From Virgibacillus doumboii (GTDB lineage Bacteria; Bacillota; Bacilli; Bacillales; Amphibacillaceae), in NCBI RefSeq assembly GCF_902806455.1, contig NZ_CADCWQ010000001.1, forward strand, positions 2,294,001 through 2,358,000: a DNA stretch of 64,000 nucleotides. Reading direction: 5' to 3'. Numbering within the stretch: position 1 is the first letter of the stretch; each line of letters begins with the position of its first letter. Positions 1 through 64,000 of the stretch are shown here, one piece after another. A model generated the notes under the pieces. That model saw only the letters and a program-made list of their open reading frames with translations. It was not told where the DNA came from and ran no database searches. The position numbers and the translations under genes were made by a program.

Positions 1-1
1 A

Positions 2-160
2 AAAAAAAGTAAGCTGGAACGACTGGCAAACTGGATTTATGCACCGGCAAAGGATCCACTGGAAATATTGGCTATTCAAGGAAATTCCATCACCCGGGTT
101 GCATTTTACCCACTGATTTTATTACTTGCTTTGTTTTTTACACCTATTTTCTTTATTTGA
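2..160 (+). CDS. C-terminal end of a membrane protein (5' cut by window)
   Basis: An open frame runs from the window edge to a TGA ending at 160, giving the last 52 residues of a protein. The tail has a basic/aromatic stretch (LERLANWIYAPAKDP) and then one strongly hydrophobic segment of about 20 residues rich in Leu and Phe at the extreme C-terminus. This suggests a polytopic or tail-anchored membrane protein. I do not recognise the family. The next small gene on the same strand starts 90 bases downstream. Confidence 0.55.
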   Translation, partial: KKSKLERLANWIYAPAKDPLEILAIQGNSITRVAFYPLILLLALFFTPIFFI

Positions 161-249
161 TTTGTACGTCCCTTATCCCAATTTAAAATTGAAACGTAAA
201 TACAGGTGAAAACGTAATACTATCAGAAGAACTGTTTTGGAGGTGATTC

Positions 250-384
250 ATTATCTTTTGGATTCTCATTGCAATAGTTGTTATCCTGGGAATTTCCGGA
301 TTTTTCAGGGGAAAACGTTTTGACAACGAAACAGATGAACAGATTAGAAACAGACAACGAATGCAGACTCGAAATTGGTGGTGA
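250..384 (+). CDS. small single-pass membrane protein, probable ATT start
   Basis: A 44-residue frame lies after a strong Shine-Dalgarno sequence (GGAGGTGA, 239-246). The only codon at a sensible distance is ATT at 250; there is no in-frame ATG, GTG or TTG near it. The product has an N-terminal hydrophobic helix (FWILIAIVVILGISGFF) and a charged, Arg/Asn/Gln-rich tail ending in two tryptophans. The frame is coding-like and is not an antisense shadow. The function is unknown. The rare ATT start is the main doubt. Sequence from about 385 to 570 shows nothing recognisable. Confidence 0.5.
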   Translation: MIFWILIAIVVILGISGFFRGKRFDNETDEQIRNRQRMQTRNWW

Positions 385-571
385 ATTTTCAACATAAGAA
401 TAGGCTTTGTGTACGTTTTTTTAATATCGGACACATTTATTATTTTGCTGAGTTTGTAAGGAAGGCTTATTCTCAGGAAAAGATCTAAACCTCAAACCCG
501 AATGTCCTCACAAGAAGTTACAGCAATTTTATATATAACGGATCCAGTTTCTCCAATAACAGTTTTAAATT

Positions 572-600
572 AAAATAATACCCCCATAGTGAGGGTATTT
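572..600 (-). terminator. Rho-independent terminator of the DUF3231 gene
   Basis: The inverted repeat AATACCC/GGGTATT (577-583 and 593-599) has a 9-base loop. On the minus strand it is followed by ATTTTA. It lies just downstream of the minus-strand gene ending at 607. Confidence 0.6.
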
Positions 601-606
601 TGGAAA

Positions 607-1610
607 TCACTTATCTTTAGCAATCTTTTTCCTGTCCGGAGCCAATGGCGGTTCCTCCAACCAATTATTTTTAGTCATTAAATTAAACCATTCCTTTGTG
701 ATCATCAGATTTTTCAAAATGATACTCTCATACGTTGTCACTAGGTCCACTCGCATGGCAGACGCAAGACCTGAGCCGTGGTAAGCCTGTGAAGACTGTA
801 ATAAAAAACCAATATGATAAAGCATTAATTTATCCGAAAAAGGAGATTCTTGTGAAGTGGTTACTTCGGATTCCCAGGACATAGGTACTGGAAGATTATC
901 TCCATGTAATAATTTAGTTAATGCTTGTATTTGTTGGTCGGATGATTTTTGTGTGCTCTTTAAAAATTTCCTTACTTCCTTTGATTGTGTTACTTGACTA
1001 AACCCGATAGAAAGTGACTTTTCCATTATTTTCTTTTTTATATTAAGTGAGAGAGCAATAATTTCGGTTGAAGATAAAGGGCGTTTGTCCCCAAAAAACC
1101 ATCAATAAATTTCTGTCCGGAAACAAAATCAACATGATCTTCAGGGTAAAAATAAGGATCTCTTTGAAAATGCCCTTTTTCCAGCAACAATTCAGTGGTT
1201 CGATGGTACATGCTCATCCCATCTTTACTGCACGAATCATAGAAGTGTCTTAGGTCTTTTCTTACTGATGAACTGAGTGATGTGGAATGACCTAACATAC
1301 CATGCAACGTCATAATGTGTAAATAATGCAAGCAGAAGATGTCAGAAAATAACCTTTTGGCGTCTTTATTAATGTCTGTTTCATTAAAACCAATCGGAAT
1401 TGGGAAACCATCCTTTTCAATGAACTGTTCTATTTGATGTTTTTGTGTATCAAATATTCTGATTGCGTCTTCAAAAAGTAATTTTATATTCTCATCTTCT
1501 ATAATGGACAACATATATTTATTGACAATATCAGTGGCGGTTCCATTTATATATTCTCCCCACAATGTTCCTATTTCAGCAGATGTGAGCTTTATATCTT
1601 CTTTATCCAC
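607..1610 (-). pseudogene. DUF3231 family protein, frameshifted
   Basis: Two adjacent minus-strand frames are the two halves of one DUF3231 protein, a Bacillales family of about 335 residues made of two ferritin-like four-helix repeats. The N-terminal half (190 codons, GTG start at 1610 behind GAGGTGATT) begins with the family signature LTSAEIGTLW and leaves frame near FIDGFLG. The C-terminal half reads RPLSSTEI, then MEKSLSIGFSQV, in the other frame. Adding one base to the A6 run at 1093-1098 (T6 on the coding strand) restores a single frame reading FFGDKRPLSSTEI across the junction, with a final length of 334 residues. Either the gene is inactivated or the run contains a sequencing error. 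Confidence 0.75.
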
Positions 1611-1766
1611 ATAATCACCTCAACCTAATGTTTCCCAAGTATGAGTATTTTATAGGTATTTGTTCAATGTTGGGAGCTTTAGGTTCTTCGTATTCCTAAA
1701 GGAAAAGCAAAGGATGAATTCCACAAAATTTCCTATAAAAGGGAACAAGAAATTGAGATGAAGATA

Positions 1767-2078
1767 TTATTGTTTTTTAAACCTGTTTCCCGTATTAACA
1801 TATACAAGTATAAATACGACAATCGCTATAAACAAAATCATCCCAACTGTAAAGAGCCAGCCAATTTCAAATGCTTCGCTGAGCACCCAAAATACCATGG
1901 CAAAAGACAGGATAAACATCATTTTCCCCATGAACTTGCATAATGCTTCCACATCATATTTTGCTTTTTCTTCCTTTGGCAGCGTGTTAAACCCTGCTAT
2001 TAAAAAGGACCCTTTACCGTTTAAGAGGAAGATTCCGAACACAACAAATAATGCAATGATAATGAGTGTTACTGTCAT
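1767..2078 (-). CDS. DUF3784 family membrane protein
   Basis: A 103-residue protein with three hydrophobic segments: residues about 3-20, 48-68 and 74-93. The loop LPKEEKAKYDVEALCKFMGK after the first helix is typical of DUF3784 small membrane proteins of Firmicutes, whose function is unknown. The start is set by AAGGGAG about 9 bases upstream of the ATG at 2078. It is monocistronic or loosely grouped with the tiny membrane gene upstream at 2163. Confidence 0.7.
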   Translation of the reverse strand: MTVTLIIIALFVVFGIFLLNGKGSFLIAGFNTLPKEEKAKYDVEALCKFMGKMMFILSFAMVFWVLSEAFEIGWLFTVGMILFIAIVVFILVYVNTGNRFKKQ

Positions 2079-2162
2079 TTTCTCTGCTCCCTTAAATGAT
2101 AATATTTAGTAAAAAGGGGAAGGACACGTTGGTACTGCTCCTTCTCCCATGTATATACAAGA

Positions 2163-2240
2163 CTACATAACTTCTATCGCCACAAAAAAGACAACCATAA
2201 TCACCGCAAGGACAACAAAAATGCCGAGTGTTTGCTTCAT
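2163..2240 (-). CDS. 25-residue membrane peptide
   Basis: A tiny gene with a near-perfect ribosome site (AGAGGAGG, 8-9 bases before the ATG at 2240). It encodes a 25-residue peptide that is almost entirely one hydrophobic helix (LGIFVVLAVIMVVFFVAI). The site and composition are typical of real single-helix micropeptides in Bacillaceae. The longer frame extending to 2366 lacks its own ribosome site and is not preferred. Function unknown. Confidence 0.6.
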   Translation of the reverse strand: MKQTLGIFVVLAVIMVVFFVAIEVM

Positions 2241-2372
2241 GATTGATTTACCTCCTCTTTGTATCAATTTCACCAAAATACACGTATTACAAGCCATTAC
2301 CCAATTCAAATGAAGAGAAACCATTTCACTTGCCGAAAGTACCTTTCTCCAACTCAAAAAAATCAAATAAGT

Positions 2373-5300
2373 TTAAGTGTTATGCGTTACCTTTTTCTGT
2401 TTCGCATATGGGCTCAAGTTCATAAATAAATCCTTCAACTGTTCTTCTTCAACATTATTGTCCAGTAAATGCTCCAGCAGATCCTCCTGACGCGCCTGGC
2501 CAAGACTAAGCCTGTAAAGTGCTAATATTTTCATCAGCCGGTTATACTTTGCCCCATCTCTGCTGAGTGGATACAGCGGGAAAATCCGCTCAATATCAAC
2601 GTCTTTCGTTCCTGGAAACGACCAGAATGGGACAAGTTCTGATGTATGTTCATCTCTTTCCTTTTCATTTGCGACAGTGAACATTTCCTGCCAAATATCT
2701 TCATTAAATGAAATATCCCCATACTTGTTTGCAATGTTTTTTCGAATGGCGTGACATTTGTATCGATTGATTCGGCCATCCCGCTGCTCCAGATCGATTG
2801 GATTGGACGGAAGATTCCAATGCATTATTTTTCGGCAATAGTAATGAAAGTCCAGTCCTTCCTGCCCTATCGAAGTGGTCGCTAAAACAAACGGACGAAA
2901 AGGCGAATTAAATGCCAGTCGGATATTTTCTTTACGGTTTTTCGTGTTATCCTCATTTCGAGTATCATAAAATCCCACCGCATAATTGGTGCGCATTCGA
3001 ATATACTTTTCCTTGTTCCCGCTAAAATCTGATACCCGGTTCTTAAAGGTGCGGTACGTATCAACATTGTAGCTCGCCGTATGGTTTTGCAGTGCATTTC
3101 TCATTACTTCCACTAGATGCAAATCCCGTTTATGACTTTCCAGCTTTTTGAGACCGCCTTCCTCCAGAAGCATGTGGGCATATTCATCCAGCATAGCCTG
3201 AAAGTTGCCGTCCACATTATATTTCAGTACATTCTTCCAATGTCCACGCGAGTCCTTTTTACCGTACTGCAATTCAACAATCGACGTCGCTTCCTGTGTA
3301 TTGAATCGGTCTAAAACCGTTCTTCCCAATTGGATCGCGGCAGGTATAGCATCAACATTTTGATCCTCAAACAGCCTGATTGCACAAATTGCTGGTGATC
3401 CCAGCACCATCGTTGTTAATACATCCAGTAAGTCATCCGGCTGTCGTCCAAGAACCGGTCGCTGATTATTTTTATAGTAGTAACGCAACACATCAAAATG
3501 CTGTGCAATTGCACCTTTCTCATCTTTCTGATCTTTTTCTCCCTCAAGCGAAAGCAGGTAGTCCTTTTCAAACCACTTCCGAACGGATTCCTCTTTTAAA
3601 TCAAAAAGTAATGGGGCTATATAATACCAACGCTCATCATGGCGTCCATCATCTTCCCTAGGTACGTATGTAATCCCATTAAGCAACTTTTGCAATTCAG
3701 CTTTAATCTCTGTTTTAATTTCCTGTAAAGACATCTCTCGGTTCAATACATCAATTGGATTGAAAAGTTTTGCAAGTGTAACAGAAGGATACAGAAGTGC
3801 CAGATGATTCATGTTACCGGGTTTACCTTCCTTCATGGAAAACGTCAATCTTGGAAAAGGAAACCTTTTCCCTTTTTCCGCAAAATAATTATACGTTTTT
3901 GTCCGTTTCTTTTTCGGTGTTTTCCTGACTAATTCCCCGACTGTTTTCCGTTCAGATTCATAGGAAAGAAGCGTTGCAATTGCACGCGGCACCATTTCCC
4001 ATCCGGAAAAAACAAGCACTTTGGAAAAATTGCTCTGTCCTTCATAACATCCGCCAAACTCATAATATGGCAGTGAAGGTGGAATCCACATTAATCGCTC
4101 GGCACCACCGGAAAGGGCAGCTTCTTTCAGCTTCGAAAGTCTTGCATTAGTCTCCCGTATTTCCTCGTATTTAGCAATTTTTTTCTTATCCAGCCATAAC
4201 ACAGGATTGTTCGTAAGCGCATAATTAGCCGGATTTCCTTTGAAGTGTCCCATTATTTTCTGCTTTAGTATGTAGCGGTCCATAAATGACATCAGGAACG
4301 GAGCAGACTTAACATATTCGACCGGCACCTTTTCTGTTAAGCCAATATCCTGTAAAAGTGCATCCATTTCGATATACGATGAAACATCGTCATTCGTTAT
4401 TTTCAGTGGTTCTTTATCGACAGACCCTTCTGTAATCTCACTTGTTCCCTTTTCCATAATTCGTTCTGTTCGGGCAATTCCTTTATAAAGACTATCTTCC
4501 GCCTTCTGTTTTTTAGCAGCCAGCATTGCGAAATCCTGTGTGGAAATCTCACTTAATGCGACTGAAAAATCCTCCCACACCTTCTTGAATTTCTGCTTGT
4601 GCTCCGGATGCTTCTCAAACAGGAAATCCGTAGCCTGCATGAACTCTTTATAATGTTCATCACTGCCGGTTTCGGAAATTTCCTCCAATGTGGAATACGG
4701 TTTATACGGTGTAGCAGATAACAATAATATTTTTACATTCTTATTATCAGTCTTTGGACTGTTGAAAAATTTATTTGCAAGTATAGCTGTTTCGGTGTCC
4801 CTGTCAGCATTGATCAGCTCTGGAAAACGTTGAAATTCATCCATAATCACAAGATCCGCATCAATTAGGTCCACACTGATTTCCGCCATTACTTTACGTA
4901 ATTTCTGAATTACTTTAGCCTGTCCATCTACCCGCTTACCTATATCTCCCGCTTCGTTTATTCGGTTGCATACGTCATGAAGTTCCTGCAAAAATGATGG
5001 GTCTTCCTGAAAAAAATTGTCTACTTTGTTGAGCATGGTCTGCAGGTATACACCATTACTTTTCCGATTACATTCGGCCACCCGCTGGTCAAATTCATCC
5101 CTGCGCCTATCCCAACTTTTATAAGCCGAATCGGCCATCATAATTTCCAAATCATCTATCAAAGAATTGAGGGGTTGGTATCTTCGTAAGATTGCAAAAA
5201 GCAATGCCCTTTCCGTTACACTCCCACAGCCAGCTGTCATATTAAATGAAGTCGATGGTGTCAACGGAATCAGTTGAATATAGTTCTCCTTTATTTCCGG

Positions 5301-5654
5301 ATTAAATTCATCCTCAAAAATCTTAATATGCTGCATCGATAAACGAGTATCGGATAAACCATCCAGGGTTACACGCTGATCGATTTTCAGCTTAGTCAAA
5401 TTCTGACTGGCAATATTCTGATTGGAACAAACATAAACAACTTTAAACAAATCATCGTTCTGGTCCTGATGGTATCTTGCGGTCTTGGCTATTACTCCTT
5501 TGGCAACCATTGTTTTACCTAGTCCCACCTCATCGGCCACCAACACCCTGGAGTAATCATTTGTGAAAAGTTCATGGACTCTTTCCACCGTTGCATTCTG
5601 AAAATCTTTCAGACCTGACAGTATTTCCGCTTCTTTTTGCATCAAATCAATCAT
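2373..5654 (-). CDS. SF2 DEAD/DEAH-like helicase of a DUF6361-PLD-helicase operon
   Basis: A 1093-residue superfamily 2 helicase/translocase of the SNF2-like kind. Visible motifs are Walker A DEVGLGKT (residues about 41-48), motif II DEFQ (about 270), motif III LLLSATPY (about 312), motif V TTSIGQEGLDF (about 930) and motif VI EQRDGRINRY (about 956). About 600 residues lie between the two RecA lobes, far more than in simple helicases. The ATG overlaps the stop of the upstream PLD gene (ATGA), so translation is coupled. It is the last gene of the three-gene unit. By analogy with other helicase plus PLD pairs (DISARM, Dpd) it probably translocates on or remodels DNA for the nuclease; that role is inferred. 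Confidence 0.85.
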   Translation of the reverse strand: MIDLMQKEAEILSGLKDFQNATVERVHELFTNDYSRVLVADEVGLGKTMVAKGVIAKTARYHQDQNDDLFKVVYVCSNQNIASQNLTKLKIDQRVTLDGLSDTRLSMQHIKIFEDEFNPEIKENYIQLIPLTPSTSFNMTAGCGSVTERALLFAILRRYQPLNSLIDDLEIMMADSAYKSWDRRRDEFDQRVAECNRKSNGVYLQTMLNKVDNFFQEDPSFLQELHDVCNRINEAGDIGKRVDGQAKVIQKLRKVMAEISVDLIDADLVIMDEFQRFPELINADRDTETAILANKFFNSPKTDNKNVKILLLSATPYKPYSTLEEISETGSDEHYKEFMQATDFLFEKHPEHKQKFKKVWEDFSVALSEISTQDFAMLAAKKQKAEDSLYKGIARTERIMEKGTSEITEGSVDKEPLKITNDDVSSYIEMDALLQDIGLTEKVPVEYVKSAPFLMSFMDRYILKQKIMGHFKGNPANYALTNNPVLWLDKKKIAKYEEIRETNARLSKLKEAALSGGAERLMWIPPSLPYYEFGGCYEGQSNFSKVLVFSGWEMVPRAIATLLSYESERKTVGELVRKTPKKKRTKTYNYFAEKGKRFPFPRLTFSMKEGKPGNMNHLALLYPSVTLAKLFNPIDVLNREMSLQEIKTEIKAELQKLLNGITYVPREDDGRHDERWYYIAPLLFDLKEESVRKWFEKDYLLSLEGEKDQKDEKGAIAQHFDVLRYYYKNNQRPVLGRQPDDLLDVLTTMVLGSPAICAIRLFEDQNVDAIPAAIQLGRTVLDRFNTQEATSIVELQYGKKDSRGHWKNVLKYNVDGNFQAMLDEYAHMLLEEGGLKKLESHKRDLHLVEVMRNALQNHTASYNVDTYRTFKNRVSDFSGNKEKYIRMRTNYAVGFYDTRNEDNTKNRKENIRLAFNSPFRPFVLATTSIGQEGLDFHYYCRKIMHWNLPSNPIDLEQRDGRINRYKCHAIRKNIANKYGDISFNEDIWQEMFTVANEKERDEHTSELVPFWSFPGTKDVDIERIFPLYPLSRDGAKYNRLMKILALYRLSLGQARQEDLLEHLLDNNVEEEQLKDLFMNLSPYAKQKKVTHNT

Positions 5655-7426
5655 TTTTTCACCTTCTTTGCCGCTTGAATAAAGGTTTGGTATAACTGGT
5701 CAAACTCCTGTGGGATAATCTTCTCATCCCTAATAATTCTAATCATATTCTCGACATCCTTGAGTTTTTCCGGTGAGCGAGCAGCCGTTGTCAGCATATT
5801 TTCATAGAGTACAGGGTCTTCACCCGAATCCTCTTCCCAATTGCCGAAGCCCGAATGTTGTCTCTCAGAATTTTCAAGGGCTGCCATTAAAAAATCATCT
5901 GCCAATAAAAATGCAACATATTTTAAAAACTTATGTGAGTTATCTATGATGGATCGAAAAATCGCTCCATCACGATCTTCTGGAATTCCGCTTGTGTTTA
6001 TTTTGATGACACGTTCGACCTGTTCATCATCTTTTTCTGCTGTTATGGTATAAAAACTACCGAGTTCAAGCATACTGAGCTGTTCAAAAATTGTAATTGA
6101 TTGAAGCGGCTGACTTTTCGTACTTAACAATGGACTGATAGTAAATTGAATATTATCATCAGGAATCGAGTCGAATGTGATCTTTACAGAATACTGATCT
6201 TCTTCAGCTGTTACATAAGCCTCTGATTCAACCCTGCATAATTGTTTAATCGCCTTTTGCAGCTGGTCCGTTATATTCGTATCCGCTTCATCCTCATCAG
6301 GAATTTCCTCGATTCTTTCAAACGGATTGTCATCTTCATCATCGCCAAATAAATCATCCAACAGATTTGTAATCCTGAATCCGCGTTTTTGATATTTCAG
6401 CTTCAGCAAAAATTCAACATTTCCGTTAAATGCATTTCTGGAACTATTTGCTGATCCAATATAAATATGGTGTTCATTATACTTCGACCTGGCATATAGC
6501 TTTGCATGGATATCCTGGAGTTGTGCTATTGCTTCCTCATCCGTTTCACCGCTAAGAGCTGTTTCCCCATCAATTACAGAATCCTTTAACGTATATACAA
6601 CAAAGCCGTTAAATACATCCGGTGAAAGCTTATGCAATTCTGTTTTTCGGGTTATCAGCACTTTTTCCGGATGTGATAGCGATTTTTCATTTAACTCACG
6701 GACAATAGATTCACTGATAAATGGTGATATAATGATTAACTTATGGTAACTTTCAAAAAGCCCTGTATCATCTTTCCCATAGTCACCAATTCCAAGCGGG
6801 CAAAAATCAAACGCTGGAATTTGCTTTTGAACAGGATTGAAGTGTACAAACTCAAGTTCATCCATCAGCGTTTTGATTTGTTTAGTTTTCAATTCATCTG
6901 TGGAACACTGGGTGAGAAAATGTAAAAAGTCCGCTAATGGGAGATTTTTACTAGTTTTTTCTGAATCCATCGTACCCTCAAGCGCAATTGCTATATCCCA
7001 GCTCCTGTCAAACGTCATATTGCGTGTCAAAACGAGCAGCCGATATAAAAGCTCGTCCTCCTCATTTCGGTACTTGATCAGCCAAATCTTCGGGTGAAAG
7101 GACATATCATTCTCCAGGGAAACTTCAAATACACTGTTTTCCATCATTGCAAAAATTGAATTAGCATCCCGGGGAACCTTAACCTGACCTGCTTCACAGA
7201 ATATCGCAAACTTATCAGCACTTCTTCTTAATCCTTCAAGTACGTATACCGGGTCATCCTTTAGTGTTCGATTCATTTCTTCAGACAGACTTAATGCCAA
7301 TGGAACCCCGACTAATGCTTCTAAATCCAATGAATACGTTGTCCCTACTGCAAACTCTACTTCATAACCTGCTGGTGGAGTAAGTAAATCAGAGTAATTA
7401 AGACGGTTATCTCCCGGTTTCAGCAT
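5651..7426 (-). CDS. phospholipase D-like (HKD) protein, probable nuclease
   Basis: A 591-residue protein with two HKD-type half-sites. The first is HPKIWLIKY followed by LTRNMTFDRSWDI (around residues 110-140). The second is HAKLY followed by HHIYIGSANSSRNAF (around 305-330). PLD-fold proteins with these motifs include nucleases such as BfiI and the DrmC family; no signal peptide or membrane segment is seen. The start is moved to the ATG at 7426 because TTGGAGGGG lies just upstream. The longer frame to 7519 overlaps the upstream gene by more than 100 bases. It overlaps DUF6361 by 20 bases and the helicase start by 4. It probably supplies DNA cleavage, though phospholipid cleavage cannot be excluded. 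Confidence 0.8.
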   Translation of the reverse strand: MLKPGDNRLNYSDLLTPPAGYEVEFAVGTTYSLDLEALVGVPLALSLSEEMNRTLKDDPVYVLEGLRRSADKFAIFCEAGQVKVPRDANSIFAMMENSVFEVSLENDMSFHPKIWLIKYRNEEDELLYRLLVLTRNMTFDRSWDIAIALEGTMDSEKTSKNLPLADFLHFLTQCSTDELKTKQIKTLMDELEFVHFNPVQKQIPAFDFCPLGIGDYGKDDTGLFESYHKLIIISPFISESIVRELNEKSLSHPEKVLITRKTELHKLSPDVFNGFVVYTLKDSVIDGETALSGETDEEAIAQLQDIHAKLYARSKYNEHHIYIGSANSSRNAFNGNVEFLLKLKYQKRGFRITNLLDDLFGDDEDDNPFERIEEIPDEDEADTNITDQLQKAIKQLCRVESEAYVTAEEDQYSVKITFDSIPDDNIQFTISPLLSTKSQPLQSITIFEQLSMLELGSFYTITAEKDDEQVERVIKINTSGIPEDRDGAIFRSIIDNSHKFLKYVAFLLADDFLMAALENSERQHSGFGNWEEDSGEDPVLYENMLTTAARSPEKLKDVENMIRIIRDEKIIPQEFDQLYQTFIQAAKKVKK

Positions 7427-8615
7427 AATACCCCTCCAATCCGGCAAAAATATCCGCCATGATTGTTTTTGCATCCGTAAATCGATATTGCAATTTTGCA
7501 CTGCCGATCCAATCACCATCTTGATATGTATACATTTTGGAGTTTTGCAACTTGGCGCGGTCTTTAGATTTAAGTTCTATTTCCCTTTTAATAATCAGCC
7601 TGTCAATCGCATTATCATCACCTGAAAGAGCGACTTCCTGCCATTCACGAAGAAACTTAATCAGTCGGAGGTTTTTTATATCAAGGCGTTGAATAACCTG
7701 CATATACGGGAAGCTTTGAAACTCATACTTAACAAACGAGCTGTTCATCCATTTCTCCCATTCTGCCACTGCTCGTTCGTTTTCCCGATTGGAAGCAATC
7801 ACATTGTAGCGGATGTTTGCACCGGAGATAAATTGATTGAATTTCTTAGCTAATGTGTAATCTTCATATAATCTGCCGCTAAACAAAAATCTATCCCCCA
7901 GCGCACCAAAATCGTTTATTTTTGTTACTTCATTGAAATCCTCGTTAAGTAAATAGGAAAATAAACTATCCTTTGATCTTGACGCAGTTGTAATTTTAGT
8001 CTTTAAAAAACGCGCTTCATCATAAGTGAGATCCATGGAAACCGTATCCTTCCAATCCTGCTCCGGCAAAATACAGCGCCAAAACGTACTGGAATATTCA
8101 CCATCAGAGTGACCGGAATCATGTTCCTCATCCCCAAAGATTTTTGCAGCATCCTTGTTATGCTTCATCCGAAAGACAACTTTGGCGTAGTTATCCAGCG
8201 ATAGTGAAGGATGCCTGAAAATCTCAAAGGTTCGGAGGCCATTCCAGTATATATTCGCCGGCTTTCGTTTAAGCGTCTTTCCGGCACGACCGCCTATTAC
8301 ACCACTCTGCCCTTCTTTATTGAGTGTTTCGATTAAAGAAATCTCCTCTTCTCCCAGTTTCTCAATCATATCCTGTGGCCTTGCATAATTCTCTTTCTCT
8401 AATTCCATCAATAAATACGGGACTATTAAAAAGTACTTTGCTCTAGTCTGGATTGTCGAAGTACCCGGAAATAGAATATCGGCAAAGCCATCACGAATCA
8501 GACCAATACCAAGTTCATCCATTGCACTGGGAGCAGCTAGTGCATGTAAAACGGCCATCACCTTGTCCCTGTGTTCGCTGGAATAATCAATCCAGCCAAG
8601 TTTTAATTCATTCAA
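7407..8615 (-). CDS. DUF6361 family protein
   Basis: A 402-residue cytosolic protein opening with LGWIDYS and containing DELGIGLIRDGFADILFPG and STIQTRAKYF. These are the strongly conserved N-terminal features I associate with DUF6361, a family without known function that commonly sits beside PLD and helicase genes. The start is placed at TTG 8615 because AAGGAG is 8 bases upstream; the TTG two codons earlier would leave only 2 bases. It is the first gene of the operon and its 3' end overlaps the PLD gene. It may be the sensor or recognition subunit; that is a guess from position. Confidence 0.75.
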   Translation of the reverse strand: MNELKLGWIDYSSEHRDKVMAVLHALAAPSAMDELGIGLIRDGFADILFPGTSTIQTRAKYFLIVPYLLMELEKENYARPQDMIEKLGEEEISLIETLNKEGQSGVIGGRAGKTLKRKPANIYWNGLRTFEIFRHPSLSLDNYAKVVFRMKHNKDAAKIFGDEEHDSGHSDGEYSSTFWRCILPEQDWKDTVSMDLTYDEARFLKTKITTASRSKDSLFSYLLNEDFNEVTKINDFGALGDRFLFSGRLYEDYTLAKKFNQFISGANIRYNVIASNRENERAVAEWEKWMNSSFVKYEFQSFPYMQVIQRLDIKNLRLIKFLREWQEVALSGDDNAIDRLIIKREIELKSKDRAKLQNSKMYTYQDGDWIGSAKLQYRFTDAKTIMADIFAGLEGYYAETGR

Positions 8616-8696
8616 TGGCAAAGCTCCTTTTGGTAGAATTTTCTATACTTTTATTGTATTACAATCGTAAACTGGATTAAAGACCTTGCTGTATCC

Positions 8697-8726
8697 AAAA
8701 AAAGAGACAACCCCTAAATCCGGGGT
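8697..8726 (-). terminator. terminator of the SDR gene
   Basis: The stem ACCCC/GGGGT (8710-8726) is followed on the minus strand by TGTCTC and a run of T (A run at 8697-8703). It lies 25 bases after the stop of the SDR gene. Confidence 0.6.
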
Positions 8727-8750
8727 CATCCTTCATCTATCAATCTATAA

Positions 8751-9515
8751 TTAATCTGCCTGCATTCCACCATCAGCATTATACAACGAACCATTTACGA
8801 ATGATGCATTATCCGATGCAAGGAAATAAACAACCTGTGCAACTTCATCTGGTGCGCCGAATCGTCCAACAGGGATTCCCTGCTTAATCGCTTCTCCGGA
8901 TGTTTCCGGTTCACCTGGCGTAATGTTGTTCTGAATATCAGCAAGCATTTGTGTATCAATCGCTGCAGGTGCAACCGCATTTACACGAATTCCATTGCCA
9001 GCAGCTTCAAGTGCAGCTGTCTTAGTAAGCCCAGCTACCCCATGTTTTGAGGCAATGTAGCCGGCCATACCTGCTGATCCGATATATGCAGCGTTCGATG
9101 CTGTGTTGACAATGCTTCCATAACCTTGTGTTTCCATGTGCCTGATTACATGTTTCAAGCCAAGGAAAACGCCAGTAACATTAATACTCAGGATTTGCTC
9201 GAATTGTTCTTTTTCCAGATCCTTAATCATCTCAAACGGACCATTGACTCCTGCGTTGTTGAAGAATACATCAATCTTCCCAAATGTATCCACTGTTTCT
9301 TTTACATAGTTCTTTACATCATCTTCATCGGTTACATTTGCTTGTACAACATGAATACGATCTTTATCAGCATTCAACCCATTTTTAGCGTTATCAAGTG
9401 CTTCCTGATTAATATCAACCAATACTACTTTTGCTCCATTGTCCAGAAAAAGCTGTGCAGTAGCTCTGCCGATTCCACCTGCACCACCAGTGATTAAAAC
9501 TACCTTGTCTTTCAT
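8751..9515 (-). CDS. SDR family NAD(P)-dependent oxidoreductase
   Basis: A classical short-chain dehydrogenase of 254 residues. It has the Rossmann motif TGGAGGIG near the N-terminus, NNAG (about residue 89), the catalytic Ser in NTASNAAY, and YIASK with the Tyr/Lys pair. The C-terminus ends in YNADGGMQAD as in FabG-like enzymes. The acidic residue after beta-2 (VLVDIN) favours NAD(H). The substrate cannot be read from sequence. The start is ATG 9515 behind AAGGAGG; the GTG one codon earlier is too close. A decayed second SDR copy lies divergently upstream at 9726. Confidence 0.85.
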   Translation of the reverse strand: MKDKVVLITGGAGGIGRATAQLFLDNGAKVVLVDINQEALDNAKNGLNADKDRIHVVQANVTDEDDVKNYVKETVDTFGKIDVFFNNAGVNGPFEMIKDLEKEQFEQILSINVTGVFLGLKHVIRHMETQGYGSIVNTASNAAYIGSAGMAGYIASKHGVAGLTKTAALEAAGNGIRVNAVAPAAIDTQMLADIQNNITPGEPETSGEAIKQGIPVGRFGAPDEVAQVVYFLASDNASFVNGSLYNADGGMQAD

Positions 9516-9725
9516 CACTATTCCTCCTTATTGTAAGCTACTAATATTTTGTAACTATCTAATATTCTACTCCTGCATCTGGGAATTATCAAACTATTTG
9601 CTTTTTTAGGTTTAATTACTCTATTAATGTAAAACACCTTAATTGACAAGTATTTTTAAGAGGGTTATGGTGAAAATATAATAGCTTGTTTTAACAAAGT
9701 CATTCCTTTTAAGGAGGCAGCAGCA

Positions 9726-9980
9726 ATAAAATTACAAGATAAAGTTGCAGTTATTATCGGTGGGGTTTCAGGAATCGGTGCAGCAACAGCAAAACTTTTT
9801 GTAAAAGAAGGTGCGAAAGTAGTCCTTGTTGATTTGAATGAGGAAAAAGGAAAGTCTTTTGAACAAGAGCTGAAGAACGAACATTCAAATACTTATAAGT
9901 CAACACGGGACAGTCAATTTTCTTGTGTATTAGGCGGGCTGGTATGGTTGATTTAAATAATTGCGGCAGGAGGACGGTGA
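9726..9980 (+). pseudogene. N-terminal SDR fragment with ATA in place of the start codon
   Basis: The frame reads KLQDKVAVIIGGVSGIG, then AATAKLFVKEGAKVVLVDLN. This is the cofactor-binding N-terminus of an SDR, which then degenerates after about 55 residues. A good ribosome site (AAGGAGG, 9711-9717) is followed 8 bases later by ATA 9726, where an ATG would be expected. The remainder of the gene is missing and the sequence runs into a VOC-like remnant. Confidence 0.7.
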
Positions 9981-10392
9981 AGATGAAGTTTACTTTTCAC
10001 ATCTGTCGGCACATTCCCTTTATTTTTACGATCCGGCCTTTAATGTTGTCGAGTTCATCTGCAGAAATTCTAACTCCGGAACAGGAGAACCTTTTTCCCA
10101 AAAAAATATTATAAACATCAGTGAAATCAGTCTAACAGTAAATGATTCAATAAAAGCTGGGAAACAGTTAATAGATTTAGGGATAAACGAGCGTGATAAT
10201 GAACCAATAAGTGCCACATCACTTAATTTCATGGGAGATAGTTCGACCGGAGTTTTTATTTTGCTAATTCAACCAGGTCGGAGATGGATATTTTCAGATA
10301 AACTTTCAGCTGTTTATCCTCTTGAAATTACATTAGAGAGTAATGATCGAATTACTTTAGATGATAATAATGAATTAATGATCTATTCATAA
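9961..10392 (+). pseudogene. VOC/glyoxalase-like C-terminal remnant
   Basis: The open frame contains HSLYFYDPAFNVVEFICRN, the terminal beta-strand signature of vicinal oxygen chelate proteins (YFxDPxGNxxEF). About 90 further residues follow, ending in the stop at 10392. There is no ribosome site or N-terminal half; the 5' side is joined to the broken SDR. It is most likely a 5'-truncated gene created by the same deletion. Confidence 0.55.
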
Positions 10393-10395
10393 AAT

Positions 10396-10420
10396 GGGGC
10401 CATTATCGGGCCCTTTTTTT
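10396..10420 (+). terminator. terminator after the VOC remnant
   Basis: GGGCC/GGCCC stem (397-401/409-413 of the 10 kb block) with a T7 run at 10414-10420. Confidence 0.75.
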
Positions 10421-10596
10421 ATAAATAACTCAACTTTTGCACCAATAGTATAGGCTCAAACAGTTAAATTAGTTAATCTCGAAACGTTTTTAATTGTTGC
10501 CTTGACAACCTCAGTGAACATAAAAGCCTTTTGTACACAAAAGATATAATCAGCGGAACATTTTGAGTGAAAATATCCCCCCTGAGCTGTTATATG

Positions 10597-10830
10597 GCTG
10601 GTGTAAAGAACAAAAGAGTGCGAAAACATTGATGAAAAGTGGTTCATCGGGGTTATGAAGGACAAAAGGTAGCGAAAACATTGATGAAAAGTGGTTCATC
10701 GGGGTTATGAGAGACAAAAGGTAGTGAAAGCAATGATGAAAAGTGGTTCATCGGAGTTATGAAGGACAAATGGAGATAAAAACATCAATGAAATGTCCTT
10801 CATTAGGGAATCGAAAGGAAAAAACGGAAC
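10597..10830. repeat. tandem array of 52-bp units
   Basis: Three near-identical 52-bp units run from 10621 (10621-10672, 10673-10724, 10725-10776). Each carries TTGATGAAAAGTGGTTCATC followed by a GGGTTATGAAGGACA-type core. Diverged partial units lie on both sides; the downstream one ends in AAATGTCCTTCAT. Period and core match the array at 32797. It lies in a gene-poor stretch (10421-11012) in which I see no other convincing gene; the weak minus-strand frame at 10456-10665 crosses the repeat. Confidence 0.85.
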
Positions 10831-11012
10831 CTTCACTAAAATATTTTACCGTTAATTCAAAGTCAACCTTAGTAGTATATCTTTGACCTCCCTAATTCCT
10901 TCAAGGCGTATGTGTTCATTTTTACGCTGCGAAAGTGGAGTAAATAAAAAAAATGGAATTTTATGTTAAAATCGGAATGTTAGTTATTAACTACATGAAA
11001 GTGGGGACTAAG

Positions 11013-11132
11013 TTGAAAAGATATTTAAATAAAGATCCATTTTTAAAGTATAGTTTAATTGTAACTGGCGCGTTTATAATTACATTAATAGGATACGGTT
11101 CAGCAAAATTGTTATTTAGAATAATCAACTAG
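11013..11132 (+). CDS. 39-residue membrane protein
   Basis: A TTG start follows AAGTGGGGA (11000-11007), and the frame closes at TAG 11132 immediately before a strong terminator. The product has a short basic N-terminus (KRYLNKDPFLKY) and one hydrophobic helix (SLIVTGAFIITLIGYG). The match between ribosome site, frame and terminator argues for a real micropeptide gene. Function unknown. Confidence 0.5.
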   Translation: MKRYLNKDPFLKYSLIVTGAFIITLIGYGSAKLLFRIIN

Positions 11133-11135
11133 GCC

Positions 11136-11176
11136 AGGGGCGAAATTTGGTCACAATCAAGATGCCCCTTTTTTAG
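11136..11176 (+). terminator. terminator of the 39-residue gene
   Basis: AGGGGC/GCCCCT stem (11136-11141 and 11164-11169) followed by T6. Confidence 0.7.
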
Positions 11177-11238
11177 TAAATAATGCGATTGTATTTAAAT
11201 GATATTACTCAGAAAAATATTTAATGGGAGGTTTTTTA

Positions 11239-11658
11239 ATGGAAAATAAATCATTCCGCCAGTTTCTCAACAACTATTTAGATGTCTGGAGAAATTCATC
11301 TTTACCAGAATTAAAGGAGATAATTTCCAAGGACTATCAGGCAAGGGAAATTTCTGGTGGCGAGTTAGTAGATTTTGGTTACGAAGAAGCGATTATCGGA
11401 TGGGAGCAAGGGTTTAAGTATGCAAAGGAAAACAACAACGAATGGGACTTAAATGAAGTTTCAATAATTCCATTACGGGATAATGAAGTTATGGCAATTC
11501 TATCGGCTACGATGGTTATAGACGGCAAGCTTTTAGATTCTGTCAGCTTATTTTTCCAGACATTTAAGCTAAATGAAGATAACGAATGGAAGTTGATTAG
11601 AAGTTACATAGAAGCAGGAGTTCCAAGTCCAAATTTAAAAGAAATACAATTCAGCTAA
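11239..11658 (+). CDS. NTF2/SnoaL-like fold protein
   Basis: A 139-residue soluble protein. The layout is that of NTF2-like/DUF4440 proteins: an N-terminal helix with a YLDVWRNSSLPELKEIISKDY motif, a central strand pair, and a final strand ending in KLIRSYIEAG. Such proteins are diverse (isomerases, small-molecule binders, immunity proteins) and the role cannot be assigned. The ATG at 11239 is chosen because GGGAGG lies 8 bases upstream; the upstream ATG at 11224 overlaps that site. Confidence 0.6.
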   Translation: MENKSFRQFLNNYLDVWRNSSLPELKEIISKDYQAREISGGELVDFGYEEAIIGWEQGFKYAKENNNEWDLNEVSIIPLRDNEVMAILSATMVIDGKLLDSVSLFFQTFKLNEDNEWKLIRSYIEAGVPSPNLKEIQFS

Positions 11659-11670
11659 TATAATGATTAG

Positions 11671-11754
11671 AAGGACATTGTGTGGGAAAATTTAGAGCAT
11701 AGTAACAAACTTACCAAAAAATTAATGGAAAGACCGGCTCCACATAATGTCCTT
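11671..11754. repeat. long imperfect hairpin related to the 52-bp repeat family
   Basis: AAGGACATTGTGTGG (11671-11685) pairs with CCACATAATGTCCTT (11740-11754) around a 54-base spacer. The arms share the ATGAAGGACAT / ATGTCCTTCAT core seen in the repeat arrays at 10.6 and 32.8 kb. A T-rich run follows, so it could also terminate the NTF2-like gene. Confidence 0.55.
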
Positions 11755-11768
11755 TTCTTTTGAAATAA

Positions 11769-12674
11769 CTATTCTGTCTCCCTTTTTCTATTCCGTACTA
11801 ATTGTTCCAGTGCACCAGTACCAATAAACACACCGCACAAGATAAACAAGAACCCCATCACATGATTAACCTTAATAGACTCATTTAAAAATATGGATGC
11901 ACCTGTAACCGCAAATAGCGTATTCAAATTAATAAAGATGGCAGACTCAACTGGACCAACTTTTTTAATAGCATAATTATACGTCATGTGCCCAAATGCT
12001 GTCGCAAAAATAGCACTAAATAAAAAGACAGCCAACAATTTCCAGTCAAATAAATTAGACATTTCAAGTATTCTTGCTCCAAATAATTGACTCAACAGGA
12101 ATATCATTATGGATCCAAGTACTAACATATAACCAGTAGCAAGCCTTGGATCAAATGTCGGCTTTAGTTTACTAATAAGCATAAAGCTAAATCCCTGTAC
12201 AACGACACCTAAAAACACAAATACATCACCCGAGGAAACAGCAGCCAAACCACTGGCACCAGCCAACGTTGTTATCACCACTCCGGTGAACCCCAAAATA
12301 AAACCCACAGTTCTCAGCAAAGATATACGCTCACGAAGCACAATAAAGGCCATCAGAACTGTTACCAGTGGCATCATCCCTAAAATCAGCCCTCCGTTGA
12401 TTCCTGATGTCATTTCCAACCCGATTGCAACAAAGGAATGATGTAAAATCACATTAAAAATAGCTATGTAAAAAATCGTGAGCCACTCATGTTTGTATGG
12501 GATTCGAAATATACCCATTACATAACAAATCATCAGGACCATCATTCCTGCAGTGAAAACCCGGAATGAAGTCAGCAATATCGGATCAATGGAATTAACA
12601 AGTACTTTGATAGCTGAAACATTAAATCCCCACATGAGCATAACAAATAATAATAACATGTAAATTTTAAGCAT
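11769..12674 (-). CDS. EamA family (DMT superfamily) transporter
   Basis: A 301-residue protein with ten predicted transmembrane helices arranged as two EamA repeats. Each repeat has the typical small-residue helices, for example GGLILGMMPLVTVLMAFIVL in the first repeat and AIFINLNTLFAVTGASIFL in the second. Members export amino acids or other small metabolites. AGGGAGATTCC precedes the ATG. It lies 61 bases downstream of the amidase on the same strand and is probably cotranscribed, so the exporter may move a product of amide hydrolysis; this link is inferred. Confidence 0.85.
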   Translation of the reverse strand: MLKIYMLLLFVMLMWGFNVSAIKVLVNSIDPILLTSFRVFTAGMMVLMICYVMGIFRIPYKHEWLTIFYIAIFNVILHHSFVAIGLEMTSGINGGLILGMMPLVTVLMAFIVLRERISLLRTVGFILGFTGVVITTLAGASGLAAVSSGDVFVFLGVVVQGFSFMLISKLKPTFDPRLATGYMLVLGSIMIFLLSQLFGARILEMSNLFDWKLLAVFLFSAIFATAFGHMTYNYAIKKVGPVESAIFINLNTLFAVTGASIFLNESIKVNHVMGFLFILCGVFIGTGALEQLVRNRKRETE

Positions 12675-12735
12675 ATGGAATCTCCCTATTTTCGGCCAAT
12701 CGGAACTTGCCCGGAGTTGTTAAAGGTGACAACCA

Positions 12736-14139
12736 CTAAAGACCTTTCTCAATCTTTTCACCCAGTTGAAAAATAGCACGCTCATTTCCATTCTTACTTA
12801 TGACCTGTACCCCGATTGGCATTCCATTCTCATCACTTCCAACAGGGATTGTCAATGACGGGAGTCCCCAGACATTCGCGTAAGCAATATACGGCATATA
12901 TTTCAAAAACTTTTTTTTAATGGAAAAAATCTCACTAAATACTTCCCCATGTTTCAAAGCACCAGTATGATAAACAGGAAAAATAAGCAAACGATCCTCA
13001 AGATAGTCCTCCAGCCGCTCATCACCCTGTTCAATTATGGTATTAATTTCTAATAATCTATCTGGCGATGGTTTGAACATCCTGGCGCCAAGCAGTGCCC
13101 ACAATAAATAGGGATGATTGTCAGTCCTTTTCATTATTTTCTCTTTTACATAGGCTTTAATGACATTCGGCCGGTCTGTGCTGAAGGCAAGTTTTTCAAC
13201 TTCTTTCGCCCCATCGATGGACATGATTTCCTGCCATAACTGTGCACTGTCTTCAAAATATGGCGGAGTTGATTGTTTAACGGAAAAAGAATTTTGAAGT
13301 AACTTCTCAATTTCCTTCAGTTTCTCCACAGTTCGTTCGGACAAAGGAATGTTTTTCTGAACCGGCAAAATATCAACTTCAAAATTATTCAATGTCTGTT
13401 CAGCAGGCATTTCATTGGCTATAATCCCATACATCAACGCGATGTCCCTTACTGATTTTCCCATTGGCCCCATTCCTGACATCCGCTCCTGAAGCGGTAT
13501 TTTATCAGCAGGAAAATGACCACCAGCTGGCACCTGAAATTTCCCAGGTTTAAAACCGACAACCCCATTAAAATGACTCGGAAATCGAATCGATCCACCA
13601 ATGTCGGATCCGATTCCGGCGGCTGATCCACCCGCAGCGATTAACGCACCTTCTCCCCCGCTGGAACCACCTGCAGACCTTGTTACATCCCACGGGTTAT
13701 TCGTCCGGCCATACAGTTTGTTATCTGTTTCCTGACAAAAACAAAGAGTTGGCGTATTGGTTTTTCCCAGGATAATGGCACCGGCTTCCCGCAGCTTTTT
13801 CACAACAACCGCATCTTCATTCATAATCAAATGTTTTCTGTTGATTAACCCGCCTGTCGTCTTCATCCCGGCAACATGAAACGCTTCTTTTACACTGATT
13901 GGCACACCATACAGCGTGCCCTTCTTCGTTTTACGGTTGTCCTTTTCCCGGGCTTCCTCCAAAGCTTCGGTAAACCGGTCTTCCACCATAGCATTAATGA
14001 CCGGATTTACTTTTTTAATCTGATCGATATAAGCTGATACCGCATCATAACTTGTCATTTCACCATTTTTAATCTTTTCAGCAATTGCAGTGGCGTCAAT
14101 TTCCAATACGGATTCAGGTGCATAAGTGTTAACAGTCAT
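12736..14139 (-). CDS. amidase signature family amidase
   Basis: A 467-residue amidase. It hydrolyses a C-N amide bond with the Ser-cisSer-Lys triad: Lys in GVPISVKEAF (about residue 84), the cis-Ser in SAGGSSGGEGA (about 159-160) and the nucleophile in GSDIGGSIRFP (about 183). The glycine-rich stretch between them is intact and the length fits the family. The substrate cannot be told apart by eye, and it lacks GatB/GatC partners, so it is not tRNA amidotransferase. The start is moved to ATG 14139, 8 bases after GGGAGG. It is first in an operon with the EamA exporter. Confidence 0.85.
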   Translation of the reverse strand: MTVNTYAPESVLEIDATAIAEKIKNGEMTSYDAVSAYIDQIKKVNPVINAMVEDRFTEALEEAREKDNRKTKKGTLYGVPISVKEAFHVAGMKTTGGLINRKHLIMNEDAVVVKKLREAGAIILGKTNTPTLCFCQETDNKLYGRTNNPWDVTRSAGGSSGGEGALIAAGGSAAGIGSDIGGSIRFPSHFNGVVGFKPGKFQVPAGGHFPADKIPLQERMSGMGPMGKSVRDIALMYGIIANEMPAEQTLNNFEVDILPVQKNIPLSERTVEKLKEIEKLLQNSFSVKQSTPPYFEDSAQLWQEIMSIDGAKEVEKLAFSTDRPNVIKAYVKEKIMKRTDNHPYLLWALLGARMFKPSPDRLLEINTIIEQGDERLEDYLEDRLLIFPVYHTGALKHGEVFSEIFSIKKKFLKYMPYIAYANVWGLPSLTIPVGSDENGMPIGVQVISKNGNERAIFQLGEKIEKGL

Positions 14140-14322
14140 TTTGTTCAACCTCCCCCATTCGCCTTAATTTTCTTAAAACTACTATAACACATAACAAGAT
14201 ATCAAAACGGTTTGGTTATGAACCAATGTAAAAATGAGAACCCGTACATTTTGATCACCTTCTTCAAATCCATTTACTTAACAATACACGGCAACCCACT
14301 TATAATGAATTAAGTTAGGGGG

Positions 14323-15549
14323 TTGTGTCCTATTAACCAACAAGAACAAAAACATGAATCCATACTTCATAACCCAACAGGAAAAAGACGCTTCGGGCTT
14401 GCTATGCTACTGGGTTTGCTCGCTATTATGGGGCCGCTTAACATTGATATGTATTTGCCGAGTTTCCCCGGAATTGCTAATGATTTAGGTACGAGTCCCT
14501 CACTTGTGCAAGTCAGCCTGACAGCTTGTTTGCTGGGACTTGCTATTGGTCAAGTTATCATTGGCCCCATCAGTGATGCTCGCGGAAGAAAGAAGCCTTT
14601 ATTGATATCTATTTCGCTATTCGTGGCATCATCACTTTTCTGTGCAATGGCACCGAACATTACTGTCCTGATTGCAGCACGGTTTTTGCAGGGCTTCACT
14701 GCCTCAGCAGGTGTTGTGCTTTCCCGTGCAGTTGTACGTGATGTGTTCAGCGGCAGGGAGCTTACAAAATTCTTTTCACTTCTAATGGTCATCAATGCGG
14801 TTGCACCAATGATTGCCCCCATGTCAGGCGGAGCAATCCTGCTTTTGCCCTTTGCAAGCTGGCATACGATTTTCTTTTTTCTAGGAATACTGGGAATCCT
14901 GATTGTTATAGTTGTTGCCATGAAACTTAAGGAAACCTTACCACCCGACAAGCGGATGCCCAGTTCGATCGGAGCCTCTGTCCGGACAATGGGTAGTTTA
15001 CTGAAGGATCGTTCGTTTATTGGCTATGCAGTAATCGTCGGATTTGTACACGGTGGGAGTTTTGCATATGTATCCGGTACCCCGTTTATTTATCAGGAAA
15101 TCTATGGGGTCTCACCTCAAGTCTTCAGTGTATTATTTGGCATAAATGGACTGGCCATTATTACGGGCAGTTTCATCATTGGACGTTTTGGCGGCATCAT
15201 CCATGAAAGAAATTTACTGAAGGCAGCGGTCATTATTGCAGTAAGTGCAACGTCAATACTGCTAATCATGACCATTATTGAAGGGCCATTAGTCATCATT
15301 GTAATACTGATTTTCATTTACATGACCACCATGGGAATGACCATAACGAGTACCTTTACACTCGGAATGGCGCAACAGGGGCATCGTGCGGGGAGTGCGA
15401 GTGCTGTCCTGGGTATGCTGCCGCTTTTGCTTGGGGCTCTGTTCTCACCCTTAGCTGGCATTAATGAATCATCCGCCGTGCCAATGGGCGTCATATTATT
15501 CAGCACTTCCCTGACCGGTTGCATTGCTTTCTTCAAACTAACGAAATAA
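14323..15549 (+). CDS. Bcr/CflA family drug efflux MFS transporter
   Basis: A 408-residue, 12-helix major facilitator. It has NIDMYLPSFPGIANDLGTS after helix 1 and GPISDARGRKKPL in the loop between helices 2 and 3, hallmarks of the Bcr/CflA (DHA1) drug-resistance group. It acts in the cytoplasmic membrane as a proton antiporter. The frame opens with TTG right after a TTAGGGGG sequence, so the precise start is unsure; the next in-frame ATG is about 27 codons in and would remove the cytosolic N-terminus. It is divergent from the amidase. Confidence 0.85.
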   Translation: MCPINQQEQKHESILHNPTGKRRFGLAMLLGLLAIMGPLNIDMYLPSFPGIANDLGTSPSLVQVSLTACLLGLAIGQVIIGPISDARGRKKPLLISISLFVASSLFCAMAPNITVLIAARFLQGFTASAGVVLSRAVVRDVFSGRELTKFFSLLMVINAVAPMIAPMSGGAILLLPFASWHTIFFFLGILGILIVIVVAMKLKETLPPDKRMPSSIGASVRTMGSLLKDRSFIGYAVIVGFVHGGSFAYVSGTPFIYQEIYGVSPQVFSVLFGINGLAIITGSFIIGRFGGIIHERNLLKAAVIIAVSATSILLIMTIIEGPLVIIVILIFIYMTTMGMTITSTFTLGMAQQGHRAGSASAVLGMLPLLLGALFSPLAGINESSAVPMGVILFSTSLTGCIAFFKLTK

Positions 15550-15717
15550 GCTTAGAAAAGACAGTCACTGGAGTACCCATAAGAACCACCAGCCGAACGC
15601 CAAAATCAGAAATAGATGATTTTTGTGATTATGAAGGGTAATCCGATTGATATTAAAACAAAAACGTGCGCTGTTCTTATTCAGGAATGGCGCCCGTTCT
15701 CCGTAAGTACAACGGAA

Positions 15718-15752
15718 GGCATCCGCTTAATCTATAGCGAATGCCGGGTTTT
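15718..15752 (+). terminator. weak terminator-like hairpin
   Basis: GGCATCCGC pairs imperfectly with GCGAATGCC (a bulge on each arm), then GGGTTTTCT. It could terminate the MFS transcript. The neighbouring GGCGCCCGTT is found again near 17737. Confidence 0.35.
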
Positions 15753-15763
15753 CTAATAACTCA

Positions 15764-16006
15764 TTATCTAAAAATATCTAACTCAGATAATGTATTTTTT
15801 AAATGTATAGAATCCCAAGGTAAAAACTCTACCACAGTTAGTCCAACAACATCGTTTTCTTTAAAAATCCCTGTTAGTATATTTAACAATTCTTCAGGTG
15901 TCATTTTTCCTGACTCTGAAGGAAATTCAGTAACTCCTGGCTCGGAGAAGTATAAGGATCTAAATAATGTGGGGTCTAAAACATCTAAATCAAGATTCTG
16001 CAGCGC
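15764..16006 (-). pseudogene. C-terminal fragment of an arginase/ureohydrolase-family protein
   Basis: The minus-strand frame reads LDLDVLDPTLF, then MTPEELLNILTGIFKENDVVGLTVVEF and a stop at 15764. DLDVLDP is the metal-binding signature of arginase/agmatinase, and MTPEEL...VVGxxVVE is the conserved C-terminal helix and strand. An in-frame TAA lies just before the fragment and the N-terminal two thirds are missing. It is fused directly to a group II intron fragment. Confidence 0.65.
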
Positions 16007-16009
16007 TTA

Positions 16010-16207
16010 AAGCATCAGCCCTCTCCATTTACTAACATTATGGAGCTCAATCCCTTCAGCCAGTTGGCTTTCGGCCCGCCACCTAACTGTCTACGCTTAA
16101 AGATTAAAGTTACCTTTAACCCTCCAAGACTCGCTACGAGTGAATGGCTAGTTCTTACTCGACGGGAATCCCACCCGTTATATGATACGACCTATGCTCA
16201 GCCGCAC
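16010..16207 (-). mobile_element. 5' fragment of a group II intron RNA
   Basis: Read on the minus strand from 16207, the sequence starts GTGCGGC (group II 5' consensus GUGYG). It continues with CGGGTGGGATTCCCG and GAGTAAGAACTAGCCA, then a TTGGAGGGTAAAGG-like domain I segment and GGCGGGCCGAAAGCC. These blocks, in this order, resemble domain I of bacterial group II introns such as the Oceanobacillus one. There is no reverse transcriptase frame and no 3' end, so only the first ~200 bases remain. Confidence 0.5.
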
Positions 16208-16432
16208 AAGCGCCCGATAGCTTAATCACTTTTTAAATACAAAACCATATGTCATCCCCGCAACCAAAATTGTTGATTGCTAATTAAAACCTAAATACAG
16301 GTAATTAAGTTCGATATTATTCTCTCTACTTACATTATACTATTATTTATAAATTATTTATAGACTACTCTTTCTAAAATTCTCATACTATACTGTTATA
16401 TACAAATCTAAAAATATGAGAGGTGTATCCGT

Positions 16433-16849
16433 ATGAATGACAATAAAGATGTTTTAGATAATGGTCCTTTTTTTCATGGTACTAAAGCAGAACTAAAAAT
16501 TGGAGATTTATTAAAAGCCCAACACTTATCAAATTACCAAGACAAAAAATCCAACCATATATATTTTACTGCAACATTAGATGCTGCTAAATGGGGTGCT
16601 GAATTAGCAACATCTAAATCAAAAGAAAGAATTTATATTGTAGAACCATTAGGTGATTTTGAAAATGATCCGAACGTAACTGACAAAAGATTCCCTGGAA
16701 ATCCAACACGTTCTTACAGGTCTAAATCTCCTTTAAAAATAGTAGCTGAATTAAGTTCGTGGGAAAGACATTCCGTTGAAGAAATAAATCATATGCTTAC
16801 ATCTTTAAAAAAGTTACGTGAACAAGGAAAAGCTGTAATATACGATTAA
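16433..16849 (+). CDS. arr: rifampin ADP-ribosyltransferase
   Basis: A 138-residue Arr enzyme, which inactivates rifamycins by transferring ADP-ribose from NAD to the C23 hydroxyl. Diagnostic stretches are GPFFHGTKAELKIGDLL (NAD-binding His), NHIYFTATLDAAKWGAELA, RIYIVEPLGDFENDPN and FPGNPTRSYRS, all at family-typical spacing; the full length is intact. GAGAGGTG precedes the ATG. It stands alone between a remnant cluster and a mobile-like inverted repeat. AT-rich sequence upstream (16300-16420) is the likely promoter. Resistance in this host is predicted, not shown. Confidence 0.9.
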   Translation: MNDNKDVLDNGPFFHGTKAELKIGDLLKAQHLSNYQDKKSNHIYFTATLDAAKWGAELATSKSKERIYIVEPLGDFENDPNVTDKRFPGNPTRSYRSKSPLKIVAELSSWERHSVEEINHMLTSLKKLREQGKAVIYD

Positions 16850-16887
16850 TCCTTACAATCTATAAAGTTATGACTTAAGAAAACCAA

Positions 16888-17131
16888 AAAGAGGCTGGGA
16901 CAAAAGTGTTTTATCAAAAACAGAAACCGAACATAGTGGAAATGGTGTATAAAACCGCTCCGGGAATATACTTCGCTTTCCGGGGGCGGCTGGTGAGCCT
17001 CCGAAGCGCTTACGCACTTCGTAGTCTCACCGATGCCTTTCCTCCCCCAGGAGTCTACGTATATTCCCTCCACTGTTCCCATACATTGTTCGTCTTTTGT
17101 GAACACTTTTTTGATATGTCCCAGCCTCTTT
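16888..17131. mobile_element. MITE-like inverted-repeat element
   Basis: A 244-bp segment is bounded by perfect 15-bp terminal inverted repeats: AAAGAGGCTGGGACA at 16888 and TGTCCCAGCCTCTTT at 17117. The interior also folds back (GGGAATATACTTCG against CTACGTATATTCCC) and includes a GGTGAGCCTCC...GTCTCACC pair. There is no transposase. Similar intergenic elements with GAGGCTGGGACA ends are familiar in Bacillaceae genomes. Confidence 0.8.
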
Positions 17132-17247
17132 CAAGAAACTGGCCTAATGCAATATTGGCGCTTTCCCTTATTAGTGAAATGTGCCCAATTCTGGAACAAG
17201 TAATTTTTTTGCAACTGGAATTTTGCAACAATAATAACGAAACAAAT

Positions 17248-17277
17248 AAAGCGGGTCTGAATACTTAAGCCCGCTTT
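17248..17277 (-). terminator. terminator hairpin
   Basis: AAAGCGGG/CCCGCTTT (17248-17255 and 17270-17277). On the minus strand it is followed by ATTTGTTTCGTT. It lies downstream of the small membrane gene at 17336. Confidence 0.5.
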
Positions 17278-17335
17278 TGTGAATAATTCTATAATTATCT
17301 CCGGAATCGTAACATCTTGATCCTGGGGGGAATAA

Positions 17336-17524
17336 TTACATAGGGCCAAATATTTGCCCAAAACCCCGGTATTTATTCTGGTCTTGCTCTAGCTTTTCAG
17401 TTGATTTAGGGTGTTTTCCTTTCCATTGCTTTTTCGAAGGGTACATATGTTTCCTGTATTTTCTCCAGCTAACAAAAATGAAAAATGCTACTACAACCAT
17501 AAAGGACAAGATGTTGCTAATCAT
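17336..17524 (-). CDS. small single-helix membrane protein
   Basis: A frame of 62 residues with one N-terminal transmembrane helix (ILSFMVVVAFFIFVSW). A strongly basic cytosolic tail follows (RKYRKHMYPSKKQWKGKHPK), then a short Gln/Asn/Gly tail. This layout is common for small membrane-tethered proteins. The ribosome site (AAGTGAG) is weak and the GTG at 17533 is an alternative start. Not recognised as a family. Confidence 0.4.
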   Translation of the reverse strand: MISNILSFMVVVAFFIFVSWRKYRKHMYPSKKQWKGKHPKSTEKLEQDQNKYRGFGQIFGPM

Positions 17525-17859
17525 TACAATCACTCACTTCTAATATAACACATTTTTCAGATAAATCCAATCAATTATCGCTAAATTATAAAAATTCTTA
17601 CTACTTACAACAATACAACCCTTCTATGCGATATTGACGTAATTCCTTATTAGATATTAGTTAGCAATAGGTGAAATTTATTAAAATGCCCCGCATGTTC
17701 ACGTTTCAAAACGTTTATAGCGGAACTTGTCGAGCGGCGCCCGTTAATTGAACACAGATACTAACAAATCATACATCGAATGTATAATAATTACTGACCA
17801 AAGAGATCCTGTTCTTTTATAAATAAATCCAAAACTGATGCTTATAATAAATACTTGAA
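17525..17859. other. intergenic stretch without recognisable feature
   Basis: AT-rich sequence with no convincing frame. The only thing noted is GGCGCCCGTT at 17737-17746, also present at 15689, which may be a trace of a small dispersed repeat. Confidence 0.4.
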
Positions 17860-18352
17860 TTACCGCACTAAGAATATAAGGAAACTCAAAAAGACCGTTA
17901 TAAATCCAAATGGGAAAATGAATGGAAACAAACAGTAAAGTATACCCGCTGACGAACGAAAACCCATAAAGATTGCCACAAGAATAATGACAACAAGCGA
18001 TATGGCGTTAGATACCAGTGAGGTCAGCACATGCCCCCATAGTAGAACGTGAAATTGGCATGGAGTGAAACCTTTCGAATATGCCCCGTTGCATATCTGT
18101 GAACAGGCGGAAACCCGTATAGGATACTCCGCTGGCAATTGCAATAAGCAGAATACCAGGCAAAAGATAATTCACATAATTATCTGTTCCGGTTTGAATG
18201 GCCCCACCGAACACATAGACGAACAACAACAGAAGCGCGACCGGCATGATGGTGACTGAGATGATTGTGTCCATACTGCGGGTTATATGGCGCATAGAAC
18301 GTCCAAGCATAACGCCTAGATTGCTAAAATAATATTTCTTTACTGCCTCCAT
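17860..18352 (-). pseudogene. ABC-2 type transporter permease, frameshifted and 3'-truncated
   Basis: The first 105 or so residues (EAVKKYYFSNLGVMLGRSMRH onward) are an intact ABC-2 permease N-terminus. The frame then shifts at about 18030: GIFERFHSMPISRSTM continues in another frame as WGHVLTSLVSNAISLVVIIL. After GFRSSAGIL the sequence no longer resembles the family, and the last helices are lost. It starts directly at the stop of the ATPase gene (TAAATG). Confidence 0.75.
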
Positions 18353-18772
18353 TTACCTTCCCTCCTTTTTGCCGACTATTTCGAGGAATATTTCCTCCAA
18401 AGTGGGCTGTTTTTCAACATACTCCACCTTTGCGGGTGGGTGCAGCCCTTTTAGATCAGAGAGCGTGCCGTCAGCAATAATCCTACCCTCGTGTAAAATG
18501 GCGATACGGTCCGCAAGTTGTTCAGCTTCCTCAAGATATTGGGTCGTCAGCAAAATGGTTGTGCCACTGCCAGCAAGCTCCTTGACGATATCCCAGACTT
18601 CATTCCGTGCTTCGGGGTCAAGCCCTGTCGTCGGTTCGTCAAGATAAATGACTGCCGGATTCCCTATTAGGCTCATGGCAATGTCAAGCCGTCGCTTCAT
18701 CCCGCCGGAGTACTTATCGGCCTGGACGTTGGCCGCATCTGTTAGACCAAATCTTGCTAGCAGATTGTCGGC
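18353..18772 (-). pseudogene. ABC transporter ATP-binding protein, 5'-deleted
   Basis: The preserved part covers the ABC signature YSGGMKRRL, Walker [14 protein letters not shown], the H-loop region ([20 protein letters not shown]) and a DrrA-like C-terminus ([13 protein letters not shown]). The Walker A half is absent. At 18767-18772 the coding sequence runs straight into a DUF6508 remnant in a different frame. It paired with the permease immediately downstream; such DrrAB-type pumps export drugs or lipids. Confidence 0.8.
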
Positions 18773-19023
18773 GTATCAATCGCTCCGATCAGTTCATTAA
18801 ACATTGGCAATTTATATTTTTTCAAGGTCTCAATATAATTGGTATCCATTATATCCGTTTTATGAACCTCATCTACGAAATTCATCAGTTCCTCACTGTA
18901 TGTTGGATGACTAAAAATGAAAGCATCCTCCTCCTTTCCCCCACCATCCTAGGACACAACTTCACCTTTAGAAATATCCCTAAAATAGTCAAGGTAATCA
19001 AATAGATTTTGATAATTACTCAT
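18773..19023 (-). pseudogene. DUF6508-like gene with nonsense mutation, 3'-deleted
   Basis: ATG 19023 opens a frame reading NYQNLFDYLDYFRDISKGEVV, then S and a TAG where I would expect a Trp codon. It continues in the same frame as DGGGKEEDAFIFSHPTYSEEL and MNFVDEV, then [21 protein letters not shown]. The frame stops where it meets the ABC ATPase remnant. The pattern resembles DUF6508 proteins; family recall is moderate. Two lesions (nonsense, deletion) show it is dead. Confidence 0.55.
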
Positions 19024-19331
19024 CAGTATTTTCCCCTTTCTTTATTATAAAGCGCAGCAATTTAACCACCTGCTAATTTCTAAAAAAGCAAAATACACAT
19101 ATATTATCGTTTCCCAACGATAAAAAGTGTCATTTTTATGGAAGAATTTTTTTAAAATTTTATGCCACCTTTTTCACTCGGGCTTCGATTATAGAGATGA
19201 ACAGGTCAATAATTTTTTGAACTGGAATTAAAAATGGCTTTTACCTAGAATGGACCTATATGATTTAGTTTCGTCACTCAACTAGCAAGGGAATTGTTTT
19301 TTCTACTTAACTTACAAGGGGGATGGATTTT
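19024..19331. other. intergenic stretch without recognisable feature
   Basis: AT-rich, no supported frame, no strong hairpin. Confidence 0.4.
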
Positions 19332-19475
19332 CTAGTGGGAATTAAAACGAGAGGCATCATTGTTGAAATCAACAATTTCCAAATCCACCTTTGATTGATC
19401 CAAGTACCCCATCATCATTTTCTCCGCATCCATACATACCGGACATCCTGCATGATAAAAAACTGCTTTTCCCAT
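19332..19475 (-). pseudogene. thioredoxin/glutaredoxin-like protein, C-terminally truncated
   Basis: An excellent ribosome site (AAGGAGG) and ATG 19475 lead into GKAVFYHAGCPVCMDAEKMM, a redox CxxC motif in a thioredoxin-like first strand and helix. The frame ends after 47 residues (DFNNDASRFNSH), before the cis-Pro and final strands expected of a complete domain of about 75-80 residues. It may still be translated but is unlikely to fold as a full thioredoxin. Confidence 0.6.
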
Positions 19476-19509
19476 CGATTAGACCTCCTTGAATATTGAC
19501 TTACATATA

Positions 19510-19542
19510 GCTTATTACGTGTAGGGCACGTAATCAATAAGC
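19510..19542. promoter_or_regulatory. imperfect dyad upstream of the thioredoxin-like remnant
   Basis: GCTTATTACGTG faces CACGTAAT-CAAT-AAGC (one arm with a 4-base insertion). It sits in the promoter region of the gene starting at 19475. It could have been the operator of a redox or metal regulator. Confidence 0.3.
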
Positions 19543-19676
19543 CTTTTCCTATCGTTATCATAGGCCATAACTATATATCGACAAGGCATTATCATCTGTC
19601 TGAAAAATAATTTAACTTCACCCTTGAATAACACATTACGTTATATTTTATTCTGAAATTCAAAGGAGGTCATCAA

Positions 19677-19718
19677 ATGTATTCCATTGGTCAACTGTCT
19701 AAAAAAACCGGAGTATGA
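19677..19718 (+). pseudogene. MerR-family regulator, N-terminal stub
   Basis: CAAAGGAGG and ATG 19677 are followed by MYSIGQLSKKTGV and a stop. This is the invariant first helix and turn of MerR proteins (YSIGxLSKxTGV). The rest has been replaced by an ABC permease fragment at about 19715. Confidence 0.65.
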
Positions 19719-19867
19719 GCATTATTGGTGACCTTACGCGCGGCGTTTTAAGCCGCTTTCTCGTTTCACCTGCTAAACGCAGTGCATTAATTCTTGGACC
19801 ATTGGCACAAAATGCTGTCACAATGGTCATCCAGGCCTTGATTATGATTTTGCTCTCTATTCTATAG
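19715..19867 (+). pseudogene. ABC-2 permease internal fragment
   Basis: The frame reads DLTRGVLSRFLVSPAKRSALILGPLAQ and then a hydrophobic helix. This matches the conserved intracellular loop of daunorubicin-type ABC-2 permeases (ERGxxxRFLVSPxxRxALxLG). Only about 50 residues remain, fused to the MerR stub. It suggests a deleted merR-ABC transporter operon. Confidence 0.6.
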
Positions 19868-20032
19868 TGTGTTCTTCTTAAAACCCAATTATATCTGCCA
19901 GCCTCGCCTGCAATCATCCACTAAAAAATCTCCATCTGTTCCACTTGTTTCTAACTATAGATGATGTTATTATATACCGGTGACTATAAAGTTACCAATA
20001 GTAAATAGTTAGTCAAAATCAGGAGGATCGTA

Positions 20033-20905
20033 ATGGCACAACGACATGAAGAATTGCTGGATGCAGCTGCTCAGTTATTTCAAAAAAACGGCTTTCATGC
20101 TACATCCGTGGCGGATATTACCAAAGCGTGTGGCATATCGAAGGGTGCTTTTTATAAACACTTTGATTCAAAAGAAAGCATGATATTGGAACTGCTGCAG
20201 CGTTATTATGATGACATGTTCAAAGAAGCAGACCGGTTTGCTGAAGATTTACATCAGTCACCTCTATTGGTACTGAAACGGAAAATCACGGTCGAACTTG
20301 AAAAATCAATTGAGTACAGATCTTTTTTTCTTGCATTAATTACTGATTTTCCCCCACATGAAAAAGGGCAAATATCAGAATTTCTGAACCGGATACGGAA
20401 GACACATCACCAATGGCATAAACAAGCATTGCTGGATACTTTCGGTCCAAAGGTCAAAAGTTATTTAAGTGATTTGGCAGTGATTATGGAAGGTATCATT
20501 CATAGTTACCTTATGCGGATTATTTGGAAAGCACCCGCTTTATCCCTGGAGCGATTGGGAGATTTTATCGCTGAACGGCTTAAAGCAATGGTTGAAAGTG
20601 ATGATCCGGTAACGCCGATGCTGCCGAATTATAGTGACAACGATTCGCCAGCTTCTATCAAAGAGGGTATGATAGATGATTTGAATACATTACGGTCAGA
20701 ACTGAACAATAAAACAGAAAAAAGTAAGTCGCTGGAAAATGATTTACAGACAATCAATTTATTAATAAAAGAACTCGCAGAAAAACAACCAAGAGAATTT
20801 CTGGTCGATGCTCTGCTTGCTCAGCTGCACCGCCGCTCCTATTTAAAAACACAACTAACCAGCGTATTGACAGCATGGGAAGTATCGAAAGGGGATTTAA
20901 CATGA
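20033..20905 (+). CDS. TetR/AcrR family transcriptional regulator
   Basis: A 290-residue regulator with the N-terminal helix-turn-helix HATSVADITKACGISKGAFY, then a long ligand domain. The C-terminal extension is predicted coiled coil (about residues 220-255, LRSELNNKTEKSKSLENDL), which makes it longer than the usual 190-220 residues. AGGAGG is 7 bases before the ATG. Its TGA overlaps the start of the MFS pump (ATGA), so it very likely controls that pump and itself. The short dyad ACTAT...ATAGT at 19983 is a possible operator. Confidence 0.9.
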   Translation: MAQRHEELLDAAAQLFQKNGFHATSVADITKACGISKGAFYKHFDSKESMILELLQRYYDDMFKEADRFAEDLHQSPLLVLKRKITVELEKSIEYRSFFLALITDFPPHEKGQISEFLNRIRKTHHQWHKQALLDTFGPKVKSYLSDLAVIMEGIIHSYLMRIIWKAPALSLERLGDFIAERLKAMVESDDPVTPMLPNYSDNDSPASIKEGMIDDLNTLRSELNNKTEKSKSLENDLQTINLLIKELAEKQPREFLVDALLAQLHRRSYLKTQLTSVLTAWEVSKGDLT

Positions 20906-22374
20906 GTGAAACAGCAACTTCCTGGGATTTACCGCCAAAACAAAAAGCATTGATGATAGCTGCATTGTTGACAGGCGCATTCATGGGAATTATTAATGAA
21001 ACATTACTGGCAACAGCACTTCCGACGATTCAGGATGCATTTTCCATTACACAGGGTGAAGTGCAATGGATGACAACCGCTTTTTTAATGACAAATGGAA
21101 TTATGATACCTATTTCAGCATTTTTAATTGATCGGTTTTCAACCAGAGGATTATTTTTAACAGCAATTGGATTATTCGGCGCAGGTACTGCCATCGCAGC
21201 AATAGCTACTGCATACCCGGTACTGCTCTTGGGACGTGTGGTGCAGGCTTCCGGATCCGGAATAATGCTGCCGCTTTTGATGACCGTACTCCTGGCAGTT
21301 ATTTCAGTTGAACGGCGCGGTACAGCAATGGGAATGATCGGAATTGTCATTGCGTTTGGTCCGGCAATAGGTCCGACACTGTCAGGCTGGCTGCTCGAAC
21401 ATTACAGCTGGCGTTCCTTATTTCTTACTGTACTTCCGATTGTTGCAGTTACCATGACAATCGCAGCACTTTTCTTGCGGAATGTGACGGAACTCCGTAA
21501 ACCGAAAATTGATGTATTGTCGATTATTCTGTCTTCGGTTGGATTCGGTTCATTCCTGTATGGATTCAGTATTGCTGCGGAAAAGGGATGGAACAGTACC
21601 ATCGTTATCACCTCGATTGCAATTGGTGTAATTGTGATTGGACTGTTCATCTGGCGCCAGCTTGTATTGAAAACGCCAATGCTCGAATTCCGGGTGTTCC
21701 AGTTCCGGATTTTCACGCTGGCAATTATAATCACGATGACGGTTCTCGTCTCGTTAATCGGTGCAGAAACATTGCTGCCGTTATTTATGCAAAACGTATT
21801 GGGATTCTCACCGCTTGAATCCGGACTGATGCTGCTTCCGGGAGCAATAGTCATTGGAATTCTATCACCAATTACCGGACGGCTATTTGATAAATATGGT
21901 GCCAAATGGCTTGCGTTGATCGGCCTTAGTATTGTGACTGTAACGACATTTATGTTTACAAGATTGTCGCTGGATACATCATTCACCTATTTGACTATCA
22001 TTTATGCGATTCGCATGCTTGGACTGTCATTTGCACTTATGCCGGTCATGACTTCAGCATTGAACCAGCTTCCGCCAAAATGGTATGCGCACGGTTCAGC
22101 TGTAGCCAACACACTGCAGCAAATATCTGCATCCATTGGTACGGCTATCCTGGTAACACTCGTTGCGATGGGTACGAAAAACTTTGTGCCAGCAGAAACG
22201 GCAACACCTGACACAATCAAACAGCTGGCCCAGGTTGCAGGATTTGAATGGGCGTTTATGGGCAGTACCATCCTTGCCTTCATCGCATTTATTTTGGCAC
22301 TGTTCCTCCATCCGCCAAAAAAAGAGAAAGAAATTGTGCGGGAGATTCATGGGGAAAATGCAAGTTTGAGATAA
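20902..22374 (+). CDS. DHA2 (EmrB/QacA) family multidrug MFS transporter
   Basis: A 490-residue integral membrane protein with 14 predicted helices. It has QWMTTAFLMTNGIMIPIS after helix 2, FLIDRFSTRGLF (motif A) and GPAIGPTLSGWL (motif C, antiporter signature). These place it in the DHA2 drug:H+ antiporters. The start is moved to ATG 20902, which overlaps the TetR stop and follows AAAGGGG. Substrate unknown; the TetR/DHA2 pair implies inducible efflux of a lipophilic drug or lipid. Confidence 0.9.
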   Translation: MSETATSWDLPPKQKALMIAALLTGAFMGIINETLLATALPTIQDAFSITQGEVQWMTTAFLMTNGIMIPISAFLIDRFSTRGLFLTAIGLFGAGTAIAAIATAYPVLLLGRVVQASGSGIMLPLLMTVLLAVISVERRGTAMGMIGIVIAFGPAIGPTLSGWLLEHYSWRSLFLTVLPIVAVTMTIAALFLRNVTELRKPKIDVLSIILSSVGFGSFLYGFSIAAEKGWNSTIVITSIAIGVIVIGLFIWRQLVLKTPMLEFRVFQFRIFTLAIIITMTVLVSLIGAETLLPLFMQNVLGFSPLESGLMLLPGAIVIGILSPITGRLFDKYGAKWLALIGLSIVTVTTFMFTRLSLDTSFTYLTIIYAIRMLGLSFALMPVMTSALNQLPPKWYAHGSAVANTLQQISASIGTAILVTLVAMGTKNFVPAETATPDTIKQLAQVAGFEWAFMGSTILAFIAFILALFLHPPKKEKEIVREIHGENASLR

Positions 22375-22379
22375 CAAAA

Positions 22380-22424
22380 TGCCAGGCACCCGGAAGTATC
22401 ATAATCAGTTCCGGGTGCCTGGCA
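22380..22424. repeat. perfect 16-bp hairpin (possible terminator and dispersed repeat)
   Basis: TGCCAGGCACCCGGAA (22380-22395) is exactly complementary to 22409-22424, with a 13-base loop. It lies between convergent genes. It lacks a T run on either side and its arms resemble TGCCAGGCACC elements dispersed in Bacillaceae. Confidence 0.75.
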
Positions 22425-22429
22425 CAAAA

Positions 22430-23308
22430 TCAATACCGCTCCCTTAAAAACTCCCCGATCTCCTCATTGATTTTAATCAGATGATTCTCTGACGGGAAAT
22501 GTCCCATATCATAGGATTGGAAATCAATTAAGTTTGGAATAATTTGATACGCGGCTTTATGTATTCTGTTTTCCGTAAAAAAGACATCCTTCTTCCCTGC
22601 GATGACCAGTGTTGGTGCGTCATAATTACGCAGCTCATCTTTACTCGTCAGCTTCGGCATATCCTGTTCCAGTTTTACATGCTTAAATACATCACCAATA
22701 ATAGCTTGGTCCATTTCTTTCATGCTGTTATCAGACATATTTCCGCCAATTTTATCAAGGTGTTTTTTGGAAGAAGTAAGATTAAACAAAACCATTGGAA
22801 TCAAAATATCTTTAATCATTTTCAGCTTGGAACCCATCTTTATTCCTGCCGGCGAGACCAGGACGGCGCAGTCAATTTTGTCCGGCATATAAGTTGCGAT
22901 TCGTAAAATAATTCCAGCGCCATACGACGGACCAATGAATGCACAGTGGTTAATACCAAAATAATTCATTAATTCTTCTGTCCACTGTGCAAAACTGTCA
23001 TCCTTTGCGGAAATCCTTGTTTCATCGCTGTATCCCGGATGCCCAATCGTATCCGGTGCATATATCCGATACTTCGATGCCAAAGCTCTAAACCAGGATA
23101 ACGTCATTGGATTGATACAGTTGCCACCCTGAAAAATAAAAATTGGTTTCCCCTCAGGTGGGCCTGCAGTCAGGACATGTGTTTTACCAAATTTGGTATC
23201 AACAAAAACACGTTCAACTTTAAATGGCAGTGAATTAACATAGCTTTCATATTGCTGTGAAATAGTCTTTTTCCCTGCTTCACTTTTGTAGATACTTCCC
23301 TTCTCCAT
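22430..23308 (-). CDS. alpha/beta hydrolase
   Basis: A 292-residue alpha/beta hydrolase. It has the HGPP-like loop replaced by IFQGGNCINP, the nucleophile elbow GPSYGAG (Ser around residue 124), an acid strand APTLVIAGKKDVFF, and the catalytic His in YDMGHFPS. It is cytosolic, with no signal peptide. GGGGGAG precedes ATG 23308. The substrate is not deducible. Its promoter is nearly identical to that of the NERD gene at 36524. Confidence 0.85.
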   Translation of the reverse strand: MEKGSIYKSEAGKKTISQQYESYVNSLPFKVERVFVDTKFGKTHVLTAGPPEGKPIFIFQGGNCINPMTLSWFRALASKYRIYAPDTIGHPGYSDETRISAKDDSFAQWTEELMNYFGINHCAFIGPSYGAGIILRIATYMPDKIDCAVLVSPAGIKMGSKLKMIKDILIPMVLFNLTSSKKHLDKIGGNMSDNSMKEMDQAIIGDVFKHVKLEQDMPKLTSKDELRNYDAPTLVIAGKKDVFFTENRIHKAAYQIIPNLIDFQSYDMGHFPSENHLIKINEEIGEFLRERY

Positions 23309-23338
23309 AATAACTCCCCCATATATTTGTCTGCTCTT

Positions 23339-23367
23339 ATTATCGGTGAATAGCAGATTGATGTTTA
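23339..23367 (-). promoter_or_regulatory. sigma-A-like promoter shared with the NERD gene
   Basis: On the minus strand TAAACA, 17 bases, GATAAT, about 30 bases before the ATG of the hydrolase. The spacer contains CTATTCACC, also present with the same geometry at 36555-36583. Confidence 0.5.
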
Positions 23368-23449
23368 CTGCTCATGCGCTGGAAGCAAACGGTTTAGGAA
23401 ATAATAGATTTAAAGATATTATTCTTAAATAAGCGCGAATCAGTTTTAA

Positions 23450-23578
23450 GCGGACATATAATCCTCTATTTGACGCATAAATACTGTTTTAACGATATTC
23501 ACGGACATTTATTCCGTTAATCATCAAAAAAGAAGTAATTCACTGCAATATATACTGAATAATGGAAAATATGTCCGC
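23450..23578. repeat. inverted repeat flanking 111 bp of non-coding DNA
   Basis: GCGGACATA (23450-23458) and TATGTCCGC (23570-23578) flank AT-rich sequence containing another CGGACATTTATTCCG. It may be a small non-autonomous element. The rest of 23368-23720 shows nothing else. Confidence 0.4.
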
Positions 23579-23723
23579 CTACTGGTGGCGGGACGCAAAA
23601 ATCTGGATGGTGAAATTGTCAACACCACCACCTAGAGATGTTTATGGCATAAAATAATCCAGTCACTGTAATACCCTTTAAAAACATTCCTCAGCTTAAC
23701 AGTTTGCTGCTACCACGCACCAT

Positions 23724-23737
23724 GATATATTGCATAT
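23724..23737. promoter_or_regulatory. candidate operator upstream of the GntR gene
   Basis: GATATATTGCATAT, about 70 bases before the gntR start. Its exact reverse complement occurs at 25905-25918 upstream of brnQ. Confidence 0.5.
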
Positions 23738-23804
23738 TCCAATACAATGTATTTTCATGTATACTATATAATACAAGATGAGTATATAGAAAGGCGGATT
23801 TCCC

Positions 23805-24458
23805 ATGCCAATACCTGCAAACCATTCAAAACCTGTTCGTCAATCTGCAAAGGAGAATGCGTTCAACCAGCTTCAGCAGTGGATTATTGATGGAACGCTG
23901 CTTCCCGGCGAAAAATTAAATGATACAGAACTGGCTGAAGCATTAGGAATCAGCAGAACACCGATTCGTGAATCGTTGCAGCTGCTGGAAGTGCAAGGGT
24001 TTGTTAAGATGTATCCGGGTAAAGCGACACAAGTAACCGAAATAGAACGGGAGGCCATTAACGATCTTCTCCCGCCACTGGCAGCATTGCAATCTTTATC
24101 CGCCGAACTGGCAATTGACCATTTGACTGAGGATCAGCTCACACAACTCGGAAATATCAACGAACGCTTTGCAAAAGCAATCTATTCCAATAACGGCTAT
24201 GCCGCATTAAAAATCGATGAAGAATTTCACCAAGTAATTGTTGACATAACAAAAAACACATATATCCAGGGAATTTTAGAATCATTACAGGCACATGTTC
24301 GCAGGCATTTTTTCCATAATTCCATTGTTTTAACCGAAAAATCAATTGATGAGCACAGGGCCATTATCACTTCCATGAAACATGGCAACAAAGAGAAAGC
24401 TGTAGCCATCATGAAAGAAAATTGGCTCCGTACATTACAGGAATTTAAGAAAAAATAA
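23805..24458 (+). CDS. GntR family regulator, FCD (FadR) subgroup
   Basis: A 217-residue regulator with a winged helix in the first 75 residues (LNDTELAEALGISRTPIRESLQLLEVQGFV, given here in two parts: LNDTELAEALGIS and RTPIRESLQLLEV). It is followed by an all-helical FCD domain with the metal/ligand His residues (EEFHQVIVD, EHRAI). FCD regulators sense small organic acids or amino acids. A TATAAT box lies at 23766. It converges on brnQ, with a bidirectional terminator between them. The shared 14-bp motif suggests it regulates brnQ and itself. Confidence 0.88.
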   Translation: MPIPANHSKPVRQSAKENAFNQLQQWIIDGTLLPGEKLNDTELAEALGISRTPIRESLQLLEVQGFVKMYPGKATQVTEIEREAINDLLPPLAALQSLSAELAIDHLTEDQLTQLGNINERFAKAIYSNNGYAALKIDEEFHQVIVDITKNTYIQGILESLQAHVRRHFFHNSIVLTEKSIDEHRAIITSMKHGNKEKAVAIMKENWLRTLQEFKKK

Positions 24459-24499
24459 AAAAAGCCGGCCCCTCACGAAAGAGGAAGCCGGCTTTTTTT
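24457..24499. terminator. bidirectional terminator between gntR and brnQ
   Basis: AAAAAAAGCCGGC / GCCGGCTTTTTTT stem with a short loop. A/T runs on both sides serve both convergent genes. Confidence 0.9.
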
Positions 24500-24504
24500 A
24501 TGGA

Positions 24505-25866
24505 TTATGATGATGCATGTACTGCAGCTGTTTTTTGAAAACGGCTGATGATACCAGTGACTGCAATAACGACAACAGCCGGCAGCAGCCAACCAAGTCC
24601 CTGACTGTACAGAGGTAACGATTCTTCATAGAAAGCTACAATAGGCTGCATCCAACTGAAATATTCGATTCCCAGTGATTCACAAAGCGACTTGAGACCA
24701 TCAATGATACTGATCAAAAACGTAACAGCGATGGTTGAACTATAAACGATCCGTGCATGATTAAACAATGGTGACAAGAATGTCAGGAGCATCAGCACAA
24801 TCGCCAGCGGATACAAGAACATTAAGACCGGTACGGAATAGGTAATAATGTTCGCCAATCCAAAGTTTGCAATGACAAATGTTAAGGTTGCAAAGAAAAC
24901 AACCAGTGATTTATAACTAATGCTCGGAAATAGTGTATGAAAATATTCCGCATTGGCAGTAGTCAGTCCGATTGCAGTCGTCAAGCATGCCAACGTAATA
25001 GTAATTGCCAGCAGAATGGATCCAAACGTGCCAAAATAATAGGATGCAGCACCACTTAAAACCGGACCGCCAGTTTCAAAAATTCCGAAAACTTGTGTAC
25101 TCGTTGCCCCCAAATATGCAATCCCGACATAGATCATTCCAAGCAGTAATATAGCAATACTACCTGCCTTTATGGTTGTTTTTAGAATGTCGTTTTTGGA
25201 TGTTACGCCCATTGCCCGGATAGCATTAATAACGATAATACCAAATACCAACGAGGCAAGTGCATCCATTGTATTATACCCTTCAAGGAATCCAGTTATT
25301 AATGCTCCGCTTGCATAAGCTTCCTGAGGGGCTTCCATCGCTCCCATCGGATTGAAAATCGCCGTAATCAGAAGAACTGCAAGCAGCACAACCAGTCCAG
25401 GTGCCAAAATTTTTCCAACATTATCAACAAGCTTGGCAGGTTTTAATGAAAACCAGAGTACCACAGCGAAAAACAGTAATGAAAAAAAAAATAGCCCTAT
25501 TTGCTGTGAAGATTCATTTAAAAAAGGCGAGATACCAATCTCAAACGCAACCGTACCTGTACGTGGTGACGCAAAAAACGGGCCGATTGTTAAATAAAGC
25601 AACGACGTGAAAAACACGGCATATACTGGATGTACACGGCTTGAAAGTTCCTGCAAATTACTGCTCCCCGAAAAACTCATTGCTATAATTCCAAGCAGCG
25701 GCAATCCCACTCCTGTAATTAAAAATCCTGCAATCGCCGGTAAAAGGTTTGTACCGGAATTTTGACCAAGCTGTGCCGGAAAAATCAGATTTCCAGCCCC
25801 AAAAAATAGTGCAAACAACATGACGCCAATTGCTGCGTAAGACGAAAAAGACAGTTTCCCCTTCAT
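24505..25866 (-). CDS. brnQ: branched-chain amino acid transport system II carrier (LIVCS)
   Basis: A 453-residue sodium- or proton-coupled importer of Leu/Ile/Val with about 12 transmembrane helices. The N-terminus LFALFFGAGNLIFPAQLG and the following GVGLPLLGIIA are the LIVCS signatures. Length is as expected. TAGGAGG precedes the ATG. The promoter region carries two copies of ATGCAATATAT, one within a 14-bp motif shared with the convergent GntR gene, so repression by that regulator is plausible. Confidence 0.92.
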   Translation of the reverse strand: MKGKLSFSSYAAIGVMLFALFFGAGNLIFPAQLGQNSGTNLLPAIAGFLITGVGLPLLGIIAMSFSGSSNLQELSSRVHPVYAVFFTSLLYLTIGPFFASPRTGTVAFEIGISPFLNESSQQIGLFFFSLLFFAVVLWFSLKPAKLVDNVGKILAPGLVVLLAVLLITAIFNPMGAMEAPQEAYASGALITGFLEGYNTMDALASLVFGIIVINAIRAMGVTSKNDILKTTIKAGSIAILLLGMIYVGIAYLGATSTQVFGIFETGGPVLSGAASYYFGTFGSILLAITITLACLTTAIGLTTANAEYFHTLFPSISYKSLVVFFATLTFVIANFGLANIITYSVPVLMFLYPLAIVLMLLTFLSPLFNHARIVYSSTIAVTFLISIIDGLKSLCESLGIEYFSWMQPIVAFYEESLPLYSQGLGWLLPAVVVIAVTGIISRFQKTAAVHASS

Positions 25867-25904
25867 GACAAGTTACCTCCTATGATGTTTATAATTTTGT
25901 AATG

Positions 25905-25962
25905 ATATGCAATATATCGATGAAACTTATCATACTATTTTCCGTCGCAAAATGCAATATAT
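25905..25962. promoter_or_regulatory. brnQ promoter region with two copies of ATGCAATATAT
   Basis: Copies at 25907-25917 and 25952-25962. The first sits in ATATGCAATATATC, identical (reverse complement) to the site before gntR. The remaining intergenic sequence to 26286 is AT-rich and holds the katE promoter, not precisely locatable. Confidence 0.5.
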
Positions 25963-26286
25963 TACAGTGAATTTTTTGACGATTTACTGAAATTAAATAT
26001 TTCTTACTAGAATAACATGTCGGAAAATTGGTCATCCTATCGTATAAAACCTATAAATACTGTGTGTAGTTAAATATATTTTTTCCTCTAGCGTTATATT
26101 TTTTATAATTCATTCTCCTATTTACTCGTATTTTCAATTGAGGCTAATCTCAAAGATCAACGTCTTCAAAAGTTCCTTCATTTTAATACCTTTTTAAAGC
26201 TAATATAACCGAAAGCCGTATACCCACAAGACAAGTAACACATATTAAAAGTGGAATAAAAAAACGATAAAAGGCTGGGTGACTCG

Positions 26287-28344
26287 ATGGATAATTCATC
26301 ATCAGAAAACAAACAAGCGGGTGCACAAAATCTTAAAAATCAGCAATTGGATAAGTACCGCGTCCAAAACACTGGGCATCCACTGACGACAAATCAAGGG
26401 AAAAAAATAGCAAATAATGAGGACCAATTAAAAGCTGGTGACCGCGGTCCTTCCTTGCGTCAGGACTATGAATTCTTTGAAAAAATGACTCGTTTTGTAA
26501 AGGAAGAGATACCGGAAAGAGTGGTACATGCCAGAGGATATGGAGCCCATGGGGAATTTGAATGCTACGAGTCGATGAAACACGTTACAAAAGCTGGTTT
26601 TTTGCAAGAAGCCGGTAAGAAGACTTCGATTTTTGTCCGTTTTTCTACTGTCCAGGGAAGTAAAGGTTCAAAAGACACGGCAAGGGATATGCGTTGCTGG
26701 GGCACAAAATTTTATACAGAAGAAGGAAATTATGACCTGACAACGATTAATATGCCCGTTAAAATACTTCAGGATTCGATGAAGTTTCCGGATGCGTTAC
26801 ATGCGTACTTCCCCAATCCGCGTACAGGAATGCCTCAAGCAAGTGGCGCACACGACAATTTTTGGGATTATGTTGCCAATAATCCGGAATCGCTTCACCA
26901 GGTGCTGTGGATTATGTCTGACCGGGGCATCCCACGGAGTTACCGAACGATAGAATCATTTTCAATCAATACGTACCTGTTTGTGAATGAACAAGGGAAA
27001 GAAACTTTTGTGAGGTTTGTATGGAAGCCTATGCTTGGTATCCATTCCTTAACACAGGATGAGGCACAGAAGATTGGCGGAATAGACCCTGACTTCCATC
27101 GTCGTGATTTAAGGGAAGCGATTGATCGCGGAGCATATCCTGAATGGGAGTTAGGTGTCCAGTTGATTCCGGTAGAGGATGAATTTAAATACGATTTTGA
27201 TGTTCTCGATTCTTCCAAGTTTTGGCCTGAAGAACTCATCCCAGTTCAGTTTATTGGAAAGATGACCTTGAATCGAAACGTCGACAATGAATTTGCGGAA
27301 TTGGAACAAGTAGCATTTAATCCTGCAAATGTTGTTCCTGGAATTGACTTTTCCAATGACCCCGTCCTGCAGGGAAGATTAATTGCCTATCAAAGTGCAC
27401 AATACCATCGGCTTGGATCTAACTTTCAGGACTTACCAATCAATCAGCCGATCTGCCCGTTTCATAATAATAACCGACGAGGTTCTATGCGATATCGAAT
27501 TGATGTGGATCAGGTAAGCTACCTTAATAATTCGATTGCAGATAATACGCCAAATACAACACCACAGGAAGAAGGCGGCTATGAACATTATCCCAAAAAA
27601 ACGGAAGGACAGGCTGTACGTGCCCGGAGCGAATCGTTCAAGGAGTACTTCGCACAACCAAGGATATTCTGGAACAGCTTATCACCTGTTGAAAAACAGC
27701 ATACCATTCAAGCGTTGAGCTATCAGCTGGGCAGAGTTCAAAATGTATCCGTCCGCCAGCAAAACGTGAATGTGCTGGTTAACGTGGATAGGGAAATGGC
27801 CTGTATCGTCGCTGATAATATTGGTGTTGATCGTCCAAGCGGATCCCATGTACCAGTAGAAACAAGTTATCCTTCGCTTAGCCAGGCCAATTCACCCCGA
27901 AACCCATCTACGCAAAAAGTCGGGGTGGTAATTGGAAATGGATTTAAAGATCAAGAGGTTACAAATGTGCTTAACATGCTAAAACAATCCGGGGTCTTTA
28001 CAGACATCGTGAGCGAGCAGCTTGGTACGGTTACAGGTGAAGAAGGGACAAAAATAGAAGTCGACAAGACTTTTCTTACAACAAGTCCATATCTGCTTGA
28101 CTCGCTCTATGTTGTTGGAGGAAACACGAATAACCCAGCTCTATTCAATCAAAAGGCAATGAGTTATATAACTAATGCGTATAATCACTATAAACCAATT
28201 GGTGTTGCAACAACCGGGCAACCTTTTATTCAGACAACAGAAAAAAATAACTTAGCCGGTGTTGTTTTCGCCGAAAATAATCAAAATTTTGCAGAGCAAT
28301 TTGTCTCTGCCATTGGTCAGCAGCGATTTTGGGATCGAGTATAA
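26287..28344 (+). CDS. katE: large-subunit (clade 2) monofunctional catalase, copy 1
   Basis: A 685-residue haem catalase that disproportionates hydrogen peroxide. Distal His is in VVHARGYGAHGEF, Asn in the HAYFPNPRTGMPQ region, and the haem-ligand Tyr in RLIAYQSAQYHRLG. The length beyond about 500 residues carries the flavodoxin-like C-terminal domain of HPII/KatE enzymes (KVGVVIGNGFKDQEV onward). Size matches B. subtilis KatE (686). A ribosome site (AAGGCTGGGTG) precedes the ATG. A closely similar paralogue lies at 36792. Confidence 0.92.
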   Translation: MDNSSSENKQAGAQNLKNQQLDKYRVQNTGHPLTTNQGKKIANNEDQLKAGDRGPSLRQDYEFFEKMTRFVKEEIPERVVHARGYGAHGEFECYESMKHVTKAGFLQEAGKKTSIFVRFSTVQGSKGSKDTARDMRCWGTKFYTEEGNYDLTTINMPVKILQDSMKFPDALHAYFPNPRTGMPQASGAHDNFWDYVANNPESLHQVLWIMSDRGIPRSYRTIESFSINTYLFVNEQGKETFVRFVWKPMLGIHSLTQDEAQKIGGIDPDFHRRDLREAIDRGAYPEWELGVQLIPVEDEFKYDFDVLDSSKFWPEELIPVQFIGKMTLNRNVDNEFAELEQVAFNPANVVPGIDFSNDPVLQGRLIAYQSAQYHRLGSNFQDLPINQPICPFHNNNRRGSMRYRIDVDQVSYLNNSIADNTPNTTPQEEGGYEHYPKKTEGQAVRARSESFKEYFAQPRIFWNSLSPVEKQHTIQALSYQLGRVQNVSVRQQNVNVLVNVDREMACIVADNIGVDRPSGSHVPVETSYPSLSQANSPRNPSTQKVGVVIGNGFKDQEVTNVLNMLKQSGVFTDIVSEQLGTVTGEEGTKIEVDKTFLTTSPYLLDSLYVVGGNTNNPALFNQKAMSYITNAYNHYKPIGVATTGQPFIQTTEKNNLAGVVFAENNQNFAEQFVSAIGQQRFWDRV

Positions 28345-28352
28345 ATACATGG

Positions 28353-28396
28353 AAGAGGTCGGGAGTGACTGAACTCCCGACCTCTTGTATTATTTT
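28353..28396 (+). terminator. katE terminator
   Basis: AAGAGGTCGGGAGT / ACTCCCGACCTCTT, perfect 14-bp stem with a 6-base loop, followed by GTATTATTTT. Confidence 0.85.
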
Positions 28397-28399
28397 GGA

Positions 28400-28541
28400 G
28401 CGTTAATTGCGTGTTTGGTGCGTGGCTCGCACGTTTGGGAGTGATCCTTGCACGTTTTGAAGCATTGCTCGCACGTTTTAAAGCGTTGCTCGCACGTTTT
28501 TTGGCACCACTCGCATGTTTGAATGCGCTTCACGCACGTGG
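28400..28541. repeat. about seven degenerate 20-22-bp tandem repeats
   Basis: Consecutive units resemble GCGTTGCTCGCACGTTTTAA (starts near 28400, 28420, 28441, 28462, 28483, 28503, 28525). The core CTCGCACGTTT is the best conserved part. Period is two helical turns. No frame is maintained through it. Confidence 0.8.
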
Positions 28542-28578
28542 TATTTATTTCTATAAGCCCATTCATTTTAAATACTAA

Positions 28579-28854
28579 TTATAGTATCACATTAGCCAGT
28601 GTAATGGATGCAACACCTAGCCCGACAAAGAACGCTGCGGCAGCACCACATCCTTGCCTCTCTCTCATGTCTTCCGCATACTCTTTTGCACAGTGCCTGC
28701 AAAGTGTAAGTCCCATCGCTTTTGTCTCTTCTTCCTTCACCCTTTTCGCCTGTTTCTTTCCTTTCATAATACTGGAACTGGTAGGACAATCATCATCAAA
28801 ATAATGATAATATTTCCCGGATTTTGTAACAAAAACTTCGTCACCTTGATGCAT
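28579..28854 (-). CDS. small Cys-containing protein with C-terminal hydrophobic helix
   Basis: A 91-residue protein with an N-terminal beta-rich part (HQGDEVFVTKSGKYYHYFDDD). It has Cys residues in DDDCPTS and LCRHCAKEY that could bind a metal, and ends in a hydrophobic segment (AAAAFFVGLGVASITLANVIL, partly cited). AGGTGATT precedes ATG 28854; the GTG at 28863 overlaps that site. Not recognised; possibly a tail-anchored zinc-ribbon protein. Confidence 0.6.
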   Translation of the reverse strand: MHQGDEVFVTKSGKYYHYFDDDCPTSSSIMKGKKQAKRVKEEETKAMGLTLCRHCAKEYAEDMRERQGCGAAAAFFVGLGVASITLANVIL

Positions 28855-28938
28855 TATAATCACCTGCTTTCAGTTTTTTATTTTTGTTATTCACCAGTCT
28901 CCGCAAAACGTTTATAAAATAATGATAATTAAACTGAA

Positions 28939-30141
28939 CTACATTCCTGTAAAATTAATAATATATCCTCCAACAACACCTAAAATAACGATTAGCCATG
29001 CTGGAATTTTCCAGATATTCAGCAAGGCAAATAATATAACACCTAAAGCAAAATCAGAACCGTCAAAGATAGAACTCTTTACAACGGGATCATAGAACGC
29101 GGCTAATAAGATACCTACAACGCTCGCATTAACACCCATAAGAATTCCCTGGAAAGAAGCACGTTTACGCAATTCATTTAAAAACGGCAGGGCTGCTACA
29201 ATGAGTAAAAATGACGGTAAAAATATACCAATCGTTGCAACTACTGCCCCTCCGATACCTTCCATCATCGTTCCTAAGTAACTGGAAAACGTAAACAAAG
29301 GTCCCGGTACAGCCTGTGCCATGCCATATCCAGCCAGAAATTCGTCTGGTGACAACCAACCTTGTGGTACAACTTCCCGCTCAATCATTGGTAAAACAAC
29401 ATGACCGCCGCCAAAGACTAACGAACCTACCCTGAAAAAGATATCGAATATACTAACAAGTGAATTATTGGTAAGCCTTGTTATGATAGGCAGAGCGATT
29501 AGCGAAACTACCAGAATACTTAATGAAATAATTCCTGTTTTCTTTGAAATAGATACTGAAAAAGGCTTTACATTGGATTCAGCTTTATTTTTAAATAGTT
29601 TCAGTCCTAATAGCCCTGCTCCTAAAATGATGAGAATCTGCATCCATGCGGAAGGATAAAGTAACATAATAAATGCGGCTGCAACCGCTATCCCAAGACG
29701 AGTTTTGTCGGGAGTTAATTTTCTTCCTAATCCAATAAGAGCATGCAAGACTACTGCTGCAGCTACAACTTTTAAGCTATGAATAAATGCTGCATCTTCT
29801 AAGGAAAACGTCTGATAAGCAAGCGCGAACAAAATCAGGACAATAACCGATGGAAGGGTAAAACCTATCCAGGAAACGATACCGCCTAAAAGTCCTCCGC
29901 GCAACATACCTATTGAAATTCCCACCTGGCTGCTTGCGGGTCCCGGTAAGAATTGGCAAAGCGCAATAATATCTGCATAGGTTTTGTCATCCAACCACTT
30001 CCTGCGATCAATATACTCATCCTTAAAGTAAGCCAAATGAGCAACAGGACCGCCAAACGATGTTAACCCCAACTTTGTGGATGCAAATAAAATCTCCAAC
30101 AGAATCTTAAAACTGCTTTTATTGTTATTTTGTTTATCCAT
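28939..30141 (-). CDS. chrA: chromate efflux transporter
   Basis: A 400-residue CHR-family membrane transporter with two homologous halves. The first has LGLTSFGGPVAHLAYF and FLPGPASSQVGISIG; the second has VGSLVFGGGHVVLPMIE and GYGMAQAVPGPLFTFSSYLG. Family members export chromate, though several act on other anions. It has about 10-12 helices in the cytoplasmic membrane. It is cotranscribed with the PadR gene 16 bases upstream, which probably represses it. Confidence 0.9.
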   Translation of the reverse strand: MDKQNNNKSSFKILLEILFASTKLGLTSFGGPVAHLAYFKDEYIDRRKWLDDKTYADIIALCQFLPGPASSQVGISIGMLRGGLLGGIVSWIGFTLPSVIVLILFALAYQTFSLEDAAFIHSLKVVAAAVVLHALIGLGRKLTPDKTRLGIAVAAAFIMLLYPSAWMQILIILGAGLLGLKLFKNKAESNVKPFSVSISKKTGIISLSILVVSLIALPIITRLTNNSLVSIFDIFFRVGSLVFGGGHVVLPMIEREVVPQGWLSPDEFLAGYGMAQAVPGPLFTFSSYLGTMMEGIGGAVVATIGIFLPSFLLIVAALPFLNELRKRASFQGILMGVNASVVGILLAAFYDPVVKSSIFDGSDFALGVILFALLNIWKIPAWLIVILGVVGGYIINFTGM

Positions 30142-30157
30142 ACTGCACCTGCCTTAA

Positions 30158-30463
30158 TTATTTTATTTCTTTAAAGAGTTCATAAGCTTTCGAACGCGCT
30201 TCATTAAGCACGGTCTCCCCCTTATCTGTGATCCGATAATATTTTCTTATCTTTCCATTGACATTAACATCTTCTTTATCCAATAACTCATCTACTTCCA
30301 TATTGTGAAGAATTGGATACAAGGTTCCCGCACTTATTTCATAACCGTGTTCCCGCAGTTCCTCCAACATCCAGGAACCATAAATAGCTTCCTCCTTTGC
30401 GTGATGTAAAATATGAATTTGAATGAAACCCAGGAACAATTTACGCAGTACTTTATTATCCAT
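30158..30463 (-). CDS. PadR family transcriptional regulator
   Basis: A 101-residue winged-helix regulator. It has HHAKEEAIYGSWMLEELREHG, then GTLYPILHNMEVDELLDKED (recognition helix and wing) and IRKYYRITDKGETVL. The short dimerisation helix at the end defines a minimal PadR (subfamily 2). The start is moved to ATG 30463, behind AAAGGATTG. It precedes chrA in one transcript. A perfect dyad TATCGA-TTT-TCGATA lies 34 bases upstream. Confidence 0.88.
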   Translation of the reverse strand: MDNKVLRKLFLGFIQIHILHHAKEEAIYGSWMLEELREHGYEISAGTLYPILHNMEVDELLDKEDVNVNGKIRKYYRITDKGETVLNEARSKAYELFKEIK

Positions 30464-30496
30464 AAAAAAACAATCCTTTCTAAAAGCGAAAGCCAA

Positions 30497-30511
30497 TATC
30501 GATTTTCGATA
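30497..30511. promoter_or_regulatory. candidate PadR operator
   Basis: Perfect inverted repeat TATCGA-TTT-TCGATA in the promoter of the padR-chrA operon. Confidence 0.5.
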
Positions 30512-30593
30512 ATAATTATATATACCATTTATTTTAAGTGCAACTATTATGATTTACCTTTTTCAATCTAACATTACGCAACAATTCAGCTCG

Positions 30594-30636
30594 TAAAAAA
30601 ACACGGGCGCAAACCACTCTTGCGGATTTACGCCCG
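30594..30636 (-). terminator. terminator of the TRIC-channel gene
   Basis: CGGGCGCAAA (30604) against TTTACGCCCG (30627-30636), one mismatch. On the minus strand it is followed by GTG and T7. Confidence 0.75.
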
Positions 30637-30674
30637 ATTGACTTATGTCGAAGATAAAATAAGAAAACGTATCA

Positions 30675-31274
30675 TTATGATATGGAATGCTGGGGTAATC
30701 TCCATTTGTAATGCACCGATAACATCCTTAATGTTACAATCGCGACAAACAGAGCACCTGTTGACCAAGGTCCCTGGATGAGGCCGAGGCCAATCATTAA
30801 ACCGCCAAATGTCGCCCAAAGCGCATAAATCTCTTCACGAAAGATCATCGGTTTTCTCCCTGCAAAAACATCGCGGATCATGCCTCCGCCCGACCCTGTC
30901 AATGTAGCTGCAACCAGTACAGCACTTAATGGTGCATCGACTCCAACGGCGCTCAAAGCCCCCTGTATCGCAAATGAAGCCAATCCAAGCGCATCAAAGA
31001 AAATTCCCCATTTATCCCAATATTGAAGCCACTGAGTCGGTAGTATAAATACAATGATATTCGTCAGGAAGACGGCGATGAATAAATCACCCTGCGTCCA
31101 GATGTTTTCAATCGGTATGCCAATTAACAAATTACGAATCGTACTGCCCCCGAACGCCGTCGTGAATCCCAATACCTGAACACCTAGTATGTCATAATCC
31201 TCTTTCATTGCAATAATGGCACCACTAATGGCAAAGGCAAGGGTACCTATAATATTAAGAACTTCCCACGTCAT
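30675..31274 (-). CDS. trimeric intracellular cation (TRIC/UPF0126) channel family protein
   Basis: A 199-residue membrane protein with seven helices formed from two UPF0126 repeats. Each has a conserved GG kink: FTTAFGGSTIRNLLIG in the first, TLTGSGGGMIRDVFAGRKP in the second. Prokaryotic TRIC proteins form K+/Na+-permeable channels. The start is moved to ATG 31274, behind AAGGGAAGAG, removing 16 residues of upstream frame. Monocistronic with its own terminator. Confidence 0.85.
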   Translation of the reverse strand: MTWEVLNIIGTLAFAISGAIIAMKEDYDILGVQVLGFTTAFGGSTIRNLLIGIPIENIWTQGDLFIAVFLTNIIVFILPTQWLQYWDKWGIFFDALGLASFAIQGALSAVGVDAPLSAVLVAATLTGSGGGMIRDVFAGRKPMIFREEIYALWATFGGLMIGLGLIQGPWSTGALFVAIVTLRMLSVHYKWRLPQHSIS

Positions 31275-31407
31275 TGTTTCTCTTCCCTTTTCGATTGATA
31301 TTGTTATTCTATAACGATTCATTCATTTTTCCAACCATTGCAGGTTACACTTTTATTTTCCGGTTAACATGGAAAAATAAGAGGAAATTTAAATCAGAGG
31401 TGATCAT

Positions 31408-32559
31408 ATGGATCAGGAACAAGCCAAATCATTTTTAAAAGACATCATTAAAATTAAAAGTGTCAATCCTTCAGGAAATGAAACAGAGGTTGCTAATAAA
31501 ATAAAAACCCTTTTCGATGAACATGGTATTGAGACCGAACTTGTGGAATACGATGACAATCGGGCCAATTTAATTGCTCATTTAAAAGGCGAAGAAGACG
31601 GACCCGTTCTTGGACTAACAGGTCACATGGATGTTGTTCCCACCGGGGAAAACGAATGGGAGCATGACCCTTTTGGAGCCGAAGAAGAGGACGGAAAAAT
31701 TTATGGCCGTGGGACGTGTGACATGAAAAGTGGTCTTGTAGCATGTGCGATAGCTATGATTTCACTTAAAGAAGAAGGGTTTCCGAAAAAAGGCGAGATT
31801 ACACTTCTAGCAACAGTTGGTGAAGAGGCAGGTGCTGTTGGCGCCCGTCAGCTGACGGAAAAGGGGTACGCCAATCGGTTAGATGCCCTGATTGTCGCAG
31901 AACCAACACAAAACCACATCAAGATTGCACACAAAGGAGCATTATGGCCACAAATTATCACGTACGGTAAAACGGCTCATGGCTCAATGCCGGATAAAGG
32001 TGTGAATGCCATTGTCCATATGAATGAAATTATTCATAAGATGTTAGATGAAGAATTTGAATTAAAATACGAGGAAGACGATCTGCTGGGTGGAGCTACG
32101 TACAGCATTGACGTCATCAAAGGCGGATCCAACACAAACGTTGTACCTGACCAATGTTTTACAAATATCGATATACGGACCGTTCCTTCTCAGAATCACC
32201 AACAAATTACCAAGCAAATTGAACAAGTTATAAAATCTGCAAAAGAAAAATACCCTGATCTTAAAGCAGACATCCGTATATTAAATGACCAAACCCCTGT
32301 GAAGACCTCCAGTGAGGATCCCTTTGTTGAATTAGTGCAAGACACTGCCAAATCTTTAGGCGCTCCGACCAAACTGGGAGGAATAACCGGCTACACAGAC
32401 AGTTCACAATTCACACATGCAGATAAGCAGTTTCCGGTCATAGTGCTGGGACCTGGAGATACATCGGTTGCCCATCAGCCGGATGAGTATGTTGAAGTTG
32501 ACGAATACATGAATAGTATTAATCTCTATAAGAAAATTGCAAAGAAATTTTTGGCATAA
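31408..32559 (+). CDS. M20 family metallopeptidase (ArgE/DapE type)
   Basis: A 383-residue di-zinc hydrolase. Metal and catalytic residues are visible: H73 and D75 in TGHMDVVP, D106 in GRGTCDMKSG, the general base E140/E141 in GEEAGAVGA, and the C-terminal His in VAHQPDEYV. The inserted dimerisation domain begins near KGALWPQII. Substrate could be succinyl-diaminopimelate, acetylornithine or another N-acyl amino acid; context (lone gene) does not decide. AGAGGTGAT precedes the ATG. Confidence 0.88.
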   Translation: MDQEQAKSFLKDIIKIKSVNPSGNETEVANKIKTLFDEHGIETELVEYDDNRANLIAHLKGEEDGPVLGLTGHMDVVPTGENEWEHDPFGAEEEDGKIYGRGTCDMKSGLVACAIAMISLKEEGFPKKGEITLLATVGEEAGAVGARQLTEKGYANRLDALIVAEPTQNHIKIAHKGALWPQIITYGKTAHGSMPDKGVNAIVHMNEIIHKMLDEEFELKYEEDDLLGGATYSIDVIKGGSNTNVVPDQCFTNIDIRTVPSQNHQQITKQIEQVIKSAKEKYPDLKADIRILNDQTPVKTSSEDPFVELVQDTAKSLGAPTKLGGITGYTDSSQFTHADKQFPVIVLGPGDTSVAHQPDEYVEVDEYMNSINLYKKIAKKFLA

Positions 32560-32613
32560 TTTCCGTTAGAAAAATGGCTATAGAGAGTTTCTATTTCTTT
32601 AGCAACCTCCATG

Positions 32614-32650
32614 ATAACGGCTCTTTATCGAGAGTCGTTATTTTTACTTT
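32614..32650 (+). terminator. terminator of the M20 peptidase gene
   Basis: ATAACGGCTCT / AGAGTCGTTAT stem, one mismatch, followed by TTTTTACTTTTT. Confidence 0.8.
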
Positions 32651-32796
32651 TTAATCGGATTCTAAAAAAATTAAGATGTACAAGAAGAAATATGGTAAGT
32701 ATGGTTTATAATGACGACATTTTTGATATGTTACAATTTACCATAATTGTTTTTTGAATTTTTCATTGATGTGATGAAAGTGGTGACATCAGAAGA

Positions 32797-32991
32797 ATGA
32801 AGGACATTTCATGGTCATATCACGAGCAAAATGTCCTTCATCAAGGTTATGAAAGACATTTCACGGTTGAATCACATGCAAAATGTTCTTCATCAACGCT
32901 ATGAAGGACATTTTACGGTCGTTTCACATGCAAAATGTCCTTCATTAAGGCTATGAAAGACATTTTGCGGTCGTACCACATATATATTATT
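32797..32991. repeat. tandem array of 52-bp palindromic units
   Basis: Units start at 32797, 32849, 32901 and 32953 (the last is incomplete). Each opens with ATGAAGGACATTTY and ends with its reverse complement AAATGTCCTTCAT, so every unit can fold into a hairpin. Period and core match the array at 10621 and the hairpin at 11671. Confidence 0.88.
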
Positions 32992-33007
32992 GAGTTGTTC
33001 AATTTTC

Positions 33008-33934
33008 TTAATTTATTTTCTTATTGTTTTCGTCTCTTATAATAATTTCATATGGAATTTCTTTAATAGATAGCTCTTCTATTTTCAACTCAATTATTTT
33101 ATCTACATAATTTTCAATTTCCTTAACCTTTTCATCTGAATTATCGAACCAACTATCATTTATTTTTGTTTTTATTATAATCTGTAATGGCTCAGGATGG
33201 AATGAGGAAGCAAACCCTCTATATTCGTTAAATTTCTTACTTGTTTCCTCTCTTATTGCAGTAAATATGGGTTGCCATTCCTGATCTCTTATCTCGCTTT
33301 CGGTTTTCTTCTTTAATTTAACTGTAAAATTCATATTTGTCTTTGATAAAATGGCATTAGAAATGCGTTTTTCAAGTTTAGCATTCCCTGCAAAATCTTT
33401 ATCTGTTCCTTCAATTATAATTTTTTTCTTCGGTTTAACCGATATGGAATAGGAAGGGTTATATCCTTTATCCTTTACTATATCTGAAACTACTTTTGAA
33501 ACCTTATGTATTGATTCCCTTAACTTTTTATCCTCTTTACTTCGGGTAATGTTACTATCCAAAACATTAAAGTTTATATCAAAATTATTAAATCCTAACC
33601 CTTTTGCAGTTTTATCTATTATACTTTCAATCTGACTTTTATTGGCGTCTAAAAAATCATCATCATTAACTTGTGCGGTTAAAATACGATCTTCAATAGA
33701 GTAACTTAATACTACCTCATCATATCCTTTATCCTTAAATTCTTTTGAACTTCTTGTAAATAACTTTTCTATTTTCTCTTTTTCTTTTTTAGTTTCTGCC
33801 ATACTTTTTAATAATTCATTCTCTATTTGTTCATCAGATTTAGCATTTGCCGGTTCATCTGAGCTTATTGCAAATACAAAAGTTGAACCCAAAATGATTA
33901 TTAATAAAACAATGCCAATAATAATTTTTTTCAT
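33008..33934 (-). CDS. secreted or membrane-anchored protein of unknown function
   Basis: A 308-residue protein with an N-terminal signal/anchor (KKIIIGIVLLIIILGSTFVFA) and no lipobox. The extracytoplasmic part is Lys/Glu-rich and appears to contain repeated alpha-beta modules, such as YNPSYSISVKPKKKIIIEGTD and LGFNNFDINFNVLD. The pattern is reminiscent of DUF4030-type Bacillus proteins, but I am not sure of the family. The start is ATG 33934 behind a GGGGGGGTGG site. It ends close to the repeat array. Confidence 0.6.
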   Translation of the reverse strand: MKKIIIGIVLLIIILGSTFVFAISSDEPANAKSDEQIENELLKSMAETKKEKEKIEKLFTRSSKEFKDKGYDEVVLSYSIEDRILTAQVNDDDFLDANKSQIESIIDKTAKGLGFNNFDINFNVLDSNITRSKEDKKLRESIHKVSKVVSDIVKDKGYNPSYSISVKPKKKIIIEGTDKDFAGNAKLEKRISNAILSKTNMNFTVKLKKKTESEIRDQEWQPIFTAIREETSKKFNEYRGFASSFHPEPLQIIIKTKINDSWFDNSDEKVKEIENYVDKIIELKIEELSIKEIPYEIIIRDENNKKIN

Positions 33935-34068
33935 AATAACCACCCCCCCTTTATAAGAGGTGTATGTCCGCTTTTTTCACCTTATTCCTTAATCGAAAGG
34001 CACTTCTTCTTTTGCTTCATAAACACCTGTTAAAACACATTGCATTAATCATTGTAACGTGCACGAAT

Positions 34069-34143
34069 AGTCGAATGTTGACGAGCTCTCTTACATACAT
34101 ATCATGCAGTGAGGTTTAAAACAGTTAAAGGGTAGGTGATTAG
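34069..34143 (+). promoter_or_regulatory. degenerate copy of the catalase-2 leader
   Basis: Aligns over about 70 bases with 36722-36791. Shared blocks are GAATGT-ACGAGC-CTCT, ACATACA, and TAGGTGATTA (the ribosome site). The start codon at the equivalent place is lost. Confidence 0.5.
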
Positions 34144-34166
34144 ACTCTGGTGCACGTTTGTAGATT

Positions 34167-34328
34167 ATGCGTAAATCAGGTATTGATAAGAAGAACCTGG
34201 ATGATAGGCTAGGCTGGGCCCATATTGCAGTTTCGCTTGGAAGTAAAGAGTCAGTTGATCAAATGACAAGCCGATTTAAAAATGATGGTTATCGCCATAT
34301 AAATGGTCCCCGCACCACTCAACATTAA
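34167..34328 (+). pseudogene. VOC/glyoxalase fragment
   Basis: A 53-codon frame reads GIDKKNLDDRLGWAHIAVSL, then GSKESVDQMTSRFKNDGY and INGPRTT. This is the central beta-alpha-beta module of a VOC protein (HIAFSVGSKExVDxLTxRLxxDGYxxxSGPRTT). Both the N-terminal metal strand and the C-terminal YFxDPxGN strand are absent. Confidence 0.65.
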
Positions 34329-34421
34329 TTAACACACTCCATGATTATAGTTTTCTAGTTCCTGTTCACCTAAAGCATAGGCTTTTAACTAAAGTTTACA
34401 ATCATATCTTTTAAATGCATA

Positions 34422-35528
34422 TTATTGTAATTTCCCCCTACATTCTATCAAAATTTCTTCAAGAACCTTACCTTCCGAGATTAAGTAGGCTTGTTCATGC
34501 AAATTGGAAACCGGGCAGATATGATTCGGAATAATCCGTACTTTATCCCCTATATTTACCTGTCTATTAAACTCTTCATTATAAATAATCGCATGTTCGT
34601 CAAATACGCCATGAATGGACACATTTTCAAATTCTTTAATTTTACCAAGCCCTTCAGTTGCCGTAATGCCTTTAGACCGGGTTTGAGCAGTTATCCCTTT
34701 CGCTCCTACATCTGTAATGACACGCTCATTTGTTGGTTTGCTGATAATTGTTGTCAGTACAGTTGCTGCACAATTTTCGTATGAACCGATTACATTTGAT
34801 TGAGAGGCATCCATTAAAATGTAGGTGCCTGGTCTTATTTCTGTAACTCCTTTTGGGATTTCGAAATTTAACATGAATGGCGGAGTGGACCCGATACTAA
34901 CCACCTCTGGCTTAAGACCCATTTCAATTGCTATTTCTGCAAAACGCAATGTCCTGTTTACACTGGCATTGTATAATTCCCGGCATTCGTCAACACTCGC
35001 TGCTATGTAAGTATGACCGTCATGAGAAAAAACTCCTTTAAAATGAAGGTTATGACTATTCTTAACCGCTTCCAATAATGCACGGAAATCATTCTCCTCA
35101 ATTATGCCTGATCGTTTTTCACCAACCTCAATCTCCACTAAAACCTTTGCTTCTTTGGCAGATCCCTGGAAAACTTTATCGATTTCATTCACCTGATAAA
35201 CACTATCAATTCCAAACGAAACATCAATTGTCTCTGATAATTTTCTGATTCTCCGGATTTTTGTTTCCCCGACAATTTCATTTGCAATAAATATATTTTT
35301 CAATCCATTCATTGCCATAACCTCAGCTTCGCCTGCTTTGGCAACCGTAATTCCAGCAGCACCTGCTTCTTCTTGTAACTTCGCAAGTTCAGGCATTTTA
35401 TGCGTTTTCGTATGAGGACGTAAATTTACTTCGTTCGCATCAGCATATTCCTGCATGGATTGAATGTTTTTATCAAGGATCTCCTTTTCAATTAAAAGTG
35501 CCGGAGTATCAATTTCTAAATAATTCAT
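34422..35528 (-). CDS. PLP-dependent D-threonine aldolase / D-serine dehydratase-like protein
   Basis: A 368-residue fold-type III PLP enzyme. The Schiff-base lysine is in RPHTKTHK (about residue 41), and the C-terminal metal-ligand motif is PNHICPVSNL. Together these define the D-TA/DSD group, which cleaves D-beta-hydroxy amino acids to glycine plus aldehyde or deaminates D-serine. The start is moved to ATG 35528 behind GGGAGG; the longer frame has 34 residues of no similarity. No transporter or racemase partner is adjacent. Confidence 0.85.
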   Translation of the reverse strand: MNYLEIDTPALLIEKEILDKNIQSMQEYADANEVNLRPHTKTHKMPELAKLQEEAGAAGITVAKAGEAEVMAMNGLKNIFIANEIVGETKIRRIRKLSETIDVSFGIDSVYQVNEIDKVFQGSAKEAKVLVEIEVGEKRSGIIEENDFRALLEAVKNSHNLHFKGVFSHDGHTYIAASVDECRELYNASVNRTLRFAEIAIEMGLKPEVVSIGSTPPFMLNFEIPKGVTEIRPGTYILMDASQSNVIGSYENCAATVLTTIISKPTNERVITDVGAKGITAQTRSKGITATEGLGKIKEFENVSIHGVFDEHAIIYNEEFNRQVNIGDKVRIIPNHICPVSNLHEQAYLISEGKVLEEILIECRGKLQ

Positions 35529-35651
35529 TTTTTCATCCTCCCTTTGCTTTCTATCTATATATTTATATGAGCTTAACGACACATAATGACGAAGTGCACA
35601 TTTTATTACTCGGTTCTCATCACACCTCACTAAAGTATAAATTTATCCTCC

Positions 35652-35685
35652 AAAAAAACTCTCCACAATATTTCTGTGCGGAGAG
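35652..35685 (-). terminator. terminator of the NERD gene
   Basis: CTCTCC/GGAGAG (35659-35664 and 35680-35685), extended by GCACA/TGTG. On the minus strand it is followed by T7. Confidence 0.7.
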
Positions 35686-35717
35686 ACTTGTAACCATCTA
35701 GGGAATTTTCTATAATA

Positions 35718-36524
35718 CTACCGATTCTTCTGATGCTCGTAACAATACACTTTCCCGCCGAATTTTTTATTTGCCATGCAGTAATCCTTAACCTTTTGTG
35801 AAACACCCTTACCGCAGAGAACACATTTATCAACAGCAGATTTTGCACCGTTGTTCTTTTCTCTTATACTTTTAATGTGCTGTTCCCTGATTGTTGGATC
35901 TGTGATGTTCGCTTCAGACAAGGCATTGTAAATATTCTGTATATCCCATTCCGATAAAAAAGGCTCTTTATGCTTCAATTTAGCAATCGAGACTTTCCGA
36001 TTAATGGTTTCGATCAGATAGAGATCATAGATTACAATCTCGTCAGCATGGATATCCCTAAGATCCATATCGATTTTTAGCGTACAACGTTTAGTGAACG
36101 AAACCAGCGAGATAAACGATTCATGAAATTCCTCATTAACAAATGCTTTAAGTGCCTGGATATGTCCATAGTTCTGCATGGCAGGATTTAACATTTTGAA
36201 CTTCCCGTTGATCAGCCAGTATTTTTTACTTTTACCACCGTATATCGTACCCTGATAGTTTTTCGTCTCAACAACAAAAATTCCATATGGCGTAATTATA
36301 ATATGGTCAATCTGCGAATAACCTGAAGCAGATTTTCTATTCTTAATCATAATATCATTAAGATACTTATATTCTTCCGGAAGCTGTGAAAGCTGAATGT
36401 CAATCTTGTATTCACCAATCTCACCTTTTCTGCCAGCTGCCTTTTCATTGTTCTTCTTTCTACTTGCAGGTTTATTCTTCGATTTTGGTTGAGGTTTTTC
36501 CTTCTTTTTAAACAGACCCAGCAA
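35718..36524 (-). CDS. NERD domain protein with C-terminal Cys-rich element
   Basis: A 268-residue protein. A Lys-rich N-terminus is followed by the NERD (nuclease-related) core: GRKGEIGEYKI, then YSQIDHIIITPYGIFVVETK with the D...ExK nuclease-like residues and NYQGTIYG. The C-terminus has CVLCGKGVSQ and YCMANKKFGGKVYCYEH, a probable zinc ribbon. NERD proteins are thought to act in DNA processing. The start is placed at TTG 36524 because AAAGGGA abuts the ATG at 36533 but is 8 bases from this TTG. Confidence 0.75.
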   Translation of the reverse strand: MLGLFKKKEKPQPKSKNKPASRKKNNEKAAGRKGEIGEYKIDIQLSQLPEEYKYLNDIMIKNRKSASGYSQIDHIIITPYGIFVVETKNYQGTIYGGKSKKYWLINGKFKMLNPAMQNYGHIQALKAFVNEEFHESFISLVSFTKRCTLKIDMDLRDIHADEIVIYDLYLIETINRKVSIAKLKHKEPFLSEWDIQNIYNALSEANITDPTIREQHIKSIREKNNGAKSAVDKCVLCGKGVSQKVKDYCMANKKFGGKVYCYEHQKNR

Positions 36525-36554
36525 ACAAATCATTCCCTTTAATTGTTTACTTTT

Positions 36555-36583
36555 ATTATCGGTGAATAGTAAATTAATGTTAA
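36555..36583 (-). promoter_or_regulatory. sigma-A-like promoter of the NERD gene
   Basis: Minus strand TTAACA, 17 bases, GATAAT. The spacer and -10 match those at 23339-23367 almost base for base. Confidence 0.5.
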
Positions 36584-36721
36584 AAAAATTACACATTTTT
36601 TGTCTCCAGATTTGGTTTGTCCGGCGTATTTTGCAATGGCAGCTTGTTTTTGAATCATCTTTCTAAAAACAGTTCATATTGTTGAAACATCACCCTACTC
36701 CCCCAGGAAGCTTCCAAATAT

Positions 36722-36791
36722 AGTTGAATGTATACGAGCCCTCTATACATACAATCTTTAAGAAGAGTTTTATAAAAGGATAGGTGATTAA
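36722..36791 (+). promoter_or_regulatory. catalase-2 leader
   Basis: Region ending in the ribosome site AGGATAGGTGATT and containing GAATGTATACGAGC. A degenerate second copy lies at 34069. No convincing sigma-B box could be placed. Confidence 0.4.
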
Positions 36792-38855
36792 ATGGATAAG
36801 AATGATAAGTCATCAAGAAGCTACAACCCTCATGGTGAAAACACCAAACAGGAACAATTGGATCAATACCGCAGAGAAAACACGGGCAAACCAATGACGA
36901 CGAACCAGGAGAGAAAAATATCAAATGACTCAGAGACTTTAAAAGCCGGCGAACGCGGTCCTTCATTACATCAGGACTGGCATTATTTTGAAAAAATGAA
37001 TCATTTTGTGCAGGAAGAGGAACCGGAAAGAACGGTACATGCAAGAGGTTACAGTGCCTACGGGGAGTTTGAATGCTATCAGTCGATGAAACAATTTACT
37101 AAAGCAGGATTTTTACAGGAATCCGGGAAAAAGACTCCTGTAACTGTCCGTTTTTCTACCGTACAAGGGCCAAGGGGTTCTTATGATACGGCAAGGGATC
37201 TGCGTTGCAAGGGCGTTAAGTTTTATACGGAAGAAGGAAACTACGATCTGACAACAATTGCTATGCCTGTATTAATTAATCAAGACCCAATGAAATTTCC
37301 GGATGCGATGCATGCGTACCAATCAAAGCCGGATAATGACATACCAACGGCTTCAGGTGCACACGACTATTTTTGGGATTATGTAGCTAATAATCCGGAA
37401 GCACTTCATATGGTGCAATGGATCATGTCGGACCGGGGCATTATAAGCAGTTATCGAATGATGGAATCGTGGTCGATAAATACGTATTTATTTGTCAACG
37501 AAAAAGGTGTCGCTACCTTTGTTCGGTTTGTCTGGAAACCTGTTCTTGGTGTTCATTCCCTGCTTCAGGATGAGGCACTGAAAATCGGTGGACTTGATCC
37601 GGATTTCCACAGGAGAGATTTGAGAGAAGCTATTGATAAAGGATTTTATCCAGAATATGAACTAGGTGTCCAAATGATTCCACTTGAGGATGAATTCAAC
37701 TATGATTTTGATATTCTCGATCCTGCAAAATTTTGGCCAGAGGAACTAATACCTGTTCAACTTTTCGGGAAACTGACTTTAAATCGAAACATTGATAATT
37801 ACCATACGGAATCAGAACAGGTAGCATTTAATCCTGCGAATGTTGTTCCGGGGATTGATTTTTCCAATGATCCCGTACTGCAGGGAAGGTTAATTGCTTA
37901 TCATATGGCACAAGTACACCGAATCGGAACAAATTTTCAGGAATTACCAATCAATAAACCGATTTGTCCATTTCATAATAATCAACGGCGGGGCCCTATG
38001 AGGTATCGAATCGACGTGGATCAGGTAAACTATCATGAAAATTCGCTGGCAAATAACACGCCATACACGACACCTCCGGAAGCAGGCGGGTATGTACACT
38101 ACCCGAAAAAGGTTGAAGGACACGTAATCCGCGGTCGAAGCGAATCATTCAACGATTTCTTTACGCAACCGAGAATCTTCTGGAATAGTTTAACACCTGT
38201 TGAAAAGCAGCACACAATCGATGGGTTCAGTTATCAACTTGGAAAAGTAGAAAGTGAATCTGTACGCCAGCAAAATGTCAATTTATTAGTCAATGTTGAT
38301 AAGGATTTGGCCTGCATCGTTGCTGATAATATTGGTGTCGACCGTCCAAGCGGATCCCATGTACCTGTTTCTACGAGTTACCCTTCTCTCAGCCAGTACC
38401 ATACACCCAATTATCCATATACACAAAAAGCAGGTGTACTGATTGGCGATGGCTTTAATAGTAATGAGGTAACCAGTGTGCTTAACTTCTTACAAAAATA
38501 TGGTGTATTTGTTGTTATCATAAGTGAAACACTTGGTACTGTTACAGGTAGTGATGGCACAGAAATCAAAGTTGATGCAACATTTCTTACAACCAGTCCT
38601 TATTTGCTTGACTCACTTTACGTCGTTGGAGGAACGACGAAAAGTCAAGCCAGATTTAATCAGCATATCACGAATTTTATACGCATAGCCTATAATCACT
38701 ATAAACCGATTGGGGTTGCAGCAACTGGAGAATTATATATTCACAAATCGGATAAAAATAACATGGCTGGAGTCGTTTTTGCCGAAAACAATCCAACCTT
38801 TGAAAAGGAATTTGTTGAAGCAATCGCACATCAACGTTTTTGGGATCGAACGTAG
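36792..38855 (+). CDS. katE: large-subunit (clade 2) monofunctional catalase, copy 2
   Basis: A 687-residue paralogue of the catalase at 26287, collinear along its full length. Distal His is in TVHARGYSAYGEF and the haem Tyr in RLIAYHMAQVHRIG. The flavodoxin-like C-terminal domain (KAGVLIGDGFNSNEV onward) is present and intact. Differences are scattered substitutions, such as PVLINQDPMKFPDAM for the KILQDSMKFPDAL region. The gene symbol indicates the family, not orthology. The leader differs from that of copy 1, implying separate regulation. Confidence 0.92.
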   Translation: MDKNDKSSRSYNPHGENTKQEQLDQYRRENTGKPMTTNQERKISNDSETLKAGERGPSLHQDWHYFEKMNHFVQEEEPERTVHARGYSAYGEFECYQSMKQFTKAGFLQESGKKTPVTVRFSTVQGPRGSYDTARDLRCKGVKFYTEEGNYDLTTIAMPVLINQDPMKFPDAMHAYQSKPDNDIPTASGAHDYFWDYVANNPEALHMVQWIMSDRGIISSYRMMESWSINTYLFVNEKGVATFVRFVWKPVLGVHSLLQDEALKIGGLDPDFHRRDLREAIDKGFYPEYELGVQMIPLEDEFNYDFDILDPAKFWPEELIPVQLFGKLTLNRNIDNYHTESEQVAFNPANVVPGIDFSNDPVLQGRLIAYHMAQVHRIGTNFQELPINKPICPFHNNQRRGPMRYRIDVDQVNYHENSLANNTPYTTPPEAGGYVHYPKKVEGHVIRGRSESFNDFFTQPRIFWNSLTPVEKQHTIDGFSYQLGKVESESVRQQNVNLLVNVDKDLACIVADNIGVDRPSGSHVPVSTSYPSLSQYHTPNYPYTQKAGVLIGDGFNSNEVTSVLNFLQKYGVFVVIISETLGTVTGSDGTEIKVDATFLTTSPYLLDSLYVVGGTTKSQARFNQHITNFIRIAYNHYKPIGVAATGELYIHKSDKNNMAGVVFAENNPTFEKEFVEAIAHQRFWDRT

Positions 38856-38965
38856 TACTGCTCAAGATATCAAAAAAGATTCCTGGGAAATAATAACTCA
38901 CTTATTTCCAGGTTAAAAAATGCATCAGGAAAATCCGGATTTACAATGTGAAAGGCATTAAAAAA

Positions 38966-39003
38966 AGCCTGATACCCCTGTATGTACAACGGGGGATCAG
39001 GCT
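38966..39003. terminator. terminator between catalase 2 and the stress protein gene
   Basis: AGCCTGATACCCC / GGGGATCAGGCT stem with one bulge. T7 follows on the minus strand, so it mainly serves the minus-strand gene at 39130. Confidence 0.75.
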
Positions 39004-39129
39004 GATGATTTTCCACAAACGGACCTGTGTGCTATGAAATAATTATGTCCAAACCGACATGACAAAGCAACGAGATGCAGATTAGCTAGCGAAGCGTGAA
39101 AAATAAATTTTTTCCTGAACGCTCCCCTG

Positions 39130-39552
39130 TTAAAGCTCCAATGTTTTTGGTTCAGCACCTGTTTTATTCATGATTCTTATTCTAACCGGTGTAATTTCCA
39201 GCACGATGTAATTTGGATCATCCGGCCCGTTAAACCAGTTCTTCAAGTAGGAATTCCATAATTCACTTTTCAGATCAGCAGTGCTGTTAATAGCTGCTTT
39301 GCCTTCATATTCCACATATTCATCACCAAACCCTTCTCCTTCATAGCCCAATAGGATATGGGTGTGCGGGTTTTCTTTTATTTCTTCAGCTTTATGTGTA
39401 TCTAAACTGGTTGCTGTGAAAAGCTTTAAATCTTTTCGGACAAAGGTCATGTATCTTGAATGCGGCTTGTTCTGTTTTACTGTTGCCATTGTACCAACAG
39501 CACTGTCATCTATAATCTTCTCAACAGTCTCTTTCATTTCCTGCTGACTCAA
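39130..39552 (-). CDS. pyridoxamine 5'-phosphate oxidase family general stress protein (YdaG-like)
   Basis: A 140-residue split-barrel flavin-binding fold protein with VGTMATVKQNKPHSRYMTF at the N-terminus and ILLGYEGEGFGDEYVEYEGKA in the middle. The end is FNGPDDPNYIVLEITPVRIR. It matches general stress protein 26 (YdaG) of B. subtilis. It probably binds FMN or F420-like cofactor; true PNPOx activity is unlikely. TTG start 39552 is supported by AAGGAG 8 bases upstream. Confidence 0.8.
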   Translation of the reverse strand: MSQQEMKETVEKIIDDSAVGTMATVKQNKPHSRYMTFVRKDLKLFTATSLDTHKAEEIKENPHTHILLGYEGEGFGDEYVEYEGKAAINSTADLKSELWNSYLKNWFNGPDDPNYIVLEITPVRIRIMNKTGAEPKTLEL

Positions 39553-39588
39553 TCAAGGCACTCCTTTTGTTATTTAGTTATAAGGATG

Positions 39589-40005
39589 TTATGCAAAACG
39601 GACGTGTTCCACTATCTTATTAACTGTTTGTTCGCCTAAGTCCTCCCATTCGTTTTTATCCCTTATCAATCCATCCCTGTCAAGCGGCTCCTGAAACTGG
39701 TTGAATCCTGTGGCAGCCCCCAGTGCGTTCACATCTTTATCCAGCCCTGTATTAACTACATGCTTGATTACATACGGTGTTTCAAACTGAATATAGGCAT
39801 CCGGACGATCAAGTTCCCCTTCCAGCACTTTAAACGGCATTCTTAAGTAAATAGACTCTCCTGCCTCCCGCCAAAGCAGTCCATCCAGGCATCCCTTATG
39901 GTAATCCCAGCATTCTCCCAGACAATAACCAAACTTTTTCGATTGCTTTTTCATATTGCGGAAATAGGTTTTTTTTCCTTCAAGTTCTGTTTGCAGTTCA
40001 ATCAT
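39589..40005 (-). CDS. YugN-like family protein
   Basis: A 138-residue protein. It has MIELQTELEGKKTYF, then FGYCLGECWDYHKGCLDG, LRMPFKVLEGELDRPDA and a C-terminal region rich in acidic residues. This order matches the Bacillales YugN family, whose function is unknown. AAAGGAGAG lies upstream of the ATG. Confidence 0.75.
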   Translation of the reverse strand: MIELQTELEGKKTYFRNMKKQSKKFGYCLGECWDYHKGCLDGLLWREAGESIYLRMPFKVLEGELDRPDAYIQFETPYVIKHVVNTGLDKDVNALGAATGFNQFQEPLDRDGLIRDKNEWEDLGEQTVNKIVEHVRFA

Positions 40006-40119
40006 TCATATGCTCTCCTTTAATAGGTATCTATCCGTATTATTTACTGATGAAAGGAAATAATACCAAGAGCACGAAAAATTTAGTAGCAATGTTACTT
40101 TTAACCAAAGGATGATTAT

Positions 40120-40411
40120 ATGGAAATCGTACTGGTTCTTGGAAGTATTGTGTTACCTATACTCATGTATTATGTATTATGTTCAGCAGCATTGGAGTAA
40201 ACTGCGAACTATTTTTGATTTGACGGCAGTTATATCCGCCCTGATCTTCGGTAATATTGTCTCATTGTCCGTTTATCAAATCATTATAAATGAAACGGTT
40301 ATGATGATAAATATTCATGCGATATTTTTAAATCCATACTTTTTGGTTACCGGCTCCTATTTAGGGATATACCTCGTCTTCCGGCTGCTTGCGGCGGTGG
40401 CAGAAGAATAA
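40120..40411 (+). pseudogene. small membrane protein interrupted by a frameshift
   Basis: AAAGGATG and ATG 40120 lead into a hydrophobic frame (EIVLVLGSIVLPILMYYVL) that stops at 40200. Another frame carries on from the same place as QQHWSKLRTIFDLTAVISALIFGN and two more hydrophobic segments to 40411. A one- or two-base indel near 40180-40185 would join them into one three- or four-helix protein of about 95 residues. Not recognised. Confidence 0.5.
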
Positions 40412-40412
40412 A

Positions 40413-40793
40413 TTAATGATGACTCTTATGCTGCAATTCCTGAATCGCATCCTGCACAAGTGTAACGGACTGACTCATTGCCGCCCCTCCGCCGAAAGCA
40501 CCGGAGACACTGACAGCTTCAAGGATTTCATCTTCTGAACAATTTTGATCAAGACACCCTTTCGTATGATAAATAATACAGTACTCATCCTGGGAATTCA
40601 CACTTATTCCTAAGGCAATGAGTTGCTTTTGTTTTTGAGAGAGCGATCCTTCCTGAAAACAAACTTCCGTAAATGCTTTATATGTTTCAGCAATCTCAGG
40701 CATTCTTTCAGAAAAACGCCCAAGCCCCTCTTTATAATCACGAAGCGCTTCCTTCGCTGAAATGGTGTGCTGTATATTTTGCTCTTGTTCCAT
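40413..40793 (-). CDS. carboxymuconolactone decarboxylase (AhpD-like) family protein
   Basis: A 126-residue all-helical protein with LSQKQKQLIALGISV and the redox signature EYCIIYHTKGCLD (Cys-x3-His-x3-Cys, the AhpD-type arrangement). AFGGGAAMSQS follows. AhpD-like proteins reduce peroxiredoxin partners or act as peroxidases. The start is moved to ATG 40793 behind AGGAGGT. It stands next to a YdaG-like stress protein and downstream of spl genes without a clear operon link. Confidence 0.8.
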   Translation of the reverse strand: MEQEQNIQHTISAKEALRDYKEGLGRFSERMPEIAETYKAFTEVCFQEGSLSQKQKQLIALGISVNSQDEYCIIYHTKGCLDQNCSEDEILEAVSVSGAFGGGAAMSQSVTLVQDAIQELQHKSHH

Positions 40794-40844
40794 TTTTTTA
40801 CCTCCTGGTATTGTCAAGATAGTGATTGTTATTATTATCTGTTA

Positions 40845-41873
40845 TCAGGTAAAGTACTCTATTTTTGAGTCAGGGAAATACTGGTGGATATAATTTCTCA
40901 ACGTGTCTTTTATGTCCTCCTGCTCTTCGCTGGTGTATACATACTTACCGATTCCATACCTGCCCCATTTCCATTTTCGTTTGGATTCATCAAGCTCAAG
41001 CTTCGTCATCGGATAGTTTTCCTGTATGACACGTTTCGCAGGTTTGGTGAACCGGTGCTGAATCATTTCAAATGTAAGATCTTTCTTGGCAAACGTGGGT
41101 AATGCATCCTTCAGTTTTTCAAACATTTCATGATAACCGTTCTTCCAGTCATCATGCAAATAGATAGGGGCAACAATAAAGCCCAATGGGTAACCGGCTT
41201 CCGCAACTTTAACCGCGGCATTAATCCGTTCATTCAATCTTGACGTCCCCGGTTCAAAATATTTGATGACATAATTATCGTTGATACTGAATCGAAAACG
41301 GGTTCTCCCGTTGTGTTCTGCATCAAGAAGATGGTCAACGTGCTCATACTTTGTTACAAAACGCAGTCTGCCATAATCAGACCTTCCAAAGAATTCGATT
41401 GCCTGTTTAAGAGTATGGGTCAAATGGTCAACACCAACGATATCTGAGGTGCATGACGCCTCAAAACGTGTAAGTTCAGGAGCCCGTTCCTCCATATATG
41501 CCTCTGCAGCATCAAAAATTTCATCGGTATTAACGTATGTGCGAATATATGGTTTGCTTCCCATCGTTGTCTGCAGGTAGCAGTAATGGCAATGTCCCAT
41601 ACAGCCTGTTGCAAAAGGAATAGCATATTCAGCAGACGGTTTCGATGTGTCAAACTTAAGTGTCTTGCGTACGCCCACTACAAGTGTTGATTTTGCATTC
41701 CGGTATTTTTGGAAATGATTCTCGCCGGGAAGGTTGCGAATTTGGTTATGTGATGTGGTCTCTCTGATTTCAATTCCCTTATCACGGAATTTGTCTGTCA
41801 GTTCTTTTCCCAGCGGGTATTCAAGAGCGCGAGGCTCCACATAAATTAGTTGCGGAACAAATGGCTTAACCAT
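40845..41873 (-). CDS. splB: spore photoproduct lyase
   Basis: A 342-residue radical-SAM enzyme that reverses the spore photoproduct (5-thyminyl-5,6-dihydrothymine) in germinating spores. The cluster motif CMGHCHYC places Cys at 91, 95 and 98. The H-donor Cys in FEASCTSDIVG is at 141, exactly the B. subtilis numbering, and the length is identical. The start is ATG 41873, overlapping the end of splA by 8 bases; the longer frame to 41981 lies within splA. This is strong evidence that the host forms endospores. Confidence 0.95.
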   Translation of the reverse strand: MVKPFVPQLIYVEPRALEYPLGKELTDKFRDKGIEIRETTSHNQIRNLPGENHFQKYRNAKSTLVVGVRKTLKFDTSKPSAEYAIPFATGCMGHCHYCYLQTTMGSKPYIRTYVNTDEIFDAAEAYMEERAPELTRFEASCTSDIVGVDHLTHTLKQAIEFFGRSDYGRLRFVTKYEHVDHLLDAEHNGRTRFRFSINDNYVIKYFEPGTSRLNERINAAVKVAEAGYPLGFIVAPIYLHDDWKNGYHEMFEKLKDALPTFAKKDLTFEMIQHRFTKPAKRVIQENYPMTKLELDESKRKWKWGRYGIGKYVYTSEEQEDIKDTLRNYIHQYFPDSKIEYFT

Positions 41874-42123
41874 AATAATCACTGTCCACCGGAGATCCGA
41901 ACGCCTCATAAAAAGTTTGTTCCGCCTCTTCTTCAGTTTCAAAAACAGCAAATTCTTCCGATAAAGGGTAGTACGTTTCATGCAAAAACAATGCTAACTC
42001 ATCCGGGCTGTCCGGGTTTTGTACAACTGCCGCTTGTTGTACATTTGCCACATCCTGTGCATGCGGATTACGAATGATAATATACACGACCTGCCCAGGA
42101 GTAAATGGCTGATCAATTTCCAT
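41866..42123 (-). CDS. splA: SplA, transcriptional regulator of the spl operon
   Basis: An 85-residue protein with FTPGQVVYIIIRNPHAQDVA and LALFLHETYYPLSEEFAVF, matching SplA. SplA modulates the level of spore photoproduct lyase in B. subtilis. It is the first gene of splAB, translationally coupled to splB. The upstream region has two copies of TGTCATAAT 21 bases apart (42155-42185 area, minus strand). A sigma-G type promoter is expected, but I could not place it convincingly. Confidence 0.92.
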   Translation of the reverse strand: MEIDQPFTPGQVVYIIIRNPHAQDVANVQQAAVVQNPDSPDELALFLHETYYPLSEEFAVFETEEEAEQTFYEAFGSPVDSDYYG

Positions 42124-42284
42124 ATTTTCACCTTATTTCTTTTAGAATTCCTCCTTATTATGACAAACTTTTATGTAATTATGACAGCTTTTACAGTATA
42201 GCAAAATAATCTCAGGGAAAGATAAATGTGCCGGAAAGTCTGTGAGCAGATTCTGTTAAAGTCCAGAATGGAGGTGATTCAGGA

Positions 42285-42599
42285 GTGGAAACATTAAAAC
42301 GAATAGCACTTGCATTAGTGATTATTGGCGCAGTTAATTGGGGATTAATTGGATTATTTCAATTTGATTTAGTTGCTACACTCTTCGGCGGACAAGATTC
42401 AGGACTAGCAAGAATTGTCTATGCACTTGTCGGCTTAAGCGGGTTAATTTGCTTAACAATGCTGTTTAGTCCGATGGATGAGGAAAATGTTGAAAGTGAC
42501 ACTTCCTTTAAAACAGGAAATTTAAATTACGGTACTGAAATGGGAGAAGAAACTGTTCTTTCTGAGACAGAGAAACAAAAATACAATAATAAAGAATAA
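42285..42599 (+). CDS. DUF378 family membrane protein
   Basis: A 104-residue protein with two helices separated by a short loop: IALALVIIGAVNWGLIGLFQ, then IVYALVGLSGLICLTMLF. The NWGLIGLFxFDLVAxLFGG signature is that of DUF378 (YuzA-like). It has an acidic C-terminal tail longer than usual. GTG start 42285 is set by GGAGGTGATT. Function unknown. Confidence 0.85.
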   Translation: METLKRIALALVIIGAVNWGLIGLFQFDLVATLFGGQDSGLARIVYALVGLSGLICLTMLFSPMDEENVESDTSFKTGNLNYGTEMGEETVLSETEKQKYNNKE

Positions 42600-42618
42600 G
42601 GAATTTGCGACTCCCTTC

Positions 42619-42667
42619 ATGTAAACTAAACTGTGAACGTTTTTTTACGTTGCAGTTTAGTTTACAT
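42619..42667. terminator. perfect 15-bp hairpin after the DUF378 gene
   Basis: ATGTAAACTAAACTG (42619-42633) pairs with 42653-42667. It separates two convergent genes; T-rich sequence follows on the plus side. Confidence 0.65.
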
Positions 42668-42717
42668 CTCTTTACATTTTTTCTAAAACCACGTTATTAC
42701 TGACAGCCTTCCAACAT

Positions 42718-43287
42718 CTAGACTCTCAGCGAACCACGGAACCCTCTGGCACCATAGTAAGATTCTGCACCGTTGTGGTACACGAAGACATGGCCGAAGC
42801 GAAAGTCACAAAAAAGAGCACCGCCACGTTCCCGAATATCAGCGGGTGTCTGAATCCAGCTCGACGTTTTCTTATCGAAGTTTTCAAGCCCCTGCAATGC
42901 TCGATATTCTTCTTCCGTTAAAAGCTCAATACCCATGTCGGCTGCCATATCGATCGCACTATTTTCCGGTTTATGTTTTTTCCTTGACTCCAGCGCTTTA
43001 CGGTCGTAACAAACACTTCTGCGGCCTTTGGGACTCTCCGCTGAACAATCATAAAAAATGTATTCCCCCGTCTTTTCATCATAGCCAACAACATCCGGCT
43101 CCCCTTCCGTTCTTTCCATTTCATGGAGCGACCAAAGTTTATCAGGACTAGTTTCCAGTTTTGCCTGGACCTGTCCCCACTCAAGACCTTCATGGCGGTT
43201 CATGTTTTCCCCAAAACGGGCTTTCAATGCTTCCAGTAGTTCTTCACGTTGTTCCTGTGACAACTCTTTTTTATAGCTCTTTGTCAT
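42718..43287 (-). CDS. DUF4256 family protein
   Basis: A 189-residue soluble protein. Conserved blocks are ALKARFGENMNRHEGLEW, EMERTEGEPDVVGYD, YIFYDCSAESPKGRRSVCYD and DLFCDFRFGHVFVYHNGAESYY-like SFRG end (here ALFCDFRFGHVF and GARGFRGSLRV). These are characteristic of DUF4256, of unknown function. GAGGAGG precedes the ATG. Monocistronic. Confidence 0.8.
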   Translation of the reverse strand: MTKSYKKELSQEQREELLEALKARFGENMNRHEGLEWGQVQAKLETSPDKLWSLHEMERTEGEPDVVGYDEKTGEYIFYDCSAESPKGRRSVCYDRKALESRKKHKPENSAIDMAADMGIELLTEEEYRALQGLENFDKKTSSWIQTPADIRERGGALFCDFRFGHVFVYHNGAESYYGARGFRGSLRV

Positions 43288-43356
43288 GTTAGTTTCCTCC
43301 TCTAGTTCAGATCATGATTTTCATATTTTTCATCTTAACTAAACTGCATTGATAAT

Positions 43357-43449
43357 TTAAGTAAGAATGCCCTGAGATATCGTTTGCGGTGATGCCTTAA
43401 TCACTCTTGAAGCAGAATCCGTTCTCTTGTTACTTGAAGCATTCGCCAT
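43357..43449 (-). pseudogene. SRPBCC (AHSA1) family protein, N-terminal stub
   Basis: AAGGAGG and ATG 43449 open a 30-residue frame containing TDSASRVIKASPQTI. This is the typical first strand and helix of SRPBCC/activator-of-Hsp90-like proteins (SRVIKASPxxIYxAF). The frame then ends (SQGILT). The remaining ~120 residues of the fold are gone. Confidence 0.55.
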
Positions 43450-43599
43450 GAGAAGCTCCTCCTTACTGCGTTCTATTACAGAGTCAATTTTTTTAAGTTT
43501 ATCACATATGAATGCGAATATTTCTTCTCGATAGTTCAAAACCTTGTCAGCTATTCCTGCCTTCGTAACATCTCAATATATGTCTCTCAATGCATTCTT

Positions 43600-43950
43600 T
43601 TATAGATGGATTAATATATTGACAAGTTTACCGAACGGATCCCTTACGTAAAATCGGTGCACACCCCATGGCTCCCTGGCTGGTCCATACTCAATTGGAA
43701 TTCCTGATTCTTTTATGCGAGTTAATGCATCGTCAAAATCATCAACTTCTATAGACAAATCAGGTACTTGTGTCCCGGATCCACCTTCTGAAAGGAAACT
43801 AATTTGAGTTTCCATTGTCTCATGCGAGCCGTATGTTGCAATAAACTCCAGATTCATTAACTGTTCAAGTCCAAGTACTTCCCCGTAGAAGTGCTTAGCT
43901 TTTGTAATATCCTCTGTTTCCACATTGGCAACAATTCGTTTAACCTTCAC
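43600..43950 (-). CDS. VOC family (glyoxalase/bleomycin resistance-like) protein
   Basis: A 116-residue vicinal-oxygen-chelate protein with two beta-alpha-beta-beta-beta modules: VKRIVANVETEDITKAKHFY and FYVRDPFGKLVNILIHL. The Glu/His metal positions are partly replaced. Start is GTG 43950, 7 bases after GGAGGTGG. Members include dioxygenases, glyoxalases and resistance proteins; substrate unknown. Confidence 0.8.
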   Translation of the reverse strand: MKVKRIVANVETEDITKAKHFYGEVLGLEQLMNLEFIATYGSHETMETQISFLSEGGSGTQVPDLSIEVDDFDDALTRIKESGIPIEYGPAREPWGVHRFYVRDPFGKLVNILIHL

Positions 43951-44049
43951 TCTTACCACCTCCACTTGCTATTTATTTCTACAATCACTACAAATAATCC
44001 TTGTTAATGTCTCTTTCCCCTTGCAATTAAATAATACATTCAGATGAAC

Positions 44050-44077
44050 GGGCGCCTCTTATTCCAAATAGGCGCCC
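44050..44077. terminator. GC-rich hairpin
   Basis: GGGCGCCT / AGGCGCCC perfect 8-bp stem downstream of the DUF899 gene. It has a poor T run. Confidence 0.5.
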
Positions 44078-44148
44078 ATTTCTTGATTATTTGTGAACTA
44101 ATATTTATATATATTGATAGACTACTTTAATCACAAATCGGACTTTCT

Positions 44149-44943
44149 TTAATTGCAACAGGAGTCCGAACCCTCAGAGTGATCATATTCGTCATGGCGG
44201 CGAAGCCATGTCTTGCCGTTGCCGTCACTGCGTCCGGGTGGCTGTTCCCAATCCTCCTGCCTGCCAAGTGCTGTTAAATCTAGGTAGTTGAAGACACCAA
44301 GCAGCAGGTCGGTTCCACGGGCGTAAGTCGTATATGTGTGAAAAACTCTTTCATCATCGCGAAGAAAGGTACTCACACCAGGAACTTCCATTGACTGTAC
44401 GGAATCGACTGGTACGCCCGCCTCAACAAGCTCGTCCTTGGTCTGGTAGTTGTATTCGACTGGGGCAATGGATTCATTCAGTGTAGCGTGAAAATCATAG
44501 TTGAAGTCGCTATCGCAGGAGGAGTACCAAGGAATGTTCCAACCCATGCGTTCCTTGTAGCGCTCGAGCTTGGGAAGTGGAGCACGGGAGACCAAAACCA
44601 GCGACGTGTTGCGTGCATGCAGGTGGGAAAGGTGGCCAATGTTGTCCGCAGCAAGTGAGCAAGCTGGACAGCCCGCGTTCCATTCAGGATCGAACATGAA
44701 GTGATGCACGATAAGTTGACGACGCCCTTCAAACAGATCAAGCAGACTGGCCCTGCCGTGAGGTCCCTCGAAGACATAATTCTTATCCATCTCTACCATA
44801 GGAAGTCGACGGCGCTCGGCATTCAGCGCATCCCGCTCCTTAGTGAATTCCTTCTCTTTAGCCAACAGTTCCTTACGAGTCACAAGCCATTCGTCTCGCG
44901 ATACGACATTTGGAAGCTGCGTATAATTTTGCTTTTTTTCCAT
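44149..44943 (-). CDS. DUF899 family thioredoxin-like protein
   Basis: A 264-residue protein. After an N-terminal helical stretch (SRDEWLVTRKELLAKEKEF, RRRLPMVEMDKNYVF) comes a thioredoxin-like domain with HHFMFDPEWNAGCPACS. Later blocks are SRAPLPKLERYKERMGW and VFHTYTTYARGTDLL, all typical of DUF899. The base composition is visibly more GC-rich than neighbours, with frequent GCG/CTG/CGC codons, so it may have come from a higher-GC donor. GGAGGAAG precedes the ATG. Confidence 0.85.
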   Translation of the reverse strand: MEKKQNYTQLPNVVSRDEWLVTRKELLAKEKEFTKERDALNAERRRLPMVEMDKNYVFEGPHGRASLLDLFEGRRQLIVHHFMFDPEWNAGCPACSLAADNIGHLSHLHARNTSLVLVSRAPLPKLERYKERMGWNIPWYSSCDSDFNYDFHATLNESIAPVEYNYQTKDELVEAGVPVDSVQSMEVPGVSTFLRDDERVFHTYTTYARGTDLLLGVFNYLDLTALGRQEDWEQPPGRSDGNGKTWLRRHDEYDHSEGSDSCCN

Positions 44944-45171
44944 ATCATCTTCCTCCTTCTTATTTTTTCTTTAGCTTATCACACACAATGGCTATGGACT
45001 TCTTCTCGATTGCTGAAAACAATTACTTTATTTTTTGTAATCACTTTTTATTCAGTAATTGTCACAATTCGGGAAGGGAGCCTTCTTGTTCAAGGAAGGA
45101 GTCCGTTTGTTCAGGAAATCACTTTATACTACTGGATATGAACATGGGGGCTTGATTCTCGCTGCAGACCG

Positions 45172-45200
45172 AAAAAAGACAGAACCGTTTACCAGTTCTG
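45172..45200 (-). terminator. terminator of the decayed citrate transporter
   Basis: CAGAAC/GTTCTG (45180-45185, 45195-45200). On the minus strand it is followed by TCTTTTTTC. The neighbouring 44944-45170 stretch holds no supported gene. Confidence 0.6.
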
Positions 45201-45309
45201 CCCTTCTCACATCCTGCCTTGTTTCAATTTAATCCTTCCATTCCCATCTGCAAAAGATTGATCAAAAGAATGCCAAAAAATCTTCCAGTAATAGTTGGGC
45301 TAAGTTATT

Positions 45310-45568
45310 TTAGATAGAAATAACACCTGTAATCACCGCGACAACAGTCATAACAACAGTTGCCAGGCCAGCCCATTTTAACATCATCTTCTGGAGGTCA
45401 CCAAATTCAACTCCTGCCATCCCTACTAACAAATAGGTTGAAGGCACAAGCGGACTCAGTAAGTGAACCGGCAAACCAAGAAGAGACGCCCGTCCAATTT
45501 CTACAGGGGAAATGCCATAGTTAGCCGCAATTTCTGCAAGTAACGGAAGTACCCTCTTTAGTCTCCTA
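45310..45568 (-). pseudogene. CitMHS-type citrate transporter, C-terminal fragment
   Basis: The minus-strand frame reads VLPLLAEIAANYGIS, GLPVHLLSPLVPSTYLLVG and GVEFGDLQKMMLKWA, then a final hydrophobic helix and stop at 45310. The SPLVxSTYLLVGMxGVxFGD segment is characteristic of the CitMHS family of metal-citrate symporters. About 80 of roughly 430 residues remain. Confidence 0.65.
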
Positions 45569-45613
45569 AATTATTTATAAAATAATGTTCAGTTCACTTA
45601 AAACTAAACTACA

Positions 45614-46480
45614 TCATTGTATTGAAATCTCGAGCGTATTCGATAACGACTCTATAGGGTCTCCCGGGCTGTAGGAGAAAGTAACAGAAACATCTTGACC
45701 TTCTTCAACTTCCACAACGCTTGGGGCAGGTATAACTAAATATTGGCTATGCCAATCAACCATATCTGTCCCATGCTGATCGATCGCCAGTAAGTTTCTT
45801 GTAATAAACCGAAATGCGTTAAATTTACTGGCTTGATTAAAGGAAAAGGATGCTGTGCATGAGTAAGTTTCCACCTTGGCATTATTATAGTCAATGATTT
45901 GATATACCTCTGGGTCTATTATTTCTTGCGTTTCTTCCGAGATAACATATGGCGATTGAAAGAGTGGTACCGCTGCGTGATAACCTTCAAACAGATAATT
46001 TTGCATGACAGGCTGAACCCCTAGTAGTGTCGCTGAAGGAATCATGATTGGAATCGTACCAAACTTTTCTTTATGATTATTTCGGAAGGATTCAATTACT
46101 TGGACTTGCTTTTCTCTTAACAGAGCACTATGTAACATCTCGCAAACAACTACATCTACTGGTTCGGACGGTACCCAATGAGAAGCATCTGCCTCTATGA
46201 CCTCTACTTTGTCGCCCACCCCGTTTTGTTCGAGAAATTGTTTACTGGCTGTTACCAAATCAGGGTTGAACTCAATGGACTGGACATTTGCACCTTGTTT
46301 TGCAGCAAAAAAAGACAATACGCCTGTACCGCTTCCTAACTCGACAACGTTATGATGGGCTTTCACGATTCTTTCAATAGCGGATTTAAACGACCGTATC
46401 CTATGGCTATCTGACAACATTTGAAAATGGTAGTGCAGAGGTATAAATTGACCTAACTGATTTTTTTCTTCAATTGACAT
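45614..46480 (-). CDS. class I SAM-dependent methyltransferase (PRMT-like)
   Basis: A 288-residue protein with a Rossmann methyltransferase domain. Motif I is VVELGSGTGVLSFFAAKQGA, motif II/acidic is VQSIEFNP, and the loop VVVCEMLHSALLREKQV resembles the double-E region of arginine methyltransferases. A beta-rich C-terminal domain follows, as in PRMTs. The start is moved to ATG 46480 behind AGGAAGTGAG. Substrate unknown. Confidence 0.75.
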   Translation of the reverse strand: MSIEEKNQLGQFIPLHYHFQMLSDSHRIRSFKSAIERIVKAHHNVVELGSGTGVLSFFAAKQGANVQSIEFNPDLVTASKQFLEQNGVGDKVEVIEADASHWVPSEPVDVVVCEMLHSALLREKQVQVIESFRNNHKEKFGTIPIMIPSATLLGVQPVMQNYLFEGYHAAVPLFQSPYVISEETQEIIDPEVYQIIDYNNAKVETYSCTASFSFNQASKFNAFRFITRNLLAIDQHGTDMVDWHSQYLVIPAPSVVEVEEGQDVSVTFSYSPGDPIESLSNTLEISIQ

Positions 46481-46732
46481 ATTCTCACTTCCTAACATCA
46501 AAACTTTCATTCATTGTAGTATATGGCTATTGTGAGAATCTATTAAAAAGTAATCACCCTATATTCAATAGAATGAAATCTATCATTTTATCACCACCTA
46601 TTATGGTCTCTGTTACTCACCTTCTAAGAAGCCAAATTCCCTAAGATACTCAACTATATTGAAACGGTATTAATCCTATAGAGTACATGACAAATCAAAA
46701 GACGAATGCAGGAAGGAGATTATTGTTAGGAA

Positions 46733-46767
46733 AAAAGGGATAAACCAATAACAGGTTTATCCCTTTT
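46733..46767. terminator. terminator of the DUF4352 gene
   Basis: AAAAGGGATAAACC / GGTTTATCCCTTTT-type stem with an 8-base loop and T6 on the minus strand. The upstream 46481-46732 gap shows nothing else. Confidence 0.85.
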
Positions 46768-46812
46768 AACTTAGCCATCCCACACCAGTGAGAAGCTTTA
46801 TCCAATTTTTCT

Positions 46813-47427
46813 TTATTTAAGACTGATTTCAATGCTTTCCGTGCCAAAAAAGCCGGTCTGACAATGTAGAACTGATCCTTTTAGTTTCATATCCTTTGGT
46901 ACTTCAAATACAACCTTACCTGATTTACTTAGGCCTGGATTGATTTGAGTCAGGAAGAAATCACCCATATTATCACCCATCGCCATCATAACCTGCCCGT
47001 CAGTGATAGGATCGTAAGTCGTTCCGTCAGCTGTCTTGATTTTGAAATAGCTGGAATTCATAGTCAGTGCTTCCTTCTGATCATTTTTGACAGTCACATC
47101 GAGAATGACAAATTTACCGCTTGTTGTGGCATTTTCAACGAACTCATTTCCGCTGTCAATTTCGCTGGTCGATTTAACATTATCAACCGTAAAACCAACA
47201 TTAGCAACGGTTGCTGTTTCACCGACACTTGCCTTCTTGACTTTTCCTTCTTTCTCTTTATCCTTTTCCTGTTCATTGCTGTCAGCAGTCTGTTCCTGAT
47301 TCGTCTCACCGCTGTCACCTGATGCAGTATCTGGTGAATCACCTCCACCTGAAAATAGAGCTATTATAATACCTAGAACTACAACTGCACCAATAGCAGT
47401 TAAACATCCAGTAAATAATTTCTTCAT
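46813..47427 (-). CDS. DUF4352 domain membrane-anchored protein
   Basis: A 204-residue protein. An N-terminal anchor helix (AIGAVVVLGIIIALF) is followed by a long low-complexity Gln/Glu/Lys/Ser linker (residues about 28-68). A DUF4352 immunoglobulin-like beta-sandwich comes next (ATVANVGFTVDNV, GKFVILDVTVKND, GLSKSGKVVFEVP). DUF4352 proteins are surface or secreted and mostly uncharacterised. No lipobox Cys is at a cleavable position, so it is probably retained by the helix. Confidence 0.85.
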   Translation of the reverse strand: MKKLFTGCLTAIGAVVVLGIIIALFSGGGDSPDTASGDSGETNQEQTADSNEQEKDKEKEGKVKKASVGETATVANVGFTVDNVKSTSEIDSGNEFVENATTSGKFVILDVTVKNDQKEALTMNSSYFKIKTADGTTYDPITDGQVMMAMGDNMGDFFLTQINPGLSKSGKVVFEVPKDMKLKGSVLHCQTGFFGTESIEISLK

Positions 47428-47587
47428 ACTTATTGCCTCCTTACTAATTGTAATTCCATGTTATCAGTGATGGTCTACAAAAAAATGTATACCCCATGAT
47501 TAATTAAGGAGGCAATTCAATATGTTCCATATCAAAGCATGATGACGGTTTGGGACTTATGTTTTTATCATGGTTTTGATGAAATAT

Positions 47588-47623
47588 AAAAACTGATATG
47601 AATTAATATTCATATCAGTTTTT
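47588..47623. terminator. bidirectional terminator hairpin
   Basis: AAAAACTGATATGAAT / ATTCATATCAGTTTTT, 16-bp perfect stem with a 4-base loop. It probably ends the tat operon transcript on the minus strand. Confidence 0.85.
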
Positions 47624-47687
47624 TATTTCTTGTGATATAGGATTTAGTTGTCCATCCACCACCATTATTTAATTTCAACTCACCCTA

Positions 47688-48419
47688 TTATTGCGCACCC
47701 AACCCGCCATCAATAACAAATTCTGATCCGGTCGAATAACTAGATTCATCAGAGGCCAAATATAACACTAAGTTGGTGACTTCATCAGGTTCTCCGGCCT
47801 TTTTAAGTGGAAACATATTAACCAATTCATCATTAATCAGATGTTCCGTCATAGGTGTTCGTATAAATCCCGGATGTACCGAATTTACACGAATTCCGTA
47901 TTCACCCAGTTCAAGAGCCGCCGCTTTTGTCATTCCTCTAACAGCAAATTTGGAAGCAGTATAAGCAACTTTTTTGTTCGCTCCTATGATTCCAGCAAGT
48001 GAGGAGATATTAACAATCGAGCCTCCCCCGGCTTTTTTCATTGATGGTACAACATGCTTCATACCCAGAAATACCGATACCTGGTTTACATCAATTACTT
48101 TTCGGTATGTTTCCTCTGGATATTCATCAAGGTTTATTTCCGGTATATCAATCCCTGCATTGTTAACTAAAGCATTAACCGGACCAAATGCCTCTTCTGC
48201 TTTCAGAATTACATTTTCCCAGTCAGATGCATTGGATACGTCATGTTTTACAAATAATATATTTTTGCCAATCTCACTTTCCAATTTCTTTCCTTCTTCT
48301 TCCAAAATGTCTGTAACAACAACCCTTGCACCTTCTGCTACCATCCTTTTAACATGGCCAGCTCCCATTCCTCTTGCTCCACCTGTGACAACGACTACTT
48401 TCCCTTCTAATCTGTTCAT
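47688..48419 (-). CDS. SDR family oxidoreductase at the end of the tat operon
   Basis: A 243-residue short-chain dehydrogenase with TGGARGMG, NNAG, the Ser in NISSLAGIIG, and YTASK. It closes with FVIDGGLGAQ. Acidic residue after beta-2 (VVTDIL) favours NAD. The start is moved to ATG 48419 behind GGAGAGAGG. It follows tatA by about 100 bases containing a repeat. It might feed or use the product of the exported GMC enzyme. Confidence 0.85.
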   Translation of the reverse strand: MNRLEGKVVVVTGGARGMGAGHVKRMVAEGARVVVTDILEEEGKKLESEIGKNILFVKHDVSNASDWENVILKAEEAFGPVNALVNNAGIDIPEINLDEYPEETYRKVIDVNQVSVFLGMKHVVPSMKKAGGGSIVNISSLAGIIGANKKVAYTASKFAVRGMTKAAALELGEYGIRVNSVHPGFIRTPMTEHLINDELVNMFPLKKAGEPDEVTNLVLYLASDESSYSTGSEFVIDGGLGAQ

Positions 48420-48450
48420 ATTAACCTCTCTCCTTTTTTGTATAGACCAG

Positions 48451-48507
48451 GGGGACAGGGACCACGGTCCACTCCTAAGTGATCCAATGAACCTGTCCCC
48501 ACGGACC
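48451..48507. repeat. interleaved inverted repeats (GGGGACAGG family)
   Basis: GGGGACAGG (48451) pairs with CCTGTCCCC (48492). A second pair GGTCC (48466) / GGACC (48503) crosses it, giving a pseudoknot-like order. It lies between tatA and the SDR gene. Confidence 0.6.
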
Positions 48508-48521
48508 ACGTGTTAACTGCA

Positions 48522-48728
48522 CTATTTCTCCTCTTTATCAGTATTAAATGCTTTCTTGGCATCCTCAACTGGTTCGGTAATATCATCGACCACATCTTTT
48601 GTCGAGCTCCTGAATTCACTTAGTGTTTGCCCAACGGCTTTTCCAAGCTGCGGGAGTTTTGATGGCCCAAATATAATCAATGCAATTACTAAAATAATTA
48701 TTAAACCTGGAATTCCTATGTTCATCAT
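48522..48728 (-). CDS. tatA: twin-arginine translocase subunit TatA/TatE
   Basis: A 68-residue protein with the TatA layout: a short N-terminal transmembrane helix ([17 protein letters not shown]), then the [15 protein letters not shown] hinge and amphipathic helix, and an acidic/basic tail. It forms the translocation pore with TatC. GGAGAG precedes ATG 48728 (a second ATG follows directly). It lies immediately downstream of the GMC oxidoreductase and in one transcript with tatC, so this is a dedicated minimal Tat system. Confidence 0.9.
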
Positions 48729-48753
48729 TTTATATCTCTCCAATCATTTATAA

Positions 48754-50475
48754 TCAAACACTAACCAGTGAGCCAGCTCCCTCTTTAAGATATTGAATCA
48801 TGCCTTCTGTTGCACGATACGTAAGAGCGGACGCAGTAGTTGTTGGATTTGTACAACTGAAATGAGGAAATGCACTTGCGCCGCAAACAAATAGATTGTC
48901 CATATCCCACATTTGCAAGTAATTATTAACTGCAGACGTTTCAGGATCGTCTCCCATAATTGCTCCACCGCCATTATGCTGGAAAGAAAGGTGACCACTA
49001 TAATGTTCTGCTAAAGGAGGTGCCAGGAGATGAGTTGCCCCCATTTCTGTTAAAATTTCCTTCTGTTTTTCCTGGATGAATTTATGAATGGCACGATCAT
49101 TTTCTGAGTAATCCCATGTAATGCGAGTTAACGGATCGCCATTTTCATCTTTATACTTCGGATCTAAATCAAGATAATGATCTTTATATGGCAAAGTAGC
49201 TTTTTGACTGAATATCATTAAAAAACGATTGTGATAAAATAAAGTCTGCTTTTTAAATTCCTTTCCCCATTGCGGTGTGCCAGCTGGTGTAATATTATTT
49301 GCAATGGGAGCATTACCAGTAATACGAGCTTCAATTTGCCCGCCGTGCAGGAAATTCACATTGCTATGATCAAATAAATCACCGGTATAATCCGTTACTG
49401 CCATACCGTATGCACCAGTCGAGACATAGTTATTAAATTTCTTATCATCAAACAAACCGAATGATGAAGTTACGCCATGGTGATCGGTAAAATTCTTACC
49501 TATTACACCCTTGCCAGTTTTGGGGTCATAAGGTTCACCTATTTCAGATAGTAAAAGTAAACGAACATTATTAAAAACATAACTTGTTAATACGACAAGG
49601 TCTGCCGGTTGTTCAAACTCTTCACCTGTTCTCGTATCTTGATACATAACACCGGTTGCTTTTGTACCGTTATGTAATACACGAGTAACTTTCGTATGTG
49701 TTCGCAGTTTGAAGTTTCCGGTTTTTTGAGCAGTTGGGATAACCGTAATAACAGGGTCAGCTTTTGCACCGTATTCACAGTAGTTACTTCCACAAAAACC
49801 GCAGTACTGACAAGCATTTATTGTTTGACCATCAGGATTTGTATATTGCTGCGATACAGTACCTGTTGGGATGACAAACGGCTTGTAATCCATTTTTTTA
49901 GCTGTTTCTTCAAATAAACGCATCTGTTCATTTTTTTTAAGCGGTGGATTTGGATACGGATTGGAACGCTCTGGGTAATTCGGGTCAGGTTCTCCTGAAA
50001 TCCCAGCCATTTTTTCAAATTTATCAAAGTATGGTTCCAATTCGTCATAGGTAATTCCCCAATCTTGAATGGACATATCTTTAGGGATTTTTCCTTTCCC
50101 ATACTTTTCAATAGTTTTCGAACGAATTTCAAAATCATATGGGTAATAACGATGTGTTTGTGCACCCCAGTGACTGCCGCCGCCACCAATACCTTCTCCT
50201 ATTACTGCCGTTGCTTTATCACGGATAGGAGCGGCCTTTTGATCAAGTGTATTTCTGACTGTGTAACTCTCTTTAGTCAACTTTTGATAACCTTCTCCTC
50301 TAACTGGATAGCGTAATTCATCATGTGTAAGCTTATAGTCTTTTAGATTTTTTTCTTTTCCTTTGTCCAGACCTACAACACTATATCCTGCCTTTGTCAG
50401 TTCCGCTGCAACGATGCCGCCCATCCAGCCTACACCAACTGTAACTACATCCACTTTCTCTAATTTTGTTGCCAT
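48754..50475 (-). CDS. GMC family oxidoreductase (gluconate 2-dehydrogenase large subunit type)
   Basis: A 573-residue FAD enzyme. The dinucleotide-binding motif is GVGWMGGIVAAELTKAG, the FAD loop is GGGGSHWGAQTHRY, and the C-terminal active-site region is HNGGGAIMGDD with NPTTTASAL. A four-Cys motif CQYCGFCGSNYCEYG suggests a bound iron-sulfur cluster, as in membrane sugar/polyol dehydrogenases. No signal peptide is present. It follows the Tat-signal-bearing small subunit and probably leaves the cell as its passenger. No cytochrome c subunit is adjacent, so the electron acceptor is unknown. Confidence 0.88.
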   Translation of the reverse strand: MATKLEKVDVVTVGVGWMGGIVAAELTKAGYSVVGLDKGKEKNLKDYKLTHDELRYPVRGEGYQKLTKESYTVRNTLDQKAAPIRDKATAVIGEGIGGGGSHWGAQTHRYYPYDFEIRSKTIEKYGKGKIPKDMSIQDWGITYDELEPYFDKFEKMAGISGEPDPNYPERSNPYPNPPLKKNEQMRLFEETAKKMDYKPFVIPTGTVSQQYTNPDGQTINACQYCGFCGSNYCEYGAKADPVITVIPTAQKTGNFKLRTHTKVTRVLHNGTKATGVMYQDTRTGEEFEQPADLVVLTSYVFNNVRLLLLSEIGEPYDPKTGKGVIGKNFTDHHGVTSSFGLFDDKKFNNYVSTGAYGMAVTDYTGDLFDHSNVNFLHGGQIEARITGNAPIANNITPAGTPQWGKEFKKQTLFYHNRFLMIFSQKATLPYKDHYLDLDPKYKDENGDPLTRITWDYSENDRAIHKFIQEKQKEILTEMGATHLLAPPLAEHYSGHLSFQHNGGGAIMGDDPETSAVNNYLQMWDMDNLFVCGASAFPHFSCTNPTTTASALTYRATEGMIQYLKEGAGSLVSV

Positions 50476-50500
50476 TCTATTCCCCTCCTGTTATCTAACT

Positions 50501-51301
50501 TTACATATGACCACTTAAGCTCTTAGGTTCTTTTTTAACAAACTTTTTTGATTCAACAACATCGGTGTACGACATGTATGCGCCTGGAAATTCTTTCATT
50601 TTCCAACCTTCCATATCTTTATTCCCGCCGTACATTGGATCAGCGTAACAACCCTCCAACGTTAATTGTCTTAATAAACCGAAAAACTCAACAGATGAAA
50701 CTAAATACATCTTAATGTTACCGCTTTCAAACTCTTGCAATACAGCAATCTGTTGTTCCTCTTCTATTGAATTGAATGTTGCTCCATGTTTTTGTTCACT
50801 TACTGAATCTAATTTACGAACACCCTGAATCATAATATCACCGCGGGTTAATGGTGTTTGACCATTAATGAATGGTTTAAACATGTAATCTTCTGCATTT
50901 CCTCCCCAAGGACCAGCTAATTGTTTGTCAATATAATATGGAACACCCAGACCAATTGCACCGGAGCCATTTTCATCCTCTGGGAAAATCACCTCTGTTG
51001 CGGCTGTTAAAACATCAAAATCCTCTTTCCGTGTAAAAAACTGTAATGCCTCTGTATAATTCGGCATTTCTTTAGGAGCAGTTGTTGTTGCTGTTCCAAC
51101 ATTTTCAGCTGAATCCGAATTGGAGCCCAGTAAAGAGCCTAATCCGCCCCCAACAACCAGTCCTCCAACCGTTAAGTATGTCCCTGCGATAAAGTTCCTT
51201 CTTGTGAATTTCTTTTCAAGCTGTTCTTCCAGCTTATCCTTTTTCTCAAAATGTTCTTCCACTTTCTCATCGAAATTGCTGCCCTTTTCATTATCATTCA
51301 T
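50501..51301 (-). CDS. gluconate 2-dehydrogenase subunit 3 (gamma) family protein with Tat signal
   Basis: A 266-residue protein. After a charged n-region it has the twin-arginine motif KKFTRRNFIAG followed by a hydrophobic GG-rich helix, a textbook Tat signal. The mature part contains LTAATEVIFPEDENGSGA and YYIDKQLAGPWG, the gamma-subunit family signature. It presumably folds with the GMC subunit in the cytoplasm and guides it through Tat. It overlaps tatC by 8 bases, indicating coupling to the translocase genes. Confidence 0.88.
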   Translation of the reverse strand: MNDNEKGSNFDEKVEEHFEKKDKLEEQLEKKFTRRNFIAGTYLTVGGLVVGGGLGSLLGSNSDSAENVGTATTTAPKEMPNYTEALQFFTRKEDFDVLTAATEVIFPEDENGSGAIGLGVPYYIDKQLAGPWGGNAEDYMFKPFINGQTPLTRGDIMIQGVRKLDSVSEQKHGATFNSIEEEQQIAVLQEFESGNIKMYLVSSVEFFGLLRQLTLEGCYADPMYGGNKDMEGWKMKEFPGAYMSYTDVVESKKFVKKEPKSLSGHM

Positions 51302-52025
51302 CTTTAATCAACCTTTCTTGTCTTTTCATGGACCATCCAGATAACGCAATACTAATCTCAAATAATACGATTAATGGAATAATAACTAATAAATCACTGA
51401 CAAAATCCGGAGGTGTTATAAGAACACCTATAACAATCAAGATAAAATAAGAAACCTTTCGTGATTTTTTAAGTTTACCAGGGTTGATGATCCCCAACTT
51501 TGTTAAGAACAACACGACAACAGGCATCTCAAAAATAATACTGACTGGAAAAACGATGTTAAACAGAAATGTAAAATACTCGCTGATTCCATAGGTTTCA
51601 ACCACCCCAATAGATTGGTTAATGGAACTCATAAACTGAAGAACCATCGGGAACAAGACAAAATAGCTAAAAGACACTCCTAAAAGAAATAAAAAGAAAG
51701 ACATCGGAATATAAAGAATCGTTCCCTTTGCTTCTTGCTTAGTCAGACCTGGCTTTATAAACGCCCATACTTCATACAGCAGAACCGGCAGTGTAAACAA
51801 AACACTGACCAAAAGTGCACATTTAATATAGATTATAAGGCCATCCGTAAAACTAAATACATTCCACGTCACGGAATGCGGCAACGTATAATCACTCATA
51901 AATGATAACAAGGGCGGTGAAACCATGAACCCGGCAATCATCGTAATAATAAAAGCAGCGGTAACAACAATAAGCCGGTTTCTTAACTCGGATAAATGCT
52001 CAACTAGCGACATTTCTTGTTGCAT
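51294..52025 (-). CDS. tatC: twin-arginine translocase subunit TatC
   Basis: A 243-residue six-helix membrane protein. It has SLVEHLSELRNRL at the N-terminus (signal-binding), FIKPGLTKQEAK in the first cytoplasmic loop, YFVLFPMVLQF, and GVLITPPDFVSDLL near the end. Length and motifs are complete. Start is ATG 52025 behind AGGTGAT. It is the first gene of the tatC-gamma-GMC-tatA-SDR operon, divergent from a TetR gene. Confidence 0.93.
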   Translation of the reverse strand: MQQEMSLVEHLSELRNRLIVVTAAFIITMIAGFMVSPPLLSFMSDYTLPHSVTWNVFSFTDGLIIYIKCALLVSVLFTLPVLLYEVWAFIKPGLTKQEAKGTILYIPMSFFLFLLGVSFSYFVLFPMVLQFMSSINQSIGVVETYGISEYFTFLFNIVFPVSIIFEMPVVVLFLTKLGIINPGKLKKSRKVSYFILIVIGVLITPPDFVSDLLVIIPLIVLFEISIALSGWSMKRQERLIKDE

Positions 52026-52239
52026 GGTTATCACCTAATTTTCTTAAATATTGATTTGTATATTAATGAATTCATGTTACTACTTAAAAACCTCCTTTGT
52101 TTATTTAAAAATGTGATTTTTCATATTACTAATAGTATAATGTTACTAGACAAAATATATCAATTGAATTTTTTTAATATTTAACGTATACATAATATTT
52201 ATAAAATAAAATTACTATAGTTAATAACGAGGTGGTATT

Positions 52240-52824
52240 ATGTTAAATAAGACGAAATATATGGATAAGAGGATAATAAAATCGAAGGAATCATTGAAAA
52301 ATGCATTGATTTCATTACTATTTCAAAAGAGCTATCACAAAATTTCCATTGCGGATATTGTGAACGCGGGAAAGGTCAGTCGTGTCACATTTTATAACCA
52401 CTATCAAAGTAAAGAAAAACTGTTAAACGAAATTATTGATGAAGTCATTGACGAGTTATTATATGCGTATCGTAAACCATATCAACATTTTGACAGCTTC
52501 ACTTATAATGACCTGACACCTTCTGCCGTTGTATTCTTTGAACATGTTTATAAGCATTCTACTTTTTATTCAACCATAGTAAAATCTGAAGTTCTGCCAT
52601 TTTTTCAAAATAGATTAACATCAGAGCTAACCAATCTGAATTTACAGGATTACAGGTTAATAAAATCAAAAGTTAATCAGGAGTTATTTGCGGAATATAT
52701 TGCATATGCAGTAGCAGGCCTAATTATTGAATGGGTTAGGAAAGATTATAAATACTCCCCTAAATATATGGCTGATCAATTATTGGAGATTGTCATGTTT
52801 TCTCCAGTACATAGTTTAAAATAG
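52240..52824 (+). CDS. TetR family transcriptional regulator
   Basis: A 194-residue regulator with HTH SYHKISIADIVNAGKVSRVTFYNHY (read in parts) and a C-terminal domain of the TetR_C type with AYAVAGLIIEWVRKDYKYSP. It is divergent from tatC with a 214-bp AT-rich intergenic region, so it probably controls the tat operon and itself. GAGGTGG precedes the ATG. The ligand may be a substrate of the exported dehydrogenase; that is inferred. Confidence 0.85.
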   Translation: MLNKTKYMDKRIIKSKESLKNALISLLFQKSYHKISIADIVNAGKVSRVTFYNHYQSKEKLLNEIIDEVIDELLYAYRKPYQHFDSFTYNDLTPSAVVFFEHVYKHSTFYSTIVKSEVLPFFQNRLTSELTNLNLQDYRLIKSKVNQELFAEYIAYAVAGLIIEWVRKDYKYSPKYMADQLLEIVMFSPVHSLK

Positions 52825-52910
52825 AAAAGTCTGATTCTTTTTTCCTTGTGAGATAGGAGCTTATCCTCAGAACTTTGGATATAATTTATTTTCTTTAACA
52901 TAAACAGCCT

Positions 52911-52949
52911 GGACACCAAACAATTTTCACATTATTTGGTGTCCTTTTT
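52911..52949 (+). terminator. terminator of the TetR gene
   Basis: GGACACCAAA / TTTGGTGTCC perfect 10-bp stem followed by T5. Confidence 0.85.
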
Positions 52950-53033
52950 ATGGTTACAACCGGTTATCTTATTAAAGGTTTTACTTTATACATACATCAG
53001 TCAAATCTTCTACTTCTTTTGTGATCCAGGGAA

Positions 53034-53597
53034 TTAAGCAATATCATCCCAACCCATCATCTTCTTAAATTCAGGGTCGCGCAATTTCTTTCTTACCTGT
53101 CTCCCCCAGCTTTTCACTGCTTCAACAGTTGTTTTCTCTTTCAGGGTAATCTCTTTATAGGACATGTCCAGGATAATATAGTTATAAAGCCATTTCCATT
53201 GATTTTCGGTTAATTGGGATTTTAGGGTTTTCCAAAGGATGGGATCTGTCAGTGGGAGGTCGGTTTCACTAACAGGCAGTTCTGTCTTTTCCTGCTGGCA
53301 TCGGTGGTTACCATCAGTTATGTCAGTAAGTTGTTCCTGAAAAGCTTTCTTCTGTTTATTTTTATAGGATATTTCCTTTCGAAAGCTGTCAATCAGACGG
53401 TTTCTGATTGTGTAATTGAAATAGGTTGCCAGTGGTCCTTTATCTGGGTGGTAGGATTCGTTGGCTTTCCATAAGGCGATTAATCCTTCCTGAAAAAAAT
53501 AACCATGCGGGTCGCCGATATTCATCTTGTGCATCTGGTAATGAATCCGCCGCTTGTTTTGTTCAACTAATTCTTCAAATGATATTCTGTTGTCCAT
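53034..53597 (-). CDS. sigma-70 family RNA polymerase sigma factor
   Basis: A 187-residue sigma factor with region 2 (GYFFQEGLIALWKANESYHP, ATYFNYTIRNRLIDSFRK) and region 4 (WLYNYIILDMSYKEITLKEK, VEAVKSWGRQVRKKLR). It lacks regions 1 and 3, like small alternative or phage-type factors. No anti-sigma gene is adjacent. It sits at the left edge of the defence island, but a role there is not shown. Confidence 0.82.
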   Translation of the reverse strand: MDNRISFEELVEQNKRRIHYQMHKMNIGDPHGYFFQEGLIALWKANESYHPDKGPLATYFNYTIRNRLIDSFRKEISYKNKQKKAFQEQLTDITDGNHRCQQEKTELPVSETDLPLTDPILWKTLKSQLTENQWKWLYNYIILDMSYKEITLKEKTTVEAVKSWGRQVRKKLRDPEFKKMMGWDDIA

Positions 53598-53696
53598 GTT
53601 TCTGCCTCTTTTCGAGTCTGTGATGGTGACACTTGTGTGGATTCTAGGTGGGAAAGGAAGATAAAGAAGAATTGGAGTATCTTGGGAAAATAATAC

Positions 53697-53975
53697 TTAC
53701 TCTCCTTCAAACAGTTCATCATGGTAAGGCTCTAATTTCTTTTTAAGGTCTCCCATATCAATATCCAGAACGTGACAAAGCTTGTATACGGTTTCATATT
53801 GAGGTCGGTATTTGCCATTTTCCAGCTTGCCTAGATGCTTATCAGAACACTTTGCATCTGCCGCCACCTGTGCCTGTGTTTTATTTAATTCTTTTCTTCT
53901 GTTACGCAGATAGCTTCCCAACTGTTTGTGGTACTGAGACAATACTTCCAATATTATTCTTCCTTTTACGTCCAT
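53697..53975 (-). CDS. XRE family helix-turn-helix regulator
   Basis: A 92-residue DNA-binding protein: LGSYLRNRRKELNKTQAQVA, then AKCSDKHLGKLENGKYRP (helix-turn-helix) and LCHVLDIDMGDLKKKLEPY. Size and position, divergent from a restriction-modification cluster, fit a controller (C) protein or a general XRE repressor. A Shine-Dalgarno sequence before the ATG at 53975 is not evident, so the start is uncertain. Confidence 0.75.
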   Translation of the reverse strand: MDVKGRIILEVLSQYHKQLGSYLRNRRKELNKTQAQVAADAKCSDKHLGKLENGKYRPQYETVYKLCHVLDIDMGDLKKKLEPYHDELFEGE

Positions 53976-54088
53976 TATCTAGTCGAAACGAGAAAATGAA
54001 CACGTCGCGGAGCACACCTTTTGAGATTTATTGGATAAAATTATATTTAATTAATTTTATAGCTATTAACCCTTAATTTTTGTTAAGA

Positions 54089-54100
54089 TTAAACTATTAA
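54089..54100. promoter_or_regulatory. candidate operator TTAAACTATTAA before the first methyltransferase
   Basis: The exact reverse complement occurs at 57215-57226 before the second methyltransferase. Both are preceded by a CCCTTAATTT block. Confidence 0.4.
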
Positions 54101-54136
54101 GTTAGTTTAGTTCTTATTATTTTTTCATCAAAGATT

Positions 54137-54164
54137 TTGATCTTTTTTCAAAATAATGTATAAT
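54137..54164 (+). promoter_or_regulatory. sigma-A-type promoter of the GATC methyltransferase gene
   Basis: TTGATC, 16 bases, TATAAT at 54159-54164, about 30 bases before the ATG at 54195. The -35 box itself contains a GATC site. Confidence 0.5.
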
Positions 54165-54194
54165 GATAAAAAGAAGGCGAAAGGATGTTCGCAA

Positions 54195-55454
54195 ATGAAC
54201 CAAAATAATACCATTCGTGTCATGGAACTATTTGCTGGTGTTGGAGGATTTAGATTGGGATTGGAAAGAGCAAACAAGAACCTTTTCGATGTCTCCTGGG
54301 CAAACCAATGGGAACCTGCCAGAAAAGCTCAAGACGCTTTTGAATGTTATACAAGAAATTTTTCTTATGGTGATCATAGCAATCAAGACATAGCAGAAAT
54401 TCCAGATGTAACATTTCAAAGTATTAATCCGGACTTAGTAGTGGGCGGCTTTCCCTGCCAGGATTATTCCGTTGCACGCTCACTTTCCGGGGAAAAAGGA
54501 ATTCAGGGTAAAAAGGGCGTCCTATTCTGGCAGATAGAAAGAGTATTAGATAACACACATCCCAAATTCGTTTTGCTCGAAAATGTTGATAGATTATTGA
54601 AATCACCTTCAAAACAAAGAGGAAGAGATTTTGCAGTTATGCTTGGTACCTTACGCAATTTAAATTACACCGTTGAATGGCGCGTAATCAACGCAGCAGA
54701 ATATGGTTTTGCACAAAGGCGAAGAAGAGTGTTTATATTCGCATATAAAGAAGGAATATCTTTTGATGAAGAACAGAAAGGAAAGTCCCTTAAAGATGTC
54801 GTTTTTAAAGATGGCTTTTTTGCAAAGGAATTCCCTGTTAATAAGGAAGCATACAAAGATAGGGAATCTACAACAACTATACAAAAAGACAGAGTCGAAA
54901 TCTCTGATAACTTTGAGTTTATCTTCCATAATTCAGGAGTTATGAGGAATGGGAATATATACACCGCCCATACTCAACCAATCGAAAAGAATCCGACCCC
55001 ATTAAAAGACATATTAATTGATGAAGAATTTATAGAAGAGAAGTTTATTCTTTCTAAGGAAATCGAAGAAAAATTTGAATATTTAAGAGGCGCTAAAAAG
55101 GTGGAACGTACTTCAGCTACTGGCCATAAGTATTATTTTTCGGAGGGTGGAATGTCTCCTACTGACAACTTAGACAAGCCTGGTAGAACAATGCTAACTA
55201 GTGAGGGCACGACAAACCGAAGTACTCATATAGTTGAGGTTAATGGCAGAAAGAGATTTCTTACTCCTGTAGAATGTGAAAGGCTGAATGGCTTTGATGA
55301 TAATTGGACAGCAGGAATGACAGATCGCATGAGGTACTTCTGCATGGGAAATGCACTTGTTGTAAGTTTAATTGAAAAGATGGGTAAAAGAATTGAGGAA
55401 ATAGATTCAGTAAAACCATCTCACGAAGAAGTCCAGATTGAATTTACTGTTTAA
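54195..55454 (+). CDS. DNA (cytosine-5-)-methyltransferase, M.Sau3AI-like (GATC)
   Basis: A 419-residue m5C methyltransferase: motif I MELFAGVGGFRLGLE, motif IV GGFPCQDYSVA (catalytic Cys near residue 88), motif VI LLENVDRLL, motif VIII QRRRRVFIF and motif X GNALVVSL. The sequence around WANQWEPARKAQ and GIQGKKGVLFWQIERV closely resembles M.Sau3AI, implying methylation of the C in GATC. Its partner is the Sau3AI-type nuclease directly downstream. The start is moved to ATG 54195 behind AAAGGATG. Confidence 0.9.
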   Translation: MNQNNTIRVMELFAGVGGFRLGLERANKNLFDVSWANQWEPARKAQDAFECYTRNFSYGDHSNQDIAEIPDVTFQSINPDLVVGGFPCQDYSVARSLSGEKGIQGKKGVLFWQIERVLDNTHPKFVLLENVDRLLKSPSKQRGRDFAVMLGTLRNLNYTVEWRVINAAEYGFAQRRRRVFIFAYKEGISFDEEQKGKSLKDVVFKDGFFAKEFPVNKEAYKDRESTTTIQKDRVEISDNFEFIFHNSGVMRNGNIYTAHTQPIEKNPTPLKDILIDEEFIEEKFILSKEIEEKFEYLRGAKKVERTSATGHKYYFSEGGMSPTDNLDKPGRTMLTSEGTTNRSTHIVEVNGRKRFLTPVECERLNGFDDNWTAGMTDRMRYFCMGNALVVSLIEKMGKRIEEIDSVKPSHEEVQIEFTV

Positions 55455-55480
55455 GCTGATACGTATAGTGTCAGCTTTTT
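55453..55480 (+). terminator. hairpin terminator between methyltransferase and nuclease genes
   Basis: AAGCTGATAC / GTGTCAGCTT stem (one G-T pair) followed by TTT. It overlaps the methyltransferase stop and could lower expression of the downstream nuclease relative to the methylase. Confidence 0.6.
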
Positions 55481-55522
55481 ATGTTACAATTAATTAAACG
55501 ACCACATGAAAGGGTTTTCCAT

Positions 55523-56911
55523 ATGGATTACAAAACTGAAGAAGAGCTTTTAGATAAAGCAAAGGAAGCTGAAGGCTTAACATTCGAGGAAATTGATACT
55601 ACTGGTCGAATCGAGAACGGAAAAGCGAAAGGCCAACTTGGACAAATTATCGAGGAGAGCTTTTTTGGCTATGAAATCAACTCAAAGAATGAAGCTGATT
55701 TTTCCGATTTGGGAATCGAATTAAAAGTCACCCCTATTAAAAAAAATAAAAATGGTACCTTATCGGCAAAAGAGAGATTAGTATTAAATATCATAAACTA
55801 CCAAAATGAAGTACATACTGCATTTAAAACATCCAGCTTTTGGTTAAAAAACAGAGAAATTCTGATTATCTTTTATGAATGGGTTGCAAATCTATCAAGA
55901 GCCGACTACAAGGTTATAAAATCCTATCTGCATAAGTACCCGGAAGAGGATTTGGAAATTATTAAGCAGGACTGGCAAACTATCGTGGAAAAGGTTAGGG
56001 CCGGCTTAGCGCACGAACTTTCTGAAGCAGATACTAATTATCTGGCTGCGTGCACTAAAGGGGCAAGTAAGAGCTCATTAAGGTCGCAACCGTATAGTGA
56101 TATTCAAGCTATGCAAAGAGCATATTCATTGAAACAAAGCTATATGACCGCACTTGTTAGAAAAGAAATCAAACAAGAGGACCTTATCCGCTTTGCTTCA
56201 CCTGGTGAATTAAAAGAAAAGTCACTATTTCAACTCCTTCTGGATAGATTTAATCCCTATAAAGGAATGACCGTTAATCAGATAGGTGCTGAAGCAGGAA
56301 TAGAAATAAATACTAAATCAAAAAATTTCCTTCAACAATTTGTTAGTGAACTATTAGGAATTCGCGGTACAAAATTGGATCAGATTGAAGAGTTTACAAA
56401 AGCCAATATCCAGCTTAAGACTGTGAGGCTTGAACCTAATGGTGTTCCTCAAGAACATATGTCATTCCGGAATATAGATTTTCATGAGTGGGCCAAAGAA
56501 GGATGGGAAGAAAGCTGGCTTAAAAATCATTTTGAAGAAACAAAATTCTTGTTTATAGTGTTTCATTATAAAGAAAGTAAAAAAGAAAATCCGAACAGGA
56601 AATTGTATTTTCATGGTATTACTCTTTGGAATATGTCCAATAGTGAAATAGAAGGAACCCTAAAAGATTTTTGGCATCATGTTCAATCGCTAATCAAAAA
56701 AGGCATTAAATTGGAACCTGTCAAACAAAAAAATAGAACTATTGTAAAAAACAACCTTCCGAAACCCGGTTATAATGGGGTCTGTCATATAAGGCCAAAA
56801 GCAAGAGATGGGAAAGATAAAGTAAAGTTACCTAGTGGACAGGGTATTACGAAACAAGCCTTTTGGTTGGATAATATCTATGTTGCGGAAATTATTAACA
56901 AGACAAAGTAG
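55523..56911 (+). CDS. Sau3AI/MutH-family type II restriction endonuclease (GATC)
   Basis: A 462-residue nuclease. The N-terminal catalytic domain shows KGQLGQIIEE, then ADFSDLGIELKVTPIKK, with the Asp and Glu-x-Lys residues of the MutH/Sau3AI active site. The C-terminal half is the second, catalytically silent Sau3AI-like domain that binds DNA (FNPYKGMTVNQIG, FLFIVFHYKES). Length is close to Sau3AI (about 490). Expected specificity is GATC. Start ATG 55523 follows AAAGGG. It lies behind its cognate methyltransferase. Confidence 0.9.
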   Translation: MDYKTEEELLDKAKEAEGLTFEEIDTTGRIENGKAKGQLGQIIEESFFGYEINSKNEADFSDLGIELKVTPIKKNKNGTLSAKERLVLNIINYQNEVHTAFKTSSFWLKNREILIIFYEWVANLSRADYKVIKSYLHKYPEEDLEIIKQDWQTIVEKVRAGLAHELSEADTNYLAACTKGASKSSLRSQPYSDIQAMQRAYSLKQSYMTALVRKEIKQEDLIRFASPGELKEKSLFQLLLDRFNPYKGMTVNQIGAEAGIEINTKSKNFLQQFVSELLGIRGTKLDQIEEFTKANIQLKTVRLEPNGVPQEHMSFRNIDFHEWAKEGWEESWLKNHFEETKFLFIVFHYKESKKENPNRKLYFHGITLWNMSNSEIEGTLKDFWHHVQSLIKKGIKLEPVKQKNRTIVKNNLPKPGYNGVCHIRPKARDGKDKVKLPSGQGITKQAFWLDNIYVAEIINKTK

Positions 56912-56923
56912 GGATGGATTTTA

Positions 56924-57190
56924 GTGAATATAGAAAGTTTATTTAATAAAGATATTAGGATTAAAGTATTAAGAGCTTACCTATATAAATCTATGAGCCA
57001 TAGACAAATTCAAAGGGAGATTTTACATTTAGACGCACCCGCCCGTGGAGGTGGATTCGTTGCTATGCAAATACTACATTTCTACGGGATTGACGGTAAG
57101 AAAAAAGGTATTCTATCTAAATCTAGTATTGAAAGTGAATATAAGACGGCCAGCGATGAATATAGGAGGGCGTTGGATTTAATACTGTAA
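56924..57190 (+). CDS. 88-residue protein of unknown function in the restriction cluster
   Basis: A small protein with GTG start 56924, 12 bases after the nuclease stop and behind AGGGATGG, hence cotranscribed. The N-terminal half looks like a helix-turn-helix (VLRAYLYKSMSHRQIQREIL). Then come LDAPARGGGFVAMQILHFYG and IDGKKKGIL, a Gly-rich loop and short strand. No family was recognised. It could be a DNA-binding accessory of the GATC system or of the methyltransferase that follows. Confidence 0.7.
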   Translation: MNIESLFNKDIRIKVLRAYLYKSMSHRQIQREILHLDAPARGGGFVAMQILHFYGIDGKKKGILSKSSIESEYKTASDEYRRALDLIL

Positions 57191-57214
57191 AGTATTTAAT
57201 AGTAACCCCTTAAT

Positions 57215-57226
57215 TTAATAGTTTAA
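57215..57226. promoter_or_regulatory. candidate operator TTAATAGTTTAA before the second methyltransferase
   Basis: Reverse complement of 54089-54100, preceded by ACCCCTTAATTT. TATAAT boxes follow near 57275-57290. Confidence 0.4.
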
Positions 57227-57303
57227 TATGGAGTTTATCCTTTGCTTTTCGAAGCCATTGGATTACAATAAGGTATAATGTGTATAATTCTGGGGGAATA
57301 TAC

Positions 57304-58500
57304 GTGAATGAAAACAAATATACTGCCGTGGAGCTCTTCTCAGGAGCAGGTGGAGTAACAGAAGCCATTAAAAATAAATTTGATTTAAAATGTGCTGTAG
57401 AGTACGATCCTATTATTGCAAAAACATATGAACTTAATCATGGTAAAGATCATTTAATTGTAGATAACATCAATAATCTTAATCCACATAATGTATTAGC
57501 TTTTACAAAATTGAGCCCAAATGAATTGGATTTACTAGTTGTCACTGCTCCTTGTCAGGGATTCTCTAGGCATACACGAAAAAAAGCTATTAAAAATAAG
57601 GACAAAAGAAATAAATTAATAATGCAAACAATTAGATATTCAAATGTATTTAAACCATCTTATATTTTCTTTGAAAATGTAAGTAACATTCTCAACTTCA
57701 CCCAATTTTCCCGATTCATAAGAATTCTGACAAATCTAAAGGCAAATGGCTATAAGCGATATGCAAAATGGCCATCTTATCATATTCGTTTTGAAAGAAT
57801 AAATGCCTCAGATTATAACGTACCACAAAACAGAAACAGGCTAATTCTCATCGCAAAAAGAATCGATTCATTTCCAAATACTGATGCAGTTATTTCTTAT
57901 GAAAAGGGCGGTATTCCTTCTGTTAAGCAAGCCCACGACATATGGCCCGATAAACAGAAGGCACCCAAATTAGGGCAATACCTTAAACAATATAATCTAT
58001 CAAAAATTAAACCTGGTGAAACCTGTCAAAAAGATTCATTGCATAAAGCTCGCAAACTTTCCAATCTAAATAAAAAAAGAATTAGTTGTACCCCACAAAA
58101 TGGTGGATCAAGAGCAGATTGGCCAGAAAAACTTCAATTGGATTGCCATAAAAAGAAAGGAGTTAGTTATGGTGATGTGTACGGAAGAATGAACTATAAC
58201 GATTATGCTCCTACAATCACCACTGGCTGTACATGTTATTCAAAAGGTAGATTCGGTCACCCAATATACAACAGAGCTATTTCATTAAGGGAAGCAGCAC
58301 TTATTCAAACTTTTCCTGAATCATACAAATTCACTGGTAATATAAACGGAGATGAAAATACAGGATCAATTGATAAACTATCAACCCAAATCGGAAATGC
58401 AGTTCCTGTTAATTTGGCTGAAACTTTCATTGCTAAAATCGCCCGGGAACTTATAAAATCAAAAACTAAGGAAAGCGAATCTAATCTTGTACTTTCTTGA
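57304..58500 (+). CDS. DNA cytosine-5 methyltransferase (DrmMII-like candidate)
   Basis: A 398-residue m5C methyltransferase: motif I VELFSGAGGVTEAI, motif IV VTAPCQGFSRH (catalytic Cys about residue 84), motif VI FFENVSNIL, motif VIII NVPQNRNRLILIAKR and motif X QIGNAVPVNLAE. It is clearly different from the GATC enzyme upstream. Its gene converges on drmB with a shared terminator, so it is the natural candidate for the host-marking methylase of class 2 DISARM. Recognition sequence unknown. GTG start 57304 is set by GGGGGAA. Confidence 0.85.
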   Translation: MNENKYTAVELFSGAGGVTEAIKNKFDLKCAVEYDPIIAKTYELNHGKDHLIVDNINNLNPHNVLAFTKLSPNELDLLVVTAPCQGFSRHTRKKAIKNKDKRNKLIMQTIRYSNVFKPSYIFFENVSNILNFTQFSRFIRILTNLKANGYKRYAKWPSYHIRFERINASDYNVPQNRNRLILIAKRIDSFPNTDAVISYEKGGIPSVKQAHDIWPDKQKAPKLGQYLKQYNLSKIKPGETCQKDSLHKARKLSNLNKKRISCTPQNGGSRADWPEKLQLDCHKKKGVSYGDVYGRMNYNDYAPTITTGCTCYSKGRFGHPIYNRAISLREAALIQTFPESYKFTGNINGDENTGSIDKLSTQIGNAVPVNLAETFIAKIARELIKSKTKESESNLVLS

Positions 58501-58509
58501 ACAATTACT

Positions 58510-58538
58510 GACCAGCCCATACACTTATAGGGCTGGTC
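58510..58538. terminator. bidirectional terminator between methyltransferase 2 and drmB
   Basis: GACCAGCCC / GGGCTGGTC perfect 9-bp stem, 11-base loop, between convergent genes. Confidence 0.75.
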
Positions 58539-58550
58539 TAAAATTAACTC

Positions 58551-60368
58551 TTAATTATTGAAAAAACCAATATCTTTATCAGGGGTCCCTATAACTAAAG
58601 CACGGTCTAGTAACCTATTAAATTCTTCACAACTCGTCTCTGGTAGTAATGAGCAAGCATGACAAGCAGATAAGTTCAAAGCACCCATTCCTTGTCCCTC
58701 ACTTTCGATACATAAGGGATCGGATGAGCACCATGATGCTCGATTTACAGCATTTGCAAAAATTCTATTGAAAAATTCTGAGTCTCCCTGCCTGACAAGT
58801 CCCCCTAGAGTGCCTTCAGAATCTCCACTGGCTGTGTAAATTAATATTCCAGACATCTCTGACTGTTCATCACGTTCATTACAATAAAGCCTCTCTCTTA
58901 ATGATGACGTAGCATATCCGCATTCAAAACTTAATTCCCTGATAAGCAAATGGGATAACGTATGAAGAAGTATATATTTAGCTGAAATGGTTCTATATTC
59001 CATCCCTCTTTTATCGGTATAACTTTCGTACCTCTTATTTATTATTTCAGCTCTTTTTTGCACCTCAGGATTTCTCTGCCAATCATTTAATACATTTTCA
59101 TTAAATGAAATAAAAATACCTTCTCCCCTAACTTCGATAGCAGGTAACCAATCAGTCGTATAGCTTTTAACAGGGATACCTCTACCTTCATTTTCGCTTT
59201 CATCCTCAACACCATAATCATCCCTACCAAGGGGGTTAACTCTACTGAATGCTATAAGTGCTCGTAATTCTCTTAGACTATTAACCAGTACCATGTTTTC
59301 AATACCTGGTATATTATAATTTTCAACTTCTTGATCACTTATCACAAAATCCTTTGAACTTATTTCCTCCTTATCAAAATTTCCTAATAACGCCATATAT
59401 TCCTGGTAACGATACTCAACCTCATCAATGGAACCATTTGCAGTGTTATTGATATTTTCTATAGCTCGTTTAACATCATTTATATTTTTTCCGAGTTGGT
59501 CTGCTATTGATTCGTATAATGGACTTGGATCAGGAAATAAATTTTTTTGAGTTTGAAAAAGATGCCAAGCATTTGTTTGTTGAATATCAGCAATCAATTG
59601 ATCAGAATACGGTGGTATTAATATAGACGATACTATTTTTGGGAAATATACATTTGATGCGGTTCTTTGTAGTGTTTTTGGGGTACATTCACACTCATTT
59701 TCATCATATTCATCAAGCCATGGTTTAAATCCTGTACAACTTTTTTCATCATGAGCGTTATCATTAAATGCCCCACCTAAATTGCGTTTTTCACCACATC
59801 CTTTGCATTCTACCACAATACCTCCCAGCCCTGAACTACTTCCACCGACCCATAGTCTTAAATCAACATTTTTGCAACCATTTCCTTTATGCACCCATTT
59901 TTCCCATGGAAAATCATCTGTATGACCTTTTTCGCAAACTACTATAAAACGACTGGGAACCAATTTTAAGTTACATATGTTACAGGTCGGAAACTTAGAA
60001 TCTTTACCCTTAGATTGTTTATAATTTTTTCTCCACTCATCTATGTGTTTTAATCGTCCACATCTTGAATTTTTACAATATAACCATTTAGGAAAACGAT
60101 AAAAAGGAATACCATTTCTATACTCGCTTTTGGAAGGAACCTTTTTAAAATGAGTTATGTTAAACTTATTTAATCTTTTTTGCAATCTTGTATCATATAA
60201 ATATGGAATACCTGCAGTACCCCATTTATCAATACCTGCTGGCATTACGGATTCATTAGGAAAATCAACTATGCTACCTACACCAAATGGCCCAATAAAT
60301 TGATTGCTTCTAAAAACATCATACCTCAATTCTGGATCGTATTGTTTTTTTTGTTGATTCTTTGACAT
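58551..60368 (-). CDS. drmB: DISARM protein DrmB (DUF1998-containing)
   Basis: A 605-residue protein. The N-terminus FRSNQFIGPFGVGSIVDFPN is typical of DrmB. Four Cys pairs (CKNSRCGRL, CNICNL, CEKGHTDDF, CKGCGEKR) suggest zinc binding. The C-terminal DUF1998 domain has HTLSHLLIRELSFECGY, GILIYTASGDSEGTLGGLV and NLSACHACSLLPETSCEEF. DrmB works with the helicase DrmA to bind and block unmarked phage DNA. It starts 12 bases after the drmA stop behind an AGGGGGGG site and is the last gene of the minus-strand operon. Confidence 0.88.
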   Translation of the reverse strand: MSKNQQKKQYDPELRYDVFRSNQFIGPFGVGSIVDFPNESVMPAGIDKWGTAGIPYLYDTRLQKRLNKFNITHFKKVPSKSEYRNGIPFYRFPKWLYCKNSRCGRLKHIDEWRKNYKQSKGKDSKFPTCNICNLKLVPSRFIVVCEKGHTDDFPWEKWVHKGNGCKNVDLRLWVGGSSSGLGGIVVECKGCGEKRNLGGAFNDNAHDEKSCTGFKPWLDEYDENECECTPKTLQRTASNVYFPKIVSSILIPPYSDQLIADIQQTNAWHLFQTQKNLFPDPSPLYESIADQLGKNINDVKRAIENINNTANGSIDEVEYRYQEYMALLGNFDKEEISSKDFVISDQEVENYNIPGIENMVLVNSLRELRALIAFSRVNPLGRDDYGVEDESENEGRGIPVKSYTTDWLPAIEVRGEGIFISFNENVLNDWQRNPEVQKRAEIINKRYESYTDKRGMEYRTISAKYILLHTLSHLLIRELSFECGYATSSLRERLYCNERDEQSEMSGILIYTASGDSEGTLGGLVRQGDSEFFNRIFANAVNRASWCSSDPLCIESEGQGMGALNLSACHACSLLPETSCEEFNRLLDRALVIGTPDKDIGFFNN

Positions 60369-60380
60369 ACAATGCCCCCC

Positions 60381-63300
60381 CTAATCTTTTACTCTTACAA
60401 CACATTCTTCACTTACATTCCTCATTGACTGTAACGTTGGGAAAACATCTTTCCCACGAAACTGCTCATGATACGGATATAGTAATCTTCTTAATTTAGA
60501 ATTTCTATATGTCAGGTTTTCATCAATAGATGCAACATCATGCCAGTTTTCTATTACCTTCTGTAATTCTTCTGCTGCAGCCTCATGTTCCTCAGGCATA
60601 ACATCTTCTACTCTTTCCAGTATGACATCCTTAATTCGGTCTAAATCCGTCAAATCTTTTCTGAACTTAGACGCCTCATTATCTTTCTTCAATAAAGTCA
60701 AATGCCGAACCAATGAAATTAATACAGCGTGTAACGCTCTTTTTCTTGCCGGTGGCGAAAAAGGAGTAATGCTGGTAGGTTCTACATATTTATAAAATGC
60801 TTGATGATAAGAAGAAAAAGTTTCATAATGGGATCTATCCCTTGGTCTGGCACCATCATATAATGTAAATATTATTCCTGGATATTTCCGTCCTACTCTA
60901 CTTGTAGCCTGGATATACTCTGAGGTTGTTTTCGGCTGACTCATGACTGTCATCAAGCCAAACCTATCAATATCTACCCCCACAGAAATCATATTCGTAG
61001 CTAAGAGAATTGGTATTACATTCTTGTCTGGATATTCTACACTTAGGTTCTCCAGAACCTCTGTTATTTCTCCTGACTTCCTTCTACTTGTTAGTTCTGC
61101 AGCCTCTCCATACATTCTAATTTTTTTCGATCTCCTCCGAGCAATTCTTGACACTTGTTCTTTGATATCTACTTGGGTTAGTGTTAGTGATTTCCCAAGT
61201 TCTCTGATTGAGTTAAAATAACTGACCAAGGTCCAATATTTATCCTTTACCTCATCTTTATAATCCAGCTCGCTTATATAATGAAGTAATCCGGAGAATA
61301 ATCTAACTTGTGTAGTAGTTTGAGTTTTTCCCGTAGACATCAATCCGACATAGAGTCTTCCAGGTCCATTGTCATCCTCTCTTGAAAAAAATGAATCCTC
61401 TGCATCGATTCCCGGTGGAGGGAATTGTGATACATCTCTATTATAAAGTGCTTTTACCTGTTCACCAGCTCGTCTAATTGTTGCTGTAGAGGCAATAATC
61501 TTTGGTTTTATATTCTTAATTGTACATAATGCATCTATAGCAGTTTCATATAAACCAACCATAGTACCCAAAGGGCCAGAAATTAAATGTAATTCATCTT
61601 GAATTATTAATTCTGGTGGACGATTATTGTTTCCTTGATTTAAAGCGAAGATATTTGACACTTTTCCGTTCCAAGGCATCATGGCAAACTTATCTACAGT
61701 TCCAAATAACAAGGTTGGAGGGCTCTGATATATATCCTCATCCACAACTTTTATCGGTAATTCTTCGTTAAAGGGACATTTATCATGAGTACAATGTATG
61801 ATAAATTTATTAGGCTTTGATTTTGGTTTATAACCCCATTTTCCTTCAGTCTTTTCTTTATAAAGCCGAGTCCCGCACCATGGACAGCTTAATACTTGAA
61901 AAGGATTGTTTGTTTCTTGGTTTGAAACCAATTTGTCACAAGCATTTTTAGCATCTATAAAACTGTTTGGTGTAGAAGAGGAACCAATCCATAATCCTAT
62001 AGATACTTGTTCGTCACCCAATTCAGGTAATTCTTTTCTAATTTCTTCGCACGCACAAATCAAAGTACTTGCTCTTTGAAATTGTTGTGCAGTTAAAAGT
62101 CGTAAAGTATATCTCATTAATATCGCGGTACCATTACTCTCCTCGGAGTATCTTAGTCTTCTGTAAAAAATTATAAAAGCAGACACACCTAAATATGCTT
62201 CAGTCTTACCTCCTCCTGTTGGAAACCATATTAAATCAACTATATCCCTGTCTCGATTATCTACCGACGATAAACCACTAATATTCAAGAGAAAAAAAGC
62301 CAATTGAAAAGGTCTCCAGCTTGCATCTGAAATTTTCATTGTTTTGTAATCAAATACATTTATAGCTTCATCTGGCCACTTTTTATTTTCTTGAATAATC
62401 GTATGAGCACGTTGCATCAACATAGCCCTATTAGCTAATTTAAATGTTTTTAATATTACATCATCATTTTTAAGAAGGTTAATTCCATTCATAATACGAT
62501 CTGAAGCGTCACGGCATGCCTTTATATGTCTAGAGGCCGTTTTTTGCATAGGTGGCGATAAAGTATCTAGTTTATTACTTAAATCATCAATCCACTTTTT
62601 GTATATTAATGTAAATTCAGTAAGATTATTTATTATTTCTTTATCGCTTAACGGGGATAAATCCGACAAATACTTCATTGACAATGTCTCTTTGGAATTT
62701 TCTCCTAGTTCCTCAATATCAAACTTCATTGGAGGAACTTCCTCATATGGAATGATTTTGGTGCTTAAGCTTATGACCTTATTATTTGAGACTTTCCAAT
62801 ACGGAGAACAACCATGGCCAACAGCATAAGATTTTTTATTTCTATACAATAAAGCATTTGATTGTTCTTCGAAATCATTTGTCAGATGGTTGTACGTATC
62901 GTATTCAATAATTTTCTCTTTATCATCTAATGGGCTTACCTTCAACCCTACCTGGAAATATGATTTATCATCTTTATTTTGACCATTTTCCTCATGATTT
63001 GTGTTTACTAGAGAAATGGTAAATAATGTGCTCTTTGATTCCGGCCTTGGTCTCCTTATACAAACCAATTTCAGCCCATCATCTACTAATTCTACATATT
63101 GTTTTGTATCACCGTGCGGTATAATTTTATTTATTTTTTCTTCATCTAAAGGCCTTCTACACCAGCCTGTAATTTGTAAATTGTATAACTTATAGACAGC
63201 ATTCCTAAAGGGGGTATTCTCCGAAAGATATAGTAAGGAATCCCTATCTTCTCTATTAAACTCTTTAGTTATTTTTAATTTATTTCTTTCTTGTTTTAAA

Positions 63301-63785
63301 TGTCTGTTAAAAACTGTGGAATTTACAATCTCATCGGGGAGAATTTCATCAAGGTATACCTCACAATCAGTTTTTTTTATTTTCGAATATTTCGCAGCAT
63401 CAATCTTCACATTAATTGATGGATTAAATCCGGAAACATAAAAACTTAAACCCAATGAAGAAGGGAAATATTGAGTCGAGGTTTTTACGGGTGAGTCATC
63501 GAAAGTTTCATCATCAATTTTAGTGGAACGATTAGTATCATCTTTTGTTGCTGAAATGTATTTTTCATCAAACATTTCAACATCCGCGGTTTGATTTTCA
63601 TCTTCAGTATCCACCATCAACATTTCCTGTGGGTATAATATTCCCATTGAATACCTTTGGCTCGGTTTCTCACTTATTATTTCATGTTCAGCATTTTGCA
63701 ATGCCCCCTCAGAGCCCGGACCAACCATTTCTTTAATAACACACTCTAAATAGTCTTTTCTAAATTGAGAATATAAATTTGTCAT
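60381..63785 (-). CDS. drmA: DISARM helicase DrmA
   Basis: A 1134-residue SF2 helicase. Walker A is FPTGGGKTEAYLG (about residue 523), motif II IQDELHLISGPLG (about 730), and then ASTATIRRAGEQ. Motif V is NMISVGVDIDRFG (about 935) and motif VI QATSRVGRKYPG (about 960). The long N-terminal region (1-480) has no simple motif. Architecture and pairing with drmB identify it as DrmA, the DNA-translocating core of DISARM. Its ATG overlaps the stop of the upstream helicase-like gene (ATGA). Confidence 0.9.
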   Translation of the reverse strand: MTNLYSQFRKDYLECVIKEMVGPGSEGALQNAEHEIISEKPSQRYSMGILYPQEMLMVDTEDENQTADVEMFDEKYISATKDDTNRSTKIDDETFDDSPVKTSTQYFPSSLGLSFYVSGFNPSINVKIDAAKYSKIKKTDCEVYLDEILPDEIVNSTVFNRHLKQERNKLKITKEFNREDRDSLLYLSENTPFRNAVYKLYNLQITGWCRRPLDEEKINKIIPHGDTKQYVELVDDGLKLVCIRRPRPESKSTLFTISLVNTNHEENGQNKDDKSYFQVGLKVSPLDDKEKIIEYDTYNHLTNDFEEQSNALLYRNKKSYAVGHGCSPYWKVSNNKVISLSTKIIPYEEVPPMKFDIEELGENSKETLSMKYLSDLSPLSDKEIINNLTEFTLIYKKWIDDLSNKLDTLSPPMQKTASRHIKACRDASDRIMNGINLLKNDDVILKTFKLANRAMLMQRAHTIIQENKKWPDEAINVFDYKTMKISDASWRPFQLAFFLLNISGLSSVDNRDRDIVDLIWFPTGGGKTEAYLGVSAFIIFYRRLRYSEESNGTAILMRYTLRLLTAQQFQRASTLICACEEIRKELPELGDEQVSIGLWIGSSSTPNSFIDAKNACDKLVSNQETNNPFQVLSCPWCGTRLYKEKTEGKWGYKPKSKPNKFIIHCTHDKCPFNEELPIKVVDEDIYQSPPTLLFGTVDKFAMMPWNGKVSNIFALNQGNNNRPPELIIQDELHLISGPLGTMVGLYETAIDALCTIKNIKPKIIASTATIRRAGEQVKALYNRDVSQFPPPGIDAEDSFFSREDDNGPGRLYVGLMSTGKTQTTTQVRLFSGLLHYISELDYKDEVKDKYWTLVSYFNSIRELGKSLTLTQVDIKEQVSRIARRRSKKIRMYGEAAELTSRRKSGEITEVLENLSVEYPDKNVIPILLATNMISVGVDIDRFGLMTVMSQPKTTSEYIQATSRVGRKYPGIIFTLYDGARPRDRSHYETFSSYHQAFYKYVEPTSITPFSPPARKRALHAVLISLVRHLTLLKKDNEASKFRKDLTDLDRIKDVILERVEDVMPEEHEAAAEELQKVIENWHDVASIDENLTYRNSKLRRLLYPYHEQFRGKDVFPTLQSMRNVSEECVVRVKD

Positions 63786-64000
63786 CTTTGCAATGCCCCC
63801 CTAATTAAGTACTCTTTAGATTTTTCTTTTATTTTCTTATTTAAGGAATGATCCAAGAATATAAATAAAAGCTTTTTTGCTCTTGTCATTGCAACATAGT
63901 TAACCGTATTAGTCCACTTTCCATCTATAGAATCTATTCCAAAATATATTATAATTTGGCTCTCAAGGCCTTTGAAGGATTGTGCGGTCGTGTAATAAAT
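63782..64000 (-). CDS. C-terminal end of a UvrD-like helicase in the drmE position (5' cut by window)
   Basis: The last 72 residues of a protein whose start is beyond the window. TAQSFKGLESQIIIYFG and NYVAMTRAKKLLFIF are motifs V/VI of UvrD/Rep-type SF1 helicases (SxKGLE, YVAxTRA). The stop overlaps the drmA start, so it is the upstream gene of the same operon. Class 2 DISARM carries drmE here. Whether this protein belongs to that family or is a different accessory helicase needs the missing 5' sequence. Confidence 0.75.
   Translation of the reverse strand: MYYTTAQSFKGLESQIIIYFGIDSIDGKWTNTVNYVAMTRAKKLLFIFLDHSLNKKIKEKSKEYLIRGALQR

Follow-up and report, generated by a model that had tools for sequence, protein, structure and literature searches.

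A probable drmC-less DISARM variant with a NERD-UvrD nuclease-helicase and a convergent cytosine methylase in Virgibacillus doumboii

Main finding and proposed mechanism

A 64,000-nucleotide stretch of Virgibacillus doumboii DNA (the window) ends in a locus that, followed beyond the window, probably encodes a variant DISARM system, a reading to which we assign a probability of about 0.7. The variant would comprise vsr, a drmE-family gene, a NERD-UvrD gene, drmA and drmB, together with a convergent m5C methylase gene (M2), acting in the manner proposed below, and the adjoining Sau3AI-type restriction-modification pair would be a separate system. Gene content, conservation of the block in two genomes, dN/dS values and the conserved NERD and helicase catalytic motifs were computed directly.

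In the proposed mechanism, M2 would methylate a sequence of the host genome, and DrmAB would load on DNA that lacks methylation and bears 5' overhangs or single-stranded stretches, and would then translocate. For the Serratia DrmAB complex, loading on 5'-overhang or single-strand DNA and sensitivity to m5C have been measured, according to the available part of that report (PMC9142583). The NERD-UvrD protein would unwind and cut the DrmAB-bound DNA, a role assumed elsewhere for DrmC, and Vsr would repair the T:G mismatches that arise from deamination of the 5-methylcytosines made by M2.

Organization of the locus

The gene set described in the initial annotation agrees with the open reading frame list and the family scans (Table 1). 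The minus-strand operon reaches beyond the window end, in the order vsr, drmE-family gene, NERD-UvrD gene, drmA and drmB, and converges on M2. The start given earlier for the M1 frame, 54195, is a later ATG of a frame running from 54156. The hairpin between the converging genes, previously read as a bidirectional terminator, is present, and a matching one is found in a genome taken to be that of Virgibacillus siamensis; its T-tracts are weak and it is absent from a consensus terminator scan, while a function as a two-sided terminator is plausible.

Table 1. Features of the DISARM block and of the neighbouring restriction-modification genes
Feature	Position	Strand	Basis
M1, m5C methylase belonging to the adjoining Sau3AI-type R-M pair, outside the DISARM block	54156..55454	+	PF00145, 234 bits
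Sau3AI-family endonuclease, neighbour	55481..56911	+	NF040973, 561 bits (cut-off 300)
88-aa orphan protein (p88)	56924..57190	+	No match in family scans
M2, m5C methylase, attributed to the DISARM block	57280..58500	+	V. siamensis orthologue, block homology
Hairpin between the facing stop codons of M2 and drmB	58510..58538	.	-18.6 kcal/mol, z -5.0
drmB, MZB/DUF1998 protein	58551..60368	-	NF038324, 515 bits (cut-off 240)
drmA, SF2 helicase, short DrmAS form	60381..63785	-	NF038325, 1027 bits (cut-off 950)
NERD-UvrD nuclease-helicase gene, 3' end in the window	63782..64000	-	NERD and SF1 (UvrD-like) helicase matches
Whole NERD-UvrD gene	63782-65518, extended window coordinates (L002:11783-13519)	-	Frame past the window end
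drmE-family gene	65521-68034, extended window coordinates (L003:1522-4035)	-	Beyond NERD-UvrD
vsr	68229-68702, extended window coordinates (L003:4230-4703)	-	Beyond the drmE-family gene

The assignment to DISARM holds, DrmA, DrmB and the DrmE-family protein all exceeding their family cut-offs. DrmA is matched by the Serratia protein 7s9v_A (E 8e-165), in an alignment that ends short of the methylation-sensing valine of the latter, and residues 20-598 of DrmB, which is encoded separately and adjoins drmA, align with Serratia DrmB (7s9v_B). The DrmE-family protein scores 378 bits with DrmE_fam (NF038316, cut-off 80) and 41 bits with DISARM_DrmE (NF038323, cut-off 250). The class 1 DISARM parts DrmD and DrmMI gave no match among the scanned frames.

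Absence of drmC and the NERD-UvrD protein

As noted in the initial annotation, the interval from drmB to M2 contains no drmC. A canonical, collinear drmMII/drmC just outside the window, which that annotation named as a refutation of its reading, is not seen: among upstream frames of at least 190 aa, which were scanned to about 13 kb beyond vsr, neither drmC nor another m5C methylase gene was found. Genome-wide, all PLD matches over the cut-off fall within one 485-aa protein with two PLD domains. In the DrmA tree the locus belongs to a clade of 83 rows, none with a detected drmC and 32 with NERD/UvrD. As judged from this tree, the absence of drmC is a trait of the DrmA clade and not the outcome of a rearrangement; the earlier description of a rearranged DISARM is not supported, because drmC is undetected across the clade and the position of the methylase varies among DISARM loci.

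The NERD-UvrD protein is the probable DNA-degrading part of this drmC-less variant. An alignment of 33 such proteins shows no variation at E66, K68 and the Walker A K239, and D53 occurs in 97%. We surveyed 122 fetched DISARM-related loci, 106 of them with adjacent drmA and drmB. A first NERD/UvrD model drifted toward UvrD-like helicases generally, and the counts given here use a model of the N-terminal NERD domain instead. NERD/UvrD was detected in 32 loci and DrmC (by HMM) in 13, one of these being a record counted twice, and the two never occurred together (Fisher p 0.009, a value that overstates the exclusion, since it follows lineages). The NERD genes lie on the strand of drmA in all 32 loci, less than 100 bp 5' of drmA in 14 and just 3' of drmB in 8, so that 22 are tightly placed; in six of the 32 the available sequence extends less than 3 kb from drmAB in one direction. 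Among neighbours without a family assignment in the NERD loci, 1 of 24 has a PLD domain, and in DrmC-less loci that lack NERD another SF1 helicase is frequently found in its place. Because only 32 of the 83 clade rows carry NERD/UvrD and at least 17 changes are needed to map it on the DrmA tree, its distribution marks it as an exchangeable accessory that is not obligatory; one more NERD row, L167, on a long branch, falls outside the clade.

NERD+UvrD proteins are already known in defence, and the PADLOC models PDLC03813 and PDLC01087 match the present one; the passages of open-licence papers covered here do not list NERD-UvrD among the components of DISARM. The accessible part of PMC9142583 describes DrmC as dispensable and frequently absent, and for this reason a replacement for DrmC may not be needed. 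The same source allows that DrmAB may recruit other nucleases, which, along with the patchy occurrence of NERD and Vsr among DISARM loci, would suit a rather improbable reading in which drmA-drmB(-drmE) with M2 does the work, accompanied by Vsr and NERD-UvrD as passengers, and host nucleases degrade the DNA; the tight placement of NERD beside drmA or drmB, the conservation of its catalytic residues and its spread over seven named phyla argue against it. The recurrence of NERD-UvrD beside drmA or drmB, with conserved catalytic residues, makes it one concrete candidate for the destruction of phage DNA, testable by point mutation.

The convergent methylase M2

The block from vsr to M2 recurs in V. 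siamensis, where all six genes keep their order and orientation, at 83% DNA identity over 10.9 kb. Homology begins at 57235, 45 bp before M2, and ends in vsr, and dN/dS is well below 1 across all six genes (0.09–0.23; 0.13 for M2). The M2 orthologue is 85% identical and likewise convergent with drmB, and both the GATC system and the 88-aa gene are absent from the V. siamensis block. Since the convergent block is conserved there without the GATC system, the comparison suggests that M2 goes with DISARM and not with that system, the linkage being one of two genomes of a single genus. The earlier reading is thereby upheld to the extent that the putative cytosine methylase of DISARM faces the operon in an arrangement kept in V. 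siamensis. The block in that species is flanked by two inverted 3.2-kb insertion elements, of which the genome holds five full copies; a composite transposon is not supported, since a separate 6-bp target duplication belongs to the right-hand copy and no duplication is common to the two outer ends. Left-flank synteny within the genus is scattered, with main matches 64-68% identical.

The other refutation named in the initial annotation, M2 being unrelated to DrmMII and always tied to the GATC system instead, is not borne out: no homologue of the GATC endonuclease was found in the stretches fetched around M2 in six other genomes. A pairing of M2 with the Sau3AI endonuclease was rejected, since the methylase from a Sau3AI locus of Priestia shares 60% identity with M1 and 25%, over 189 residues, with M2. 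Genome-wide, the only m5C genes are M1, M2 and one distant gene.

By model score M2 is not a typical DrmMII, MTase_II ranking first among the PADLOC models with 247 bits and the best DrmMII model giving 124 bits; it is an m5C methylase linked in two genomes. Its relatives of 54–58% identity adjoin a GHKL-ATPase gene and a partner gene in 5/5 genomes, M2 groups with these GHKL-linked methylases, separately from 53 others that come from DISARM loci, and in one genome (G962) a GHKL-type cassette abuts a drmA-drmB-drmC locus. All these observations would fit M2 being the leftover of a GHKL-ATPase cassette beside a DISARM without a dedicated methylase. We consider this unlikely: homologues of the relatives' GHKL and partner proteins are absent from L027, the window and 18 kb beyond (blastp E 1e-5), yet M2 has the low dN/dS given above, and it lies inside a block whose borders are common to both genomes. 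With M2 retained as the methylase of the variant, the hybrid character claimed in the initial annotation is, on sequence grouping, that of M2 with GHKL-ATPase-linked methylases and not that of the GATC pair. One of the GHKL proteins resembles MORC3 in its N-terminal part and histidine kinases in its C-terminal part, and a structure search with the partner gene of the cassette gave no match. No relative of M2 above 38% was found in viral contigs among the best 80 of 159, and those on plasmids reach 36-37% at best among the matches listed. The association of Vsr with m5C methylases among loci was not significant (16/56 vs 6/50, p 0.054).

A wider proposal, possible but in our judgement somewhat doubtful, is that, within a large branch of DISARM devoid of drmC, NERD-UvrD, present in at least seven phyla, carries out the DNA degradation assumed for DrmC, and that the methylase is an interchangeable cartridge common to other systems, here from a GHKL-linked lineage. 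A methylase lineage common to DISARM and GHKL-type cassettes would make it testable whether the self-marking cytosine motif matters to DISARM.

The neighbouring Sau3AI-type pair

The pair, together with the 88-aa gene, looks like a separate neighbouring system. Residues 13-468 of the endonuclease align with Sau3AI (4pxg), and GATC recognition is putatively attributed to the pair from family membership. The relative of the pair on a Priestia plasmid (NZ_CP092389.1), where the M1 homologue adjoins a Sau3AI-family gene, is 59–60% identical and has no drmA or drmB within 6 kb among the genes of an incomplete table. The initial annotation had taken GATC restriction as a second layer, and such a two-layer unit of DISARM, M2 and the pair could draw on the direct adjacency in the window and on dense GATm5C, which could in principle reduce DrmAB activity on host DNA because m5C lowers the DrmAB ATPase (PMC9142583, available part). 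We regard it as very improbable, and the pair was rejected as a DISARM part, because V. siamensis keeps the block without it and the endonuclease occurs in 0/122 of the fetched loci.

The 88-aa protein is probably an accessory of the restriction-modification side. As a DISARM part it was rejected, being found neither in the V. siamensis block nor in that genome, and its 93-aa homologue in genome G059 comes after a type III Res gene. Related segments (29-33%) occur inside two HNH proteins. The G059 locus with the homologue also holds DISARM.

Comparison with known systems

Class 2 DISARM (PADLOC type II) consists of DrmA, DrmB, DrmC, DrmE and DrmMII. The present locus resembles it in that DrmA and DrmB pass the curated cut-offs, a protein of the DrmE family is encoded and an m5C methylase gene is linked; it differs in lacking DrmC and adding NERD-UvrD and Vsr, in a DrmE that passes the broad DrmE_fam model but fails the DISARM_DrmE equivalog, and in a methylase that is convergent and from another lineage. 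The neighbouring pair is arranged as in another Sau3AI-family locus and, apart from the additional 88-aa gene, is ordinary. M2's nearest context-bearing relatives sit in cassettes that look like those of HK-like/GHKL and Response_reg_2 genes associated with C5 methylases (PMC8011034), whereas M2 itself has no neighbouring GHKL or partner gene. The cold-shock (TPR-CSD) and TBP genes of TALON gave no match among the scanned neighbours, and TPR matches below the cut-off were seen in the gene at L003:7770-8819. TALON (PMC12458937) combines a YprA-like helicase, of the ARMADA-like kind, with a NERD nuclease, and the present locus likewise joins a helicase of YprA type to a protein containing NERD; here, however, DrmA passes the DISARM model and drmB is a separate gene, and the NERD domain forms a fusion with an SF1 helicase.

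Gene content of the locus

The ORF list and family scans of the window bear out the genes of the initial annotation: M1, a Sau3AI-family endonuclease, an 88-aa orphan (p88) and the m5C methylase M2 on the plus strand, and drmB, drmA and the 3' end of a UvrD-like gene on the minus strand. Reading the genome past the window completed the minus-strand operon with vsr, a drmE-family gene and a gene joining NERD and SF1 helicase domains (NERD-UvrD). The drmE-family product scores 41 bits with the stricter DISARM_DrmE model (cut-off 250). Family scans found no drmC among the frames of at least 190 aa in the ~13 kb past vsr, which include peptidase-like, weakly TPR-like, ParA-like and DegV proteins, among others. 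Genome-wide, PLDc_2 exceeded its cut-off in a single 485-aa frame, with two matches, which from its size and layout looks like a cardiolipin synthase. Besides M1 and M2, the genome carries a single further m5C methylase gene, on another contig. Past the right end of the window degV is duplicated: a partial copy (86-91% over three pieces) is separated from the intact one by about 5.85 kb holding peptidase, TPR-like and ParA-like genes.

Features of the locus and of related stretches
Feature	Position	Strand	Remark
Small sigma-70 region 2 protein and Cro/C1-type HTH protein	window 53034-53975	minus	beside the R-M pair
M1	54156..55454	plus	methylase of the Sau3AI-type pair
Sau3AI-family endonuclease	55481..56911	plus	
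p88	56924..57190	plus	
M2	57280..58500	plus	
drmB	58551..60368	minus	
drmA	60381..63785	minus	
NERD + SF1 helicase gene	window end and beyond	minus	578 aa
drmE-family gene	beyond window	minus	NF038316, 378 bits
vsr	beyond window	minus	TIGR00632, 132 bits
Weak PLD-like match	window ~6389-6523	minus	under Pfam cut-off, in a 641-aa frame
Third m5C methylase	G000:C2:516685-518034		own genome, 497-aa frame
degV copies	L003:5134-5931 and L003:10979-11786		
Insertion elements, V. siamensis	L027:310-3574 and L027:16165-19430		inverted
p88 relative	L033:14876-15157		93 aa
GHKL-like matches in DISARM loci	L047:2209-4302; L116:21535-22896		
GHKL/M2-type cassette with drmA-drmB-drmC, genome G962	L189, 4236-15813		several frames look split

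A block conserved in Virgibacillus siamensis

Counting that of the window, 13 of the 159 family genomes have DrmA relatives. V. siamensis has the same arrangement as the window operon, with M2 convergent, and protein identities of 77% (vsr), 69% (drmE), 82% (NERD-UvrD), 86% (drmA), 88% (drmB) and 85% (M2). DNA homology, at 83%, begins 45 bp before M2 (window position 57235), continues to 68097 and resumes at 68290-68670; dN/dS between the two is 0.13 for M2, 0.09 for drmB, 0.10 for drmA, 0.15 for NERD-UvrD, 0.23 for drmE and 0.11 for vsr. The shared arrangement, the border of the block and these ratios argue that M2 has been kept with DISARM. Since the border falls just before M2, and the Sau3AI pair and p88 are both missing from the 20 kb read in V. 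siamensis, the GATC pair and p88 lie outside the unit. The locus is thus a real, well-bounded DISARM variant, with its anatomy and conservation directly observed.

A hairpin between M2 and drmB was found in both species. In V. siamensis two near-identical insertion elements, encoding DUF6431, an rve/Mu-type transposase and a TniB-like AAA protein and present in five full genome copies, bracket the DISARM block; the right-hand one carries its own 6-bp target duplication.

Absence of drmC

The locus survey asked whether the missing drmC is a REARRANGEMENT. Its 122 loci comprised all 12 non-own DrmA matches among the 159 family genomes, the top 80 of the 559 relatives confirmed in named genomes, and 30 loci from a search of 397 genomes, 35 of which matched (leaving out the own genome, two already included and three weak matches, and with one genome giving two loci); L113 and L160 are one record, both counted. 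The drmA and drmB genes are adjacent in 106 loci. With iterated models, NERD/UvrD was found in 32 of the 122 fetched loci, DrmC in 13 and both in none (Fisher p 0.009, a statistic that ignores the relatedness of loci). The absence of drmC is weaker in six of the 32 NERD loci, where one flank of drmAB is shorter than 3 kb. A PLD domain was present in one of 24 unassigned neighbours of NERD loci (Pfam; same strand, 180-420 aa, within 3.5 kb), a count covering the NERD loci; for the 60 neighbours of other loci, 25 of 45 Pfam families were listed.

In the DrmA tree (FastTree, local support; 106 rows, being 105 loci and the window), an 83-row clade (support 95) holds 32 NERD rows and no DrmC row, whereas nine DrmC rows fall in a 12-row clade and three in a 3-row clade; one NERD row, L167, lies outside the 83-row clade on a very long branch. 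The absence of drmC is therefore ordinary for the DrmA lineage of the window, and the description of the locus as a rearranged DISARM is not upheld.

NERD-UvrD as a recurrent accessory

The presence of NERD requires at least 17 changes on the DrmA tree, which makes it an exchangeable accessory; in other loci of the 83-row clade another SF1 helicase often adjoins drmA. NERD and drmA share a strand in 32/32 loci, NERD lying at most 100 bp 5' of drmA in 14, just 3' of drmB in eight and elsewhere in 10; of these last, five are probably adjacent to drmA as well, since they overlap its longest-frame start by 111-427 bp. A phylum is named for 29 of the 32 loci, seven in all (Bacillota, Actinomycetota, Chloroflexota, Pseudomonadota, Bacteroidota, Acidobacteriota and Myxococcota). 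Across 33 aligned NERD-UvrD proteins, window included, NERD residues E66 and K68 are invariant, D53 is 97% conserved, and the Walker residues vary little or not at all.

Methylase M2 and Vsr

In 56 of the 106 loci there is an m5C methylase (280 aa or longer) within 6 kb, the nearest being on the same strand downstream in 24 and upstream in 19, and on the opposite strand upstream in eight and downstream, as in the window, in five. By PADLOC model scores M2 is not a typical DrmMII. Among the best 120 of 2797 matches, the V. siamensis protein comes first, then one of 76% encoded on a 1.9-kb contig; those that follow share 49-60% identity with M2 and come in many cases from Paenibacillus and Bacillus. 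All further matches with genome context at E <1e-70 (five genomes) have two neighbours: a large gene of GHKL type, 1027-1050 aa long in four genomes and split in the fifth, and a partner gene of 567-664 aa that is likewise split in one of them. A PDB search matched the C-terminus of the GHKL protein of genome G428 to histidine kinases (E 1e-6) and its N-terminus to MORC3 (E 9e-4), with no credible match for its partner. PADLOC gave one weak match for four GHKL/partner proteins; those of the other genomes were named through blastp to these. In our reading of the sequence the partner may be receiver-like. An excerpt of PMC8011034 links pairs of HK-like/GHKL and Response_reg_2 proteins to C5 methylases.

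GHKL-like proteins akin to the GHKL gene product next to these M2 relatives are also encoded in L047 and L116, both among the 122 DISARM loci. At about 34% identity, weaker relatives of M2 lie in two stretches with no DISARM genes (L133, L134) and next to a DrmA gene in L187, and a 47% fragment stands beside a DrmA gene at the edge of L036. An m5C tree of 84 rows was built from 54 DISARM-locus methylases, every third database protein of P0008-P0074 (23 in all), the five GHKL-linked proteins, M1 and M2. In it a 27-row set (support 99) unites both Virgibacillus M2 proteins and the five GHKL-linked ones, with no other DISARM methylase inside. Three DISARM methylases (L065, L076, L093) branch just outside, so the tree gives no direction of transfer. 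In G962 a GHKL/M2-type cassette directly adjoins drmA-drmB-drmC, with the M2-like gene and drmC convergent, which is a possible capture route for an M2-type methylase.

Vsr has an established role in repair. The Vsr of the window aligns with the Vsr endonuclease 1cw0, which we take to be the E. coli enzyme. A vsr-like gene is present in 22 of the 106 loci, 16 of 56 with an m5C methylase versus six of 50 without (p 0.054), which is at most suggestive of a link; we infer that the window Vsr is paired with M2.

The neighbouring Sau3AI-type pair

Residues 13-468 of the endonuclease align with Sau3AI (4pxg). A 59% relative on plasmid NZ_CP092389.1 of Priestia megaterium adjoins a methylase 60% identical to M1; within 6 kb the incomplete gene table there lists an SNF2-related gene, further restriction genes and neither drmA nor drmB. 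The proposal that the GATC system adds a second layer to DISARM is not supported, the pair lying outside the block conserved in V. siamensis and an endonuclease homologue being found in none of the 122 fetched loci (E 1e-3); it looks like an ordinary neighbour. The sigma-70 region 2 and HTH proteins beside it are possibly regulators. For p88, a large protein set gave one relative besides itself, and matches occur in four of the 159 family genomes, own included; the 93-aa relative follows a type III Res gene, and related segments (29-33%) lie within two HNH proteins.

Proposed mechanism and comparison with known systems

Taken as a whole, the best reading is a drmC-less DISARM variant with NERD-UvrD, a convergent M2 and an inferred mechanism, at a probability of about 0.70, lowered slightly by the only putative identity of the partner of the M2 relatives and by the short flank on one side of drmAB in six NERD loci. 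PMC9142583 describes a Serratia DrmAB that binds ssDNA and DNA with 5' overhangs and has reduced ATPase activity on m5C DNA, and a DrmC that DISARM can do without and frequently lacks; elsewhere DrmC is described as typically following the DUF1998 gene (PMC12458937) or as required for type II DISARM (PMC9252829). From these data and the placement of NERD in the literature, it is proposed that M2 would mark host DNA, DrmAB would sense the marking and NERD-UvrD would degrade DNA. The available text of PMC12458937 names NERD only for TALON, and that of PMC10952713 places it under Mokosh I and Nhi-like systems, not DISARM; the value of the present locus lies in the recurrence of NERD-UvrD in a drmC-less DISARM clade, together with the methylase swap.
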